Below, in pieces: positions 1 to 64,000 of a DNA stretch of 64,000 bases (positions are counted from its first letter, which is position 1; the number at the start of each line of letters is the position of its first letter). The translations under genes and the position numbers were made by a program. Origin of the DNA: Myxococcus stipitatus (GTDB lineage: Bacteria > Myxococcota > Myxococcia > Myxococcales > Myxococcaceae); the NCBI RefSeq assembly GCF_038561935.1, contig NZ_CP102770.1, positions 868,001 through 932,000 on the forward strand. The letters run 5' to 3'. Under the pieces are notes generated by a model, which was not told the DNA's origin, did not search any database, and saw nothing but the letters and a program-made list of their open reading frames with translations.

Positions 1-497
1 GCGACGAGCAGCGGCGCGGACGCGGACAGCCCCGCGTGCCACGTGGCGCCCAGGCCGAAGTACGCGCAGGCGACGAGCAGGCGGTAGTCCACGTCGGGGC
101 GGCGCCGCGCGACGAAGCGCACCAGCATGGCGCTGGCGACCAGGGACAGGCCCCAGTTGACGTAGGCCAGGGCCATGGAGACGAAGGCCATCAGCGCGAC
201 GGCGCCTCGGGGCGTGCGCGCGAGCCCGGCGGCCTTCTCCAGGAGCGCGCGCATGGGGGCGGTGAGCGCCAGCAGGTAGCCGGTGAACATCACCAGCGCC
301 ATCTGCATGGAGAAGGTGAGCAGCTCCCAGAAGCCGCCGCCCCAGGAGTCCAGCACCTTCGTGGCGGGGGCATCCGCCCAGCCCATGGCGAGCCCCATGG
401 TGAGCAGGCTCAGCAGCACGGCGATGGAGAACGCGCTGGGAACGAAGCGCGCGGAGAAGCGGCCTAGGGCTTCAGCGATGCGGACGAGGGTCTCCAC
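1..497 (-). CDS. Short-chain fatty acid transporter, AtoE-like (partial, C-terminus outside window)
   Basis: Reading the minus strand from a GTG at 497 gives an open frame of about 165 codons running off the left edge. The N-terminal half resembles E. coli AtoE and the SCFA_trans family from start to edge: GGGFWELLTFSMQMALV matches the family's GDGFWNLLAFGMQMALI, followed by an NWGLSLV-type segment and a CAYFGLGATWHAGLS-type segment. Such proteins are multi-pass inner-membrane carriers taking up short-chain fatty acids such as butyrate or acetoacetate. Four or so hydrophobic helices are visible. A GGGAG-like Shine-Dalgarno about 10 nt upstream supports the GTG start, and no earlier start exists in this frame. 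The family is clear; the substrate is an inference. Confidence 0.85.
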   Translation of the reverse strand, partial: METLVRIAEALGRFSARFVPSAFSIAVLLSLLTMGLAMGWADAPATKVLDSWGGGFWELLTFSMQMALVMFTGYLLALTAPMRALLEKAAGLARTPRGAVALMAFVSMALAYVNWGLSLVASAMLVRFVARRRPDVDYRLLVACAYFGLGATWHAGLSASAPLLV

Positions 498-602
498 GCG
501 GCGGATGCTCCCGGTGCTGTTCCCGCATCCGGAAGGGAGCGGGGCTGCCGCGTTCTACGGCATCCCCGCGCGTGGTGCCCACTCCTGTCCGCGAGGGAAG
601 GG

Positions 603-1298
603 CTACCGGCCGCTGCCGCCGTAGGAGCGGGCCTTGTCGCTGGCCTCCTTCCACCGGGCCTCGGCCTGGCGCTCCAGCTTGACGTTCATGTTCACCCGGT
701 CCTGCTCCTTCGTCGCCTCGGCGCGCGCCTTCGCCACCTGGTCGTTGACCTTCCCGCTGTCCATCTTCTCCGCGCGCGCGTCGCCGTTTCGCTCGAGCGT
801 GCGGTAGCGGGCCTGGTTGAGCTGCGCCTTCGCGACGTCCACCTCGCGCTCGCGCATCTTCACCATGGACTCACGCGTGGTGACGGCCTTCTCCTTCCAC
901 TCCGTCTCCGCGCGGGCCGCGGTCATGTTCTCCTCGGCCTGCTGGAGCTCGTTCTGCGCGCGGGTGATGTCCTGGCTCCGGTCCGTCGTGTTGCCGAGCT
1001 CCAGCGCCTTCTGCGCGACCTTCTGCTGCTGGTGGGTGATCTTCTCGCGCTCCTTGGCGACCTTGAGCTCCTCCTTGCTGTCCTGGAGCGCCACCTTCGC
1101 GCGGGTGAGGTTCTCCTCGGCGGTGTTCACGACGACCTGGGCCTGCCTCACCTCCTCCATGTCGCCGGTGGGGACTCGGGCCATCCATGATTCGTCGACC
1201 TTCGTGCTGGAGCGGCTCGAGCTACAGCCGCCCAGTCCGAGCAGCAGCGTCGCCGCGAGAACTCCGCCCCACACCTTTCGTCCGCTCGCCTGGAACAT
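603..1298 (-). CDS. Coiled-coil lipoprotein of unknown function
   Basis: The start is the ATG at 1298 because GGAGG lies 7 nt upstream; a longer frame reaching 1343 lacks a ribosome site. The 231-residue product begins with a short basic stretch, a hydrophobic core and a lipobox LGLGGC at about residues 20-25, so it should be lipidated at the inner or outer membrane. From about residue 50 to the end it is almost entirely charged and Ala/Gln-rich with heptad-like spacing (EENLTRAKVALQDSKEEL, then similar runs), which predicts a long periplasmic coiled coil. No enzymatic motif is visible. The first 77 bp overlap the end of the upstream ND-like gene in another frame. Function unknown; similar coiled-coil lipoproteins act as envelope spacers, but that is only analogy. 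Confidence 0.8.
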   Translation of the reverse strand: MFQASGRKVWGGVLAATLLLGLGGCSSSRSSTKVDESWMARVPTGDMEEVRQAQVVVNTAEENLTRAKVALQDSKEELKVAKEREKITHQQQKVAQKALELGNTTDRSQDITRAQNELQQAEENMTAARAETEWKEKAVTTRESMVKMREREVDVAKAQLNQARYRTLERNGDARAEKMDSGKVNDQVAKARAEATKEQDRVNMNVKLERQAEARWKEASDKARSYGGSGR

Positions 1299-2691
1299 GT
1301 CGCTCCCTCCGATTTCGTGAGGATTCGGGTTCACGGTAGGCACGCCGAGGCGGAATGCCAGACGGGTCCTCCCTCGCGTCCGGGGCGGGCGTGGGGGCGA
1401 GCGCTCTCGAGAAGGACGTGCTCGGCGGGCCGGCCTCGGGAGTCGCGAGGGAGCGGTGGAGCGCTGGTGGGGCCAGCCCGCCCGCGATGACCGTCAACAC
1501 CAGCGCTGTCGTCACCCAGCGTTCGCGGGGCAACAGGTCCTGGAGCGGCGCGGGGTTCGCGGGGCCGAGGAAGGCGCGGTGACAGGCGCGCAGCAGGGTG
1601 AAGGCATTGAGCGCGAGGGCGGGCGGGAGCAGCAGAAGGTGCCAGGGGTGGGCACCCAGCGTCGCGCGCAGCAGCAGGTCCTCGCTCACGAAGCCCAGCG
1701 TGCCCGGGAGTCCCATCGCCGCGAGGCAGAGCAGCAGGAAGAGCGTGGCCATGCGCGGCGCGCGCGCCGTGAGTCCGCCGAGCTGTTCCAGGTCCGTGGT
1801 GCCGGTGCGTGCCTCGACGGCGCGCACCAGGAGGTCCAGGCCCGTGAAGGCGAGGCCCGCGGCGAGGCAGTGGAGCCAGGCGCCGTGGAGGCCCTCCGGG
1901 TTCGTCGAGGCCACTCCCGTGAGCATCAGCCCTGTCTGGCTCATCACCGCGAAGGCGAGCATGCGTCGGAGGTCCTTCTGGATGAACGCGAGGAGCGCGC
2001 CATACAGCGCGGTGACCGCCCCCAGGGTCGCGAGCACGGGGACGACGGTGTCCGTGCCCCACTCCGGGGGCAGGCGCGGCAGGAGCCAGTGGTGCAGGAG
2101 GTGGAGGCTCGCGGCCAGGCTCATCCAGAGTGGCCCCGAGCCCCAGGGACTGCGAGCCATCCACGCGGGAAGCCACGTGTGGAGGGGGACCATCGCGAGC
2201 CGGGTGCAGAGGCTCACGAGCAGCAGGATGCCCAGCGCAGGGCTCCAGCCGAGCCAGCCCAGGAGGAGCGTCGCGACACCCAGGGGCGCCGTGCCGATGA
2301 GCAGATACACGCGCACGATGTCTCGGGGCCGCGAGCCACCGGAGTCGCGCGAGAGGTGGAGGTCCGGCAGCGCCGTCATGGCGATGAAGAAGAGGAGCGC
2401 CGCGAGGAGTGTGTCTGCCTGGAAGAAGCCCAGCGCAGCGCTCTGGGTGAGGAGCAGCGTGGCGAGCGCGCGCCGGCTCATCGCTCGACGAGTTGCCGCC
2501 AGCACGGTGCCCAGCGCGAGGAGAGAAACGAAGGGCGCCTCCAGCCGCGTGGACAGCGTGAGCGAAAGACAGAAGGTGAGGGCCGTGGTGAGGGCGGCGG
2601 TGATCCTCGGCCAGGAAGGGGCGCGATGAGGCGCGCGGACCAGCAGGGCGCCCAGCGCTGGGAGCAGCGTCGGCACGAGGGCGGAGTTCAT
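1222..2691 (-). CDS. Second ND5/NuoM-like membrane subunit of the DAB-type operon
   Basis: The ATG at 2691 overlaps the stop of the preceding gene as ATGA, indicating translational coupling. The 489-residue product is very hydrophobic, with about 12 predicted helices, and belongs to the proton-conducting membrane transporter family (PF00361). The landmarks are VPLHTWLPAWM and IQKDLRRMLAFAVMSQTG, equivalent to NuoM VPVHTWLPDAH and the QTNIKRLIAYSSISHMG segment. Several canonical pump residues look changed: the helix-5 Glu is not seen, and the Lys before VPLHTWLP is Arg. After about residue 410 the protein becomes a polar, Arg/Pro-rich tail that runs into the next gene; this tail may not be functional. 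Its position as last gene after SulP, DabA and a first ND5-like subunit points to the same membrane complex. Confidence 0.75.
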   Translation of the reverse strand: MNSALVPTLLPALGALLVRAPHRAPSWPRITAALTTALTFCLSLTLSTRLEAPFVSLLALGTVLAATRRAMSRRALATLLLTQSAALGFFQADTLLAALLFFIAMTALPDLHLSRDSGGSRPRDIVRVYLLIGTAPLGVATLLLGWLGWSPALGILLLVSLCTRLAMVPLHTWLPAWMARSPWGSGPLWMSLAASLHLLHHWLLPRLPPEWGTDTVVPVLATLGAVTALYGALLAFIQKDLRRMLAFAVMSQTGLMLTGVASTNPEGLHGAWLHCLAAGLAFTGLDLLVRAVEARTGTTDLEQLGGLTARAPRMATLFLLLCLAAMGLPGTLGFVSEDLLLRATLGAHPWHLLLLPPALALNAFTLLRACHRAFLGPANPAPLQDLLPRERWVTTALVLTVIAGGLAPPALHRSLATPEAGPPSTSFSRALAPTPAPDAREDPSGIPPRRAYREPESSRNRRERHVPGERTKGVGRSSRGDAAARTGRL

Positions 2692-4061
2692 GCTGCACCC
2701 GTGGAGGGGTTGCTGGGGGCGGGCTCGGCGGGACGTGGGAGCGCGGGGCTTGGTGTGACTCCCTCCACCGTGCCGGCCCACCGGCGCTCCCGCGCGTCGA
2801 GCCAGCGGCCGGCTCGCGACAGCGGGTGCGCGCCTCCGCGCTGGAGCAACACGTCCAGCGCGAAGCGCTCCAGCGCGAGGCGATAGAGCCGCGAGGGGAT
2901 GAGCCGGTGGGCGCGGGCGATGGCGGGCGCGGGTGTGTCGCGCAGGGCCGCGCGTCGGGCCTGGGCATCGCGCAGCACGGACGGGGCTCGGAGAAGCTGG
3001 AGGCTGCGCAGGCACACGTGGGCCACCAGGTGGATGAGCGCGAGCGTGTAGAGCCCCAGCCCCACCTCCGCGAACATCAAGCCCAGGTGCGTGAGCACGC
3101 CGTAGGCCAGGGCTCCCTTCGCGTCCGTCTGGACGCGCCACACCAGCGTGGCGTGGAGGGCGGTGAGCAGGCCCACCACCACCAGGGTGCCTCGGGCGAG
3201 TGGCGCCTGGGCCAGGAGGGGCGCGGCGCGCAGCAGGAGGTAGGGGCCCGCGTGCACGGAGAGCGCTCCGTAGAACAGCGCGCTGGAGGGCGTGGGGCCC
3301 TCCATGGCGCGAGGCAGCCACGGACTGAACGGAAGCTGCGCGGACTTGCCCATGGCCGCGAGCAGCAGGCACAGGCTCAGCAGGGTCGCGAGGCTCGGGC
3401 CCAGGGACAGCGCGGCGCGAGCCCCGAAGATGCTGCTCCACTGCGTCGTGCCCAGGAGGTGGTGCAGGAGGGCGACGGCCACCACGAGTCCCAGGTCACA
3501 GAAGCGATAGGTGCCCAGGGCCACGAGCCCCGCGTCGACGGGAGAGGCGCGCTCCTGGAAGAAGCCGATGAGCAGCACCGAGGCGAGGCCCACCCACTCC
3601 CAGCCCACGAAGAGGATGGCCAGGCTTCCGCTCTCCACCACCCACGACATGCCCGAGGCGAACAACGCCAGCAGCAGGAAGAAGCGCGCGAAGCCCGGCT
3701 CGCGATGCAGATACGTGACGGAGAAGCGCCCCAGGAGCAGGGTGAGGGTGCTCGTCAGCAGCATCATCGTCACCGACAACCCGTCGATGCGCAGCGAGGG
3801 CTCGAGGCTCGCGAGGCCGTGCGTGAGCAGCGGCCCTGGATTGACCTCCAGCACCGTCCAGGACCGTGACACGTAGCGGGCCGCCGTGACGCCCGCGCAG
3901 CCCAGCGCGAGCCACAAGGAGCCGAGGACCCATCTCGCCACCCAGCGCTCGCTGGGCGTCCGGTGCAGGAGCATCACGGCGCCCAGGCCGGCGAACGCCA
4001 CCAGCGGGCACAGGGGGACCGCCGCCGCGAACCAGCCTTCGGGCAGCTCAGTGGGTGTCAT
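2688..4061 (-). CDS. dabB: DabB-like proton-conducting subunit (NuoL/ND5 family)
   Basis: A 457-residue polytopic membrane protein of the NuoL/ND5 family. Key antiporter features are present: GWEWVGLASVLLIGFF with Glu155 (equivalent to NuoL Glu144), GKSAQLPFSPWLPRAMEGPT with Lys239 (NuoL Lys229), and VQTDAKGALAYGVLTHLG (distal lysine region). DabB partners with DabA in the DAB inorganic carbon transporter, where cation flow is thought to energise vectorial CO2 hydration. It lies directly after dabA, overlapping it by 14 bp, and is shorter than NuoL (about 613 residues), as DabB proteins usually are. The C-terminal roughly 100 residues are polar and probably cytoplasmic. The family call is firm; assignment as DabB rests on the adjacent dabA. 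Confidence 0.85.
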   Translation of the reverse strand: MTPTELPEGWFAAAVPLCPLVAFAGLGAVMLLHRTPSERWVARWVLGSLWLALGCAGVTAARYVSRSWTVLEVNPGPLLTHGLASLEPSLRIDGLSVTMMLLTSTLTLLLGRFSVTYLHREPGFARFFLLLALFASGMSWVVESGSLAILFVGWEWVGLASVLLIGFFQERASPVDAGLVALGTYRFCDLGLVVAVALLHHLLGTTQWSSIFGARAALSLGPSLATLLSLCLLLAAMGKSAQLPFSPWLPRAMEGPTPSSALFYGALSVHAGPYLLLRAAPLLAQAPLARGTLVVVGLLTALHATLVWRVQTDAKGALAYGVLTHLGLMFAEVGLGLYTLALIHLVAHVCLRSLQLLRAPSVLRDAQARRAALRDTPAPAIARAHRLIPSRLYRLALERFALDVLLQRGGAHPLSRAGRWLDARERRWAGTVEGVTPSPALPRPAEPAPSNPSTGAA

Positions 4062-7000
4062 GGCGTGCTCCTCCTGGAGGAACCGGCGTGAGGGGGTGAG
4101 GCCAGCCCGAAGGTGCCCGGATGAGGGCGGGAGGAAGGAAGTCGTGATGCCCTCGGCACCAGTCGGGCGACGACGCGACCTGGGGCAGTGAGCGCGCGGA
4201 CGGCTCGAGTGGTTGGAACCCCTGGGCGGTGAAGAGCTGCTGTTCGCCTGTCACCGGGTCGATGCTGGCCAAGCGCACCCACTCGTTGCCGATGAGGTCT
4301 CGAAGGGGAGGTTGTCGCTCGAGGATGGCCGAGAGCACCTGGGTGCTGGCCTCCACGTACAGGAGCAGCCGCATGGGCTCGTGAATCTCGATCATCTGCC
4401 GGGGCAACCCCGTGCGCAGGTCGCTCGCGGCGCCGTCCATCACCCCAAGCAACCCCGTCACGTTGTGAGGCAGCTTGGAGCCGCAGCCGTGGCGCGCGTT
4501 GTCGACGCAGGAGAAGTAGTACTCCAGGCTGATGCCCGCGCCGACGGGACCGGCCGCGAGGAGGATGCGCTCGACGAGCACTCCGCTCGCGTCTTGCGAG
4601 GGGTCGTAGGAGATGAGGAACACCCTCCGGTCCATGAACAGTCCCCGCGTCAGCGCGCGGCGTCCCACGATGCAGGCCGCGTTGGTGACGTGGCCCAGCT
4701 CGGGGCGGGGCTGGCCCAGGTCCTCCGCGCGCTCCTCGACGTGACGGAGCGCCATCGCGGGAGACAGGCCGGGCCGCGCGGACTCGAAGCGCCGGCAGCG
4801 CTCCTGGGCGGACAGGGCGCGTGCGCGGTCGAGTGCCTCGCGCAGTGCCTCCAGCTCTCCATGGTGGGACGGGGGGACGCGGTCGGTGTCGTGGAGCGTC
4901 ACCTCGTCCGTGGTGGTGTTGTGCAGGCCGCCGATGAACCACGTGGAGGAGGGGATGAGGAGCCCCCGTTCCTGGAGCTTCGCGCGGACCTCGGGGCGGT
5001 TCGCCAGCTCCGCGAAGAGGCGCGCGTTCGGTCCGCCGTGTCGCCCACCGCAGGCGCCGCAGTCATAGGCGGCCTGGTGGGGATTGTTGACGCTCACCGC
5101 GCCGTGGCCGAGCAACACGACCAGGGGCGCGAAGGACTTCGTCAGGCCCATGCTCTCCAGCGACGCGGCGACGCGGGCTGCCTGCTCATCGAGCGTGAAG
5201 CCGCGTGGCTTTCCCGCGTGGGAGAGGAGAGGCGTGTCTCGGAGGCTGGTGAGTCGGGTGCGCGGGCGGGGCAGGAGCCTGGTGGAGAGGGCTCGTCGCC
5301 ACCGGCTCATGGCGCGAGGGAAGAGGAGCCGCAGGAGCAACCACGGCGCGGAGATGAGTCCGAGGAGTGGCGCGAGCAACCAGGACAGCTCCAGTGCCTG
5401 GGTGCCTTGATGCAGCACGTGCTCCAGTCGAGCCCACAGGGTCCGTCGGCGGGCACGGATGCTCGCGAGGGACTCATGTTCCGGACAGGCCCGCTCCTCG
5501 ACGGCGTGTGCGGGCGTGACGACCACCGGGCACAGCGCGACGGCGCCCGCGTCGTCGAGCCCCTGGTAGTCGAAGGCCACGCCGAAGAAGCCCGCGATGC
5601 CGAAGGTCTCGTGCTTCACGTCCAGTTCCTCGAAGTGGCGGCGGAAGGACTCCTCGCGGTCGTCCATGCAGAACAGCACCTGGAAGCGAGGCTTCGTCAC
5701 GGTGCGCTCATGGCTCGGGCGCAGTCGGTTGCACTCGAGGCCGCGAGAGAGCTCCATCCGGTAGTGGTGCTCGTACGCCTCCTGCCAGACGCGCTGTCGC
5801 GAGCGGGTGTCGAAGTCCTCCAGCCAGGAGCGCAGCACCTGGCGCTCCCTGGTTGGAATCACACTCACGTCCAGCGCGGAGAGGCCCAGGAGCTGGGCCC
5901 ACTGGAAGAAGCGCCAGCTCTCCCAGACCTGGGGCCGTGCCGGGCGGGGGGCGGACGCGAGGGCGCGCATCGCTGCCTCGGACAGGTTGGACAGCGCTCC
6001 AGAGAAGCCGAGCCTCCTCCTGGCCACGGAGAGGAGCGCGAATCGCTCCAGCGTGAGGCGCACGGCGACGAAGTCCATCAGTCGCGCCGGGGGCGCGTTG
6101 GGGGCTCGGTCCGCCGGATGTTGCTCCAGGCGGTGCATCATCCCGGCCCAGCCTCGGAGCGCGAGCAGCACGCGTGAGAGATAGGGTTCCCACTCCGCTT
6201 CGGGGACGCCCAGCGCATCGAGTGCCTCCAGCACGGTGTCATCCGCCGAGCGAGAGGGAGACAGCTCCGAGTCCAATCCCTCCATCCAGTCCGGTCTGGC
6301 GCCGAGCCCCTCGCGCATGAGGGAGACCCAGGCCGCGTGGAAGCCTCGCTCGCGTTCGGGCATCGACCAGTGCGCCTGGCCCTCGTCGAGGAAGGCCGCG
6401 CAGGCTCGGATGAGGTGCGGGTGGAGCAGGTCGTTCACGTCCTCGCCCGTAGCCCGGAACAGCAGCTCCCGGTGACTGAGGACCTGGGGCGTGGCGGCGC
6501 TCGGACGTGTCTCCTCCGACAGCGGGGGTGTACGGCACATGGACCAGAGCGCGCTCACCGCGAAGGTCTCGGGCGTTCTCTCCAGTCGGTTCCTCAGCGA
6601 GTCCAGGCTCCCACTTCCTCCGAACGCGGAGGAGAGCGCGGCTCGGACACACGTCACCTCCGCGCTGAGCCACCCCTCCACCGTCGGTGCCGCCGCGCCG
6701 TCGAGCCGTGCGGCGACACGCGCGGCATACGCCTGCCCTCGCGTGGCCGGGACGCCCAGCAATCGCAGCGAGACATCGCGCGGCAGCGGCCTCGAGAGGT
6801 GCAGCGCGACGTCGCGGACCGTGGACTCCATGTCGGGCGTGAGCAGCGCGCACGCGAGCTCCGTCATCGTCCAGTCGCGGCCGACACGGTCCAGCCAGAG
6901 ATGAATCCCTCGCGACGAGCGCTCCACCAGGCTCCAGTGCAACGCCGGCGCGAGGTCCGCGCGGAATCGCCGGGCAGCGGAGTGCTCCTCCAGCTTCCAT

Positions 7001-7425
7001 CTCAAGGACGCCTCGGTCTCCTCTTCGACAGGGTGAAGCAACGCGAGGAGCGTCAGCGCCTCCGCACCCAATGCCGCCCGGTCCACGCTGGAGACCTCCT
7101 CCAGCAGAAGCGCCGGAGGCGGTGGCGGACTCCATGCCCCAGGCCGCGCGAGCACCGCCCGCAGGTCCTCGTCGGTGATGCGCCCCTGTCGATACAGCTC
7201 CAGGAACCGCGCCTCGGAGAGATAGCCCTCCGCGCCAAGCGTCTCGCTCGCGATGGCCACCGCCTCGTGGAACGGGAGGTGCTCGTAGGCATGCAGCGTG
7301 TTGTGATGAACGAACACGCCGATGGGCCCCTGCGCCGGGAGGACCTGGCTCGCCCGCGCCAGCGCGGCACGAAGGCGCGAGCCCCGGTTCTCCGGAGACG
7401 ACACCCGACACGGTGCCTGGCTCAT
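4048..7425 (-). CDS. dabA: DabA-like inorganic carbon transporter subunit (DUF2309, beta-carbonic-anhydrase-like)
   Basis: A 1125-residue protein of the DUF2309/UPF0753 family, named DabA in the DAB CO2/bicarbonate accumulation complex. The proposed zinc ligands of DabA are all recognisable: Cys586 and Asp588 in VLFCMDDREES, His774 in LLGHGAVSVNNP, and Cys789 in YDCGACGGRHGG. The His-to-Cys spacing of 15 equals that of Halothiobacillus DabA. An N-terminal FVHHNTLHAYEHLPF motif is also typical. The product should be peripheral to the inner membrane, with one hydrophobic patch around residues 690-715. The ATG overlaps the sulP-like stop (ATGA), and the next gene begins inside its 3' end, so all four genes are probably co-translated. 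It is longer than many DabA proteins (about 800-1000 residues). Homologues in heterotrophs (e.g. MpsB of Staphylococcus) support growth at low CO2. Confidence 0.93.
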   Translation of the reverse strand: MSQAPCRVSSPENRGSRLRAALARASQVLPAQGPIGVFVHHNTLHAYEHLPFHEAVAIASETLGAEGYLSEARFLELYRQGRITDEDLRAVLARPGAWSPPPPPALLLEEVSSVDRAALGAEALTLLALLHPVEEETEASLRWKLEEHSAARRFRADLAPALHWSLVERSSRGIHLWLDRVGRDWTMTELACALLTPDMESTVRDVALHLSRPLPRDVSLRLLGVPATRGQAYAARVAARLDGAAAPTVEGWLSAEVTCVRAALSSAFGGSGSLDSLRNRLERTPETFAVSALWSMCRTPPLSEETRPSAATPQVLSHRELLFRATGEDVNDLLHPHLIRACAAFLDEGQAHWSMPERERGFHAAWVSLMREGLGARPDWMEGLDSELSPSRSADDTVLEALDALGVPEAEWEPYLSRVLLALRGWAGMMHRLEQHPADRAPNAPPARLMDFVAVRLTLERFALLSVARRRLGFSGALSNLSEAAMRALASAPRPARPQVWESWRFFQWAQLLGLSALDVSVIPTRERQVLRSWLEDFDTRSRQRVWQEAYEHHYRMELSRGLECNRLRPSHERTVTKPRFQVLFCMDDREESFRRHFEELDVKHETFGIAGFFGVAFDYQGLDDAGAVALCPVVVTPAHAVEERACPEHESLASIRARRRTLWARLEHVLHQGTQALELSWLLAPLLGLISAPWLLLRLLFPRAMSRWRRALSTRLLPRPRTRLTSLRDTPLLSHAGKPRGFTLDEQAARVAASLESMGLTKSFAPLVVLLGHGAVSVNNPHQAAYDCGACGGRHGGPNARLFAELANRPEVRAKLQERGLLIPSSTWFIGGLHNTTTDEVTLHDTDRVPPSHHGELEALREALDRARALSAQERCRRFESARPGLSPAMALRHVEERAEDLGQPRPELGHVTNAACIVGRRALTRGLFMDRRVFLISYDPSQDASGVLVERILLAAGPVGAGISLEYYFSCVDNARHGCGSKLPHNVTGLLGVMDGAASDLRTGLPRQMIEIHEPMRLLLYVEASTQVLSAILERQPPLRDLIGNEWVRLASIDPVTGEQQLFTAQGFQPLEPSARSLPQVASSPDWCRGHHDFLPPALIRAPSGWPHPLTPVPPGGARHDTH

Positions 7426-9068
7426 GGCGTGAGCCCCAGGTCGCCGCCCGGCACCTTCTTGCGCGCGGACAGCGGGTGGGCGGACATCCCTCGGTGCTGC
7501 CCCAATCCCAGCACGCGGAACCGTCGCCCCTGCCGCGCGTGTTCCTCCTCCAGCTCATGCAGCCGCTGCATCACCGTGTGGTCCACCAGCCGTGCTTCCG
7601 TCAGGTCGACCTCGATGCACGGCGCCTCCACATGCCGCGCGAGCTGCCGCTTGAGCGCCAGGAAGTTGGTGAACACCGCCGCGCCGCGCACGCGCAGCAC
7701 CACCGCGTCCTCGCGCACCTGCTCCTGGATGTCCGGCCGGAACAGCTCCCGAGGCGAGGCCCCGTTGAGCAGGTGGATGCCTGTCTTCAGCACGATGCCC
7801 GACGCCACGCCCACCAACAGGTCCGTCGCCAGCGTGACGAACATCGTGACGCAGAAGATGAGCACCTGCTCCGCGCCCACGCGATACGCCTTCACCAGCT
7901 CCCCAGGCGAGGCCAGCCGGACGCCCGTGAAGATGAGCATTCCCGCGAGCGCGGCCAGCGGAATCCGGTGGATGAGCCCCGGCGCGAAGGCCACGAACAG
8001 CAGCAGGAACAGGCCATGGAAGAAGTTGGACCCTCGGCTCCGCGCTCCCGAGGCCAGGTTGGCCGTGCTGCGGACCACCTCCGAAATCATCGGCAGCCCT
8101 CCCAGCAGGCCCGCGACGAGGTTGCCCAGGCCCGTGGCGAACAGGTCCCGGTCCAGGTCCGAGCGCCGCTTCAGCGGGTCCATCAGGTCCACCGCCTTGA
8201 CGGTGAGCAGCGACTCCACGCTCCCCACCAGCGCGAACATGGCGACGTACTTGAGCCCCGTGGGCGACAGCACCCGCGAGAAGTCCGGGAAGGTGACCGC
8301 CGTGAGCAGGTTGTCCGGCAGGTTCACCAGGTGGCTCGGCCCCACCGTGAAGAGCGTGCGAGAGAAGGTGAAGGTGTGCGAGTGCTCCAGGTCGAACATC
8401 AACCCCAGCGGCACCGCGACCGCCAACACCAGCAGCGGCGCCGGCACGCGCCTCAGCCACGCCACGCGCTTCGCGAGCGACGCATGGCCGAACAGCAGCA
8501 CCAAGCCCAGCGCCCCGATGAGCGCGATTTCTGGATTCAGCCGGGCCACGCTGGACGGAATCTCCGCCAGCAACCCCAGCGGCGCGCGCGCCACCGGTGA
8601 CACGCCGAGCAGCACATGGGCCTGCTTGGCGCAGATGGTGACGCCGATGGCCGCCAGCATCCCGTGCACCACCGAGGAGGGGAACAAGTCCCCCAGCCGC
8701 CCCGCGCGCAGCACCGCGAAGAGCACCTGGAAGCACGCGGCCACCACGATGGTCGCCAGCGCCCGCCGGTAGCCGAGCACCGCGTCGCCTCCGCCCAGCT
8801 CCGTTACCGCGCCCAGCGCGATGACGATGAGCCCCGCCGCGGGCCCCTTGATGGTCAGCGCGGCGCTCCCCAGCCAGGACGAGAGCAGCCCGCCCACCAC
8901 CGCCGTGAGGATGCCGGCGACCGGCGGAAAGCCGCTGGCCATCGCGATACCCAGACACAGCGGCAGCGCCAGCAAGAAGACGAGAAATCCCGAGACCACG
9001 TCCTGTTTCCAGGATGAATGCCCCGGGGAATCGGGGGAATGACTGACATTGGACTGAATGCCTTGCAT
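7422..9068 (-). CDS. SulP-family anion transporter with C-terminal STAS domain (probable bicarbonate or sulfate)
   Basis: A 548-residue SLC26/SulP protein. About residues 20-420 form the transmembrane core: the N-terminal segment DVVSGFLVFLLALPLCLGIA, then GPAAGLIVIALGAV, and GLGNLVAGLLGGLPMISEVVRS. Residues of about 440-530 form a STAS domain (VLRVRGAAVFTNFLAL, then IEVDLTEARLVDHTVM). The start is ATG 9068 with GGAGG 10 nt upstream. It heads the operon with dabA/dabB and overlaps dabA, which suggests it carries bicarbonate like SulP proteins BicA and those linked to carbonic anhydrases. Sulfate or another oxyanion cannot be excluded from sequence alone. Confidence 0.9.
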   Translation of the reverse strand: MQGIQSNVSHSPDSPGHSSWKQDVVSGFLVFLLALPLCLGIAMASGFPPVAGILTAVVGGLLSSWLGSAALTIKGPAAGLIVIALGAVTELGGGDAVLGYRRALATIVVAACFQVLFAVLRAGRLGDLFPSSVVHGMLAAIGVTICAKQAHVLLGVSPVARAPLGLLAEIPSSVARLNPEIALIGALGLVLLFGHASLAKRVAWLRRVPAPLLVLAVAVPLGLMFDLEHSHTFTFSRTLFTVGPSHLVNLPDNLLTAVTFPDFSRVLSPTGLKYVAMFALVGSVESLLTVKAVDLMDPLKRRSDLDRDLFATGLGNLVAGLLGGLPMISEVVRSTANLASGARSRGSNFFHGLFLLLFVAFAPGLIHRIPLAALAGMLIFTGVRLASPGELVKAYRVGAEQVLIFCVTMFVTLATDLLVGVASGIVLKTGIHLLNGASPRELFRPDIQEQVREDAVVLRVRGAAVFTNFLALKRQLARHVEAPCIEVDLTEARLVDHTVMQRLHELEEEHARQGRRFRVLGLGQHRGMSAHPLSARKKVPGGDLGLTP

Positions 9069-9282
9069 GGGGGCGCGTCCTCCCGTGTACAGGGGTGGAC
9101 ATCGCAGCCAGGAGCGAACCCCACCCGTCGACGGCCAGGGATGGAACGAAACGCGCGCGGGTTCCCGTGCTTGCTTTGTCTGGGATTTTTGCCGCTGATG
9201 CGGGACGTGTCTCGGTTGAGCTGGCCATTTCTGGCTGAGATGTCTTGGTTTCTCAGGGGATGGGGCCGCGGGTGGTGGTGTC
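9069..9282. promoter_or_regulatory. Divergent promoter region between the SulP-DAB operon and the ECF sigma gene
   Basis: This 214-bp gap separates two divergent transcription units. It includes a relatively T-rich stretch near 9171-9260 and a GGAAC element at 9143-9147 on the plus strand, which resembles the -35 box used by many ECF sigma factors. No convincing -10 element could be paired with it. The sigma gene may control itself and perhaps the DAB operon from here, but that is inference. Confidence 0.3.
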
Positions 9283-9873
9283 GTGTCTGAAACGAAAATG
9301 GAACAAAGCGAGCAGGCGCGGTTCGAGGCCGCGATGGAACCGCTGTTGCCCAGGCTGCATCGTTTCTGTCTCGCCCTGTGCCGCGGCCGTCAGGAAGCGG
9401 AGGACCTGTTCCAGGACTCCCTGGTGCGGGCCTATCTGAGCGGGGACGCACGCGAGCCCGGCTCCCGGCTGGGCTGGCTGTGTGGCATCGCGCGCAACCA
9501 GTTCCTGGAGAACCGCCGCTCACTGGCGCGGCGCCGCTCGCTGCTGGAGTCGGTGCTGGAGGGCGCGACGTCGGTGCTGGGCTCGCTCTTCATGGGCGGC
9601 GTGGAGCAGCCGGACCCCGAAGCCCGGCTGTGTCGCTCCGAGGAGGCGGAGCTGCTGCTCCTGTGTCTGCACGGGCTGCCGGAGAAGTTCCGGCTGGTGG
9701 TGCTGCTGTGTGACGTGGAGGACCTCCCTTATGAGGAGGTGGCCCGCGTGCTGGAGCTGCCCGTTGGCACGGTGAAGAGTCGACACTCCCGAGGCCGCGC
9801 GAGGCTGGGGGAGTTGTTCCTCTCCGCCGTGGACCGGCAGGCTCACGCTCTCGGTGAGGGAGGTCGTCCATGA
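9283..9873 (+). CDS. ECF-family RNA polymerase sigma factor
   Basis: A 196-residue sigma-70 family protein of the extracytoplasmic function type. Region 2 spans about residues 20-85 (RFCLALCRGRQEAEDLFQDS, with the DLFQDS core). Region 4 spans about 125-180, with LPYEEVARVLELPVGTVKSR as the helix-turn-helix. The linker between them is rather long (about residues 85-120). The start is GTG 9283; an in-frame ATG at 9298 is possible and neither has a clear Shine-Dalgarno. The gene overlaps the next one by four bases (ATGA), the usual arrangement for a sigma/anti-sigma pair. It is divergent from the SulP-DAB operon, so that operon is a possible target. Confidence 0.9.
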   Translation: MSETKMEQSEQARFEAAMEPLLPRLHRFCLALCRGRQEAEDLFQDSLVRAYLSGDAREPGSRLGWLCGIARNQFLENRRSLARRRSLLESVLEGATSVLGSLFMGGVEQPDPEARLCRSEEAELLLLCLHGLPEKFRLVVLLCDVEDLPYEEVARVLELPVGTVKSRHSRGRARLGELFLSAVDRQAHALGEGGRP

Positions 9874-10478
9874 GCATGGGGGATGAAGAATCACCAGCCC
9901 TCCCGGAGGAGCTCCGCGCCGCGATGCTGGCGCTGCGGGGTGAGAAGCCCTCGCCGAGGATGCGGGCCCGACTCCAGGCCTCCCTCGCCCATGCAGAGCG
10001 GACCCGCCCCGCCGCGCCGCGCCGGACCGCATCCTCCTGGGTGAATCAGCCCGGCGCGCGGGTGCTCGCGGGCGCGGTGCTCACCGGGGCGCTGGCGCTG
10101 CTCTTCCTGCCTCGCGGAAATGAGGGCGCGGGCCCGGAACTGTTCCCGGCCCGCGAGGTCACCTTCCAAATCCCAGGAGAAGGCGCGGGCCTGCTGGAGC
10201 TGCCCTGGACGCATGACGTCCATTCAGGGGAACCCGCCACGGTGTGGCTGGAGACGTCACCCCCCTTGGACTCGCATCCGCATCTGCGGGAGCTGCCGTC
10301 GCTGGAGCTGGTGGGCTGTGACGAAGCGCGTTGCGTCCATGAATTCACCGCGCGCACCGGCGCTTCCGCCACTCCGTTGCGAGTGCTCATCGACAAGCCA
10401 GGCCGTTACGAGTTCCGGGTGTCTCATGCTTCAGACAACCGGCACATCCAGGAGCACTTCGTCGTGGTGGCCCTGTAA
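9870..10478 (+). CDS. Putative membrane-anchored anti-sigma factor (no zinc-finger motif)
   Basis: A 202-residue protein translationally coupled to the sigma gene. It has a short cytoplasmic N-terminus (about 60 residues), a single transmembrane helix around residues 65-82 (VLAGAVLTGALALLFLP), and a periplasmic domain of about 115 residues with two cysteines in VGCDEARCVHEF. The HxxxCxxC zinc anti-sigma motif found in many ECF partners is absent. The role as anti-sigma factor is inferred from gene order and topology only. The periplasmic part might sense redox or an envelope ligand, with its cysteine pair as a possible disulfide. Confidence 0.6.
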   Translation: MSMGDEESPALPEELRAAMLALRGEKPSPRMRARLQASLAHAERTRPAAPRRTASSWVNQPGARVLAGAVLTGALALLFLPRGNEGAGPELFPAREVTFQIPGEGAGLLELPWTHDVHSGEPATVWLETSPPLDSHPHLRELPSLELVGCDEARCVHEFTARTGASATPLRVLIDKPGRYEFRVSHASDNRHIQEHFVVVAL

Positions 10479-10692
10479 CCTCTCCAGGGGTGCGTCCGCT
10501 TTGTTTTGCGGTATGAGCGCTTCATGTCCCCCATCGAGCCATGGCCAGGGAGCGATGCTCACGCCTCGACGGGTGAGCGGGACCACGAGGCCGTTCCGCG
10601 CGGGGTGGCTCACCGGGTCGGGGGTTTCCACGAGGACGGGCGGAAATGGATGGCTGGCCATCCCTGATGCACGAGGAGCAGAGCCTGCCCGT

Positions 10693-11067
10693 ATGGAGAC
10701 GGTCCTGGTGGTGGATGACGAGCTGGGCATCCTCGAGGCCCTCGCGGACCTCCTGCGGGAAGAGGGCTACCAGGTCCTGACGGCCACGCACGGCGCGGAG
10801 GCCCTGGCGCGGATGGGCGAGCTGCGTCCGGACCTGGTCCTCACGGATTGGATGATGCCGGTGTTGGATGGCCCGGCCCTCGTCGAGTGCATCCGCGCGG
10901 AGCCGGGCTGGAGCGGCGTGTCGCTCCTGGGGATGAGCGCGGTGGACGTGGGCTCCCTGCGGGCTCAGTATCCGAGCATCCCGTTTCTTCAGAAGCCCTT
11001 CGACATCCCCGCGTTGATGAAACAGATACGCAAGGCCCTGGACGGTCAGCGCGCGCTCTCGGGTTGA
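10693..11067 (+). CDS. Single-domain response regulator (receiver only)
   Basis: A 124-residue receiver domain with VLVVDDELG (acidic pair), VLTDWMMPVLDGP (phospho-acceptor Asp), a Ser in LLGMSAVDV in place of the usual Thr/Ser switch position, and FLQKPFD (conserved Lys). No output domain is present, so it would act by phosphotransfer or protein contact. I chose ATG 10693 because the receiver fold begins there and GAGGAG lies about 14 nt upstream; a longer frame upstream has no receiver homology. It sits between the sigma/anti-sigma pair and an unknown gene. The cognate kinase is not adjacent; the hybrid kinase at 12104 is the nearest. Confidence 0.85.
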   Translation: METVLVVDDELGILEALADLLREEGYQVLTATHGAEALARMGELRPDLVLTDWMMPVLDGPALVECIRAEPGWSGVSLLGMSAVDVGSLRAQYPSIPFLQKPFDIPALMKQIRKALDGQRALSG

Positions 11068-11091
11068 ACCTCGGCCGTTCCTGGATGCTCC

Positions 11092-11913
11092 ATGCTCTAT
11101 CTGCTCAAGCTCGGCCCCGTGCCGCTCTCCCATGGAAGCACGCAGGTGTACCTGCGGATCTCCGACCTGGGGGAGCCCTCCCAGCCTGTCTTCGAGCCTG
11201 ACGACACCTCCGGGCTGCGCGCGCTGCTTCGGGAGGTGGAGGACCTGGGCGCGGTGCGGTGTGAGCCGCAGCTCGCGGAGGCGGGCGCGGCGCTGGGGCT
11301 GGAAGTGGGCGAGCCTCCGGCGGCGGCGCTCTCCTCTCGCGCGGCCATCGCGACGTTCCTCGCGTGGGGACAGCGCGGGCTGTCCGGACTGGGCTCCGAC
11401 AAGGCGCTGCTGTTCGTCCAGGCGGCCACCGAATACTGGGAGGCGCGTCCGTGGGCGCGGTGGGATGACAGCCAGCCCTTCGCGGTGACGGTGTCCGGCC
11501 CGCTGGCGCACACCTTCGAGGGCTGCGTCTTCCACGGCGAGGACGGCCGCGCGGGGCTGGCGCTGTACTTCCAGTCGGGCGCGCTCCAGCGGTTGATGGA
11601 GATGCAGGCGCGAGGAGAGCCCGAGGCCGCGCAGGAGCTGCCCGCCATCGCCGTCACGCTGGACACGTCGCCCGTCTACGCGGTGGAGGCGCTGGCCGCA
11701 GCCAGGCGGGTGCCTCGGCTGCCCATGCCGCTGAAGACGGGGAAGGAGGGCGTGGGCATCCCGTCCTCCGTGGAGTCGCTGGTGCTGGTGGCCGCGCTGC
11801 GCGCCGTGGCGCGGCTGACGCCGGACCAGCCGGAGGTCCTCAGCAGCGTGGTGGCGGGAGATGCGCGCATGGAGGTCCTGGTGCGGGCCCCCACGCCGCG
11901 GCTGCGGAACTGA
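11092..11913 (+). CDS. Conserved hypothetical protein (unknown function)
   Basis: A 273-residue acidic soluble protein beginning MLYLLKLGPVPLS. No signal peptide, transmembrane helix or recognised motif is seen. The C-terminal part (about residues 190-265) contains a basic stretch, PLKTGKEGVGIPSSV, then a hydrophobic LVLVAALRAVARL helix. Base composition and codon use match the neighbours, so I take it as a real gene. It follows the receiver by only 24 bp and may be co-transcribed with it. A possible terminator lies just after the stop. Confidence 0.65.
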   Translation: MLYLLKLGPVPLSHGSTQVYLRISDLGEPSQPVFEPDDTSGLRALLREVEDLGAVRCEPQLAEAGAALGLEVGEPPAAALSSRAAIATFLAWGQRGLSGLGSDKALLFVQAATEYWEARPWARWDDSQPFAVTVSGPLAHTFEGCVFHGEDGRAGLALYFQSGALQRLMEMQARGEPEAAQELPAIAVTLDTSPVYAVEALAAARRVPRLPMPLKTGKEGVGIPSSVESLVLVAALRAVARLTPDQPEVLSSVVAGDARMEVLVRAPTPRLRN

Positions 11914-11923
11914 CGCCGCGGGT

Positions 11924-11954
11924 CGCCTCGGGTCTCACCCGGTGAGGTGAGGCG
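11924..11954 (+). terminator. Imperfect hairpin after the hypothetical gene
   Basis: CGCCTC at 11924-11929 pairs with GAGGCG at 11949-11954, and an inner CTCAC/GTGAG pair closes a small loop. No T-tract follows. It could end the transcript of the preceding genes before the large kinase gene. Confidence 0.4.
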
Positions 11955-12103
11955 GGCGCTCAAGTGTTGGCTGTGCGACGCGGTGGGGGCGGGGTGTTGG
12001 ATGCCCACCATCGGCACCGGCCGAGGGGGCTGCTCCATCCCTGGAGTCGCGCGAGAACGGAGGTGTTCCGAGCTGGAAACTCCGCGCACGCCAGGGGCTC
12101 CTC

Positions 12104-17206
<5,103 letters not shown>

Positions 17207-17256
17207 ACACTTCGGTCAGAATGTGTTGACGCATCGAACCAGGTGGGCAAGGTGGC

Positions 17257-17664
17257 GTGGTGAGCGACGCCGGACTTCCTCCGCGGGTCCAGCGCTTCAT
17301 CACGACGCACATCGACTCAGTGGAGAAGTTGGAGGTGCTCCTCCTGCTTCGCGCCCAGCCGGGGCGAGAGTGGACCGCGTCATCGGTGAGCCTGGAGTTG
17401 CGCATCGCAGAACCTTCCGCGGCCATGAGGCTCGCGGACCTCGCCGCGAGGAGCCTGGTGGTGAGCGACGGGGGGGATGTGCCCGTCTATCGCTTCGGCC
17501 CGGCGAGCTCGGAAGACGCGCAAGCGGTGGCGGAGCTCGCGTCGGTGTACGCGGCCCGGCGGGTGAGCGTCATCACCTTCATCTTCTCCAGGCCGCTGGA
17601 CAAGGTGCGAGGCTTCGCGGAGGCCTTCGTGCTCAAGAAGGACAAGGACGGTGACCATGGCTGA
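17257..17664 (+). CDS. Small conserved protein with winged-helix-like fold
   Basis: A 135-residue soluble protein. Residues 15-75 (VEKLEVLLLLRAQPGREWTA, then SAAMRLADLAARSLVV) have the helix-helix-wing pattern of a winged-helix DNA-binding or protein-binding domain; the rest is a short alpha-helical tail. The start is one of two adjacent GTG codons at 17257 and 17260. The gene begins 50 bp after the hybrid kinase and overlaps the following membrane protein gene, so these genes probably form a unit. It could be a transcription regulator acting with the kinase, but no direct evidence shows this. Confidence 0.7.
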   Translation: MVSDAGLPPRVQRFITTHIDSVEKLEVLLLLRAQPGREWTASSVSLELRIAEPSAAMRLADLAARSLVVSDGGDVPVYRFGPASSEDAQAVAELASVYAARRVSVITFIFSRPLDKVRGFAEAFVLKKDKDGDHG

Positions 17665-17917
17665 AGCGGTCTACATCCTGTGTGCCCTGACGAGCGTGGC
17701 GTGCGCGGTGCTGCTCTTGCGCGCCTGGAAGCGGACCCAGTCCCGGCTCTTGTTGTGGAGCGGGCTGTGCTTCGTGGGCCTGGCGGTGAGCAACGTGCTG
17801 CTCTTCGTGGACCTGGGGCTCCTGCCTCCCACCATCGACCTGTACATGCCGCGCCAGCTGTCCACGCTGGCCGCGGTCTCCGTCCTGCTCTACGGGCTCA
17901 TCTGGGACGCCACCTGA
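17657..17917 (+). CDS. Small membrane protein, DUF5985-like (first of a pair)
   Basis: An 86-residue protein with three predicted transmembrane helices (YILCALTSVACAVLLL, LLLWSGLCFVGLAVSNVLLF, and LSTLAAVSVLLYGLIW). ATG 17657 lies inside the 3' end of the preceding gene (ATGGCTGA overlap); a GTG six bases earlier is also possible. A basic RAWKRTQSR loop follows helix 1. It appears paralogous to the next gene, with a similar LRAWKRTQSRLLLWSGL / LRFWKQSNERLFGFFSL layout. I believe this matches the family labelled DUF5985, but I could not verify it. Function unknown. Confidence 0.7.
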   Translation: MAEAVYILCALTSVACAVLLLRAWKRTQSRLLLWSGLCFVGLAVSNVLLFVDLGLLPPTIDLYMPRQLSTLAAVSVLLYGLIWDAT

Positions 17918-17930
17918 GGTCGCCTTGTCC

Positions 17931-18197
17931 ATGCTCCGGTCCATGCTCAACGGCGCGGTGGCAATGGGGTGGCTGGCGTGCGCGCTGTTCTTCCTGCGCT
18001 TCTGGAAGCAGTCGAACGAGCGCCTGTTCGGCTTCTTCTCGCTGTCCTTCCTGATGCAGGCGCTGACCTCGGCGGCGTCCGGGCTCATCGACGCGCAGGA
18101 TGAGCGCCGCAACTACATCTACATGGCGCGGCTTGTCGGCTTCCTCATCATCCTCTACGCCATCTGGGACAAGAACCGGGGGAACCGGCGCCGCTGA
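17931..18197 (+). CDS. Small membrane protein, DUF5985-like (second of a pair)
   Basis: An 88-residue, three-helix membrane protein similar in length and layout to its upstream neighbour. The start is taken as ATG 17931, with GAGGT about 10 nt upstream; a TTG at 17925 is an alternative. The C-terminus is basic (WDKNRGNRRR), so it should face the cytoplasm. Two short related membrane proteins next to a soluble kinase suggest a membrane docking or sensing device, as an inference only. Confidence 0.7.
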   Translation: MLRSMLNGAVAMGWLACALFFLRFWKQSNERLFGFFSLSFLMQALTSAASGLIDAQDERRNYIYMARLVGFLIILYAIWDKNRGNRRR

Positions 18198-18287
18198 GTG
18201 TCTCACGGCGCACGCCCCTGTCCGCGTCCAGTTCGATGGTGACGTCGCGGAGGGATGCTTCTCCTGGGAGGACAGGAGAGAGCACCC

Positions 18288-19457
18288 ATGCGCTTGCGCC
18301 GTCGCGACTTCCTTCGTCTTTCCGCGCTGGGAGGAGGCGCGCTGGCGCTGGGCTCCACCTTCTGGCGGCAGGCCTACGCCATGCCCGCCGAGCCCGGGCC
18401 CAGTCCCTATGGCCCCATCTCCTCGCGGCCGGATGCCCACGGCCTGCGTCTTCCTCCCGGCTTCTCGTCGCGCATCATCGCCCGCTCGAGTGAGGTCGTC
18501 GCCGGCACGGACTACACGTGGCACGCCGCGCCGGATGGCGGCGCGTGCTTCGCCAGGCCCGAGGGGGGATGGATCTACGTCTCCAACTGCGAGTGGCGCC
18601 CGGGTGGCGCCAGCGCGGTGGTCTTCGGCGCGGACGGCACCCTCGAGTCGGCGCATGCCATCCTGTCCGGCACGGAGATGAACTGCGCTGGAGGGCCCAC
18701 GCCCTGGGGGACGTGGCTGTCGTGCGAGGAGCGCCCCAAGGGCCGCGTGTGGGAGTGCGACCCGCGGCGCCCCTCGCAAGGCGTGGTGCGCGCGGAGCTG
18801 GGCAGCTTCCCCCACGAGGCGGTGGCGGTGGACCCGGACGGCCAGCGGCTCTACCTGACGGAGGACCAGGTCAACGGGCGGCTGTATCGCTTCACGCCAG
18901 CGGAGTGGCCCCTGCTGACGTCGGGCGTGCTGGAGGCGGCGTCCGTGACGGGGGATGCGATGAAGGGCCTGGCCACGGTGCGCTGGGTGCCGTGCGCGAA
19001 GGGCCTGCCCGCCTCGCGCCAGCCCGGCGTCGCGGCGCGGACGACGGTGTTCAACGGGGGCGAGGGGTGCTGGTACGACAGCGGCGTCGTCTACCTCACG
19101 ACGAAGGGCGACAACCGCGTCTGGGCCCACACGCCCTCCACGGGGCGGCTGGAGGTCATCTACGCCGCCTCGCTGTTCCCGGGCTCGCCGCTGTCCGGCG
19201 GGGACAACGCGGTGGTGTCGCGCTCCGGGGACCTCTTTGTCGCCGAGGACGGCCGCAACCGCGACCTCTGCCTCATCACACCGCCGCCGCACCGCGTGGT
19301 GGCGACGTTCCTCCGGGTGCATGGGCACGCGGGCTCGGAAATCACCGGGCCCGCCTTCAGTCCGGACGGTCAGCGGCTGTACTTCAGCTCGCAGCGCGGG
19401 CCGACGAACTCGCCCTTCGCGGGCGTCACCTTCGAAGTCACGGGGCCCTTCCGCTGA
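18288..19457 (+). CDS. PhoX-family phosphatase-like protein (DUF839), Tat-exported
   Basis: A 389-residue protein. The N-terminus RLRRRDFLRLSALGGGALAL is a twin-arginine signal (a relaxed R-R motif followed by F-L), so it should be exported folded. GGPTPWGTWLSCEERPKG matches the signature of PhoX/DUF839 proteins, the calcium/iron-dependent alkaline phosphatases, where this region contributes metal ligands. Further beta-propeller-like segments (AVAVDPDGQRLYLTED, GPAFSPDGQRLYFSSQ) fit the fold. The start is ATG 18288, with AGGAG upstream. It is shorter than Pseudomonas PhoX and may belong to the related small group; activity on phosphate esters is inferred. Confidence 0.8.
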   Translation: MRLRRRDFLRLSALGGGALALGSTFWRQAYAMPAEPGPSPYGPISSRPDAHGLRLPPGFSSRIIARSSEVVAGTDYTWHAAPDGGACFARPEGGWIYVSNCEWRPGGASAVVFGADGTLESAHAILSGTEMNCAGGPTPWGTWLSCEERPKGRVWECDPRRPSQGVVRAELGSFPHEAVAVDPDGQRLYLTEDQVNGRLYRFTPAEWPLLTSGVLEAASVTGDAMKGLATVRWVPCAKGLPASRQPGVAARTTVFNGGEGCWYDSGVVYLTTKGDNRVWAHTPSTGRLEVIYAASLFPGSPLSGGDNAVVSRSGDLFVAEDGRNRDLCLITPPPHRVVATFLRVHGHAGSEITGPAFSPDGQRLYFSSQRGPTNSPFAGVTFEVTGPFR

Positions 19458-19514
19458 ACGGGCGCGGGAGGGCGCGCCTTGACGGGGGAGAGGGGCTCAA
19501 GCACAACGAGGTGC

Positions 19515-20459
19515 ATGTCCACCGCACCGCTTCCCCGCTTCACGCCTCGCCGTGCCCTGGGACGCACCGGCTTCATCGCCACGCCGGTGGGGATTGGAGA
19601 CATCGCGGACCGCGCGGTGCCTCGGGCCTCGCTGGTCGCCACGCTGCGCCGCGCGCTGGACGCGGGGCTCAATGTCATCGACACCGCGCCTGCCTATGAA
19701 GAGGGCTTGAGCGAGGAGGTGGTGGGCGAGGCGCTGCGCGGCCGGCGCGAGGGGGTCTTCCTCATCGACAAGGTGGATGAGCTCGACGCGCCGGTGGCGC
19801 CGCAGGTGGAGGCGAGCCTGCGCCGGCTGGGGCACGACACGGTGGACCTGTTCGCCTTCCATGGCGTGTCGGAGCTGTCCACGTGGGACGCGCTGGCCGC
19901 GCCGGGAGGAGGACTGGAGCAGCTGGGCGCCTGCGTGCGCGCGGGGCAGGCGCGCTTCCGAGGCATCTCCAGCCATCACCCGGAGGTGCTGCTCGCCGCG
20001 GTGAGCTCCGGGTGGTGCGACGTGGTGATGTTCCCGCTGGGGCCCTTCGTGGACATGCGCTACGTGAGGGACGTGCTGCCGCTGGCGCGCTCGCGCGGCG
20101 TGGGCGTGGTGTCCTTCAAGACGTTCGGCGCGGGCAAGCTCCTGGGCGACACGGAGGGCTATGGTCGGCCGCTGGAGACGCGGCCTCCGGGGGCCGCCCC
20201 GCTGCCGCGCCTGGGCGTGGAGGAGTGCGTGCGCTACACGCTGACGCTGGACCCGGATGTCATGCTGATGGGGATGAGCCACCCCGACGAGCAGGACGCG
20301 GCGCTGCACGCGGCCCATGCGTGGCGTCCGCTGGCGTCGGAGGAGCTGGCCCAGGTGCGCGAGCGCGCGCGGGCCGCCATCCAGGGAAAGGGCAAGGTGT
20401 GGTGGGACCCTCCGGAGGTGTCCCCCGCGGGTGGAGGTCGTCGCGGTCCCACGTCCTGA
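19515..20459 (+). CDS. Aldo/keto reductase family protein
   Basis: A 314-residue TIM-barrel oxidoreductase. The expected tetrad can be traced: Asp and Tyr in NVIDTAPAYEEG, Lys in FLIDKVDEL, and His in LFAFHGVSEL. C-terminal cofactor-binding elements are weaker than usual (VGVVSFKTFGAGKLL and LTLDPDVMLMGMSHPDE). The start is ATG 19515, with GAGG seven bases upstream. It is preceded by the PhoX-like gene by 57 bp. Substrate unknown; it belongs to the group often annotated as aldo/keto reductase related to daunorubicin or general stress enzymes. Confidence 0.85.
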   Translation: MSTAPLPRFTPRRALGRTGFIATPVGIGDIADRAVPRASLVATLRRALDAGLNVIDTAPAYEEGLSEEVVGEALRGRREGVFLIDKVDELDAPVAPQVEASLRRLGHDTVDLFAFHGVSELSTWDALAAPGGGLEQLGACVRAGQARFRGISSHHPEVLLAAVSSGWCDVVMFPLGPFVDMRYVRDVLPLARSRGVGVVSFKTFGAGKLLGDTEGYGRPLETRPPGAAPLPRLGVEECVRYTLTLDPDVMLMGMSHPDEQDAALHAAHAWRPLASEELAQVRERARAAIQGKGKVWWDPPEVSPAGGGRRGPTS

Positions 20460-20597
20460 GTCATTTCGTACAAACATGCGTCGCGGTGCTCGCGCGAAGC
20501 ACTCAACGTCTGGCGGGTCTGGCATTGGACAGTCACCCTGTCCATCGAGGGGGGCGGCATTGTTGTGGCGTCCCGGACGTCCTTTGCTCAGGTCCCC

Positions 20598-23009
20598 ATG
20601 ATGCGCGGCGCATTTCTCCCTTCATGGGTCGCATCCATGTCCGCCGAGCCACCGTCTCTCGTTGAAACATCTCACGGTATGAACGGGCCTCGCCCTCGCG
20701 CGGATGATGGGTCCGCCGAGGCCGCGCGCCTGATGTTCTTGTCTCGCGCGGGGGAGTTGATGGGTGCGTCGCTGGAGTGGCGCACGGTGTTGCAGCGGTT
20801 GGCGGAGCTGGCCGTGCCCGTGCTGGCGGACTGGTGCGCGGTGGACATCCTCTCCGACGTGGGGAGTGTCGAGCGCGTGGCCGCCGCGCACCGGGAGCCG
20901 GAGAAGGTGTCCCTGGTGCATGAGCTGTCACGTGTGTCGCCGGTGGACTGGAGCGCGTCCGGAGGTATCGCCGAGGCGCTGCGCACCGGACGCCCGGTGC
21001 CCATGCCCCCGGAGCGCGAGGGCGCGCCGTCGGACGTGATTCAGCGGCTCGGGTTCCAGTCGGGCTTCGTGTTCCCGTTGCTCGCGCGAGGCCGCGTGCT
21101 GGGGGCCCTGTCGCTGATGCGAGGCGAGGCCGGGGCGTGCTTCGGCGACACGGACCTGGAGGTGGCGCTGGAGCTGGCCCGCCGCGCCAGCCTGTCCATG
21201 GACAACGCGCTCCTCTACGAGGAGGCGCGCACCGCGCAGGCGTATTCGGAGCGGCTGCAGAACGTGACGGCGGCCCTGTGCCGCGCCGCCACCGCGGAGG
21301 AGGTGGCGCGGGTGGTGGTGCATGACGGGTTGCAGGCGATGGGCGCGGCGCGCGGCTCGGTCGCGGAGCTGTCCTCGGATGGCTGTCTGCACCTGCTGTC
21401 GTGCTTCGGCTACCTGAGCGAGTGGATGAACGCCTTCGAGGGGCGCAACATCCAGGGCGTCCCGGTGCTGGTGCGCACGGCGGAGCGGCGCGAGGCGCAC
21501 TGGTTCCAGCGGCTGGAGGACCTGTTGCCCATGGCGGGCATCGCGGTGAACGACCTCCTGCTGATGGGCGAGGGCGCGCGCGCGGTCCTTCCCCTGGTGA
21601 CGGACCAGGGCGTGCTGGGCTTCGTGGGGCTCGCCTGGAGCGCGCCTCGGGTCTTCACGCCGCAGGAGAAGGCCTTCCTGGAGGCGCTGGCGCAGCAGTG
21701 CTCCCAGGCGTTGGAGCGCGCGGCGCTGTACGGGACGCTGCGCGAGCGCGGCGAGCGGCTGCACCACGCGCTCCAGATGGGAAAGGAAGCCGAGGAGCGG
21801 CTGTTCTTCCTGCTCGAGGCGAGCCGCGCGCTGGCGGAGCACCTGGACGACGTGGAGTGGACGCTGGAGCACGTGGCGCGGGTGGCCGCGAGCAGCGTCG
21901 CGTCCAGCTGCCTGGTGGAGCTGGTGGGGCCGGATGGCTCGCTGCGGTGCGTGGCGTCCGCGCACCAGGAGCCCTCGCGCGATGCGTCCGTGCTCCAGGC
22001 GCTGGGAGGCGAGGGCGCGCTGTCGCTGTCCCGCGAGTGCTTCCTCACGGGCGAGCCGCGCTTCGTGCCGGACGTGGACGCGGCGCTGTGCGAGCGGATG
22101 GCCGCGAGCGATGGACACCGCTCGCTGCTGGAGGCGCTGCGGCCCGCGTCGCTGCTGGCGGTGCCGGTGCGCACGCGCGGGCGGACATTGGGCGTCATCA
22201 CGCTGGGCACCTCCTTGCCGCAGCGTCCGCTGGCCATGTCGGACGTGGCGATGATGGAGGAGCTGGCGCGGCGCGTGGCGGTGGCGCTGGAGAACGCGTC
22301 GCTGTATCGCGACGCGCAGGCGGCGGTGCGGCTGCGCGACGAGTTCCTGTCCGTGGCGAGCCATGAATTGAAGACACCGCTGACCAGTCTCAAGCTGCAA
22401 CACGGCCTCATCGACCGCGCGCTGGGGCCGGAGTCTCGCGCGCGAGTCGTCCCCCGCTTGTCGACGGCGATGCGACAGGTGCAGCGGCTGGCCTCGCTGG
22501 TGGACCACCTCCTGGATGTGAGCCGTGTCTCACTGGGGCGGCTGACCCTGGAGCCCACGGAGGTGGACCTGGGGCAGGCGGTGCGCGACGCGGTGGAGCG
22601 GATGGAGGAGGTCTTCACCGTGGCCGGGTGCGTGGTGCGCGTGGACATCCCGGAGCCCCTGCTGGGCCGCTGGGACGCGCTGCGGTTGGACCAGGTGCTG
22701 GTCAACCTCCTCACCAACGCGGCCAAGTACGGCGCGGGGCGCCCGGTGCAGATCTCCGCGACGGAGATCGACCCGGAGCTGGTCCAGCTGTCCGTGCGCG
22801 ACGAGGGCATCGGCATCGCCGCCACGGACCTGCCGCGTCTGTTCGGCCGCTTCGAGCGCGCGGTGTCGGAGCGCCACTACGGTGGACTGGGCCTGGGGCT
22901 CTACATCAGCCGTCAGATCGTCGAGGCCATGGGTGGCCGCATCGATGTGCAGAGCCGCGAAGGTGAGGGCTCTGTCTTCACCGTGCACCTGCCACGCGCG
23001 CCCACGTGA
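20598..23009 (+). CDS. Soluble sensor histidine kinase with three GAF-like domains
   Basis: About 803 residues if ATG 20598 is used; ATG 20637 and 20679 are alternatives, none with a strong ribosome site. No transmembrane helix is seen. Three GAF-like domains occupy roughly residues 50-200, 220-380 and 410-560. HisKA has VASHELKTPLTSLKL with the phospho-acceptor His589 (from the 20598 start). The ATPase domain shows LDQVLVNLLTNAAKYG, DEGIGIAATDLPRLFGRFER and GGLGLGLYISRQIVEAMGG. No receiver is attached and no regulator gene is adjacent, so it is an orphan kinase. The multiple GAF domains suggest small-molecule or redox/light ligands, but no bilin-binding cysteine context is recognised. Confidence 0.9.
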   Translation: MMRGAFLPSWVASMSAEPPSLVETSHGMNGPRPRADDGSAEAARLMFLSRAGELMGASLEWRTVLQRLAELAVPVLADWCAVDILSDVGSVERVAAAHREPEKVSLVHELSRVSPVDWSASGGIAEALRTGRPVPMPPEREGAPSDVIQRLGFQSGFVFPLLARGRVLGALSLMRGEAGACFGDTDLEVALELARRASLSMDNALLYEEARTAQAYSERLQNVTAALCRAATAEEVARVVVHDGLQAMGAARGSVAELSSDGCLHLLSCFGYLSEWMNAFEGRNIQGVPVLVRTAERREAHWFQRLEDLLPMAGIAVNDLLLMGEGARAVLPLVTDQGVLGFVGLAWSAPRVFTPQEKAFLEALAQQCSQALERAALYGTLRERGERLHHALQMGKEAEERLFFLLEASRALAEHLDDVEWTLEHVARVAASSVASSCLVELVGPDGSLRCVASAHQEPSRDASVLQALGGEGALSLSRECFLTGEPRFVPDVDAALCERMAASDGHRSLLEALRPASLLAVPVRTRGRTLGVITLGTSLPQRPLAMSDVAMMEELARRVAVALENASLYRDAQAAVRLRDEFLSVASHELKTPLTSLKLQHGLIDRALGPESRARVVPRLSTAMRQVQRLASLVDHLLDVSRVSLGRLTLEPTEVDLGQAVRDAVERMEEVFTVAGCVVRVDIPEPLLGRWDALRLDQVLVNLLTNAAKYGAGRPVQISATEIDPELVQLSVRDEGIGIAATDLPRLFGRFERAVSERHYGGLGLGLYISRQIVEAMGGRIDVQSREGEGSVFTVHLPRAPT

Positions 23010-23183
23010 GGAATGTTTTCATCACGCTGTCGCATCCTGGCTCACGCTGACTCACTCCGTTGAGAGGGGTCCACGCATCGTGAATCCGGTGGCCGAGATT
23101 CGGGGGCACGGGTCTTCCTCACGAGGTGGTATGCCTCGCGTGGCGCTCGACGCCCGTCGGACATCTGGACCTGGAGAACGTGC

Positions 23184-23747
23184 ATGCGAAGTCGTGGCGA
23201 CATGATGAAGTCTTCTCTCTTGGTGGCCCTGTGTGTGTTGCTCGCGAGCGGCTGCGGTGGTGCTCCGACGGCGGACGGTGAGCACGGTGGAGATCCGCAG
23301 GCGGGTGGTCTCGAGGGCTCGCCCGGCGTCGAGGGAAGCGAAGAGCCGACGAGCGGCGAGGGCCAGGGCCAGGGTCAGGGCCGCGACAAGGTCACCATCT
23401 GCCACATTCCCCCGGGCAATCCCGCCAACGCGCACACCATCACCGTGGGCGCCCCGGCCGTGAAGGCCCACCTCAAGCATGGCGACACGCTGGGCGCGTG
23501 TGGCTCCTCGCAGGATGGCGGCAGCGCGCCGGACGCGGGCACGGAGCCGGATGCCGGTGGCGAGCCGGATGCCGGTGGTGAGCCCGACGCGGGCACCCCG
23601 CCGGATGCGGGCACCAGCCAGGACGCGGGCAGCCCGACGGACGCCGGCGTGTGCCTGCCCATCGACGCCGACTGCGGCCCGTCCTCGGTGTGCTGCCAGG
23701 GCCTGAGCTGCTCCGCCGCGGGCATCTGCGAGCCCATCATCGGCTGA
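23184..23747 (+). CDS. Secreted lipoprotein with CHIPPGNP domain, PDAG linker and Cys-rich tail
   Basis: A 187-residue lipoprotein. The lipobox is LLASGC at about residues 19-24. After a Gly/Glu-rich stretch comes VTICHIPPGNPANAHTITVG and AVKAHLKHGDTLGAC (about residues 69-107), a small domain frequent in secreted proteins of myxobacteria and relatives with conserved Cys and His; metal binding or a disulfide is likely. A linker of repeated PDAG units follows, then a tail with six cysteines (CLPIDADC, VCCQGLSC, GICEP), as in small disulfide-knotted domains. GGAG seven bases before ATG 23184 decides the start. It ends at a strong terminator. Function unknown. Confidence 0.8.
   Translation: MRSRGDMMKSSLLVALCVLLASGCGGAPTADGEHGGDPQAGGLEGSPGVEGSEEPTSGEGQGQGQGRDKVTICHIPPGNPANAHTITVGAPAVKAHLKHGDTLGACGSSQDGGSAPDAGTEPDAGGEPDAGGEPDAGTPPDAGTSQDAGSPTDAGVCLPIDADCGPSSVCCQGLSCSAAGICEPIIG
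23529..23649 (+). repeat. Degenerate PDAG-coding repeat (Pro/Asp/Ala/Gly linker)
   Basis: About nine copies of a 12-21 bp unit encode P-D-A-G or near variants (EPDAGG, TPPDAG, SQDAG, PTDAG). Such linkers typically tether secreted domains in myxobacteria and may expand or contract. Confidence 0.8.
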
Positions 23748-23779
23748 GCCCCCGGGGGTCCCCAGCCCCCTGCTGTTTC

Positions 23780-23822
23780 AGAGGCCGTCCCGCTCATCTG
23801 GCCGAGCGGGGCGGCCTCTTTG
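23780..23822 (+). terminator. Strong intrinsic-type terminator
   Basis: GAGGCCGTCCCGCTC (23781-23795) pairs with GAGCGGGGCGGCCTC (23804-23818) over 15 positions, with one G-T wobble and an 8-nt loop, followed by TTT. The flanking A 23780 and T 23819 extend the stem. It lies about 33 bp after the lipoprotein stop. Confidence 0.8.
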
Positions 23823-24327
23823 CGTTGCCGCGGAACGCGCCCGCGTCGGAGGGCCGCTCAAGAAACCCCACCTCGCGCGTCTTGTCTCCAGGCCACGCAG
23901 GCACGGGGATTGCCTGGAACGTCTCAAGGAAAACAAGAGAACGCAAAACAGAGAAGTGGAATCCCCGTAAGTGCGCCGTGAAATGCGAGGCAGGCGGTAA
24001 AGTTTTCAACCGAATGGCTGTAGTTTCTATCGTGAGAGAGGGGGAGACTTTCAGCCACGTGGGAGATGTCTTCCCACAACGGTACGGAACCTGAGGTTCT
24101 ACGCCACCTTCCCCGCGTCACCCCGGTGCCAGCATGGCTGAATGCAGGTGGCACACGGCTCGCAAAGCAACGACGTCGTCCCGCAGTCCCCGTCCAGTCG
24201 CCCCCGCTCATTTCCCGTGTACGTCCAGAACGTCACCTGCTCCTGCATCCCCCCGCACTCCGACCCGAATGAGTGCCCGACCTGGGTGCGTCCTCATCAT
24301 CGGAACACGCCCGCCGAGGCGAGCACG
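23823..24327. other. Gene-free region upstream of the Ser/Thr kinase
   Basis: About 500 bp with lower GC than its surroundings, particularly 23930-24060 (runs such as AAGGAAAACAAGAG and AAAGTTTTCAACCG). No convincing gene is present. An open frame into the kinase begins at ATG 24142, but its N-terminal 62 residues look non-domain-like, so I treat the region as promoter/leader. It probably carries the kinase promoter; I could not define boxes with confidence. Confidence 0.5.
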
Positions 24328-26139
24328 ATGCTGTACGCGGGGACGCCTCCGCCGATGATGTTGCTGGAGCCCACGCCCGTTCCTTCTCCGCTGGGGACGT
24401 CGCTGGTGGGCAAGCAGCTGGGGCACTTCAAGCTGCTGAAGGAGCTGGGGCGCGGTGGCATGGGCACGGTGATGCTGGCCGAGCACGCGCTCATCCAGAA
24501 GCGCGTCGCCATCAAGATTCTGCACTCGCACCTGGCGCAGGACCCGGACCTCGTCGCGCGCTTCCTCTCGGAGGCCCGGACGCTGACGGTGGTGCAGCAC
24601 GAGAACGTCGTCGCGCTCTACGACCTGGACACGCGCGACGGGTGTCCCTACCTGGTGATGGAGTACCTGGAGGGGCAGAGCCTGGCCACCTTCGCCAAGG
24701 GGCCGCTGGCGCCGGCGCTGGTGGTGGACCTGCTCTCGCAGGTGTGTGACGCGCTGGGCGCCGCGCACGCGCACGGCATCGTCCACCGCGACCTGAAGCC
24801 GGCCAACGTCTTCCTGGTGCCCGGCCCCCAGGGCCGTCATCGCGTGAAGCTGCTGGACTTCGGCATCGCCAAGCTCCTGTCGCGGCCCGCGGGGCTGCAC
24901 ACCACGGAAGTGGGCGTGCTGTTGGGGACGCCGGAGTTCATGGCGCCCGAGCAGTGCGGCGAGGACGTGGTGGATGCGCGCACGGACCTCTACGCGGTGG
25001 GCGTGCTGGGCTACTTCCTGCTCACCGGCCGCGTGCCCTTCACGGGGCGCTCCGCGGCGGAGGTGCTCATCGGTCACCTCCAGAAGTCGGTGGTGCCGCC
25101 GCACGAGGTGCAGCCAGGGGTGCCCGCGGCGCTGTCCCGCGTGCTCCTGCGCGCGCTCGCCAAGCGCCCCGCGGACCGCTTCGCCCAGGCGTCGGACCTG
25201 CGCGCGGCGCTGGCCACCGCGCTGGAGCCGGAGCCGGAACCCGTGGCCTCGCCGCCGCCGGGCTTCACGGCGCGCGTCCGGGTGGCGGGCGCGCCGCACT
25301 CGCACGAGCTGCGCTGTGAGTGGGTGGGCCGCGCGGGGCTCTTCCTCCACACGGACACGCTGCCGCCGCCGCTGCTCTCCGACGTGGGCCTCCTCTTGAA
25401 GCTGCCGGGCGGGGAGCTGGCCTGCACCGGGCAGGTGGTGCGCCACGTGACGGAGGAGCAGGCGAAGGCGTGGCGCATGTCCCCGGGCTTCGGCGTGCAG
25501 CTGCGCGACACCTCGCCGGCCTTCCATGACGCGCTGGCGCGGCTGAAGTCGGGCGCGCGGCTGGAGCCGCCCACGCCGCCGCCGTCCTCCCTGCGCGAGG
25601 ACTCGGTGGCGGAGCGCGTGCTGCTGGGCTTCCGGGCCCGGCTCGCGGGAGACCACTACGCCGTGCTGGAGGTGCCCCGGGACGCGACGGCGGAGACGCT
25701 GCGCGCGGGCGGGCACCGGGCTCGCGCGGCGCTGGAGCCGCTCAAGTCGCGCAGCCTCTCCCAGAGTCAGCGCGCCCTGCTGGAGCGGGCGGAGGAGCGG
25801 GTGACCTCCGCGCTGCACGTGCTGGGGCAGGTGGAGCGGCGCGCGGAGTACGACGCGGGCCTGGGCAACGTGGAGGGGGTGGAGCGCTGCCTCGCCGCGG
25901 GGCTCACCGTCACCGCGCTGGAGAACTGCCGCCGCCGCTTCCTCGCGGAGAACCCCGGGCGGGATGGCCGCGCGGTGGTGCAGCGGCTGTCGGGGGATGC
26001 GCTCGCCTCGGTGGGACGGCTCGAGGAGGCGCTCGCCGCCTACGAGCAGGCGGTGCGGATGGACCCGCTGGATTTGGAGGGGCTCAAGCGCTGGCGCTCG
26101 CTCCGGGTTCGCATCCGCAACACGCTCACCCCCCGCTAG
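24328..26139 (+). CDS. Ser/Thr protein kinase fused to PilZ-like, J-like and TPR-like regions
   Basis: Residue numbers follow ATG 24328, chosen because GAGG precedes it by 8 nt; an open frame extends upstream to ATG 24142. Hanks-type kinase at about 30-290: GRGGMGTV glycine loop, VAIKIL lysine, HRDLKPANV (His153, Asp155), LDFGIAKL and FMAPEQ. A PilZ-like domain spans about 315-415 (CEWVGRAGLFLHTDTLPPPL to SPGFGVQLRD), the type common in myxobacteria. Residues of about 440-510 (DHYAVLEVPRDATAETLRAG to RRAEYDAGLGN) resemble a J-domain without the HPD triad. The end (about 530-600) is helical with TPR-like character (LEEALAAYEQAVRMDP). No transmembrane helix. A cytosolic kinase that might respond to cyclic-di-GMP is possible, though the PilZ RxxxR motif is not obvious. 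Confidence 0.88.
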   Translation: MLYAGTPPPMMLLEPTPVPSPLGTSLVGKQLGHFKLLKELGRGGMGTVMLAEHALIQKRVAIKILHSHLAQDPDLVARFLSEARTLTVVQHENVVALYDLDTRDGCPYLVMEYLEGQSLATFAKGPLAPALVVDLLSQVCDALGAAHAHGIVHRDLKPANVFLVPGPQGRHRVKLLDFGIAKLLSRPAGLHTTEVGVLLGTPEFMAPEQCGEDVVDARTDLYAVGVLGYFLLTGRVPFTGRSAAEVLIGHLQKSVVPPHEVQPGVPAALSRVLLRALAKRPADRFAQASDLRAALATALEPEPEPVASPPPGFTARVRVAGAPHSHELRCEWVGRAGLFLHTDTLPPPLLSDVGLLLKLPGGELACTGQVVRHVTEEQAKAWRMSPGFGVQLRDTSPAFHDALARLKSGARLEPPTPPPSSLREDSVAERVLLGFRARLAGDHYAVLEVPRDATAETLRAGGHRARAALEPLKSRSLSQSQRALLERAEERVTSALHVLGQVERRAEYDAGLGNVEGVERCLAAGLTVTALENCRRRFLAENPGRDGRAVVQRLSGDALASVGRLEEALAAYEQAVRMDPLDLEGLKRWRSLRVRIRNTLTPR

Positions 26140-26225
26140 TCGGGGGCGGGCGGCCAGGCTTTGGCGCGACGGACGGTCGTTCCTTGCGTCCCAGGGGTGG
26201 CTCCTCGTTAATCCACCCGGACCCC

Positions 26226-27530
26226 ATGGCTTCCGACTCCGACGACTCGCTTCCGCCTTCAGGCCGCTTCACGCGATTCCGCAAGCTGGCCGGCCTCTCC
26301 ATGCAGGTGGGCACGGACGTGCTCAAGAGCGGGGCGAAGCGCCTGACGGGCGGCTCGTCGGAGATGCTCAGCAAGGGGGCCGCGGAGAAGCTGGTCTCCA
26401 CCCTGGGCGAGCTCAAGGGCGCGGCGATGAAGCTGGGGCAGGTCCTCTCCATGGACCCGGACCTGGTCACCCCCGAGGTGCGGCAGGTGCTGGCGCGGCT
26501 GCAGAACCAGGCGCCCTCCATGTCCTATGAGCGCGTGGCCAGCGTGGTGCGCCAGGAGCTGGGCGCGCCCCCGGAGGAGGTCTTCCGCGAGTTCAGCCGC
26601 CAGCCCATGGCCGCCGCGTCGCTGGGCCAGGTCCACTCCGCCGTGCTCCACGACGGCGGCGGCGCGGCGGTGAAGGTGCAGTACCCCGGCATCGCCGAGT
26701 CCCTCTCGCACGACATGGAGAACCTGGGCCTCGTCGTGAAGACGGTGTCCAAGGCCTCGCGGCTGATGGATGGCTCGGCGTACTTCCAGGAGTTCCGGGA
26801 CGAGCTGCTGCTGGAGCTGGACTACCGCCGCGAGGCGGCGCTGGCGGAGGAGTTCTCGCGCGCGGTGAGCCCGCTGGAGGACCTGTGCGTGCCGGCCATC
26901 CGCTCCCAGTGGAGCACCGGGCGCGTGCTGACGATGGAGCTCCTGCCGGGCCTGCCGCTCAAGGACTGGGTGACGACGCAGCCGTCCAATGAGGAGCGCT
27001 TCCGCGTGGCGCGCCAGCTCATCCGCGCGACGTACGGGCCCTTCTTCGGCGCGGAGCGGATTCACGCGGACCCGCACCCGGGCAACTTCATGGTGATGCC
27101 GGACGGGCGGCTGGGGGTGCTCGACTTCGGCTCCATCAAGCGCTTCAGCCCGCGCTTCGTGGAGGCCAACCGGCGCATGCTCCTGCAGGCCCTGCGGATG
27201 GAGTCCATGGACGTGCTGGGGCTGAGCCTGGAGGCGGGCTTCACCGTGGAGCTGCCGGGCGCGGAGGCCGCGGAGCTCATCCGCGAGGTGCTCCACATCG
27301 CCGGCAGGCCCATGCGCCAGTCGCCGTACGACTACGCCACCTGCGAAATCCCCCGGGACATGCGCAACCACTTCAGCCGCAACGCGGCGCGCTTCCTCAA
27401 GGTGAAGCCTCCGCCAGAGGCGGTGATGTTCTTCCGCGCGACGGGCGGCCTGGCGCAGAACCTGCGACTCATCGGCGCCCGTGGAGACTTCCGGGGCGTC
27501 TACCTGGAGATGGCGGAGCGCTTCGGCTGA
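26226..27530 (+). CDS. ABC1/UbiB-family atypical kinase
   Basis: A 434-residue protein with the ABC1/ADCK signature: AAMKLGQVLSMDPDL (KxGQ motif), AAASLGQVHSA (Ala-rich loop replacing the glycine loop), AAVKVQYPG (lysine), HADPHPGNFMV (catalytic-loop region) and VLDFGSIKRF. Family members bind ATP and support ubiquinone or isoprenoid lipid metabolism at membranes; some are ATPases rather than protein kinases. The start is ATG 26226 after a 42-bp frame extension. The gene begins 87 bp after the kinase fusion and may be co-transcribed. Confidence 0.9.
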   Translation: MASDSDDSLPPSGRFTRFRKLAGLSMQVGTDVLKSGAKRLTGGSSEMLSKGAAEKLVSTLGELKGAAMKLGQVLSMDPDLVTPEVRQVLARLQNQAPSMSYERVASVVRQELGAPPEEVFREFSRQPMAAASLGQVHSAVLHDGGGAAVKVQYPGIAESLSHDMENLGLVVKTVSKASRLMDGSAYFQEFRDELLLELDYRREAALAEEFSRAVSPLEDLCVPAIRSQWSTGRVLTMELLPGLPLKDWVTTQPSNEERFRVARQLIRATYGPFFGAERIHADPHPGNFMVMPDGRLGVLDFGSIKRFSPRFVEANRRMLLQALRMESMDVLGLSLEAGFTVELPGAEAAELIREVLHIAGRPMRQSPYDYATCEIPRDMRNHFSRNAARFLKVKPPPEAVMFFRATGGLAQNLRLIGARGDFRGVYLEMAERFG

Positions 27531-27534
27531 GCGC

Positions 27535-27939
27535 TCACGGCGCGGAGGAGGCGAGGGTGCCCCGCGCCTTCGCGTGGATGGCGTGGAGCTTCTTGGCCAG
27601 GTCCTCGCCCTGGGTGCTCTTGGTGATGTAGCCGTCCGCGCCGGACTCCTTCGCCAGCCGGCGCAGCGTGGACTCGTCCGAGGCGGAGAAGAGCACGAAG
27701 AGCGTGCCAGGGGGCGCCTGGTTGCGAGCCAGCGTCAGCACCTTGTCCCCGGTGAGCGCGGGGATGTTCACGTCCAGCAGCACCAGGTCCGGGAGCGTCG
27801 AACGCACGAGGTTCGACACGCCCAACGAGGAGCGGTGCGTCCGCACATCGAAGCCGTACGTCGACAACGAGCGCTCGGCCAGGGTCAGCTGCTCCTGGTC
27901 GTCGTCCACCACCAGCACGCGGATCTTCATCTCCGACAT
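27535..27939 (-). CDS. Single-domain response regulator
   Basis: A 134-residue receiver: VLVVDDDQEQ (acidic pocket), DLVLLDVNIPALTGDKV (phospho-acceptor Asp), FVLFSASDE (switch Ser) and GYITKSTQG (Lys). GGGGGAGGAG upstream of ATG 27939 decides the start. It lies downstream of the PAS kinase on the same strand with a 212-bp gap, so it could be its partner. It is clearly related to the receiver at 32600-32995, sharing LGVSNLV and the D-G-Y-I-x-K-S-x-Q-G-E-D-L-A pattern. The 3' end meets the convergent ABC1 gene after 4 bp. Confidence 0.9.
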   Translation of the reverse strand: MSEMKIRVLVVDDDQEQLTLAERSLSTYGFDVRTHRSSLGVSNLVRSTLPDLVLLDVNIPALTGDKVLTLARNQAPPGTLFVLFSASDESTLRRLAKESGADGYITKSTQGEDLAKKLHAIHAKARGTLASSAP

Positions 27940-28151
27940 GACTCCTCCCCCAAAGGGAGCGCGGACTGAGTGCCGCGGCCCACCGGAAGTCGCCACCGGG
28001 CCGGGTGGCCTACGAATTATCACCTAGGCACAGGCTTGCTGTCGCCACCTGTTGTCAGGGCAGGGCCCGGGCCTGGCGTGAGGCATTGGCCCATAGCGGG
28101 CCGTCAGGGTGCTTGTCCACCCGCCCCATCCCCTGGGGACGGCGTGGGTTC

Positions 28152-29378
28152 TCAACTTGAACGGTACTCGGTCGAAGGGACCCGGGGGGACAGCTTCCCG
28201 GGCAGCAGGGGGAAGGTGAGGGTGAAGATGGCGCCCCCTTCGGGGCGGTTGGCGGCGACCAGTGTGCCGCGCGCGCGGCTCACCACGTCGTGGGCCATGG
28301 ACAGGCCCAGGCCCGTGCCGTGGCGCCCCTTGGTGGTGAAGAAGGGCTGGAAGATGGAGTGGAGGTTCTCCTCGGGGATGCCCGTGCCCTCGTCCTCCAC
28401 GGTGATGACGGCCTGGCCCGACAGGCGCCGGCCCTTCACGCGCACGGTGCCGCCGTGGGGCATGGCGTCGCGCGCGTTGCGCAGCAGGTTGAGGAAGACG
28501 CAGCGCAGGTCCGCCGACGAGCTCTCCACCAGCGGCAGCCGAGGCACGTCCACCTCCAGGCGCAAGCTGAGCCCCTCCTTCGCCGCGCGGCTCTCCAGCT
28601 CCCCCCGTGCAATCTCCACCGCGTCGTTCACCACCTCCGCCAGCTGCACCGGCTCCATGGGGGACTCCGGCTGCTGCCGCGCGTAGTCCCGGAGGCGCGA
28701 CAGCCGCGTGCTCGCGTCCGCGACGATGCGCAGCAGCGTGTCCACGTGCGCGGGAGGCTCCGGCATCCGGGCCTTGGCGCTGTTCATCTGGAGCAGCTCC
28801 AGGCGCAGCTTCATCGCGACCAGGAGGCTGCTCAGGTCATGTGCGATTCCAGACGCCTGCTCACTCAAGGTGCGCAGGTGCTCGCGCTCCGCCAGCGCGC
28901 GGCGCTCCTTCGCGAGGGACTCCTCCGTGAGGGACTCCTCCGTGATGTCCCGCGCGAGCACCAGCACCACCGGCGGGGTGAGTCCCGGGCTCACCCGCCG
29001 CACCCGCATCTCCAGGCGCTGGTGGCCTCCCGCATAGGTGTAGCGGGCGGTGTGCTCGCCGTCGTCGTCCAGGTGCTCCAGCGCGCGCGCCTCGGCGGCC
29101 GCGGCGCTGCGCAGGGTGAGCAGCTCCGGGCCGGACTCGTGGCCAGTGTCCGCCAGGTGACGCCAGGGCCCCCGTGCCAGCGTCAGGGATTGCCAGCGAT
29201 GGTTGACCAGCAACACCTCGTCACCGCGCAGCACCGCGAGCGCGCCCGCCAGCCCCTCCAGTGCCCAGGTATGGCGGGCGGGCTCGCGGGGTTCATGCAG
29301 GAAGTCCGGCCCATGTGTCTTCCTCACCTTCTCGAGGATGGCCTTGAGCTCATTCTCAGACGAAGAATCGGGTGACAT
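28152..29378 (-). CDS. PAS-domain sensor histidine kinase (soluble)
   Basis: A 408-residue kinase. A PAS-like domain occupies about residues 30-150 (AGALAVLRGDEVLLVNHRWQ and later VLVLARDITEES). A coiled linker leads to HisKA with GIAHDLSSLLVAMKLRLELL, His180. The ATPase has RCVFLNLLRNARDAMPHGG, EDEGTGIPEENLHSIFQPFF and GTGLGLSMAHDVV. No membrane helix. ATG 29378 is the most plausible start; a longer frame to 29615 would read through the divergent promoter region. The gene faces a NarL-type regulator across 272 bp, and a lone receiver follows it. Confidence 0.88.
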   Translation of the reverse strand: MSPDSSSENELKAILEKVRKTHGPDFLHEPREPARHTWALEGLAGALAVLRGDEVLLVNHRWQSLTLARGPWRHLADTGHESGPELLTLRSAAAAEARALEHLDDDGEHTARYTYAGGHQRLEMRVRRVSPGLTPPVVLVLARDITEESLTEESLAKERRALAEREHLRTLSEQASGIAHDLSSLLVAMKLRLELLQMNSAKARMPEPPAHVDTLLRIVADASTRLSRLRDYARQQPESPMEPVQLAEVVNDAVEIARGELESRAAKEGLSLRLEVDVPRLPLVESSSADLRCVFLNLLRNARDAMPHGGTVRVKGRRLSGQAVITVEDEGTGIPEENLHSIFQPFFTTKGRHGTGLGLSMAHDVVSRARGTLVAANRPEGGAIFTLTFPLLPGKLSPRVPSTEYRSS

Positions 29379-29546
29379 GACTTGAGCAGTAACCCAGGCC
29401 GCGAGACGCGGCAAGCGCGGGGCCCTCGGGAGAGGACAGGGAGCCCGCAAAGGTGTTGTGTTGTGTGGACCGCGTGTCCTTTCCCCGCGGCACGGAGTCT
29501 GGATGTCTGAGCTACGCACGGCGGCCCGGCATGGATTCATCCCAGC

Positions 29547-29590
29547 TTTGAACATTCCCTGAATACGGTTTGAACATCGCCTGATGAACA
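29547..29590. promoter_or_regulatory. Direct repeat TTTGAACAT, possible regulator operator
   Basis: TTTGAACAT occurs at 29547-29555 and again at 29569-29577, 22 bp apart, i.e. about two helical turns. A third TGAACA core lies at 29585-29590. The repeats sit in the gap between the divergent PAS kinase and NarL-type regulator, a good location for autoregulation by that regulator. Confidence 0.45.
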
Positions 29591-29650
29591 CGTGAGAGCC
29601 GGTGCCGCTCGTCACGGTGAATCGCTAGGGCTTTGATTGCATCTGGAGTG

Positions 29651-30355
29651 ATGATGACGACAGACATTTCCAATGAGCGAATCCGAGTGGCCCTCCTGGA
29701 GGACCAGCAGGTCTTCAGGGAGAGTCTGGTGTTGGTCCTGGAGAACGCGGGGATGGATGTGGTGGCGCGCTGCTCGCAGACGCCTCCCTTCCTGGCGCGG
29801 GTGCGGGAGCACATGCCACACGTCGCCGTGCTGGACTTGAGGCTGGTGCCTCCGGACCAGGATGGGACGGAGACGGGGCTGACGGTGCTGCAGTGCCTGC
29901 ACGACTTCTACCCGTCGGTGAAGGCCCTGGTGTTGTCGAGTCATCACGAGCAGGACGTGGTGGAGCAATGTCTCCACGCGGGCGCGGCGGGCTACCTGTG
30001 GAAACACAACGTGGGCTGCGCGGACGTCGTGGAGGCCGTCACCCGGGTGGCGCGGGGCGAGCGGCTGATGCCCACCGGACTGTCCTGGGGGCCGTCCGTG
30101 CCGGGGTTCCTGCCGCAGGAGGAGGTTCCCCTGGGCGGCGTGGAGCTGGGGCTGCTCACGCCTCGCGAGCGCGAGGTGCTGGGGTACGTGGCGGCGGGCG
30201 CGGACAACCTCAAGATCGCCGCGTGCCTGAGCATCACCGAGCGCACGGTGAAGGCGCACATCACCAGCATCTACAAGAAGCTGGGCTCGGAGAACCGCAC
30301 GCAGCTGGCTGTCCTGGCGTGCCAGCTGGGCGTTCACCGCCCGGCAGGCGTGTGA
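29651..30355 (+). CDS. NarL/FixJ-family response regulator
   Basis: About 234 residues from ATG 29651 (or ATG 29654), with GGAG just upstream; a TTG at 29633 is less likely. The receiver has VALLEDQQVF and VAVLDLRLVPPDQDG, where a few extra residues follow the phospho-acceptor Asp, then ALVLSSHHEQ and GYLWKHN (Lys). The LuxR-type helix-turn-helix occupies about residues 165-225: LTPREREVLGYVAAGADNLK and ITERTVKAHITSIYKKLG. It binds DNA as a dimer in this family. Its likely kinase is the divergent PAS kinase. It ends in a strong bidirectional hairpin. Confidence 0.9.
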   Translation: MMTTDISNERIRVALLEDQQVFRESLVLVLENAGMDVVARCSQTPPFLARVREHMPHVAVLDLRLVPPDQDGTETGLTVLQCLHDFYPSVKALVLSSHHEQDVVEQCLHAGAAGYLWKHNVGCADVVEAVTRVARGERLMPTGLSWGPSVPGFLPQEEVPLGGVELGLLTPREREVLGYVAAGADNLKIAACLSITERTVKAHITSIYKKLGSENRTQLAVLACQLGVHRPAGV

Positions 30356-30474
30356 GACTCCAGGGTCGGCACTTGCAGGCAATGGGAAGGAATTGGCGGG
30401 CGTGGCAGGGTGTGAAAGCCCGTGGCGCTCCTCCCCTCCCCCCGCGCCAGGGGCGTGACGTGACAGAACTCCGG

Positions 30475-30513
30475 CGGGCCAGGGCAGTGACACGCAGCGC
30501 CTGCCCTGGCCCG
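30475..30513. terminator. Perfect 13-bp inverted repeat between convergent genes
   Basis: CGGGCCAGGGCAG (30475-30487) and CTGCCCTGGCCCG (30501-30513) are exact inverse complements around a 13-nt loop. It sits between the ends of the NarL-type regulator and the methyltransferase and can serve both strands. A short T-containing run follows on the plus strand. Confidence 0.75.
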
Positions 30514-30532
30514 TTGCTGTTCGTGAGCGGCG

Positions 30533-31555
30533 TCAGGGCTTGACGGCCGTCACCAGCTCGAAGGGCCCACCGCCGAGGACGCGCGTCTGCTCGAAGCCCG
30601 CCTCGTCGAGCATCCGCTGGTAGAGCTCCACCTCGCGCAGCCGGCTGACGCACGAGTCCACGCCGATGAGGAAGTACGTCCAGAAGAACTGCGCGGCCAG
30701 CCGCTCCTGCGTCCGGAACTCCTCGCAGATGATGACGCGCCCGCCCGACGGCAGCGCGGCCCACGCGGACTTGAGCAGGTGCAGCGCCGTCTGCGCGGAC
30801 CAGTCGTGCAGCACGCGCACGAACATCAGCACGTCATAGCCACCGGGCAGCGGCTCCTGGAGGAAGTCCCCGGGCACGAAGCCCAGCCGGGAGGGCCCCA
30901 GGTCGAAGCGCTCCCGCGTGCGCTCCACCAGGGGCTGGGTGGCCGGCAGGTTGTAGACGTCCACGCGCGCGGTGGGGTGCTCTCGCGTCAGGTGCGCCGC
31001 GAGGCTGCCATCCCCGCCGCCCACGTCGAGCACGCGCATGCCGTCGCGCCACAGGTGCCGGGCGTGCTGCCGCAGCGACTCCAGGATGGGCGGCAGCCCC
31101 ACGGCCATGCTGGTCTCGAAGCCCTCCAGCTGCTCGGGCGTGCGCAGGGGCCAGTCGAAGTCGTCCGGGGAGATGGAGTGCTGGCCGCGCAGCACCTCGG
31201 GCAGGCGCCCGTGCAGCTTGCGCCAGGCGAACTTCTCCCGGTCTCGCTCCCGAGACTGCGGCCCGACGACGGCCTGGGCCGCCTCGCGCAGGCCCGGCAC
31301 CGCGCGGTAGCGCGCCGACGCGAGCGCGTCCGTGTCCTGCTCGCGCTTCACCAGCCCCAGGCTCTCCAGGCAGTCCAGCAGCTTGTAGAGCCGGCCTGGC
31401 ACCAGCGAGTGCTTCGCGGACAGCTCCGCGAGCGTGATGGGGGAGGGGCCCTCCAGCGAGTCGAGCAGCCCCAGCTGGAGCGACGCCTCCACCACGTCCA
31501 CCGCCTTCGCGCCATTGTATAGCAGGTGCAACAGCGCGCGCGGCGACTGAGTCAC
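30533..31555 (-). CDS. SAM-dependent methyltransferase (O-methyltransferase family 2 type)
   Basis: A 340-residue enzyme. An N-terminal dimerisation/winged-helix domain (about 1-100: LLHLLYNGAKAVDVVEASLQ, LAELSAKHSL, LYKLLDCLESLGLV) precedes a Rossmann domain with VLDVGGGDGSLAAHL (SAM-binding motif I), FVPGDFLQEPLP, and DVLMFVRVLHDW. The family includes plant and bacterial small-molecule O-methyltransferases and some C- or N-methyltransferases of secondary metabolism. GTG 31555 overlaps the stop of the TDO-like gene as GTGA, so both are translated together. The substrate is probably a product or analogue of the upstream enzyme's reaction. Confidence 0.88.
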   Translation of the reverse strand: MTQSPRALLHLLYNGAKAVDVVEASLQLGLLDSLEGPSPITLAELSAKHSLVPGRLYKLLDCLESLGLVKREQDTDALASARYRAVPGLREAAQAVVGPQSRERDREKFAWRKLHGRLPEVLRGQHSISPDDFDWPLRTPEQLEGFETSMAVGLPPILESLRQHARHLWRDGMRVLDVGGGDGSLAAHLTREHPTARVDVYNLPATQPLVERTRERFDLGPSRLGFVPGDFLQEPLPGGYDVLMFVRVLHDWSAQTALHLLKSAWAALPSGGRVIICEEFRTQERLAAQFFWTYFLIGVDSCVSRLREVELYQRMLDEAGFEQTRVLGGGPFELVTAVKP

Positions 31556-32439
31556 GAGTCGCCCCTCGGCGCGGAGGTCAGTCCCGCGTGCATGGGGCAG
31601 GCGCCGCCAACGATGGGCGTGGCGTAGGCGCCCATGGCGCCCTCCATGCAACCCTCGCGGCTGGCGCCCGGGGCATGGCCGCCCTCGCGCCGCCAGCTGG
31701 CGGTCAGCTCCACGCGCGCGTCCCAGAGGCTGCGGAACAAGGGCAGCGTCATGCGCCCCGCCAGCACCTGCGTGGGCAGGCCGTCCAGCGCCTTCACGGA
31801 GCGGTCCACGCCGATGGTGCGCCGCACCAGCTGGAAGTGCGCGTGCAGCCAGCCCTGGAACGCCTCGTCGACATCCAGCAGCTGCTCGCACAGGCGCTTC
31901 AAGTCATCCGGCCCGCCCCGGTAGATGCCGAGCACCGTCTGGCCGCGCCGCGCGAGCAGCCGCTCGAACGCCAGCGCCAGGCCCTCCGCCGCCTTGCGGA
32001 ACATGTTGTAACCCGGTGACTCCTGTCCGGAGCCATTGCCCAGGCTGCGGCGGATGACCTGATAGGTGTCGGGCGTCATCGTCTCCAGCACGCCCAGCTC
32101 GGTGGACAGGCCGCGGACGATGCGCACCACGCGCTCCAGCCGCGCGGACGCCGCCCACAGCGCGTCCCGGTCCAGCTCCGCCACGAGCTCGACGGTCTCC
32201 CGCGAGGCCAGCTTCAGCCACAGCTCCTGCGCCTGATGCACCACCTGGAACATCAGCTCGTCGTGGGCGACGCGCTCGCCCTCTCCCGACTGCAGGGACA
32301 GCAGCTGAGGGGTCTTCAGGTAGACCTCGTAGTCCAGCTCCCCCCGGCCCACCCACTTCTTCAACAGGGGGTTGAAGAGAGGGGTATCCAATTCTTGCCG
32401 CAATTTTTCCGCGAAACTGTAACCGGGTGACGTGTGCAT
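31552..32439 (-). CDS. Tryptophan 2,3-dioxygenase superfamily haem enzyme
   Basis: A 295-residue protein of normal TDO length. Recognisable features: AHDELMFQVVHQAQELWLKL with His59 (matches the HDEMLFIVQHQ segment of Xanthomonas TDO), IRRSLGNGSGQESPGY with Arg130 (equivalent of Arg117) and LHAHFQLVRRTIG with His201 at the place of the proximal haem ligand. The GTGGSSG substrate loop that normally follows the haem ligand is replaced by an unrelated VKALDGLPTQ segment, so a non-canonical substrate or reaction is likely. A 40-residue tail with a GACPMHAG end is unusual. GGAGG upstream fixes ATG 32439. First gene of a two-gene operon with the methyltransferase. Confidence 0.85.
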   Translation of the reverse strand: MHTSPGYSFAEKLRQELDTPLFNPLLKKWVGRGELDYEVYLKTPQLLSLQSGEGERVAHDELMFQVVHQAQELWLKLASRETVELVAELDRDALWAASARLERVVRIVRGLSTELGVLETMTPDTYQVIRRSLGNGSGQESPGYNMFRKAAEGLALAFERLLARRGQTVLGIYRGGPDDLKRLCEQLLDVDEAFQGWLHAHFQLVRRTIGVDRSVKALDGLPTQVLAGRMTLPLFRSLWDARVELTASWRREGGHAPGASREGCMEGAMGAYATPIVGGACPMHAGLTSAPRGDS

Positions 32440-32599
32440 GGGGCCCTCCAGAAGGGTCGGGGTGGGCACTCGAAGATGAGGTGCGAAGGAGTTGTGCCTG
32501 TCGGTGACGGCGGACGTGACTCGCTACGGGATGCAGCGAGGAGGTGCGCCGAGCCTGGGACGGTTCAGGGCTCCCAGGCCCGGGAAGGACACAGCGACT

Positions 32600-32995
32600 T
32601 CAGGGGACAGCGGGTGGACGAGGCTTGAGTCGGAAGGTGCGCAGCCGGTTGGCGAGGTCCTCTCCCTGGACGCTCTTGGAGATGTATCCATCCGCGCCGG
32701 AGGCCAGTGCGAGCGAGCGCAGCTTGGACTCATCCGAGGCGGAGTAGAGGATGAACTTCGTCTTGGCGGAAGCGTACTGCCGGGCCAGGTTGACGACCTT
32801 GTCGCCCTTGAGGGCGGGGAAGTTGACGTCGATGAGGACGAAGTCCGGCTCCGATGCGCTGACCAGGTTGGAGACACCCAGGGCCGACGTGTGTGTCAGC
32901 ACCTCGAAGCCGTAGCTGCTCAGCGAGCGCTGGACGAGGTCGAGCAGGTCCGGGTCATCGTCCACCACCAGGACGCGTGCTTTTTCTTCAGCCAT
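32600..32995 (-). CDS. Single-domain response regulator, last gene of the FIST/hybrid kinase operon
   Basis: A 131-residue receiver: VLVVDDDPDL, FVLIDVNFPALKGDK (Asp acceptor), FILYSASDES and GYISKSVQGEDL (Lys). ATG 32995 overlaps the end of the hybrid kinase by eight bases. It is closely related to the receiver at 27535-27939, suggesting a duplication, yet they belong to different kinase contexts. It is a plausible phospho-partner of the hybrid kinase just upstream. Confidence 0.9.
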   Translation of the reverse strand: MAEEKARVLVVDDDPDLLDLVQRSLSSYGFEVLTHTSALGVSNLVSASEPDFVLIDVNFPALKGDKVVNLARQYASAKTKFILYSASDESKLRSLALASGADGYISKSVQGEDLANRLRTFRLKPRPPAVP

Positions 32996-35930
32996 GGCTT
33001 CTCCCTAGATGCTTGCGAATCATCTCGAGCAACTGGTCACGATCAAGGGGCTTGGTGAGGTACGCGGTGCAGCCCGCCGCGTGTGCTTTGTCTTGATACT
33101 CCCGCCCCGCATGCGCCGTCACCGCGATGACCGGCACGTTGGCCACGGAGGGCACCGCACGCAAGCGGCGTGTTGCCTCCCAACCATCCAGGCGCGGCAG
33201 GGACAGGTCCATCAAAATGAGGTCTGGATTGTCGCGCGTCGCGCGCTCCAGACCGTGTTCTCCATCCTCCGCCTCGATGACCTCGAACAATCCGCCGAGG
33301 TATCGCCGGACGATGTCCCGATTCTGGGCACTGTCTTCCACATACAAGATGCGCGGCAGCCTTCCCGCTGTCGCCGCGCGCTGTGACAACAGGAGGCCCT
33401 TGGCTTGAGCGATGACGTCCTCGAGCGCGTGGCCTCCCTTCTTCACGAAGCCCGCGAAGCCGTCTCGCAGGAGTGCTTCCTCATCGGACGTGAGCGACTT
33501 GCCGGTGAGCACGACGACAGGGACCTGGAGCTTCTCGGCGCGCAGGCGCCGCAGCACCTCGAAGCCATCCAGGTTGGGCATCATCAAATCCAGCACGACG
33601 AGCGACGGCGGAGACACCCGCGCCTTGAGCAGCGCGTCCTCGCCGTTGCGCGCCTCGGCGGTGCTGAAGCCGGCGCGGCGCAGGTTGCGGCTGACGAGCT
33701 CGCGCGTGGCCGCGTCGTCGTCCACCACCAGCACCTCGCCCACGCCGGCCGCGGTGCCGTTGGTGGGGCCCAGGCAGCGCTGCACCACCTCCACCAGCCG
33801 CTCCGGCTCCACGGGCTTGACCAGGTACTCGCACGCGCCCAGCGAGAAGCCGCGCGCGCGCTGCTCCTCCACGGAGATGAGGATGACGGGGATGCCCGCC
33901 AGCGCCGGCTCGCTCTTGAGCTGGCTGAGCACGGACCAGCCGTCCAGCTTGGGCAGGTGGATGTCCAGGAGGATGGCCTGGGGCTTGAGCTCGCGGGCGC
34001 GCTTGAGCGCGGCGATGCCGTCCTCGGCCACGACGACCTTGAAGCCCGCGGGCGCCAGCTGGCCGGTGACGAGCTGCTGGATGAGCGGGTCGTCATCCAC
34101 CACCAGCACGGTGCTGCCCGGCTGCGCGACGGCGTTGAGGTGGTGGGCCACCTCCGCCACCGGCACCGCGCGCTCCACGCCATTCGGAGCGTCGGTGGGC
34201 GCGTCCGCCATGTTGGGCAGGCGCACGGTGAAGGTGGTGCCGCGGCCCAGGGTCGACGTCACGGAGACGTTGCCGCCCAGGACGCGCGACAGCTCCCGGA
34301 CGATGGCCAGGCCCAGGCCCGTGCCGCCCACCTTGCGCGTGGTGGAGCCGTCCACCTGGCGGAACTTCTCGAAGATGAAGGGCAGCTGGTCGGAGGGGAT
34401 GCCGACGCCGGTGTCCTCCACCGTCATCACCACCTCGTCACCGGAGGGCACCACGCTCAGCGCCACCTCACCCGTCTCGGTGAACTTGGCGGCGTTGCTC
34501 AAGAGGTTGAGCATGATCTGCCGCAGCTTCAGCGCGTCGGTGCGGAGGATGCCCGCGGCCACGTCGATGTGCGTGGTGAGGGCCACGTCCTTGCCCTTGA
34601 GGTACTCCTTCACCGTGGCCATGCACTCGTCGGCCAGCTCGCGCACGTCCACGGCCTCGCTGACGACCTCCACCCGGCCCGCCTCGATTTTCGACAGGTC
34701 CAGGATGTCGTTGATGAGCGCCAGCAGCGTCTTGGCGTTCGTCTTCACGACGTTGAGGTCGCGGCGGCCGTGGGCCGTCAGGCGCGAGCCCTCCTCGCGC
34801 ATCAAGAGGTCGCAGTAGCCGATGATGCCGTTGAGGGGCGTGCGGATTTCGTGGCTGAAGTTGGCCAGGAACTCGCTCTTGAGGCGGGCGGCGGCCTCGG
34901 CCTCGCGGGCACGCTCCTCCTCGTTGCGCTTGGCCACCGCCAGCTCCTGGGCCAGCCGGTCCAGGTCCTCGTTCTGCTGGCGGATGATCTCCATCTGCAG
35001 CGCGCGCTGCTGGTAGGACGCCAGCGAGCGGGCGGACACCGCGCGCGTGCGTTTGATCTCCTCCAGGCTCGCGGCCAGCTGCTTGTTGGCCGCCTCCAGC
35101 TCCGCCTTGGACGCGCGCAGCATCTCCTCGTTCTGCTTGCGCTCGGTGATGTCCTCGGTGACGCCGAGCAGGTAGCTGGCCTCCCCGGAGCCATCCATGA
35201 GCGGCAGCTTGCGCGTGGCGAAGATGCGGTCCACGCCGCCGGCGCGGGCCACCTCCTCGAAGGCGCGCATCTTCTTGGAGGCGAGAATCTCCGAGTCGAT
35301 GGTGATGAACGAGTCGGCCTGCTCCGGCGGGAAGTAGTCGTGGTCCAGCTTGCCGAGCAGCCACTCCTTGGTGACGTTGAACGCGTCGGCGAAGGTCTTG
35401 TTGACCACCACCAGCCGGCGCGTCTTCGCGTCCTTCACGAAGAGGACGAAGGGCAGCGCGTCCAGGATGTTGCCGAGAATCCAGTTGGTGCGCAGCAGCT
35501 CCTCGGTGGTGGCGTCATGGCGCAGCTGCGCGCCGGCCAGCGGCAGCTCGCGACGCAGCACGGGCGCCAGGCGGTTGAAGCGGTCCTCGCTGACGTAGTC
35601 GCGGGCGCCCGCGCGGGTGCTGGCCTCCAGCGTGTCGTCGCTCCACTCGCGCGACAGCACCACGAAGGGCAGCTCGCGCTGCTGCTTGCGCCACAGCACC
35701 TGCGCCTCGGCGAAGCCCAGGCCCGGCACCTCCGAGCCACAGACGACCAGCGACCAGGAGCGCGACAGCGCGGCCTCCAGCGCGGCCCGCGTGGTGGCGC
35801 GCTCCGAGCTGGCGATGACACCCGCGTGGCCGAGCGCCTCTTCCACGCGCTGGCACTCGCGCTCGCTGCCCACCACCAGGAGGGTGGCGGTGTCCGTGGG
35901 CGGGACGGGGGGAGTGAGGGTGTTGACCAT
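32988..35930 (-). CDS. Hybrid histidine kinase: degenerate receiver, PAS, kinase core, three receivers
   Basis: 980 residues, no transmembrane helix. Residues 15-130 look like a receiver but lack the acidic pair and the phospho-acceptor (SWSLVVCGSEVPGLGF). A PAS domain follows at about 150-275 (ILDALPFVLFVKDAKTRRLV, then LLGVTEDITERKQ), then a coiled coil (275-340). HisKA has NFSHEIRTPLNGIIGY with His360. The ATPase shows IMLNLLSNAAKF, EDTGVGIPSDQLPFIFEKFR and GGTGLGLAIVREL. Three receivers follow with AILLDIHLPKLDG, VVLDLMMPNLDG and LILMDLSLPRLDG. The ATG lies 3 bp after the FIST stop, and the next gene overlaps its end. A FIST protein followed by a hybrid kinase is the NosP/NahK arrangement. 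Confidence 0.93.
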   Translation of the reverse strand: MVNTLTPPVPPTDTATLLVVGSERECQRVEEALGHAGVIASSERATTRAALEAALSRSWSLVVCGSEVPGLGFAEAQVLWRKQQRELPFVVLSREWSDDTLEASTRAGARDYVSEDRFNRLAPVLRRELPLAGAQLRHDATTEELLRTNWILGNILDALPFVLFVKDAKTRRLVVVNKTFADAFNVTKEWLLGKLDHDYFPPEQADSFITIDSEILASKKMRAFEEVARAGGVDRIFATRKLPLMDGSGEASYLLGVTEDITERKQNEEMLRASKAELEAANKQLAASLEEIKRTRAVSARSLASYQQRALQMEIIRQQNEDLDRLAQELAVAKRNEEERAREAEAAARLKSEFLANFSHEIRTPLNGIIGYCDLLMREEGSRLTAHGRRDLNVVKTNAKTLLALINDILDLSKIEAGRVEVVSEAVDVRELADECMATVKEYLKGKDVALTTHIDVAAGILRTDALKLRQIMLNLLSNAAKFTETGEVALSVVPSGDEVVMTVEDTGVGIPSDQLPFIFEKFRQVDGSTTRKVGGTGLGLAIVRELSRVLGGNVSVTSTLGRGTTFTVRLPNMADAPTDAPNGVERAVPVAEVAHHLNAVAQPGSTVLVVDDDPLIQQLVTGQLAPAGFKVVVAEDGIAALKRARELKPQAILLDIHLPKLDGWSVLSQLKSEPALAGIPVILISVEEQRARGFSLGACEYLVKPVEPERLVEVVQRCLGPTNGTAAGVGEVLVVDDDAATRELVSRNLRRAGFSTAEARNGEDALLKARVSPPSLVVLDLMMPNLDGFEVLRRLRAEKLQVPVVVLTGKSLTSDEEALLRDGFAGFVKKGGHALEDVIAQAKGLLLSQRAATAGRLPRILYVEDSAQNRDIVRRYLGGLFEVIEAEDGEHGLERATRDNPDLILMDLSLPRLDGWEATRRLRAVPSVANVPVIAVTAHAGREYQDKAHAAGCTAYLTKPLDRDQLLEMIRKHLGRSHG

Positions 35931-35933
35931 GGC

Positions 35934-37097
35934 TCAGTTCGCCCCGAACACCAGCGTGGTGAGCGTGGTGTTGATGTGGAACCCGGAATAGATCTCGAAG
36001 TGCACGTTCATCCCCGCGGCGGTGGGCGCTGCCTTCAGGGTCTCCGCGAGCTGGGACACCGTGTTCGTCGCGTGCGCGTACCACATGCGCCCGCCGCAGT
36101 GGAACAGGAGCGCGGCCTGCGGATTCTGGACGCGCCGGGGCAGCTCGTCCGCGAAGAAGCCCCGCGTCATGCCGGCCATGTCGCCCAGCTTCATCAGCTC
36201 CAGCTCCGTGCCCTCCTCCAGCAGGTTGGCGAAGAGGATGGAGCCGTCCTCGTTGGGCCGCCACGCGGCGCGGATGAAGTACTCGCGGCCCACGCGCAGC
36301 GCGGTGGGGCGCACCGCGAAGCCCTGCGGCGTGCCGAACTCCAAATCCCTCACGTCCTTCACGCCCAGGATTTCCGCGTAGCGCTTCGCGGCGGGGAAGC
36401 CGTCGATTTCCAGCGCGCGCGTGTGGCTCTCATCCACCTTGGTGATGGTGAGCTTCTCCCCGGTGGGCACGTACCAGTGCGAGCGCAGCGCGGCCCAGGG
36501 CGCGTTGGTGCGGAACAGCGCCACCAGCACCGCGTCGGTGGCCACCTCGCCGTCCACGTGCACCAGCGCGGACTGGCGCGCCGGGTCCCGGTTGTGGTCG
36601 CTGGCGCCGCCGCCCACGAGCACCAGCGTCTGGTTCTTCTCGAGGATGCCCAGCAGCAGCTCCTCCTTCTTGTAGCGGAAGCCATCATCGATGACGAGGC
36701 CCACGCAGCGGCGCGAGTCCAGGTCCTGCTGGCGCACGCCCAGCTCCTCGCACGCGCGCTTGATGGCCATCTGCCCCGCGTTGATGGCGTCCACGGACAG
36801 CCCGGTGCCCAGGCCCAGGCCCACTTCCAAATCACCGGAGAGCGCGGCCATCACCACGCTGCCCTCGTGGATGCCGGTGTTGTCCAGCTCCCCCGCGGTG
36901 GTGGCGCCCACCAGCCGCGTGCCCTTGGGCAGCCGCTCGCGCACGGCGCGGTTGAGCGCGTACTGGTCGCGCTCCCGTGAGGCGAACATCGTCACCAGCA
37001 CGGGAGGGGTGGGGCCCAGTTGGCGAAGCAAATCCTCCGCGGCCGCAGCCGGCTCCTGGAGCGTGGTGCGAGCCGTCTGCATCTTCACTTGGGCCAT
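35934..37097 (-). CDS. FIST-domain sensor protein (NosP-like)
   Basis: A 387-residue soluble protein covering FIST_N (about 25-215: PVLVTMFASRERDQYALN, LVGATTAGELDNTG, GLVIDDGFRYKKEELLLG) and FIST_C (about 215-380: LEIDGFPAAKRYAEILGV, ending in EIYSGFHINTTLTTLVFG). FIST proteins sense small ligands; in Pseudomonas the stand-alone FIST protein NosP binds haem and nitric oxide and regulates the neighbouring hybrid kinase NahK. Histidines that could bind haem are in GASDHNRD, RSHWYVP, DESHTRA and GFHIN. I cannot tell which, if any, does. GGAGG five bases before ATG 37097 fixes the start. The preceding gene is a multihaem cytochrome, 28 bp away. Confidence 0.9.
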   Translation of the reverse strand: MAQVKMQTARTTLQEPAAAAEDLLRQLGPTPPVLVTMFASRERDQYALNRAVRERLPKGTRLVGATTAGELDNTGIHEGSVVMAALSGDLEVGLGLGTGLSVDAINAGQMAIKRACEELGVRQQDLDSRRCVGLVIDDGFRYKKEELLLGILEKNQTLVLVGGGASDHNRDPARQSALVHVDGEVATDAVLVALFRTNAPWAALRSHWYVPTGEKLTITKVDESHTRALEIDGFPAAKRYAEILGVKDVRDLEFGTPQGFAVRPTALRVGREYFIRAAWRPNEDGSILFANLLEEGTELELMKLGDMAGMTRGFFADELPRRVQNPQAALLFHCGGRMWYAHATNTVSQLAETLKAAPTAAGMNVHFEIYSGFHINTTLTTLVFGAN

Positions 37098-37125
37098 GGA
37101 GGTCCTCCAGAGGTGGAGCGGCGGC

Positions 37126-38970
37126 TTAGAGGCCGCTCTTCGGGTGCCGGGTGTGACACGAGTCGGTGCACTGCTTGAAGGACTCTCGTCCTCCGCCGAC
37201 ATACATGCTTTCGATGGGGCCGAACTTCTTGACGTGACTGTCTGGATAGCTCTTGTGGCACGACAGGCACGCGGCCTGGCTGGTGCGCTGGATGCTTTCC
37301 TTCGTGAGGTGACACGAGGCGCACTTCTCCAGCGGGGCGCCAAAGCGGTTGGAGCGCGAGTGCACGAAGTGCGTGCGCACGAAGATGGGGCCTTCCAGCT
37401 CGAAGCCCAGCGGCGTGTGGCAGCCGGCGCACGCGGCGCGGTTGTCGTTGCCGTGCAGCACCTGGGACAGCTCCGCGCCCTGGCTGTGGCAGCTGTTGCA
37501 CGGGCCCGTGGTGAGCTTGGCCTCCGTGCGCTGCTGGGTGCCCACCTGGATTTCGATGGTGCGCGAGGCCGGGAGGTCCTCGCCCAGGTACACGCGGCGG
37601 CCCTTCACCGTCACCAGGTACGTGCCCGGCGTGGCGTTGGCCGGAATCCTGTACTGCCACGTGTCCGTGTTGGGGCGGTCCCACAAGCCCTCTTCGGGGA
37701 AGAAGGCGCCGCGGAAGACGATGTTGGCGTAGGGGAGGATGGAGAACTGGGAGAACACCCCGTCCCGCTTCTCCGTCGCCACGGTCTGCTCGTTGACCTC
37801 CGGGTCCAGGAACGCGTCCAGGTCGATGACGGAGCGGATGGGTTGGATGTTTTGTGCGGGCCCAATGATTTGGGTCATCAACATCCGCTCCCGGTGCTTG
37901 CGGCGGTAGTACGTCGTCGTCGCATCGAAGAAGGCCCGATAGTACTGAATGCCCGCCGCGTTGAAGCCCCGGACGACGTCATTGTAGGACGGTAGACTTC
38001 CCTGCGGATGGAGCCTTTTGCCTTCCCCATCGCGAAGGGTGACCTGGAAGGTGATTTCTGACCCAGGGGCGTAGGTGCCATCCTGGCGGGGTGGGGTGCG
38101 GGCCTCCACGTCGATGCCGAAGCCGTAGGCGAACTCGGGGGCGCTCACCTGCTGCACGGGGATGGAGTAGGGCGCGAAGGGGCGCAGGCTCCAGCGCAGG
38201 CGCAGGGAGGTGGTGCGGGGGCTCAGGCTGAACGCGCGCTGCTGCGCATGCTGGTACGCGTTGCGCACCTCCAGGAGGGCCTCCTCCTCGTAGTCCCGGG
38301 CGCTGGTGCAGTCGCGGGGCGTGGTGCAGTCGTAGGCCGTCTGGATGGCGCGCAGGCGGCGCACGAAGAAGTCGTCCGTCGTGGGGCGGCGCTGGTGCTC
38401 CGCGCCGATGTTCAGCACCACGGGGGGGCCGGTGAGCACGCCGCGCGAGTCCACCGGCTCCACGATGAAGAAGCTGGGGAGGTCCATCCAGGCGGCGCCC
38501 CGGTAGAAGCGCCGGCGCGTGTAGCGGCCCGGGCCGCCCAGCAGCACGGGCTCCTCGTCCACGGGACGCAGCCCCACCCAGCCCACGCCCGCGAGGTCGC
38601 TGGTCGTGCGCAGGGCCCACATGCCGGTGTCGAACGTGGACCGCACCGACGCGCGGAGATCAATCTGGTTGATGTAGAAGGTGGCGCCCGCCCGCACGCT
38701 CAACGGCTTGCCCTCGCCGTTGTCGACCTCCAGGGCCAGGCCAATGGGCTTGGACAGGACGGGGCGGCGCGCTGCTTCCACGTCCAGGTGCGCCGGGTCC
38801 GCCGTGGCCAGGGCGTCGTCGTCGGGCGAGCCGGCGTCCTCCGGACCACCGCATGCCGACAGCACCGCGGCCAGCGCGACGGTGAGCAATGCCCGACGGG
38901 CCGTCAGGCAGCCGAGCGAGCGGGGGGTACACGCTGCGCGCTGAGACCAGGGGGCTCCAAGTCCGCCCAT
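37126..38970 (-). CDS. Multihaem c-type cytochrome lipoprotein
   Basis: A 614-residue exported protein with lipobox VLSAC around residue 36-40. Residues 50-480 form a large beta-rich domain without haem motifs. The C-terminal 125 residues carry four CxxCH sites (CNSCH at 491-495, CAGCH, CASCH, CLSCH) and a fifth, CTDSCH at 601-606, that is the rarer CxxxCH type. A 5-haem electron-transfer domain is expected. The overall pattern resembles multihaem outer-surface cytochromes and related OmcA/MtrC-like proteins of deltaproteobacteria. AGGAG precedes ATG 38970. It starts the operon with FIST, hybrid kinase and receiver. Confidence 0.88.
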   Translation of the reverse strand: MGGLGAPWSQRAACTPRSLGCLTARRALLTVALAAVLSACGGPEDAGSPDDDALATADPAHLDVEAARRPVLSKPIGLALEVDNGEGKPLSVRAGATFYINQIDLRASVRSTFDTGMWALRTTSDLAGVGWVGLRPVDEEPVLLGGPGRYTRRRFYRGAAWMDLPSFFIVEPVDSRGVLTGPPVVLNIGAEHQRRPTTDDFFVRRLRAIQTAYDCTTPRDCTSARDYEEEALLEVRNAYQHAQQRAFSLSPRTTSLRLRWSLRPFAPYSIPVQQVSAPEFAYGFGIDVEARTPPRQDGTYAPGSEITFQVTLRDGEGKRLHPQGSLPSYNDVVRGFNAAGIQYYRAFFDATTTYYRRKHRERMLMTQIIGPAQNIQPIRSVIDLDAFLDPEVNEQTVATEKRDGVFSQFSILPYANIVFRGAFFPEEGLWDRPNTDTWQYRIPANATPGTYLVTVKGRRVYLGEDLPASRTIEIQVGTQQRTEAKLTTGPCNSCHSQGAELSQVLHGNDNRAACAGCHTPLGFELEGPIFVRTHFVHSRSNRFGAPLEKCASCHLTKESIQRTSQAACLSCHKSYPDSHVKKFGPIESMYVGGGRESFKQCTDSCHTRHPKSGL

Positions 38971-39117
38971 GGGTGACTCTCCTCGTACGTGTGGTTTCGG
39001 GCACCGCCATTGGCGCCCCGGCCAGCGAACCCTGTAGCCCGTCGTCTGGGGGGACGATGTGGGCCGGGTCTCTCCCGGTTCCGGGTTTCCCCGGTTCGAG
39101 CCTTTTTAGCCGTACGA

Positions 39118-39147
39118 AGAATATCTGGATTGAACAGATGCCTTCAA
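39118..39147 (-). promoter_or_regulatory. Possible sigma-70-like promoter for the cytochrome-FIST-kinase operon
   Basis: On the minus strand TTGAAG (39142-39147) and TATTCT (39118-39123) are separated by 18 bp. They lie in an AT-richer part of the 264-bp gene-free region 38971-39234, about 150 bp before the cytochrome start. Match to consensus is partial. Confidence 0.35.
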
Positions 39148-39234
39148 CTTCTGGGAAAATAATCCAACATACCCATACCCGCGAAGTCTCTCTTTGTCTG
39201 GTTTCTAGCAAAATGTCGGAGGAATGACAGGGGT

Positions 39235-41085
39235 TTAGGCGCTCACCTGGAGGGGAATGTGGCCCCTGTCCTGGAGGGTGCGGGGAAGTTCAATCGTGAA
39301 TTCCGCACCTTCCCCGATTCGGCTGTGGACCTGGATGGCGCCGCCGTGCGCTTCGATGAGCTGGCGGACGATGTAGAGGCCCAGCCCGGAGCCGGGGGGG
39401 TGGCCGTTGTGGCCGTGGACGCGCTCGAAGCGGTGGAACAGGCGCTGCTGGTCCGTGGGGGAGATGCCCAGGCCGGAGTCCTTCACGGTGAGCCGGACGC
39501 GGGTGTCATCGCCGTGGACGCGCAGCTCCACGGGGTGGCCGTGGCCGAACTTGAGCGCGTTGTTCAGGAGGTTGGTCACCACGCGGTCCAGGCGGAGCCG
39601 GTCCCACGTCCCGGTGGTGTCGTCCTCCTGGACGCGGACGGTGAGGGTGCAGCCGGCGGCCAGGGCCTGGTCGACGTGGCGCTCGGTGACTTCCCGGACC
39701 AGGGCGGCCAGGTCCACCTTCTCGCGGTCCAGCGTGAGGTGGCCCGCGGAGAGGAGGGACAGGTCCAGCAGGTTGTGCAGCAGCCGGCCCATCCGCCGGG
39801 TCTCGCTCTCCGCGCCCACCAGCCCGTCGCGCAACCGGGGCTCGCGGGTGCAGATGTCAATGAGGCGCAGGCGGCGCAGCCGCAGCTGGAGCGAGCTGAG
39901 CGGGTTGCCCAGGTCATGCGCCGCCACGCCGATGAGCTCCAGCGCGCCCTGGGCCTCCGTCAGCAGGCGCGCGTTGTCCAGGGCCAGGGCGGCGCGGCTG
40001 GCCAGCTCCTCCATGAAGGCCCGGTCCACCTCGCCATAGCGGCGCGAGCCGGTGGACAGCAGGCACAGCGCGCCCAGGACCCGGGGCCCCACCGCCAGCG
40101 GCACGGTGAGGGCGGAGGTGACGCCCAGCACCCGGAGCAGCTCGCCGTGGGCGCTGCCCTCCAGGGCCTGGGGCAGGTGCGCCGCGTCCACTTCCGGGAG
40201 CAGCTCCGCGCGGCCGGTGCACACCACGTGGCCGGGGCCCACCTCGTCCGCGTTGGGGCAGCGCAGCAGCGGCTCCCACAGGCGGGTGGCGGCCTGGGCG
40301 TCCGCGCACGCCACGGCCTGGGGGCGCACCTGGCCGTCCGAGGAGGGCAGGAAGAGGATGCAGGCGTCGGCCACCTCCGGCACGCACAGCCGGGTGAGGG
40401 CCTCGCCCACCTCGCGCGCGCCGGAGAGGGGCTGGAGGACGCGGCCCGCCTCGGCGAAGAGGGCCTGGGCGCGCTCCATGCGGCGGCGCTCGGTGATGTC
40501 GCGCGTCACCTTGGCGAAGCCCCGCAGGCTCCCGGTGGAGTCCTGGAGCGCGGTGAGCAGCGTCTCCGCCCAGAAGCGGGTGCCGTCGCGGCGCACCTGC
40601 CAGCCTTCGGACAGCAGGCGCCCCTCGCGCGCGGCGCGCTCCAGGTGGACCTGGGGGACCCCCGCGGCCACCGCGTCCTCGGGGTGGAGGCGCTCCAGCG
40701 CGCAGCCGGTGACGTCCGTCGCGGCCCACCCGGTGAGGCGCTCGGCTCCGGCGTTCCAGGCCGTGACACGGCCCTGCCTGTCCAGGAAACACAGTGCGTA
40801 ATCAGTGACGGCTTCCATCAGCAGGCTCAAACGCTGCTCACTGTGTTCGTTTCGCGCGTGGAGGGGGCGCAGTGCATGGTGGAGCACACATGCCAGCGCG
40901 CCCACGCCCGCAAGGCCCAGGCAGCCGGCCAGGAGCGCCTGCTGCAGGGCGGCCCGGGAGGTCTCTGGATGTGTCAACAATCCGTGCACCGCGGACAGGA
41001 GTGTCGCGAGGAGCAACAGACCGGCGAGCACGCAGGCGGAGACACCAGCCGCCACTCGCTGAGCGAACGTCCAACGTCGCATCAT
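39235..41085 (-). CDS. Membrane-bound PAS-GAF sensor histidine kinase
   Basis: A 616-residue kinase. Two N-terminal transmembrane helices (about 12-34 and 48-70) surround a very short periplasmic loop, so the signal is likely cytoplasmic or membrane-derived. PAS at about 85-200 (LCFLDRQGRVTAWNAGAERL to GFAKVTRDITERR), GAF-like at about 215-370, HisKA with GVAAHDLGNPLSSLQLRL (His390), and ATPase with RVVTNLLNNALKFGHG, DSGLGISPTDQQRLFHRFER and GSGLGLYIVRQLIEAHGG. No receiver domain or adjacent regulator gene. GGGGAG lies upstream of ATG 41085 and its adjacent second ATG. It is separated from the RapA-like gene by a 216-bp divergent promoter region. Confidence 0.9.
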   Translation of the reverse strand: MMRRWTFAQRVAAGVSACVLAGLLLLATLLSAVHGLLTHPETSRAALQQALLAGCLGLAGVGALACVLHHALRPLHARNEHSEQRLSLLMEAVTDYALCFLDRQGRVTAWNAGAERLTGWAATDVTGCALERLHPEDAVAAGVPQVHLERAAREGRLLSEGWQVRRDGTRFWAETLLTALQDSTGSLRGFAKVTRDITERRRMERAQALFAEAGRVLQPLSGAREVGEALTRLCVPEVADACILFLPSSDGQVRPQAVACADAQAATRLWEPLLRCPNADEVGPGHVVCTGRAELLPEVDAAHLPQALEGSAHGELLRVLGVTSALTVPLAVGPRVLGALCLLSTGSRRYGEVDRAFMEELASRAALALDNARLLTEAQGALELIGVAAHDLGNPLSSLQLRLRRLRLIDICTREPRLRDGLVGAESETRRMGRLLHNLLDLSLLSAGHLTLDREKVDLAALVREVTERHVDQALAAGCTLTVRVQEDDTTGTWDRLRLDRVVTNLLNNALKFGHGHPVELRVHGDDTRVRLTVKDSGLGISPTDQQRLFHRFERVHGHNGHPPGSGLGLYIVRQLIEAHGGAIQVHSRIGEGAEFTIELPRTLQDRGHIPLQVSA

Positions 41086-41301
41086 GTGGCACTCCCCCCC
41101 ATCCCATAGTGGGAAACCGCATCAGGAAGGCAACGGCCAGCATCCCTGATGCGAGGGAAGTCGAACATTGCCCGGTTGGACAAAGTCCGAGTCACCCCAG
41201 GGGGCGTCAGGACTCTCCCAGGTGCATCTCGAATAGCCATTGCCGGGGCGGGGGGTTATGAGGCGAGCCCCCTCACTTCATCAGGTTGTCCCGCATTGCA
41301 T

Positions 41302-44300
41302 ATGCCTCTCGTCGAAGGTCTGAAGGTCCGCTACCTCCCGCAGCCCGAATGGGGTGTGGGGCACCTGCTGTCGCTCCAGGAAGACGGCGCCAAGGCGCTG
41401 GTGGCCTTCCCCGCACGGGAGGATGCCCCGGTGCTGGTGTCCACCAAGGGAGGGGCGCTGGTGTCGTACCCGCTCCCCGCGGGCGAGCCGGTGGTGACGT
41501 ACAAGGGCCGGTTGGCGCTGGTGGTGGCGGAGGAGCCGGGGGCGCGGGGCCTGCGCCGCTACGTGCTGCGCTACGCGGACACGGGCGAGGAGGACGAGCT
41601 GCCGGAGTCGGAGGTGCGCGCGCTGCCGCCCCGGTTGGATCTGCTCTCCACGCTGCGCGAGGGCCGCGTGGGGGATGCCCGCGCCTTCACGCTGCGCAAG
41701 CAGGCGCTGGTGCTGGACGACGAGCGCCGGTGCGACGCGCTGGGCGCGCTGTTCGCCAGCCGCATCATGGTGAAGCCGCACCAGGTGGGCGTGGTGCAGC
41801 GGGTGCTGTCCGCGCGCCGTCCGCGCTTCGTGCTCGCGGATGAGGTGGGCCTGGGCAAGACGATTGAAGCGGGCATGGTGTTCAGCGCGCTGCGCCTGTC
41901 GGGGCTCGCGCGGCGCTGCCTCGTTGTCGCGCCCAGCCACCTGACGGTGCAGTGGCTGGTGGAGCTGTTCCACAAGTTCAACCAGCTCTTCACGCTGATG
42001 GACTCGGACCGCTATGCGCAGTCGCTCAAGGAGGCGCCGGGCGTCTCCCCGTGGGCGCGCTTCCCGCTGGTGGTGACCAGCCTGGAGCTGCTCGCGCGCA
42101 GCGAGGAGCACCGCCAGGAGCTCGCGGGCGAGGACGCGTTCTGGGACCTGGTCATCATCGACGAGGCGCACCACCTCAAGGGCGAGCGCGCCTTCGAGGC
42201 GGCCAGCGTGCTGGCGAAGAACTCCTGGGGCCTGTTGCTGCTCACCGCCACGCCCATGCAGCTGGACCCCGCCGAGTACCACGGGCTGCTCACGCTGATT
42301 GACGCGGCCACCGCGCCCAGCGTGCGGGGCTTCGAGGAGCGGCTGTCGCGCCAGGAGGAGCTGTCCACCGCGGTGCGCGCGCTGATGGAGGGCGGCAAGG
42401 GCAAGGCGGACGCGGCGGTGAAGGCGCTCTCCCGCCGCTTCCCCGAGGACGCCCGGCTCAAGACGCTGAAGGAGCCGGAGGTGCTGCTGCAGCACCTGGC
42501 GGAGACGTACAGCCTGAGCGACCGGCTGGTGCGTAACCGGCGTGCGGTGGTGGGTGGTTTCTCCACGCGGCGGCTGCACCGGCATCCGGTGACGCTGTCC
42601 GCGGAGGAGCTGAAGGTGCGGGACGCGGCGCTGGCGACGCTGGCGGAGGGCTCGCTGCGAGGCGCGCCCCTGGGCAACGTGCTGCGCCGGCTGGAGTCCA
42701 GCTCCGCGGCGTTCTCGGGCGCGGTGAAGTCCAACCCGTCGCTGAAGGCGAAGGCGGACGTGCTGAGGCTGCCCTCGCGCGACGCGAAGTTCAGCGCCTT
42801 CGTGGGGGTGCTGCGCGGCGTGTGGCAGGCGGAGCCGGCGGCGAAGGTGCTCGTCTTCACCGAGAGCCGGGACACGCTCGAGATGCTCCAGGCGGAGCTG
42901 TCCCGGGAGAACGTGGAGGCGCTGGGCTACCACGGTGACCTGCCGCTGGTGGAGCGGGACCGGCAGGTGGCGCGCTTCCGGGACCCGGAGGGGCCTCGGG
43001 TGTTGCTGTGCACGGAGGTGGGCGGCGAGGGCCGCAACTTCCAGTTCGCGCACCACCTGGTCCACTACGATTTGCCCTGGAGCCCGGCCACGGTGGAGCA
43101 GCGCATCGGCCGCCTGGACCGCATCGGGCAGAACCACCCGGTGGAGATCCACGTCTTCGACGTGGCGGGCACGCTGGCGTCGGACGTGCTGTCGCTGCTG
43201 GCGGACGCGGTGGGCGTCTTCGGCGAGACGGTGGGTGGCCTGGACGCGGTGCTGGAGGAGGTGGAGACCCGGCTCGCGGAGCTGGCGCTCCTGCCTCGCG
43301 AGGCCCGCGTGTCCTACGGCGCCGAGCTGAAGCAGAAGGTGGAGGCGGCGCGCGAGCAGGTGAAGCGCGCGTATGACCCGCTGCTCGACGTGCGCAGCTT
43401 CGACCGGCCCGCGGTGGAGCGGCTGGTGAAGCGCGCGCAGGCGCGCATGGGCATCGAGTCCGACGACGAGGACGAGGACAGCGAGGCGCCGGGCCTGGAG
43501 GACGGCCTGTGGAGCGTCGCCCGGGACCTGGACGAGCGGCTGGAGGAGACCGTCACCGAGCTGGCGCGCCGGGTGGGCATCGGCGTGGACACCGACGAGC
43601 AGGTGGAGGCGTTCCAGGTGGCCTTCCAGTTCGGCCACGCGCTGAAGGTGGACGGCCTGCCGGGGCTGGACGTCATGGAGGACCGCACGCAGCTGGGGAC
43701 CTTCTGGCGCGACACGGCGGTGGAGGCGGAGGAGCTGGAGTACTTCGCCACCGGCAACCCGCTGGTGGAGGCCCTCTTCGGCTTCCTGCGCGACGGCCCC
43801 TACGGGCGCAGCGCCTTCCGCTTCATCGAGAAGCGCGGGCCGCTCAAGGCGCGAGGCGTGGAGCTGCTGTACCACGTGCAGCTGCCGGAGCCGGAGGACA
43901 CCTCTCCCGGGGCTCGCGTGCCCAGCCGTCAGCTCGCGCGCTTCCTGGAGCGCACCCTCTTGCACGTGGCCGTGGTGGACGGCGGCGCGGCGGGGCCCAG
44001 GGCGGATGACTCCGTGCGCGCCTCGCTCGAGGCCGAGGGCAAGACGCTCAAGGGCGACGAGGTGTCCCGCGCGTTCCCGGGCTTCGGCGCCTTCCTGGAC
44101 GACGCGGTGCCCGTGGGCCAGCGCGCCGCCGAGGCCGCGCTCGAGAAGCTCGCCACCTCCGCCCGCCAGGCCATCGAGTCCGAGCGCGACGCGGCCATGG
44201 AGCGCCTGCGCCTGTCCCTGGACCACCAGGGCCTGTCGGACGATGCCCTCGCCGCCCAGCTGGGCGCGGAGCATGTTCACTATGAGCGCCTCCTTCAGGC

Positions 44301-44358
44301 CCTGGGTGGGGCAAAGGTGACTCTCGACTCCGCTTGTGGCTTTGTCATCAACCGCTGA
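41302..44358 (+). CDS. RapA/HepA-like SNF2-family ATPase
   Basis: A 1018-residue Swi2/Snf2 ATPase. Motif I DEVGLGKTIEAGM, motif II IIDEAHHLKG, motif III LLLTATPMQ, and motif VI EQRIGRLDRIGQNHPVEI are all intact. Length and C-terminal extension beyond the helicase core fit RapA (HepA), an RNA-polymerase-associated factor that recycles polymerase, though the N-terminal Tudor-like domains cannot be confirmed. The open frame begins at 41149 but the homologous MPLVEGLKVRYLPQPEWGVG region and ATG 41302 mark the likely start; a good ribosome site is not evident. Confidence 0.88.
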   Translation: MPLVEGLKVRYLPQPEWGVGHLLSLQEDGAKALVAFPAREDAPVLVSTKGGALVSYPLPAGEPVVTYKGRLALVVAEEPGARGLRRYVLRYADTGEEDELPESEVRALPPRLDLLSTLREGRVGDARAFTLRKQALVLDDERRCDALGALFASRIMVKPHQVGVVQRVLSARRPRFVLADEVGLGKTIEAGMVFSALRLSGLARRCLVVAPSHLTVQWLVELFHKFNQLFTLMDSDRYAQSLKEAPGVSPWARFPLVVTSLELLARSEEHRQELAGEDAFWDLVIIDEAHHLKGERAFEAASVLAKNSWGLLLLTATPMQLDPAEYHGLLTLIDAATAPSVRGFEERLSRQEELSTAVRALMEGGKGKADAAVKALSRRFPEDARLKTLKEPEVLLQHLAETYSLSDRLVRNRRAVVGGFSTRRLHRHPVTLSAEELKVRDAALATLAEGSLRGAPLGNVLRRLESSSAAFSGAVKSNPSLKAKADVLRLPSRDAKFSAFVGVLRGVWQAEPAAKVLVFTESRDTLEMLQAELSRENVEALGYHGDLPLVERDRQVARFRDPEGPRVLLCTEVGGEGRNFQFAHHLVHYDLPWSPATVEQRIGRLDRIGQNHPVEIHVFDVAGTLASDVLSLLADAVGVFGETVGGLDAVLEEVETRLAELALLPREARVSYGAELKQKVEAAREQVKRAYDPLLDVRSFDRPAVERLVKRAQARMGIESDDEDEDSEAPGLEDGLWSVARDLDERLEETVTELARRVGIGVDTDEQVEAFQVAFQFGHALKVDGLPGLDVMEDRTQLGTFWRDTAVEAEELEYFATGNPLVEALFGFLRDGPYGRSAFRFIEKRGPLKARGVELLYHVQLPEPEDTSPGARVPSRQLARFLERTLLHVAVVDGGAAGPRADDSVRASLEAEGKTLKGDEVSRAFPGFGAFLDDAVPVGQRAAEAALEKLATSARQAIESERDAAMERLRLSLDHQGLSDDALAAQLGAEHVHYERLLQALGGAKVTLDSACGFVINR

Positions 44359-44519
44359 AGGGAGTGGCGACGGTGCGCCAGGTCATGACGTGAAGTGTCA
44401 TTCCCTCGGAGAACAGACCGCTCCACTGTGTCGTGGGCAGTGGGGCTGTGTGCTGTCTTTGCGCACCAGTCCAGTTGACCGATTCCTTAATCAACAAGAA
44501 TTAGTGAATTGAGTCATGT

Positions 44520-45314
44520 ATGGTCCCTTCCGCCACGATTCCCACATCCAGGCAAAGCGGACAGGCAGCGGTGGAAGCGGCGTTGACGCTCCCGCTGGTG
44601 GTGTTCCTGGTGTTGGGGACGCTGCAGCTCTTCATGATGCTGCAGGCGCGCATCCTGGCGCAGGTGGCGGCCTACCGGGCGGTGCGGGCGGGCAGCCTCA
44701 ACCACGGTGACTGCCTGCCGATGATGCACGCGGCGATGGTGACGATGCTGCCATCGGTGGTGCGCACGGACAGCTCCGCGGCGCTGGCGGATGCGTTCCG
44801 GCTGCGGCGGGACAACCAGTACCGGGTGATGAGCTCCTACGGGAACGTCTTCATGGGGCCGCTGGTGGAAATCGTCCGCGACTCGCCGGACCCCGCGTGG
44901 GTGAGGGGCCTCGCGGGGGACGAGGACCTGCTCTTCGACCAGCCCTCGAACCAGGACGCGGTGCTGGACTCGCGCACCCTCGAGATACGCATGGTGGCCT
45001 GGTACTACATGCGCATCCCCTTCGCGAACTGGGTGATGAGCCGGATGTTCCTGGCCCACTTCGGTCTGCGCTCGTACACGGCCACCAATCCGCTGATGCC
45101 GGCGCAGAAGCGCTCGGACTGGTGGAACGACGAGCCGGTGCCGCTGGGGCCGGATGACTGGCCGGGCGGGCCGTTGGATGACCGCATGGTGGCGTGGAGC
45201 GCGGCGGGGCACTTCGTCTTCCCCATCCAGGTCCACGCGGCGATGCGGATGATGACGCCGGTGATGGCCGAGAACTTCCTGCGAGGCGCCGAATGTCCCG
45301 TCACCGGCTTCTGA
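44520..45314 (+). CDS. TadE-like pilin/pseudopilin protein
   Basis: A 264-residue protein with the TadE-type N-terminus SGQAAVEAALTLPLVVFLVL: a short polar leader, a conserved Glu in a hydrophobic helix (about residues 13-45), then a polar extracytoplasmic part with aromatic-rich segments. In Tad/Flp pilus systems TadE and TadF are minor pseudopilins processed by TadV. No prepilin peptidase or TadA/TadB/TadC gene is near. The ATG is followed by three further genes in the same direction with overlaps or tiny gaps, so it is the first gene of a unit; a 161-bp AT-rich gap separates it from the RapA-like gene. Function inferred from N-terminal features. Confidence 0.75.
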   Translation: MVPSATIPTSRQSGQAAVEAALTLPLVVFLVLGTLQLFMMLQARILAQVAAYRAVRAGSLNHGDCLPMMHAAMVTMLPSVVRTDSSAALADAFRLRRDNQYRVMSSYGNVFMGPLVEIVRDSPDPAWVRGLAGDEDLLFDQPSNQDAVLDSRTLEIRMVAWYYMRIPFANWVMSRMFLAHFGLRSYTATNPLMPAQKRSDWWNDEPVPLGPDDWPGGPLDDRMVAWSAAGHFVFPIQVHAAMRMMTPVMAENFLRGAECPVTGF

Positions 45315-46828
45315 GGCCCTCGCGAGGGCAGGCCCTGGTCATCTTCGCGCTGACGCTGCTGCTGTTGGCGTTGATGGTGCTGATGACGCTGGGCTTCGGC
45401 ATGCGCGCGAAGGAGCGCGTGGAAATCCAGATGGCCGCGGACGCGGCGGCCTACAGCCAGGCCGTGGCGACGGCGCGGACCTTCAACGCGATTTCGGTGA
45501 TGAACCGCGCGCAGGTGGCCCACATGGTGGCCATGGCCGGCACGCAGGCGCTCATCAGCCGCAGCAGCCAGGTGTACGCGGCCCACATGGTCTGCACGCC
45601 CTCCTTCACCCCCGCGCAGTGGGGCCTGAGCGATGGCGCGGCCGCCACGCAGGTGAAGGAGCTGCAAGGGCGCGCGGGCAGCCTCTATCGGGCGGGGTTG
45701 AACCTCTACGCGCACCTGCTGCGCGAGCACGTCGTGGACCAGCGGCTGGCGTACCGCATCGCCCGAGGCGCAAACCCAGAGCTGCAGGCGACGCCCGAGG
45801 GCGCGGCGAAGAGCTTCATGGAGCTCAACGGCGAGAACGACGTGCCCAACCACGGCGACTTGATGAACGCCGTGCGGCGCGGCGGCGTGGCGTGTGGCGC
45901 GGGCGCGGTGTGCGCGGTGGGAGGCAGCACGTCCGCGCACCTCAACGCGACGATGGGGAGCCTGGGGTGGACATGGGTCCACAACCGGGCCACGGGCAGC
46001 GCGGGGTTCGGCACGGGCGGCGCGGCCCGGTCCACGGCCTTCCGTCGCTACGGCGCGGCCGCGGAGATGGACCCTTCGACGTACAACACGGTGTCCGGCC
46101 GCAACGCCACGGGGCATGACCACGCCACGGTGGTGGTGCCCACGCGGTGCGTGAGCAACTCTCCGCCCATCCCGGTGCCGGTGACGGATGCGTGGGTGAT
46201 GTCCGACGAGCAGCAGACGCCGGAGGACCAGCACGTGTACGGCGTGCGCCTGCCGCCCGGCCAGGCGCCCGAGGATGGCGAGCCGCTCTACGAGCGCCAC
46301 ACGCTGGGCGCGTGTGTGTCGTGCCCCGGCATCTGGCCGTTCGCCATGGGCTACAACGTGGATGAGTTGCAGCGGGGGCGGGCCAACCACTACGGGCAGC
46401 CGAAGCTGTATTCCATCCTGCATCGCGATTACGGCAGTGACGCGCGCCGCAAGAGCCCGGACCCGTGGAACCTCTTCTTCCGCTTCCCGTTCTCGGCGGA
46501 GAACACGACGGAGTTCGACCTCTCGATTCCGCTGGGCCGCTCGCGTCCCACGGGGCGCGAGGGGATTCAGCGCAACCAGGTGGCGCTGTCGGCGGGCATC
46601 ATCTACTACCACCGGCCTCGCGCGGCGGGGCAGGGCGGTGGGTGGAGAGAGCCGCCCAACTTCTTGAATCCCTTCTGGCGCGCGACGCTGGTGAGTCCGG
46701 AGGGCTCCATCGACGACAAGCCCGCGGCGAGCCTGGAGGCGGCGGGCTTCACGGAGCACGGCCAGGTGCTGCGCGCGCTGGAGCAGGTGGGCTATCGCGG
46801 CGGAAGCCGGCGGGGAGCGGGGTACTGA
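45293..46828 (+). CDS. TadG-like protein with large extracytoplasmic domain
   Basis: A 511-residue protein. The N-terminal RGQALVIFALTLLLLALMVL helix, followed by KERVEIQMAADAAAYSQAV, is the TadG/Flp-type signature with an N-terminal membrane anchor and an alanine-rich helical start. The remaining roughly 440 residues are polar and contain a few cysteines (RRGGVACGAGAVC, ACVSCPGIW), potentially disulfide-bonded. The start is ATG 45293 (GAGG upstream), overlapping the TadE-like gene by 22 bases. A C-terminal vWA domain, often present in TadG, was not recognised. Probably assembled at the envelope together with its neighbours. Confidence 0.75.
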   Translation: MSRHRLLRPSRGQALVIFALTLLLLALMVLMTLGFGMRAKERVEIQMAADAAAYSQAVATARTFNAISVMNRAQVAHMVAMAGTQALISRSSQVYAAHMVCTPSFTPAQWGLSDGAAATQVKELQGRAGSLYRAGLNLYAHLLREHVVDQRLAYRIARGANPELQATPEGAAKSFMELNGENDVPNHGDLMNAVRRGGVACGAGAVCAVGGSTSAHLNATMGSLGWTWVHNRATGSAGFGTGGAARSTAFRRYGAAAEMDPSTYNTVSGRNATGHDHATVVVPTRCVSNSPPIPVPVTDAWVMSDEQQTPEDQHVYGVRLPPGQAPEDGEPLYERHTLGACVSCPGIWPFAMGYNVDELQRGRANHYGQPKLYSILHRDYGSDARRKSPDPWNLFFRFPFSAENTTEFDLSIPLGRSRPTGREGIQRNQVALSAGIIYYHRPRAAGQGGGWREPPNFLNPFWRATLVSPEGSIDDKPAASLEAAGFTEHGQVLRALEQVGYRGGSRRGAGY

Positions 46829-46829
46829 C

Positions 46830-47780
46830 ATGCGCTCGAGGACCGCACGAGGCCAGTCGCTGGTGGAGACCGCGCTGGGGTTGATGGTGTTCATCACCAT
46901 CCTCCTGTTCGGCATCTACTTCGCGGAGGTGGGCGCGCTGACGCTGAAGGTGCAGGAGGCCGCGAACTTCGCGCTCTGGGATGCGACGGGCCGCGTGGTG
47001 CACGACCCCGAGGTGCAGGAGTGGCAGCGGGCGTCGGCGGTGACGGGCGCGCTGGCGGAGGCGAACGGGCGCTACGTGGACTTCGACGGGCGCGGCCAGG
47101 TGAACGGGCGGGGTGGGGTGGAGATTCAGCAGGCGATTGCGCGGGCGCGGCCCATCCGGGTGGAGTGTGAGCCGGAGCTCCCCAACGGGGTGCCCACGCT
47201 GGGGCCGGAGCATGCGGGAGGGCCGCTCGCGGCGATGTCGGTCCAGTCGCCGGGGATGCGGTGCACGGCGTCCACGCAGCTGCGCGCCGAGCGCATCGGG
47301 CGCTTCATGGAGCCGGACACCTTCCGGACCTCGCATCGCCTGGCGGGTGCGGCCTTTCGCGTGTGCGCGGCGGGCCGTGCGACCAACGGCGTGTGTGAGG
47401 GGCGCTTCGGCCTGTTCCTCGATGACTGGGGCTTGTCGACGGTGGCGGAGGGGCGGGCCTGTGCGCTGAGCAGGAACAGCGGGACGGTCTGCGCCAATGC
47501 CGACTACTACCGCTGGGCGGAGCGGGTGTACCGGACGAACGGGGGAGGAGGCGGCGCGGGCTCGGCGCTGGCGGCGCTGGTGGGCGCGGAGTCGGTCAAC
47601 GAGGACCAGTTCTTCATGAGCTTCCGAGGCGAGGAGGACCGCTACCAGGAGAACATCGGCGCGACGCACGCGGGTGGGCAGTCGGTCTGGGAGACGACGC
47701 CGTTTCGCGCGTCGAACTTGTCGCGCACGTATGACGTGCCCCGGGAGAACCGGTGGCTCGGTGGTGTGAGGGTGCGATGA
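46830..47780 (+). CDS. Second TadE-like protein
   Basis: A 316-residue protein with the signature RGQSLVETALGLMVFITILL at the start, i.e. basic residue, Glu in a hydrophobic helix, then a polar domain with conserved cysteines (IRVECEPEL, GMRCTASTQ, RVCAAGRA, VCEGRFGL, ACALSRNS, TVCANADYY). The gene follows the TadG-like gene immediately. Cysteine-rich, so the exported region is likely disulfide stabilised. The product is longer than typical TadE (about 150-200 residues). Confidence 0.75.
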   Translation: MRSRTARGQSLVETALGLMVFITILLFGIYFAEVGALTLKVQEAANFALWDATGRVVHDPEVQEWQRASAVTGALAEANGRYVDFDGRGQVNGRGGVEIQQAIARARPIRVECEPELPNGVPTLGPEHAGGPLAAMSVQSPGMRCTASTQLRAERIGRFMEPDTFRTSHRLAGAAFRVCAAGRATNGVCEGRFGLFLDDWGLSTVAEGRACALSRNSGTVCANADYYRWAERVYRTNGGGGGAGSALAALVGAESVNEDQFFMSFRGEEDRYQENIGATHAGGQSVWETTPFRASNLSRTYDVPRENRWLGGVRVR

Positions 47781-48646
47781 AGCGCGGGAGTGCCGCGTGG
47801 GTGCTGGGCTGTGGGGTGCTGCTGGCCGCGCCCGGCTCCGCGCTCGCGCGCGGGCAGTCCGCGGGCTCCGGCGAAGACGCTGGTTCGAGTGCCTTGGTGA
47901 AGCCGACTCCCTCGTCCACGTCCGCTGTTGTGCGCGGCTCGAAGCCTCCCTCCGTGCCCAAGTCGAAGGCAGGCGTCCCGAACAAGCCCCCGGCGCAGAC
48001 GGATGCGCAGAGCGCACCGCGCTTCGTGTGGCCCTCGCTGCGAGTCCTCGAGCAGGTGGACGCGAGCGAGGTGGTGGAGGCCGGCGGCGTCCCCGTGGTC
48101 CTCCGCGCGGTGGTGGTGAAGGACAGCGTGCAGGACCTGGTGCAGCGCTTCGCGGATGCCTTCCGCGCCGGAGGGCTGCACGTCCCGCCCGGCAATGAGC
48201 AGCCCCAGCTCGCCAGCGGCGCGGCCATGCTCACCGCCGTCGACATGTACCGAGGGCTGACCTTCACCGTCATCCTCCAGCCGCAGGAAGGCGGCGTCAC
48301 CCTCGTCTACCTGGGCGAGGCCAATCACACACTCCGCCGGGAGCCGAGCGCCGAGGGCGACGTCGCGACGCTTCCTCCCGGTGCGCACCAGGTCCTGCGG
48401 GTGAATGACGAGGGCTCGCGGACGATGTCCTTCCTCGTCCCCATGTCCGCGAGCGAAGTGGACACGTTCTATGCCCAGGTCCTCGGCCGCGATGGCTGGC
48501 GCCGCGCCGACGGCGACGCCTCCAGCTACACGCGGGCGAACGAGGAGCTGCGCGTCGTGCACGAGCTCGCGGAGGGCGGCCTGCGCTCGGTGGTCCTCAT
48601 CCTCCGAGGCCGTGCTCGCGCCGCGCAGGGCTCCCCGGTGCCTTGA
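47777..48646 (+). CDS. Exported protein of unknown function, last gene of the Tad-like cluster
   Basis: A 289-residue protein translationally coupled to the TadE-like gene (ATGA overlap at 47777). It has a Sec-type signal peptide (SAAWVLGCGVLLAAPGSALA) with a likely cleavage after ALA. After a low-complexity linker come two or three segments with beta-strand character (AAMLTAVDMYRGLTFTVILQ, SFLVPMSASEVDTFYAQVLG, SVVLILRGRAR). No known domain. Co-expression with the pilin-like genes suggests an envelope-associated role. Confidence 0.7.
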   Translation: MKRGSAAWVLGCGVLLAAPGSALARGQSAGSGEDAGSSALVKPTPSSTSAVVRGSKPPSVPKSKAGVPNKPPAQTDAQSAPRFVWPSLRVLEQVDASEVVEAGGVPVVLRAVVVKDSVQDLVQRFADAFRAGGLHVPPGNEQPQLASGAAMLTAVDMYRGLTFTVILQPQEGGVTLVYLGEANHTLRREPSAEGDVATLPPGAHQVLRVNDEGSRTMSFLVPMSASEVDTFYAQVLGRDGWRRADGDASSYTRANEELRVVHELAEGGLRSVVLILRGRARAAQGSPVP

Positions 48647-48663
48647 GCCAAGGGGGCCCGGCG

Positions 48664-49041
48664 TCAGCGCGGGCTCGCGTGGGCATGCAGCGCCACCGCG
48701 TTGCCCTCGGTGTCCTGGAACACGGCGAACGAGCCCATGGGCCCCACCGACGTCTTCTCCACCAGCACCTTGCCGCCCGCCTTCGCGACGCGCCCCAGGG
48801 CTCCATCCAGGTCTGTCCCCGCGTCCAGGAACACCCGGCTGCCCTCCAGCGAAGGCTTCGCGTGCGGCGCCTGCACCAGCGCACCCGTCACGTCTCCCTC
48901 CTGCTTCCGGGTGAAGACGGCGATGCGCGTGCCGTGGAAGTCCTCCACCTTGAGGGTGGTGCTCAGCACACTCTCGTAGAAGCGCGTGGCGCGCGCCAAA
49001 TCCACGACGGGAATCTCGAACCAGTTCACTCGGTGGGCCAT
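48664..49041 (-). CDS. Glyoxalase/VOC-superfamily protein
   Basis: A 125-residue protein of the glyoxalase/bleomycin-resistance fold: VNWFEIPVVDLARATRFYES, IAVFTRKQEGDVTGALV and MGSFAVFQDTEGNAVALHAH. The repeated beta-alpha-beta-beta-beta units and the HxxxxxxE-like metal positions are partly seen (His in the first strand region is replaced by FEIPV). Substrate unknown; members range from dioxygenases to antibiotic-binding proteins. AGGAG precedes ATG 49041. Confidence 0.85.
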   Translation of the reverse strand: MAHRVNWFEIPVVDLARATRFYESVLSTTLKVEDFHGTRIAVFTRKQEGDVTGALVQAPHAKPSLEGSRVFLDAGTDLDGALGRVAKAGGKVLVEKTSVGPMGSFAVFQDTEGNAVALHAHASPR

Positions 49042-49130
49042 GACGTGTCTCCTGTTCGGCGCTCATCGCCGAGGGACACCATCCTGGCCCTTCCACCTGT
49101 CAGCCTTGTGTCAGGTTTGTCTTTCGCGGC

Positions 49131-49688
49131 TCACGCGCGCAGCTTCTCGCGCAGCGCCTTGGCGCGGCCCTGCATGTCCGGGTCCATGCTGGTCAGCTCC
49201 ACCGACTTCAGGCGCTGGTCCAGGCTCTGGGGCTTCTTCTGCAGCTTGCCCTCGTCGGCCAGCACCTCCAGCCGGGCCAGCGCCTTGTCGACGATGCGCT
49301 CGCGCGGATGGTCGAGCAGGCTGTCGAGGAAGTAGGCGTCCTCGGGCAGCTCCGGGTACTTCTCCAGGTAGTCCACCACGGCCTTCACCCAGTCGGCGCG
49401 GGACTCGGACTCCGTCACCTTCTGCATGGCCTGCTTCTGGGCCTTGCGCTTGCCCTCGGGGTCGAACGTCTTCGCGAGGCCCTCCGGGAGCTCGCCGCCG
49501 GTGAAGAGTGCGTCCGCCGCGGCCTTGTACTTCTGGTAGCTCGCGCTGCGCTCAATCTTCTGCTGCGCGGGGTCATCCTGCCGCGAGTGGTACTTGCTGC
49601 CCTTGGCGCGCCCCGCGTCGATTTCGCGCCACGACTTGTTGCGCTTCCCGGAGAAGCCGCCGCCGTTGTCGTCCTTGTCCTTCGCCAT
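49131..49688 (-). CDS. Conserved hypothetical, charged alpha-helical protein
   Basis: A 185-residue soluble protein, strongly charged (Lys, Glu, Asp) with a SWREIDAGRAKGSKYHSRQD N-terminal region and a long helical C-terminal half (LPEDAYFLDSLLDHPRERI, DKALARLEVLADEGKL). No signal peptide. It lies directly downstream of the 254-residue unknown gene (3-bp gap), so the two probably form an operon. I do not recognise the family. Confidence 0.7.
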   Translation of the reverse strand: MAKDKDDNGGGFSGKRNKSWREIDAGRAKGSKYHSRQDDPAQQKIERSASYQKYKAAADALFTGGELPEGLAKTFDPEGKRKAQKQAMQKVTESESRADWVKAVVDYLEKYPELPEDAYFLDSLLDHPRERIVDKALARLEVLADEGKLQKKPQSLDQRLKSVELTSMDPDMQGRAKALREKLRA

Positions 49689-49691
49689 CCT

Positions 49692-50456
49692 TCATCTCCC
49701 CTTGCGTGCGCTCCAGAGCGCAGCGAGTCCGCGTTGGACGAGGGCGCGCACCGCCTCCAGCTCCTGTCCTTCCAGGGGCTGCTCCTCGTCCTGCTCCGCC
49801 TCGAAGAGCACCTCGTCCACGTACGTTCGCAGGGACTCGGGCATGGGTGGAGCCGTCGTGTCCGCCACCAGCGCCGCCGAGCGCACCGAAGCGACTCCCG
49901 GCGGCCAACCCAGCTCCAGCATGGCGTACAGCTCGAAGAGCAGGTGGCGGGCGACTCCATATCCTTCGTCCGTGAGCCCCGCGCCGTCAAGCTCGCCCAG
50001 CAAGGTGTCCTGCCGGTTCTCGAAGGAGTGTGACAGCCGCGTGCGCGCCTTCTCGTCGTCCTCCAGGTAACGCCAGGCGGCCTCGACGAATTCGCGGGTG
50101 GGCTCGCCCGGGTGGAAGGCCTGGGGCGGCACGGGCTTCACCTTCTTGGGCCGGGGCGGCCGGGGCCCGTCGTCCAGGCGCACCGTCTGCCCCGCCTCCA
50201 CGCAATCCCAGAGGCCGAGCAGGTTCTGGTACAGCCGCCGGGCGATGTCCGGCGAGGGAAAGCGCGGCTCGCCCTCGAACAGCGAGGGGATGACGTCGGT
50301 GTGCGGGCGGCCCTGGGCATGGGCCTCCTGCATGCGGGCGAGCACCTGGGCGCTGTCCAGCGTGCTGCCGGACAGCTCCAGCAATCCATCGAGTGTCGGC
50401 GCGCCCTCGAACTGGCGCTGGAAGTCGTCGCGGTCTCGGTTCTTGGAGCGGCTCAT
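49692..50456 (-). CDS. Conserved hypothetical protein
   Basis: A 254-residue soluble acidic protein with no clear domain; features are a conserved-looking FHPGEPTREFVEAAWRYLED segment and an acidic C-terminal VLFEAEQDEEQPLEGQELEA. The start is ATG 50456; a longer frame to 50495 has no better support. No signal or membrane segment. It is followed closely by the charged hypothetical gene. Confidence 0.65.
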   Translation of the reverse strand: MSRSKNRDRDDFQRQFEGAPTLDGLLELSGSTLDSAQVLARMQEAHAQGRPHTDVIPSLFEGEPRFPSPDIARRLYQNLLGLWDCVEAGQTVRLDDGPRPPRPKKVKPVPPQAFHPGEPTREFVEAAWRYLEDDEKARTRLSHSFENRQDTLLGELDGAGLTDEGYGVARHLLFELYAMLELGWPPGVASVRSAALVADTTAPPMPESLRTYVDEVLFEAEQDEEQPLEGQELEAVRALVQRGLAALWSARKGR

Positions 50457-50501
50457 GGCGGCGGGACGCTTACCCCGGCGGGCAGCCGAGCGCACGCGGC
50501 A

Positions 50502-50726
50502 TCAGTGCTCCCGGGGCCACTCGCCCATGAGCGCGTCCTGTTCCTCCTTGGGGTTGGACGTCCATTCGAAGTCCTCGGGGACATGGCCGCCGCCGTGCTG
50601 GCGCTCACCGTCCCAGCTCACCTGTCCCAGGAGAAAGCGCTCATCGGGCTCTTCCGTCACTTCGCCGCGGTTGGCGGGGACGGTGAAGGGGGTGTCCAGG
50701 GGTTCGTCGGGGATGATGATGGCCAT
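50502..50726 (-). CDS. Small conserved protein of 74 residues (unknown function)
   Basis: The start ATG 50726 has GGAGG with 7-nt spacing, which strongly supports translation. The product MAIIIPDEPLDTPFTVPANR continues with acidic, Trp-containing segments (FLLGQVSWDGERQHGG, EDFEWTSNP) and ends WPREH. It is soluble with no motif recognised. It precedes the 254-residue hypothetical on the same strand by 45 bp and may be part of the same operon. Confidence 0.65.
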   Translation of the reverse strand: MAIIIPDEPLDTPFTVPANRGEVTEEPDERFLLGQVSWDGERQHGGGHVPEDFEWTSNPKEEQDALMGEWPREH

Positions 50727-50918
50727 GGCTCCACCTCCGCGAGAGGCGCGTCCCAATGCACGGCACCGGATGTCCGTTGGCGCACGGGCCCGCGAGGGCC
50801 TCTCGTTCAACGTGAAACCTGGGCAGGCGACATCCGACGCGGGAGCGGTGGGAAGCGGGCGGACGGGGGCACGGCCGTCTTCCGTTTCCCCGTCTTCGCA
50901 CCTAGTCTCGGACGCCTG

Positions 50919-51584
50919 ATGTCTGAGTCCTCGCCAGAGACGTTGAAGACCGCGGTGCAGGCACTCTCCCGAGTGCATGCGGTGGAGGGCCCACCGGGTG
51001 AGAACGGACTGCGCACCGTCTGGCACATGGGGACGGACGGCGCGGAGCTGATGTCCCAGGTGGACGCCGAAGGCCGGGTGCGGCGGCAGGAGCTGACGCT
51101 GCTGGAGGACCACTACATGTGGGCCAGCGGCGAGGGCGTGCGCACCGGCCGCGTGGAGTCCGACGGCGAGCGCGCCCGTCCCGCGGCCTCCGTGGTGAAG
51201 GAGGACCCGCAGCTGGTCCCGCACCGGCTGGTGCGGGCGGCGCAGGCCCTGGGCACGTACACCGGACAGGACCGCTACATCCTCCACATGCAGCGCGTGC
51301 TGGCGCTGGCCCGCGAGGGCCTGGAGATGGCGGGCGCGGGAGTCATCGCGCGCGACACGCACCGTCCCCCGTCCGAGCCCACGCTGCCCTCGCTCGAGAC
51401 GACGGCGCCCACGACGCCTTCGGTGGCGACCGTCGAGGCGCCCCCGCCGCGGTACCAGTACGGCAAGCCTCACCCGGAAGAGGTGGCGCCTCCGGTGTCG
51501 CGCGGCTCCGAGGGACTGGTGATGCTCGCCGTGTTCGGCGTGGGCGTGGTGGTGGGCCTCCTCCTGCTCATCTGGCTGCTCTGA
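50919..51584 (+). CDS. Hypothetical protein with C-terminal membrane anchor
   Basis: 221 residues: a soluble N-terminal domain (about 1-135; HAVEGPPGENGLRTVWHMG, LLEDHYMWASGEGVRTG), a Pro/Thr-rich linker (about 140-190) and one C-terminal transmembrane helix (VMLAVFGVGVVVGLLLLIWL) at the very end. Such topology is tail-anchored, with the domain in the cytoplasm. The last 115 bp overlap the 3' end of a convergent membrane protein gene. Function unknown. Confidence 0.65.
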   Translation: MSESSPETLKTAVQALSRVHAVEGPPGENGLRTVWHMGTDGAELMSQVDAEGRVRRQELTLLEDHYMWASGEGVRTGRVESDGERARPAASVVKEDPQLVPHRLVRAAQALGTYTGQDRYILHMQRVLALAREGLEMAGAGVIARDTHRPPSEPTLPSLETTAPTTPSVATVEAPPPRYQYGKPHPEEVAPPVSRGSEGLVMLAVFGVGVVVGLLLLIWLL

Positions 51585-52528
51585 GCGGGAGCGACGTCCA
51601 GGCCCAGCAGCCGCAGCATGTCCAGGGTGGTGGGCACCGCCTCCTGGTCTCTGGGCAGGGCCAGGTTCGTGTTGCCGGCGATGGACTGCACGGGGTGCAG
51701 GTCCATGATGAGCAGCGCCACCACGGCGGCCGCGGGCACCAGCTTGGGCATCCAGCGCGGCGCGGGGCGTGACACGTCCCAGCGCAGGCCCCGGACCAGC
51801 AGCATGAGGCCCAGCACCACCAGCACGGAGGTGCACAGCCAGCGCACGTCACGCAGCGACGCCGCCGCCTCCATGCCGGAGACGACCCACTCCTGACGCT
51901 TCGCCACGGGCACCTGGCCCAGGCGGGTGAGCATCAGCAGGAAGTGCCGAGCCTCCAGTGCACCCACGGCCGCCACGGAGGCCAGTGCCGCCGTCACTCC
52001 GCTGGCCAGCAACAACCCCTGCGCCCGCCGAGGCCCGAAGATGGCGTCCTCACACGAGCGCCCGAAGCGCGCCAGGAGCAATCCCAAGGACAGCCCCAAC
52101 AGCAGCGCCGCGCTCGTCCACGCGCCCAGGAGCCGCGGCGCCATGGCCTCGCCCGTGCGCGCGGCGACATCCAACGCCGTGTCCTGCGTGGACAGCCGCG
52201 TGAGCCCCGCCATCGCACGGTCCACCAGCACCTCCGTGCCCAAAAGCCCCACCATCCACGGCAGCGTGGCCATGCCCAGCATCACCGCCAGCGGTACGCG
52301 ACGGCCCATGCCCGTGCCCGCGAGCGCCAATGCCAGGAGCGGCAGCTCCACCAGCAACGCAATCGCCACCACCGCGGCGAACGGACCCGCCGCGTCCACC
52401 GTTCCCGCAAGCGCCTCCGGACCGTGCATCAGGGGTGCGAGTGTGAAGCACCACAAGAACACGGTGATGGGCACGGTGGAGGCCACCGACAGCCCTGGAG
52501 CGAAACGGAGTCGCAGAGGAACAAGCAT
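51470..52528 (-). CDS. Polytopic membrane protein of unknown function
   Basis: A 352-residue hydrophobic protein with about seven to eight predicted helices (e.g. VPITVFLWCFTLAPLM, AVVAIALLVELPLLALALAG, AALLLGLSLGLLLARF, LLASGVTAALASVAAVGAL). The C-terminal roughly 40 residues are Ser/Thr/Pro-rich and encoded on DNA that is also the tail of the convergent gene, so the true stop may have been lost. The start at ATG 52528 lacks a good ribosome site. A membrane-protein gene of 125 residues and an ABC exporter gene lie upstream on the same strand. Confidence 0.6.
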   Translation of the reverse strand: MLVPLRLRFAPGLSVASTVPITVFLWCFTLAPLMHGPEALAGTVDAAGPFAAVVAIALLVELPLLALALAGTGMGRRVPLAVMLGMATLPWMVGLLGTEVLVDRAMAGLTRLSTQDTALDVAARTGEAMAPRLLGAWTSAALLLGLSLGLLLARFGRSCEDAIFGPRRAQGLLLASGVTAALASVAAVGALEARHFLLMLTRLGQVPVAKRQEWVVSGMEAAASLRDVRWLCTSVLVVLGLMLLVRGLRWDVSRPAPRWMPKLVPAAAVVALLIMDLHPVQSIAGNTNLALPRDQEAVPTTLDMLRLLGLDVAPAQSSQMSRRRPTTTPTPNTASITSPSEPRDTGGATSSG

Positions 52529-52566
52529 TCCACGACAGGCTAGTCTCTCCGGGTAATTCTTGGAAT

Positions 52567-52944
52567 TCAGACTGGGGGACGACCGACCAGCCAGTACACG
52601 ACGCTGGAGAGCGTGCCAACGATGGGCGAGACGAGCACACCCAGGAGGTAGAGCTTGGGACACCCTCCCTCCTCACAGCCGATGCGGCTGTAGGCGAGTG
52701 CTCCACCCAACAGCAGCGGGACGTGCATTCCCACGAGGAACACGCCCACGCCGCGCAGGACGAGCCCTCGGTACCAGGTGCGTGTCCACAACCGGAAGAC
52801 GACCGGGAGCAGGAGGAGCGTTCCGGTGGCCGCCGCGGCGAGCGCCAGTTGCCGGGCGGACACGGCGACGCACGCGAGGCCCGCGAGCGCGAGCGCGGGC
52901 ACCAGCAACAACGCGGTGGAGGACAGGGGCTCCCGAAGACGCAT
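52567..52944 (-). CDS. Small membrane protein of unknown function
   Basis: A 125-residue product from ATG 52944 (a TTG at 52986 is possible). Four hydrophobic helices are predicted: LSSTALLLVPALALAGLACV, LALAAAATGTLLLLPVVFR, LVLRGVGVFLVGMHVPLLLG and LYLLGVLVSPIVGTLSSVVY. A short Cys pair (GCEEGGC) sits in a loop before the last helix. It lies between the ABC exporter gene and the previous membrane protein; the three could be one operon. Confidence 0.55.
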   Translation of the reverse strand: MRLREPLSSTALLLVPALALAGLACVAVSARQLALAAAATGTLLLLPVVFRLWTRTWYRGLVLRGVGVFLVGMHVPLLLGGALAYSRIGCEEGGCPKLYLLGVLVSPIVGTLSSVVYWLVGRPPV

Positions 52945-53028
52945 GATGCGGGAAGGGACGCTCGCAGAGCCGCCCCGTCGAGGCAAGCGCGGGCCCGGAC
53001 GGGGTTGTTCTGGAGACGTTTCGCGCGA

Positions 53029-54798
53029 CTACGCCGCGACCGAACCTTCTCCCAGCAGACGTGTGTAGCGTCCGCGCAACGCGAGCAGCTCCGCGTGCGT
53101 GCCCGCCTCCACCACGCGGCCTTCCTCCACCACGGCAATCACGTCCGCGTCGCGCACGGTGGACAGCCGGTGGGCAATCACCAGCACCGTGCGGCCGCGC
53201 ATGAGGCTCTCCAGCCCCGCGCCCACCGCCGCCTCGCTGGCCGCGTCCAGCGCGCTGGTGGGCTCATCCAGGAGCAGCACGGACGGCTTGCACAGGAACG
53301 CCCGCGCCAGCGCCAGCCGCTGACGCTGCCCACCCGACAGCCGGCTGCCGCGCTCGCCCACGGACTCGTCCAGCCCCTGGGGCAGCGAGCGCACGAAGTC
53401 CTCCGCGTGCGCCAGCGAGAGCGCCTCCCACAGCTCCGCGTCCGTGGCCTCCGGACGGCCCAGCCGCAGGTTGTGGCGCACCGTCCCGGAGAACAGCACG
53501 GGCTCTTGCGGCACCCACGCCACCTGGGCGCGCACGCTCGACGGCTTGAGCGACGACAGCGGCTCGCCGTCCCACAGCACGCGTCCACCCGACGCCGGCA
53601 GGAAGCCCAGCAGCACGGAGAACAGCGTCGTCTTTCCCGCACCCGAAGGCCCCACCACCGCCACGCGCTTGCCCGCGGGAACGACCAGGTCCACGCCGCG
53701 CAGCGCCTCGCGCCCGTCCTGATACGTGGCCTTGAGGCCCTCCAGCACCAGCGCTTGCGACAGCGGCCGCGCCGCGTCTCCGGTGTCGGGAGGAGCGGGC
53801 TCGTCCGCGATGGCGAACAACCGCTCCGCCGCCGCGAGCCCCGTGAGCACCTGCGACAGCGTGCCGCTCAGCGACTTCACCGGCTGGTAGAGCAGCATCG
53901 CCGCGGCCAGGAAGGACAACAGGCGCCCGGCGAGCTCGGGGTCCGCGGACACCGCCCGCGCGCCCCAGGCCACCGCCATCGCCACGCCCGCGATGCCCAG
54001 CAGCTCCACCGTGGGGCTCACCGCGCCGCGCAGGAACAGCGAGCGGCGCATCTCGCCCAGGTACTTGTCCGCCTCCGCGTCGAAGCTCTCGAGCGCCCGG
54101 GGCTGTCCGCCAAAGGCCTGCACCACGGGCAGGTTCTGCAGCTGCTCGGCCGTCAGCGACGTCAGCGCGCCCAGGCTCTGCAGCGAGCGCGCGGCCACCT
54201 TCTTCAGTGAGCGGGCGAAGCGGTTGATGGGCAGGACGGTGACGGGCACCACGATGAACGTGAAGAGGAAAAGCTTCGCGTCGATGAGGAAGCACGTCGT
54301 CAGCAGGGCCAGCGCCTGCAGCCCGTCCTTCACGTACGAGGACAGCGCCTGCGTGATGGAGAACTCCACCAGCGGCACGTCCGACGTGAAGCGCGCGAGC
54401 AGCTCTCCGGAGTGACGCTTCTCGAAGAACGCGGGCGGCTGGCCCAGCAGCCGTCCGTACAGGAAGCCGCGCAGGTCCGCCATGACGCGCTGGCCCAGCC
54501 GCTGCATGAGTCCGCCCTGGAGGAACTGGGCCAGGGCCTTCGTCAGCGCGAGCGCGACGACCACCAGCGGCAGCTTGCGCAGCAGCTCGTCGCCCGGCAG
54601 CGACACGCCCGCCACGGTGACGGGCTGGTTCGTGAGCACCGCGCGCAGGAGCGGGCCGACCACCCAGGCATACGCGGAGGTGGCCGCCGCGGCGACCAGT
54701 GACGCGCCGACTCCCGCCGCCATCAACGGGCGGTAGGGGCGCAGGTAGCCGAGGAGCCGGCGATAGACGTGTGCGGAGGGACGAGGACGAGGAGCCAC
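53029..54798 (-). CDS. ABC exporter, fused membrane and ATPase domains (MsbA-like)
   Basis: About 589 residues from GTG 54798; an upstream TTG would add 35 residues. A six-helix transmembrane domain (about 20-320) with HSGELLARFTSDVP and LTAEQLQNLPVVQAFGGQ is fused to an ABC ATPase: Walker A GPSGAGKTTLF, Q-loop WVPQEPVLF, signature LSGGQRQRLALARAF, Walker B VLLLDEPTSALD, His-loop VLVIAHRLSTV. Type IV exporters of this layout work as dimers to export lipids, peptides or drugs; the substrate cannot be predicted. Two small membrane protein genes follow. Confidence 0.9.
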   Translation of the reverse strand: MAPRPRPSAHVYRRLLGYLRPYRPLMAAGVGASLVAAAATSAYAWVVGPLLRAVLTNQPVTVAGVSLPGDELLRKLPLVVVALALTKALAQFLQGGLMQRLGQRVMADLRGFLYGRLLGQPPAFFEKRHSGELLARFTSDVPLVEFSITQALSSYVKDGLQALALLTTCFLIDAKLFLFTFIVVPVTVLPINRFARSLKKVAARSLQSLGALTSLTAEQLQNLPVVQAFGGQPRALESFDAEADKYLGEMRRSLFLRGAVSPTVELLGIAGVAMAVAWGARAVSADPELAGRLLSFLAAAMLLYQPVKSLSGTLSQVLTGLAAAERLFAIADEPAPPDTGDAARPLSQALVLEGLKATYQDGREALRGVDLVVPAGKRVAVVGPSGAGKTTLFSVLLGFLPASGGRVLWDGEPLSSLKPSSVRAQVAWVPQEPVLFSGTVRHNLRLGRPEATDAELWEALSLAHAEDFVRSLPQGLDESVGERGSRLSGGQRQRLALARAFLCKPSVLLLDEPTSALDAASEAAVGAGLESLMRGRTVLVIAHRLSTVRDADVIAVVEEGRVVEAGTHAELLALRGRYTRLLGEGSVAA

Positions 54799-54956
54799 TG
54801 TGTGGCGGCGGACTCTGTCACCGAGTCGCCGGCACGTCCAAGTCCAGAGGTACGGGACCCGCCGAGCCTTGCCGCCTGCCCTGCCACCGGCCGTGCGCGG
54901 CAAGCAGGCCCGTTCCGTTGCCCCCCTCCGTCGCTGCGGACAGGTTCAGGGGAGCC

Positions 54957-55397
54957 ATGGACACCAATAACGAAAAAGAGGTCCTTTTCAATCCGGGCTG
55001 TGAGCCGGTCGTTGAAGACGAGGAGCGCCGTCGGCTCCTGTGGCTCATGGCCGAGTACTTCCGCACCATCGGGTACACGGACATCAAGGCGCGACTGCCG
55101 GGCTTCATGCCGCCCCCCATCCTGTCGGGCACCATCGAGGACCATCGGCCCGACTTCACCTGCCGCCAGTCGGACTCGGCGCGCACGCCCATCATCCTCG
55201 AGATTGTCACCCCAGGCATGGTGGAGGAGCCCACCGCGGAGAACCGCTGGAGCCTGCTGGCCAGCGCCGCCAAGCTCTACAACGCGGAGCTTCACTTCGT
55301 GGTGCCCAAGTGGGCCACCAATGGTCCGGTGGACCCCTCGCTCAAACGCCGGTTGGCCCGCATGGAGCTGACCGCCAACCGCGTGTGGACTGTCTAG
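54957..55397 (+). CDS. Conserved hypothetical protein (PD-(D/E)xK-like pattern)
   Basis: A 146-residue soluble protein from ATG 54957 with GGGGAG upstream. The segment HRPDFTCRQSDSARTPIILE followed by IVTPG resembles the core of restriction-endonuclease-like folds, where a PD motif is followed some 15-20 residues later by E-x-K on an adjacent strand; here the Lys is replaced (EIV). This is weak similarity and could be coincidental. A hairpin follows the stop. Confidence 0.6.
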   Translation: MDTNNEKEVLFNPGCEPVVEDEERRRLLWLMAEYFRTIGYTDIKARLPGFMPPPILSGTIEDHRPDFTCRQSDSARTPIILEIVTPGMVEEPTAENRWSLLASAAKLYNAELHFVVPKWATNGPVDPSLKRRLARMELTANRVWTV

Positions 55398-55438
55398 GCC
55401 CCAGGGCCTTCCTCACGCTCGCTTCATCAAGCCCTCGC

Positions 55439-55471
55439 GCCGCCCGGTGGCCTCCCAGGTCCCCGGGCGGC
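55439..55471 (+). terminator. Hairpin downstream of the small hypothetical gene
   Basis: GCCGCCCGG (55439-55447) pairs exactly with CCGGGCGGC (55463-55471), with a 15-nt loop. CTTCGTTCTT follows. It probably insulates dnaJ from its upstream neighbour. Confidence 0.55.
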
Positions 55472-55491
55472 CTTCGTTCTTCCCCCGCGGA

Positions 55492-55519
55492 TTGCTGGCG
55501 CGTTCCGCTGCGTTATAGT
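55492..55519 (+). promoter_or_regulatory. Candidate sigma-70-type promoter for dnaJ
   Basis: TTGCTG (55492-55497) and TATAGT (55514-55519) are separated by 16 bp; the -10 matches TATAAT at five of six positions. It lies about 57 bp before the dnaJ start. Confidence 0.5.
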
Positions 55520-55575
55520 GACTCAGAGTTTTTGTCTGCGTCAAAAAGTCCAGCAATTTCCAGGGGTTGAAGCGA

Positions 55576-56703
55576 ATGCCAGCGGCGGCGGGTCAGAAGC
55601 GCGACTACTACGAGATTTTGGGGGTCACCAAGACCGTCTCCGCGCAGGAGCTCAAGAGCGCGTTTCGCAAGGTGGCGCTGCAGTACCACCCGGACCGGAA
55701 CCCGGGGAACAACGAGGCCGAGGAGAAGTTCAAGGAAGCCTCGGAAGCCTACGAAGTGTTGAGCGACCCTGACCGGCGGGCGAAGTACGACCGCTTCGGG
55801 CACGCGGGCAATCCGTTCGATGGGTTTGGCGGCGCCGGGGGCGGGTTCCAGGGCGTCAACATCAACGACATCTTCGGCGAGATTTTCGGCGACATCTTCG
55901 GCGGTGGCCGGGGTGGGCGCCGCACCAGCTCGCGCGGCGCGGACCTGCGCTACAACCTGGAGATCACCTTCGAGGAAGCCGCCTTCGGCAGCCGTCCCAA
56001 GGTGACGATTCCCCGCCCCAAGAAGTGCGAGACGTGCAGCGGCTCCGGCAGCAAGAGCGGCGCGGGCCCTCGGGCGTGTGGCACGTGCGGCGGCAGCGGT
56101 GAGCTGCGCTACACGCAGGGCTTCTTCGCGGTGTCCCGGCCCTGTGGCGATTGCAGTGGCTCGGGCTCGGTGGTGCCGGACCCGTGCACCCGCTGCAAGG
56201 GCTCTGGCAAGACGCCGTCGGAGGAGGTCATCGAGGTGGCCATCCCCGGAGGCGTGGACAACGGCACGCGCGTGCGGCTGTCCGGCATGGGCGAGCCCGG
56301 AGACCGGGGCGGTCCTCCCGGAGACCTGTACGTCACCGTCATCGTCAAGGAGCACCCGCTCTTCCAGCGCGAGGAGTACGAGGTCTTCTGCGAGGTGCCC
56401 ATCTCCTTCACGCACGCGGCGCTGGGCGCGAAGATCGACGTCCCCACGCTCGACGGGAAGGTGAAGATGACCATCCCCGCGGGCACGCAGTCCGGCAAGG
56501 TGTTCCGGCTGAAGGGCAAGGGCATCCCCCACCTGCACAGCCAGCAGCGCGGCGACCAGCACGTGCGCGTGGTGGTGGAGACGCCCACGGAGCTGTCCTC
56601 CAAGCAGCGCGAGCTCCTGGAGAAGCTCGCGGAGCTGTCCGGCGAGGAGTCCCACCCTCAGTCGAAGAGCTTCTTCGCGAAGGTGAAGGAACTGTTCGGC
56701 TGA
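55576..56703 (+). CDS. dnaJ: Chaperone protein DnaJ
   Basis: A 375-residue type I DnaJ. J-domain (about 10-75) with the HPD triad in QYHPDRNPG; a Gly/Phe-rich region ([15 protein letters not shown]); four zinc-binding CxxCxGxG motifs ([32 protein letters not shown]); and two C-terminal substrate-binding domains (FLVI-like [16 protein letters not shown], then [19 protein letters not shown]). It acts with DnaK to prevent aggregation and refold proteins. ATG 55576 was chosen over a TTG nine bases earlier. dnaK and grpE are not seen in this window. Confidence 0.97.
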
Positions 56704-56727
56704 AGCTGGACTGGATTCTGGCCGCCC

Positions 56728-56752
56728 GCCTGCTCCCTCGCGGGGAGCGGGC
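56728..56752 (+). terminator. Hairpin after dnaJ
   Basis: GCCTGCTCCC (56728-56737) and GGGAGCGGGC (56743-56752) form a 10-bp stem with one wobble and a 5-nt loop. No T-tract follows, so its efficiency is uncertain. Confidence 0.45.
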
Positions 56753-56938
56753 ACGGGGTGGCGAGGCCGGGGTCGCGGCCTGGAGGCCACACGCGCGTGG
56801 TCCGGGCGCCACGGTGACGTGAGGAAGTGGACGTCTCTTCCGGTGGTGAGGGGGCGGGCACGCGAGGTGCACCAGGGGTGGGGTTCCTCTCGGAATCTTC
56901 CCCTGCTCCGTTGTCGACGGAGGCGCGTCGCCGCTGCT

Positions 56939-59116
56939 ATGCACCCCACTGCCATGGAAGTCCTGCCCACCTTGCGCCGCTCGCTCCTCGTCGCGCTGGC
57001 CCTGCTGCTGACCGCCTGTCCCCGTCCCTCGCGCATCCCCGCTGGAGGGACGACGGGGGAGGACGTCCCCACGGGTGACCCCTTCCCCAAGCGGCCCGCC
57101 GTGGAGGCCAGGAAGGACGCCTCCGCGGACGCGGCGCTCGCCGAGGCCCGGCGCACAGCCCAGTCCTCGCCCGACAAGAAGAAGGCCGCGGAGGCCTACC
57201 TGTCGGTGCGCAAGGCGTACCCCGCCACGACGGCGGGCCAGGACGCGCTGTACCAGGCCGGCGTCCTCTTCTTCGAGTCGAGGGACTACGCCAACGCGCG
57301 CAAGTCCTTCAACGAGCTGCTCTTCGAGAACCCCCTGTACGGCAAGGCCGACGACGCCAAGCGCAAGCTGGCGCTGTCCGCCATGGAAGTGGGGGCGTAC
57401 CGCGACGCGTACCAGACGCTGTCCAGCCTGGCCGAGCACGCCGAGGGCGCGGAGCGCGAGCAGCTGCTGCGCGACGCCGCGCGGGCCGCCGAGGGCGCGG
57501 GCCTGTATGGCCAGTCGCTGACGATGGCGGTGGAGGAGGCGGGCAAGGCGCGGACGGAGGCGGAGCGCGAGGCGGCGGTGGCTCGGGTGGAGGCGCTGGT
57601 GGAGGGCCGCGCGGACTTCGTGGACATCGCCCGCGTGGCGGAGGGGCTGCCCTCGTCCAATCCCGCGTGGCCGGTGCTCCACTTCAAGCTGGCGCGCATC
57701 TACTACCACCTGCGGGAGTGGACGCGGCTGGAGGAGACGCTGAACCGCTTCCTCGCGGAGGCGCCCCAGAGTCCCTTCGCGCCCCAGGCGCGGGAGCTGC
57801 TGGCGCGGGCGACGCGGCGCGTGGAGGCGAAGCCCAGGACGGTGGGCGTGCTGCTGCCCATGACGGGCCGCTTCCAGCCTGTGGGCGAGGCGGTGCTGCG
57901 CGGCATCCAGCTGGGGCTGGAGGGCAGCGACATCGAGCTGGTGGTGAAGGACACGCAGGGCGACGTCAACAAGACGGGCCAGGCGATGGAGCAGCTCGCG
58001 TTCGACGATGGCGCCATCGCGGTGCTGGGGCCCCTGCTGGGGGATGACTCCAAGCGCGCGGCGCTGGTGGCCGAGGAGCTCCAGGTGCCGCTGCTCACCA
58101 TGACGCGCCAGGATGGCGTCACGGAGCTGGGCTCGTACGTCTTCCGCAACATGCTGACCAGCACGGCGCAGGCGGACGCCATCGCGGACTACGCCATCAA
58201 CGTGCGGGGCTACAAGCGCTTCGCCCTGCTGTACCCGAACATCCCCTACGGCGTGGAGCTGGCGGATGCGTTCTGGGACCAGGTCGTGGAGCGCGGCGGC
58301 GTGGTGCGCGGCGCGGAGCGCTACTCGCATGACCAGACGACCTTCACCACCGAGGCCAAGAAGCTGGTGGGTCGCTACTACCTGGAGGACCGCGGCGACT
58401 ACGTCGAGGGCGTGCGCGACCTGCAGGGGGAGAACCTGGATGCGTTCCGCCGCCGCAAGGCGCTGGAGAAGGTGAAGAGCAACGTCGAGCCCATCGTCGA
58501 CTTCGACGCCATCTTCATGCCGGATGACTGGCGGCGGGTGAGCCTGGTGGCCCCGGCGCTGGCGGTGGAGGACATCGTCACCAACGCGTGCGACGCGAGG
58601 GATTTGGAGCGCATCCGCAAGACGACGGGCAAGAAGGAGCTGAAGACGGTGACGCTCTTCGGCACCAACCAGTGGAGCAGCCTGAAGGGGCGCTCGGGGT
58701 TGCCGGAGCTGATTGAGCGCGGCGGCAAGTTCGTCACCTGCTCGGTGTACGTGGACGGCTTCTTCGTGGACTCGCAGCGGCCGGCCACGCGCACCTTCGT
58801 GCGCAAGTACCGCGAGACGTACAAGCAGGAGACGGGCAAGGACCCGGGCCTGCTGGAGGCCATCGGCTACGACTCCGGGCGCATGCTGCGCCAGCTCGTG
58901 GAGAAGAAGGAGGGGGCGCCTCGCACGCGCGCGCAGATGCGTGAGTCGCTGGCCAACCTGAAGGACTTCGACGGCGCCACGGGCCGCACCTCGTTCAACG
59001 AGAAGCGCGAGGCCGTGAAGCAGCTGTTCCTGCTCTCCATCGACAACAAGGGCGTCACCGAAATCAACGTGGACCAGGAGCGCGAGAAGGCCGCCACGGG
59101 AGGCTCCGGTTCATGA
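56939..59116 (+). CDS. LpoA/LppC-like lipoprotein: TPR region plus periplasmic-binding domain
   Basis: A 725-residue lipoprotein. Lipobox LLLTAC lies near residue 20-25. A helical TPR-like region (about 70-290: AEAYLSVRKAYPATTAGQDA, ARKSFNELLFENPLYGKAD) precedes a type-1 periplasmic-binding fold (about 300-700) starting VGVLLPMTGRFQPVGEAVLR, with DDGAIAVLGPLLGDDS. The architecture matches LpoA (YraM), the outer-membrane activator of the bifunctional peptidoglycan synthase PBP1A in enterobacteria. It is preceded by dnaJ, and the next gene overlaps it by four bases. Start ATG 56939 (ATG 56954 is also possible). Confidence 0.8.
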   Translation: MHPTAMEVLPTLRRSLLVALALLLTACPRPSRIPAGGTTGEDVPTGDPFPKRPAVEARKDASADAALAEARRTAQSSPDKKKAAEAYLSVRKAYPATTAGQDALYQAGVLFFESRDYANARKSFNELLFENPLYGKADDAKRKLALSAMEVGAYRDAYQTLSSLAEHAEGAEREQLLRDAARAAEGAGLYGQSLTMAVEEAGKARTEAEREAAVARVEALVEGRADFVDIARVAEGLPSSNPAWPVLHFKLARIYYHLREWTRLEETLNRFLAEAPQSPFAPQARELLARATRRVEAKPRTVGVLLPMTGRFQPVGEAVLRGIQLGLEGSDIELVVKDTQGDVNKTGQAMEQLAFDDGAIAVLGPLLGDDSKRAALVAEELQVPLLTMTRQDGVTELGSYVFRNMLTSTAQADAIADYAINVRGYKRFALLYPNIPYGVELADAFWDQVVERGGVVRGAERYSHDQTTFTTEAKKLVGRYYLEDRGDYVEGVRDLQGENLDAFRRRKALEKVKSNVEPIVDFDAIFMPDDWRRVSLVAPALAVEDIVTNACDARDLERIRKTTGKKELKTVTLFGTNQWSSLKGRSGLPELIERGGKFVTCSVYVDGFFVDSQRPATRTFVRKYRETYKQETGKDPGLLEAIGYDSGRMLRQLVEKKEGAPRTRAQMRESLANLKDFDGATGRTSFNEKREAVKQLFLLSIDNKGVTEINVDQEREKAATGGSGS

Positions 59117-60735
59117 AGTGGGGGACGGGAGTGCTGGCGGCGGGGCTGCTGGCGATGGCGGGCGGGTGCGCGCATCAGTCCGCGGGGCTGTCGGCGGAGA
59201 CGCAGACGCGGCTCGCCCAGACGCAGGGCGGCTATCTCGCCGGCGCGACGGCGGGCCTGGGCCGGGCGTCGGTGCTCAACAAGACGGACTTCATCTGGGG
59301 CCTGGACTTCTCGCCCCGACAGCGGCGCGTGGCGTACACGCGGCTGGGCTCGCGCTCGTACTTCCTCTCCATCTGGTCGCTGGAGTCACCGCCGCGCCTG
59401 CTCGCGGACCCGACCGTCAACCCGTATGAGTTCGACGTGGAGGGCGTGGCCTTCTCTCCGGACGGTGGGCGGGTCGCCACCGCGAGCCGCGATGGCGCGG
59501 TGCGCGTGTTCGACGCGGCCACGGGTGAGTCGCGAGGCGTGCGCATCACCGAGGAGCCGCTCTCCGTGGTGGCCTTCCACCCCGATGGCCGGTGGCTGGT
59601 GGTGGGCAGCGTGAAGGGGCTCATCACCGTGCTGGCGGTGGACGGGCTCGTCCATGCGTCCGAGGAGCGCGGGCATGAGGGGCCGGTGAGCGCGCTGGCC
59701 TTCGCGCCGGACGGCACGCTGTACTCGGGCGGCTGGGACAAGCACGTGCGCGCGTGGGATGCGCGGATGGAGGCGGTATCCTCGCATGAGGCGCGCACGC
59801 GCTTCGAGCGCACGAGCGGCTCCGCGGTGGTGTCGGGCTCGGTGAACGGCAAGGCCATGGGCAGCTTCGCGCTGGATGCGCGTGTGCCCGCCATCGTCGT
59901 CACCAGCGAGGTGGCCTCGGCCGCGGGCATCGACGTGGCGTCGCTGAAGGAGACGGTGGATGTGCCCGGCGCGCTGGGGACCACCCAGGCCCGGCTCGCG
60001 CGAGGCCAGTTCCTGCGCTTCAAGTCGCTGGTGGTGCGCGACGTGGACGTGGCGGTGTGCGACGCGTGTGTGCCGCAGGGGCTGCGCGGGGTGCTGGGCG
60101 CGCCGTTCTCGCAGCGGGTGGGCGTGGCCTTCGATGAGGTGCACAAGGAGGCCCGCCTTACCCTGACGTCGGGCGCTCCCGAGGGCTCCGCGCCGGTGGA
60201 GACGCTGGTGCTGTCGGCGCGCTCGGACTTCACGTTCCCCGCGTACGTCAGCGACGTCACCGTGGACGCGCGCGGGCAGCGGCTGGGCGTGGGGCTCTCC
60301 GAGCAGAAGCCGGAGCGGGACCGCGCCGTGTACGAGCGCGAGCGTCAGGGCTTCGAGGAGCCCCAAGGCCCCTTCAACGCGGGCGCGGTGGTGGACGCGG
60401 CAACAGGGAAGGTGCTGCACAAGTGGCCGGTGCACCGAGGCGTGGTGTCCACCGCGGCCATCTCTCCGGACGGCCGCTCGCTCATCTCCGGGGGCTGGGA
60501 CAAGAAGGTGCACCTCTTCACGGAGGGCGAGTCGTCCGCGCGAGGCACCCACTCCTTCGACTGGGCCGTGCGCCGCGTGCGCTTCAGCCCGGATGGCCGC
60601 TGGGTGGGGGTAGCGGCGTGGACCCCGCAGGTGGCCAGCAGCTCCGGGGAGAGCGACCCGTCGGCGGTGCTGCTCGACGTGCGCTACGCGGAGGGCGCCA
60701 CCGTGGTGGCGCCTGGTGCCGCGGCCGCTCAGTAG
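59113..60735 (+). CDS. WD40-repeat lipoprotein with an inserted retropepsin-like domain
   Basis: A 540-residue protein. N-terminal signal with lipobox MAGGC (about residues 15-19). Several WD40-type repeats (VEGVAFSPDGGRVATASRDG, SALAFAPDGTLYSGGWDKHV, TAAISPDGRSLISGGWDKKV) flank a domain of about 110 residues (about 237-350) with the layout of a clan-AA aspartic protease: VNGKAMGSFALDAR, VVTSEVASAAGI, VVRDVDVAVCD, LRGVLGAPFSQRVGVAF. The catalytic D-T/S-G is D-A-R here (Asp255), so activity is doubtful. ATG overlaps the LpoA-like stop. The two lipoproteins probably function together at the outer membrane. Confidence 0.8.
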   Translation: MKWGTGVLAAGLLAMAGGCAHQSAGLSAETQTRLAQTQGGYLAGATAGLGRASVLNKTDFIWGLDFSPRQRRVAYTRLGSRSYFLSIWSLESPPRLLADPTVNPYEFDVEGVAFSPDGGRVATASRDGAVRVFDAATGESRGVRITEEPLSVVAFHPDGRWLVVGSVKGLITVLAVDGLVHASEERGHEGPVSALAFAPDGTLYSGGWDKHVRAWDARMEAVSSHEARTRFERTSGSAVVSGSVNGKAMGSFALDARVPAIVVTSEVASAAGIDVASLKETVDVPGALGTTQARLARGQFLRFKSLVVRDVDVAVCDACVPQGLRGVLGAPFSQRVGVAFDEVHKEARLTLTSGAPEGSAPVETLVLSARSDFTFPAYVSDVTVDARGQRLGVGLSEQKPERDRAVYERERQGFEEPQGPFNAGAVVDAATGKVLHKWPVHRGVVSTAAISPDGRSLISGGWDKKVHLFTEGESSARGTHSFDWAVRRVRFSPDGRWVGVAAWTPQVASSSGESDPSAVLLDVRYAEGATVVAPGAAAAQ

Positions 60736-61421
60736 TTGAAGAAGATGTGCTCGCGGGGGACTCCGCGCTCCTTCAGGGCGTCCAGGACTCCCCGCACCAT
60801 GTCCGGTTGCCCGCAGACGAAGGCGCGGGCGTTCTGCACGGACTCCTCGCCCAGGTGGGCCTGCACGTAGCCGGTGAGGCCCTGCCAGCCGCTCGCGCCG
60901 GGCTGACTGACGGTGCGCACCACCTGGATGTCGCCGCCCTCCCACGCGTGCAGCTCCCCCTGGTACGCGAAGGCGGTGGGGGTGCGCGCGCCAAAGTAGA
61001 GCTTCACCCGTCCGAAGGTGTCCCGCTCACGGCGCACGCTGGCGATGAGGGGGCGGATGGCGGAGATGCCGGAGCCGGTGGCGAAGAGCAGCACGTCATG
61101 GCCTCGCGCGCGCTCGAGCGGGAAGCCCGCCCCCTCCGGGGCGGTGACCTGGACCTTGGCGCCCAGGGGCAGCCGGATGAGGGCATCGGGCAGCGGGCTG
61201 CCGTCCTTGAGGAGGAACTCCCACCGGGTGCCGTGAGGCTCGGGCGCGGAGGCGATGGCGAAGAGGCTCGCCTGAAGCCCGGGCAGGCTCAGGCGGACGT
61301 ACTGGCCAGGGTGCAGATGGGTCCCCTCGAGCGGGGTGCCCTGGATGTCGAGCACGAGGTCGGTGAGCCCGTCGGCTGCGGGAGAGCGAGATGTGACAAC
61401 GCCGGAATGCCAGTCGGGCAT
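60729..61421 (-). CDS. FAD/NAD(P)-binding ferredoxin-reductase-like oxidoreductase
   Basis: A 230-residue flavin reductase: FAD-binding HLHPGQYVRLSLPGLQASLF (equivalent to the RxYS/T region), and NAD(P)-binding LLFATGSGISAIRPLIASV with RAFVCGQPDMVRGVLDAL at the end. No iron-sulfur domain is attached, so it may pair with a separate ferredoxin or oxygenase. The start is ATG 61421; a longer frame to 61535 crosses the divergent gene. The 3' end overlaps the convergent WD40 gene by 7 bp. Confidence 0.85.
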   Translation of the reverse strand: MPDWHSGVVTSRSPAADGLTDLVLDIQGTPLEGTHLHPGQYVRLSLPGLQASLFAIASAPEPHGTRWEFLLKDGSPLPDALIRLPLGAKVQVTAPEGAGFPLERARGHDVLLFATGSGISAIRPLIASVRRERDTFGRVKLYFGARTPTAFAYQGELHAWEGGDIQVVRTVSQPGASGWQGLTGYVQAHLGEESVQNARAFVCGQPDMVRGVLDALKERGVPREHIFFNY

Positions 61422-61473
61422 GGTGATGACGGTTTTAACCCGTGTGCCGGGAGCGTGCTGCCCCTGGTAGCCT

Positions 61474-62250
61474 GTGGGGGTGAAGAGCCTTCTTTGGATA
61501 ATCCTGTTCGTGCTCGGCCTGGCCGGCGTGCTCATTCCGCTGACGTATCTCTATACGGCGAGCAAGCTTCCCCAGTTGGAGAGTGAGTTCGACGTCGAAA
61601 AGCTGCTCAAGCACAGCATCGAAGGGGAGCGGATGAGTCTCCGCGCCGGGCAATCCGAGCGCAACCCCCGCCCCGTCACCTTCAACCGCCCGGACTTCTC
61701 GCGGCTCCCGAAGGACCTGGTGGCGCTGTACATCCGGCACATGGACTGCCCGCGCTACTTCCAGACGCCGCGCGAGGACGGGACGGCGTGGGCGTGGCGC
61801 CTGTTCGTGGGCGCGACGGTGGGCTCGTCTCCTCCGGGAGAGGGCGCCTGTGAGCGGCTCCTGGCCATGCGCATCGCGGAGGGCCTGGGCATCAAGGGCA
61901 ACCTCCAGCTCACCGTGGCCGCGCACCGGCTGCACGCCTTCATGCAGAAGGACCAGCTCGTCGCGTACGACATGGCCATCCTCTACTTCGAGCGCGGCGT
62001 CGTGGGCGTCGAGGACGCGGCCTTCACGCTCTTCAAGAAGGAGCTCAACGAGCTTCAGCTCCCGGAGCTGGCGGAGCTCCAGCTCGCGCTGCCGCCGTTC
62101 TACCGGTACTGGGACATCCGCCAGTGCAAGAACCCCACGGTGCTGCGGCAGGACCGGGACACGCTGCTGGCGGACCTCGCGGGCTGGAAGCTGGTGAGCG
62201 AGGACCGGGCTCGCAACGCGACGTCCCAGCGGCTGGGCTGCCTGGAGTAG
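61474..62250 (+). CDS. Degenerate GT51 (peptidoglycan glycosyltransferase)-like membrane protein
   Basis: 258 residues. One N-terminal transmembrane helix (LLWIILFVLGLAGVLIPLTY) anchors a periplasmic domain. The C-terminal half (AYDMAILYFERGVVGVEDAA, then LQLPELAELQLALPPFYRYW) aligns with GT51 segments LYLNEIYFGNGAYGIEAAAQ and LTLAEAALLAGLPQAPSRYN. The catalytic IEDxxF motif is replaced by RHMDCPRYF (Met90-Asp91), and the QGGSTITQQL motif by an unrelated GEGACERLLA. It is therefore probably an inactive pseudoenzyme, possibly regulating a real glycosyltransferase. GTG 61474 or GTG 61480 is the start; no ribosome site is obvious. Confidence 0.7.
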   Translation: MGVKSLLWIILFVLGLAGVLIPLTYLYTASKLPQLESEFDVEKLLKHSIEGERMSLRAGQSERNPRPVTFNRPDFSRLPKDLVALYIRHMDCPRYFQTPREDGTAWAWRLFVGATVGSSPPGEGACERLLAMRIAEGLGIKGNLQLTVAAHRLHAFMQKDQLVAYDMAILYFERGVVGVEDAAFTLFKKELNELQLPELAELQLALPPFYRYWDIRQCKNPTVLRQDRDTLLADLAGWKLVSEDRARNATSQRLGCLE

Positions 62251-62253
62251 CGC

Positions 62254-63993
62254 TCAGCGCTTGAGGAACATCTTCTTCAAGCCGTCGAACTTCCGGCTGA
62301 GCTGACGCTGCTCCTCGGTGTCGCTGGAGAGCTCGACCTCGGTCCGGGTCTTCTCCAGCATCTTCAGCATCGTGTCGGGGCTGGTCACCCGGTCCTGCGC
62401 GATGAGGTCGGGTGTCGCTTCAATCAGCGCGTCGATGCGCTTGAGGAGCTGCCGCTTCTCCGAGGAGTCCCGGCCCTCCGCGCGCTTGGCGGCGGAGACA
62501 GTCCGAGCCTGGGACCCGGTCTCCTTCGTGTCCGCGTTGGCCAGGGCGCCGCCCCCCAGCTTCTCGGGGAGGGACGGGCGCTCCTTCGGCGCCGGGGCCG
62601 TCTCTGTCGGCTCGTCCGGGGAGGCCTGCTCCGTGGAGGGCGGCTCCTTCGTGTCCACCACGGCCGTGATGGCCTCACCCTTGTCGACAGGCGCGGGAGG
62701 CGGAGCGGGGCGCGGGGCGGGAGGTTCGGCCTGGGGCTCGGAGATGGGCGGTGACTCGCGGGTCGCGGTGAGCGGCACGGCGCGCGCGGGCTCTCGGAAG
62801 ACCAGGGCCACGGCTCCCGCGAGCATCAGGGCGCCGGCGCCCATGGCGATGGCGATGGGCAGGTGCCTGCGCGGAGGCGGAGGGGTGGGCGCGGAGGTCT
62901 GCTCGGGCGCCTTCGCGCTCAGCTCGGGAGGCACCGCCACGGGAGTGGTGGGGCGGCGCGAGGACGCGTCGTCCGACACCCGTGGCTTCTCGTGCATCGG
63001 CGAGAGTGCGCTGGGGTTGGAGCGCGTGGCGCGCAGGGAGCGGCGCAGCTTGTTGAGCTGCTGGCGCAAGGGGTCCGCGGAGTTGGGGCGCGCCTCCGGG
63101 TCCTTGGTGAGCATCTGGAGGATGAAGGCGTCCAGCGCGGGCGGCAGGTCGGGCACGAACTCCGACGGCCTGGGAGGCCGCGCCTCCACGTGCTTCATCA
63201 GCAGGTCCACCGGCGAGGTCCCGGTGAAGGGCAGCCGGCCCGTCACCATCTCGAAGGTGACGACGCCCAGCGCGTAGAGGTCCGTCATGGGACCGACTTC
63301 CTGGCCACGCGCCTGCTCCGGAGCCATGTACTCCGGCGTGCCCACGACCATGTCCGTGCGCGTCTGCGCGGTGCGGCCGGTGGGGCCCTGGCCTCGCTTG
63401 GCCAGACCGAAGTCGAGCACCTTCACGTAGCGCGAGCCGTCCGGCTGTCGCACGAGGAAGATGTTGCTGGGCTTGAGGTCCCGGTGCACGACGCCGGCGC
63501 CGTGGGCGGCGGCCAGCGCGGCGAGCACCTCGTCGAGGATGGGAAGGGCTTCGTCCAGGGGGAGCCGGTTCTTCTCCACGAGCACGGCGTCGAGCGGCTG
63601 GCCCTCCAGGTACTCCATGACGATGTACTGCCGGCCGTCGGGCACTTGGCCGAAGCCGAAGATGTCGATGATGCCGCGGTGGCGGATGGCGTTCACCGCG
63701 CGGGCCTCGGCGAGGAGGCGCTCCACCTGCTCGGTGGAGTGGGCGAGCTCCGGACGGAGCACCTTCACCGCCACGCGCTTGCCGATGAGGGGTTGGATGC
63801 CCTCGTACACCAGCCCCATTCCACCCACGCCGATGCGGGCGCGCAGCTCGTACTCACCGAGCTTCAGGCCGATGAGCGGATCCTTCAGGACCTCTGCTTG
63901 GGCCTCCAGGGTGCTCTGCACGATGACCTTCGGCTCGTCGGCCACCGGCGATGCCGGAACCGGCGGTGGGACATGGAACGCTGCGAGTGCCAC
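62254..63993 (-). CDS. Membrane Ser/Thr protein kinase (start uncertain, may begin beyond the window)
   Basis: 579 residues from GTG 63993, which has no ribosome site, and the frame remains open to the window edge. Kinase domain at about 45-310: GVGGMGLVYEG, VAVKVLRPE, HRDLKPSNIFL, VLDFGLAKRG, YMAPEQARG. One transmembrane helix (about 377-399: LPIAIAMGAGALMLAGAVAL) divides a cytoplasmic kinase from a Pro/Glu/Ala-rich periplasmic part and a C-terminal helical segment of about 70 residues (RQLLKRIDALIEATPDLIAQ) that resembles a coiled coil. It is a typical myxobacterial PknB-like kinase without PASTA repeats. Confidence 0.87.
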   Translation of the reverse strand: MALAAFHVPPPVPASPVADEPKVIVQSTLEAQAEVLKDPLIGLKLGEYELRARIGVGGMGLVYEGIQPLIGKRVAVKVLRPELAHSTEQVERLLAEARAVNAIRHRGIIDIFGFGQVPDGRQYIVMEYLEGQPLDAVLVEKNRLPLDEALPILDEVLAALAAAHGAGVVHRDLKPSNIFLVRQPDGSRYVKVLDFGLAKRGQGPTGRTAQTRTDMVVGTPEYMAPEQARGQEVGPMTDLYALGVVTFEMVTGRLPFTGTSPVDLLMKHVEARPPRPSEFVPDLPPALDAFILQMLTKDPEARPNSADPLRQQLNKLRRSLRATRSNPSALSPMHEKPRVSDDASSRRPTTPVAVPPELSAKAPEQTSAPTPPPPRRHLPIAIAMGAGALMLAGAVALVFREPARAVPLTATRESPPISEPQAEPPAPRPAPPPAPVDKGEAITAVVDTKEPPSTEQASPDEPTETAPAPKERPSLPEKLGGGALANADTKETGSQARTVSAAKRAEGRDSSEKRQLLKRIDALIEATPDLIAQDRVTSPDTMLKMLEKTRTEVELSSDTEEQRQLSRKFDGLKKMFLKR

Positions 63994-64000
63994 GGTGCCG

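Follow-up and report, generated by a model that had tools for sequence, protein, structure and literature searches.

The overlapping gene pair

The window analysed here is a stretch of 64,000 nucleotides from the 10.2-Mb genome of Myxococcus stipitatus, and the subject of this work is a pair of overlapping genes on its reverse strand. The upstream member, at 31552–32439 (ATG start at 32439, TGA stop at 31552), encodes a putative heme oxygenase of 295 amino acids that resembles tryptophan 2,3-dioxygenase (TDO) and is referred to below as the TDO-like protein. The downstream member, at 30533–31555 (GTG start at 31555, stop at 30533), encodes a family-2 methyltransferase of 340 amino acids (OMT). 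The sequence GTGA at 31552–31555, on the same strand, contains both the stop codon of the TDO-like gene (31552–31554) and the start codon of the OMT gene (31553–31555). A first-pass annotation made from the DNA letters had described such a pair coupled by GTGA, and the coordinates, the overlap and the Pfam matches bear this out.

The TDO-like protein scores 88 bits (1e-24) against the Pfam family Trp_dioxygenase (PF03301), well above the gathering cut-off of 34.9, but it scores 113.1 bits against the NCBIfam TDO equivalog TIGR03036, far short of the cut-off of 390.7. The OMT scores 79.5 bits (2.8e-22) against Methyltransf_2 (PF00891, gathering cut-off 22.3) and 29.8 bits against the dimerisation domain PF08100 (cut-off 25.6), and it lies far below the cut-offs of all of the equivalog profiles in NCBIfam. 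It has both domains and an LHDW motif in common with the family-2 O-methyltransferases BchU, ASMT, RedM, SibL and MmcR; acceptors on oxygen, nitrogen and carbon are all represented among enzymes of this kind, and the substrate of the OMT is not predictable from the likeness. The motif takes the form RxLHDW, with its conserved histidine in HDW, at 72 of 72 orthologous loci. LHDW-type motifs are the site of the general-base histidine in caffeate-type O-methyltransferases, and the conservation of RxLHDW therefore somewhat favours the prediction that the acceptor is oxygen rather than nitrogen.

Both genes are under purifying selection, with dN/dS values relative to their nearest relatives of ~0.1 for the TDO-like gene and 0.12–0.18 for the OMT gene. 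The TDO-like protein has 14 close orthologues that are 63–85% identical to it. A chance reading frame or a pseudogene is ruled out by the presence of orthologues in 57 genomes, by the invariant residues described below and by the dN/dS of ~0.1 between close relatives; the pair is a real and conserved variant of the TDO family. A scan of positions 30200–33100 for sigma-70 promoters, which is uninformative in this phylum, found none.

Active site, loops and fold of the TDO-like protein

Residues were mapped position by position on an ungapped alignment with the TDO chain of X. campestris (XcTDO). The predicted proximal heme ligand is H201 (31837–31839), which corresponds to XcTDO H240; the predicted distal histidine is H68 (32236–32238), which corresponds to XcTDO H55; and the predicted contact of the substrate carboxylate is R130 (32050–32052), which corresponds to R117 in XcTDO and to R118 in MarE, a TDO-fold enzyme discussed below. 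All three codons are read from the reverse strand, and all three residues are invariant in the orthologues and in distant relatives. His201 and Arg130 had been named as key TDO positions in the first-pass annotation, and rightly so, but His59, the third residue named there, aligns with XcTDO H46, while the distal H55 has its counterpart in H68, which is present. The other pocket residues are kept as well (Y37, Y40, F64 and Y126 for XcTDO Y24, Y27, F51 and Y113), so that the TDO-like protein retains the equivalents of this entire set in canonical bacterial TDOs (X. campestris, 2NW7; R. metallidurans, 2NOX).

What separates the protein from these canonical enzymes is the absence of the GTGGSSG loop, of the PASGFQS loop and of a segment of ~50 residues, containing TDO helices F and G, which is missing between two aligned blocks. 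Residues 214–222 (SVKALDGLP; 31774–31800, reverse strand) occupy the position of the first loop, where the stretch corresponding to GTGGSSG reads SVKALDG in the ungapped alignment, or KALDG after a two-residue insertion in the multiple alignment. Each residue from K216 to P222 is the same in all 15 orthologues compared, and the loop is therefore a conserved replacement rather than the outcome of decay; the earlier claim that GTGGSSG has been replaced holds up, no such sequence being found in the alignment check. The threonine of the TDO loop that contacts the substrate amino group is absent, its place being taken by leucine or valine. In the position of PASGFQSxQYR, the orthologue and multiple alignments place residues 135–145 (NGSGQESPGYN; 32005–32037, reverse strand), for which the MarE equivalent is ATGLDSPGY. 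The profile score, the two loops and the phylogenetic tree together rule out a canonical TDO, and the proposal that the protein belongs to the TDO family yet is not a canonical member is upheld by the PF03301 match, by the shortfall against TIGR03036 and by its place in a separate clade.

MarE, from the maremycin pathway of Streptomyces sp. B9173 (PDB 8VYY, 9CA3), shares with the TDO-like protein the TDO fold, the proximal and distal histidines and the substrate arginine, and it also lacks helices F and G (PMC11904535). The SPGY motif is common to the loops ATGLDSPGY of the MarE PDB chain and NGSGQESPGYN of the TDO-like protein. In neither protein is the second loop of the GTGGS type; SLGGR in the MarE PDB chain aligns with ALDGL of KALDGLP, which it loosely resembles, the L and the G alone being in common. 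The pockets differ, since MarE carries V27 and L114 (PMC11904535) at the positions of Tyr40 and Tyr126 in the TDO-like protein, which has tyrosine there as TDO does, and the partner genes differ as well, the TDO-like family being accompanied by a kynureninase-like gene and the family-2 OMT.

Structure prediction and phylogeny give a similarly mixed picture. An AlphaFold model from 15 close orthologues had a pLDDT of 52 and was set aside; a second model, for which one distant TDO was added, reached a mean pLDDT of 63, with values >90 in the core helices, and its use was confined to fold comparison. The best fold match of this model is MarE (Z 19.8 over 200 residues, 3.4 Å, 22% identity), followed by XcTDO (Z 17.9); Foldseek ranked TDO and MarE together, and a tree on 65 columns placed a MarE fragment at the base of the clade to which the TDO-like protein belongs, with 55% support only. 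By sequence and model, the TDO-like protein combines a MarE-like build with a TDO-like pocket and is a putative relative of MarE. The likeness to MarE suggested in the first-pass annotation consequently stands for the architecture (no helices F and G, SPGY, best fold match) and falls for the pocket, where V27 and L114 are not shared.

These comparisons bear on a reading, in line with that of the first-pass annotation, in which the protein acts as a MarE-like monooxygenase that places one oxygen atom on tryptophan or an indole derivative, giving a 2-oxindole or 3-hydroxyindoline that the OMT then methylates. Swaps between the MarE (SLGGR) and TDO (GTGGS) loops change the outcome of oxidation (PMC12312684), and the loop is therefore functionally relevant. 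A TDO with a MarE-type loop (the SLGGS variant) shifts toward the monooxygenated product (PMC12312684), which, with the replacement of the loop threonine by leucine or valine in the TDO-like protein and with the shared architecture and SPGY motif, speaks for a single oxygenation; in the work on MarE, loop swaps and the reductant decide between mono- and dioxygenation, and MarE itself dioxygenates without ascorbate (PMC12312684). Set against this are the tyrosines at the positions of V27 and L114, the low support for the placement of MarE beside the clade, and the kynureninase-like partner, which would have no obvious role in the processing of an oxindole. Monooxygenation is accordingly regarded as a serious but unlikely alternative.

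Distribution, operon history and genome context

Short TDO-like proteins with the motif GSGxxSPG and no helices F and G occur in Myxococcota, Micromonospora, Streptomyces, Nonomuraea, Rhizobium, Alloyangia, Novosphingobium and Vibrio, and they form one clade relative to the canonical TDOs (support 98/95), within which the group of the window protein is itself well defined (100/99). The loop type follows the branches of the clade: KALDGLP in the window protein's own group, V(K/R)SLKGVP in other Myxococcota, SLKGRP in alphaproteobacteria, and GTKGTP in actinobacteria and Vibrio. Orthologues of the own group (E < 1e-120) were found in 57 of the 195 sampled Myxococcota genomes, including all 27 of the genus; no relative of the protein was found in the viral contigs searched. 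A literature search in which few subscription papers were covered found no characterised orthologue, no myxobacterial pathway of this kind and no volatile anthranilate products. In one record titled Comamonas sp. KCTC 72670 (BNCN01000008.1, locus L011), the gene order is entirely that of Myxococcus and the TDO-like protein is ~76% identical to that of the window; the record is probably mislabelled or contaminated. Alphaproteobacterial members are divergent from genes for Lrp/AsnC regulators (L101 7357–8732, L102 7339–8705), an arrangement that suggests an amino-acid-responsive role for that branch.

The distribution also allows the pair to be weighed against a simpler assignment, in which the TDO-like protein would be an additional tryptophan dioxygenase of the ordinary kind, making formylkynurenine for general catabolism, and the OMT a mere neighbour. 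The retention of the TDO catalytic residues, the proximity of Lrp/AsnC regulators in alphaproteobacteria, and the finding that nine sampled distant Myxococcota carry the short type, the search having detected no other TDO-family member in eight of them, all speak for such a role. However, the genome of the window has a separate canonical TDO with PASGFQS and GTGGSSG, which rules out the TDO-like protein as its sole TDO, and a separate canonical kynureninase (C1:1175 kb, 463 bits), and the presence of these two enzymes argues for a specialised role of the pair. When the missing GTGGSSG and the co-conservation of the OMT, seen in 57 genomes as well as in a unit transplanted to Sorangium and described below, are also considered, ordinary catabolism becomes distinctly improbable.

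The OMT gene lies downstream of the TDO-like gene in the same orientation in nearly all loci for which enough sequence is available, and it has been displaced after insertions to a distance of 5.5 kb in P. fallax and 7.1 kb in another genome (G102). A kynureninase-like gene for a pyridoxal phosphate (PLP) enzyme stands between the two in 24 of the 24 examined loci from four genera (g5, g6, g8 and g9) and from a genome of another family (G161), hence in 24 of the 57 genomes that have orthologues, and likewise in Sorangium cellulosum So ce26. No such gene was found between the pair in the window's own genus (27 genomes, many loci being covered to 1.5 kb downstream only), in genus g7 (4 genomes) or in genome G062. 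Judged by this gene order, the Myxococcus pair is the remnant of an ancestral three-gene unit. The first-pass annotation, which had noticed neither the intervening gene nor the missing helix F/G segment nor the changed PASG-type loop, had spoken of a two-gene pathway; that description fails for the other genera, the genome of another family and the Sorangium strain, all of which have three genes, and by the three-gene unit an opening of the ring in the kynurenine manner is indicated no less than an indole hydroxylation. Relocation of the middle gene within the window's own genome is not supported, the best match there (C1:2182857) being 30% identical, as against 62–72% among members of the module.

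The closest solved relative of the kynureninase-like protein is the P. fluorescens kynureninase 1QZ9 (2e-35), with which it has in common the class V PLP fold, the KYNU_C domain, and the TPR..RGG and C-terminal arginine motifs. It scores 46.6 bits against KYNU_C (PF22580), above the cut-off of 27, while the proteins of this type score 85–129 bits against the kynureninase equivalog TIGR01814, below the cut-off of 246.4; canonical kynureninases are 25–30% identical to it, and the gene has no counterpart in the window. Among distant members of the short clade, those in two distant Myxococcota genomes (G057 and G059) and on a Micromonospora plasmid adjoin a kynureninase-like or class-V PLP gene, and the others examined do not.

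The TDO-like copy in Sorangium is 73% identical to the window protein over its best segment, as compared with 62% for that of Hyalangium, and the three-gene unit there stands outside the kinase neighbourhood found elsewhere; these two observations suggest that the three genes moved horizontally into Sorangium as one unit. Directly upstream of the unit in So ce26 lies a gene of the TenA/PqqC family (L015 7001–7714).

In most loci of the Myxococcaceae type, the kinase neighbourhood around the pair consists of genes for a FIST protein, a hybrid kinase and receiver proteins. In the window it is represented at 32600–37130 by a FIST-domain protein, a hybrid kinase with a PAS domain and three receivers, and a receiver resembling CheY, and this arrangement upstream of the TDO-like gene is conserved among genomes of the Myxococcaceae type. 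A regulatory link between the pair and the kinases is unproven because related genera share synteny in general. The tail of the TDO-like protein contains the sequence CPMH (residues 281–284; 31588–31599, reverse strand), and a CP dipeptide, which resembles those of heme regulatory motifs, recurs in the tails of orthologues from the genus and several related ones. The C-terminal tails (L065, L087–L099 and the window protein) carry GGCPMH-type motifs, of which Myxococcus has one and g6 genomes have up to three, together with His/Ala/Pro-rich low-complexity extensions of up to ~300 residues. The conserved synteny and the CP motifs, in up to three copies, could be taken to mean that the protein is not an enzyme but a heme- or tryptophan-responsive regulator acting with the neighbouring kinases. 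This is very improbable, however, given that the full catalytic set is conserved, that the Sorangium unit has no kinases nearby, that the tail motif is missing from several genera, and that synteny common to related genera is weak evidence. Elsewhere in the window, positions 12104–17206 encode a 1700-aa hybrid histidine kinase with at least six HAMP repeats, likened by domain order alone to AskA (MXAN_0712), the ambruticin-sensing kinase of M. xanthus (PMC7643160).

A candidate kynurenine-type route

The gene structure, the conserved residues, the clade, the operon evolution and the purifying selection are established for the pair, and its conserved operon, with a methyltransferase and, in related genera, a kynureninase-like enzyme, points to a small-molecule pathway starting from tryptophan or a close relative. 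The best explanation, held with about even confidence and with a substrate and product that are inferred, is a secondary kynurenine-type route comprising oxygenation of the indole ring, an ancestral cleavage of the side chain, and methylation. The TDO-like protein would be an active heme oxygenase with histidine as the heme ligand, belonging to a separate clade of short TDO-family proteins. Its H68, R130, Y126 and heme ligand are kept, so that R130 and H68 are expected to hold an indole amino acid, either tryptophan or a substituted form of it, in the manner of TDO and MarE, and the ring would be oxygenated with O2 activated on the ferrous heme. The loops NGSGQESPGYN and KALDGLP may take the place of PASG and GTGGS in holding the amino group and may tune the outcome. 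Opening of the ring between C2 and C3, to give a (formyl)kynurenine-type product, is the likeliest chemistry because the ancestral operon has a kynureninase-like PLP enzyme between the TDO-like protein and the OMT; that enzyme would then shorten the side chain, yielding an anthranilate-type product and alanine, and the OMT would methylate an oxygen, or less probably the nitrogen, of the anthranilate-type product. In Myxococcus, where the PLP step would have been lost from the operon, the canonical kynureninase may act in trans or the step may be skipped, and the product may differ.

In support of the kynurenine-type route, all of the TDO catalytic and pocket residues are kept and are invariant across orthologues and distant relatives, and MarE itself is capable of dioxygenation without ascorbate (PMC12312684). 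The distinct clade, the kynureninase-like genes at the related loci and beside distant short-clade members, the separate canonical TDO and kynureninase, and the purifying selection count on the same side. Against it are the lack of the kynureninase-like gene in the window's own genus, the score of that gene below the kynureninase cut-off and its putative substrate, the loop without the TDO threonine together with the shift of TDO toward monooxygenation when given a MarE-type loop (PMC12312684), the lack of a formamidase gene, none being seen adjoining the TDO-like/OMT unit, and the lack of a large biosynthetic cluster nearby, no large NRPS/PKS cluster being seen among the window gene calls when the starts of the proteins were read by eye. 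On balance, the kynurenine-type route is the best reading of the sequences, in preference to plain MarE-like oxindole formation.

The determinants in the loops of TDO-fold heme enzymes that decide between the incorporation of one and two oxygen atoms have recently been addressed by the MarE/TDO swaps (PMC12312684). The short clade offers natural loop alternatives, KALDGLP and SLKGVP in myxobacteria, SLKGRP in alphaproteobacteria, and GTKGTP in actinobacteria and Vibrio. The window protein and its relatives in Myxococcota retain the full set of TDO catalytic residues. The conserved operon, in turn, provides a testable oxygenase/kynureninase-like/methyltransferase pathway in the genetically tractable Myxococcus. 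Relatives of the protein bear the database name “tryptophan 2,3-dioxygenase family protein” and a GO term that assigns them to the degradation of tryptophan to kynurenine, and such annotation of short-clade members may mislead metabolic reconstructions. A far-reaching and speculative extension, improbable as a whole, is that a dedicated pair, derived from a three-enzyme secondary kynurenine pathway, makes a methylated tryptophan-ring metabolite in all sampled Myxococcus species, that the enzymes of the SPG-type clade constitute a novel catalytic group among the heme-dependent aromatic oxygenases, with a loop chemistry of their own, and that the metabolite serves in signalling or defence in connection with the sensor kinases encoded nearby.

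Two plasmids carry TDO-family genes in other settings. On that of Micromonospora zamorensis (L100 4325–11166), a single gene run encodes a nitric oxide synthase, a globin, a short TDO-like protein, a class-V PLP enzyme and a 423-aa TDO-family protein, and possibly represents a nitro- or oxo-tryptophan pathway. On that of Streptomyces sp. NBC_01006 (L103 2837–16645), TDO-family genes of 248 and 414 amino acids lie side by side within an NRPS cluster.
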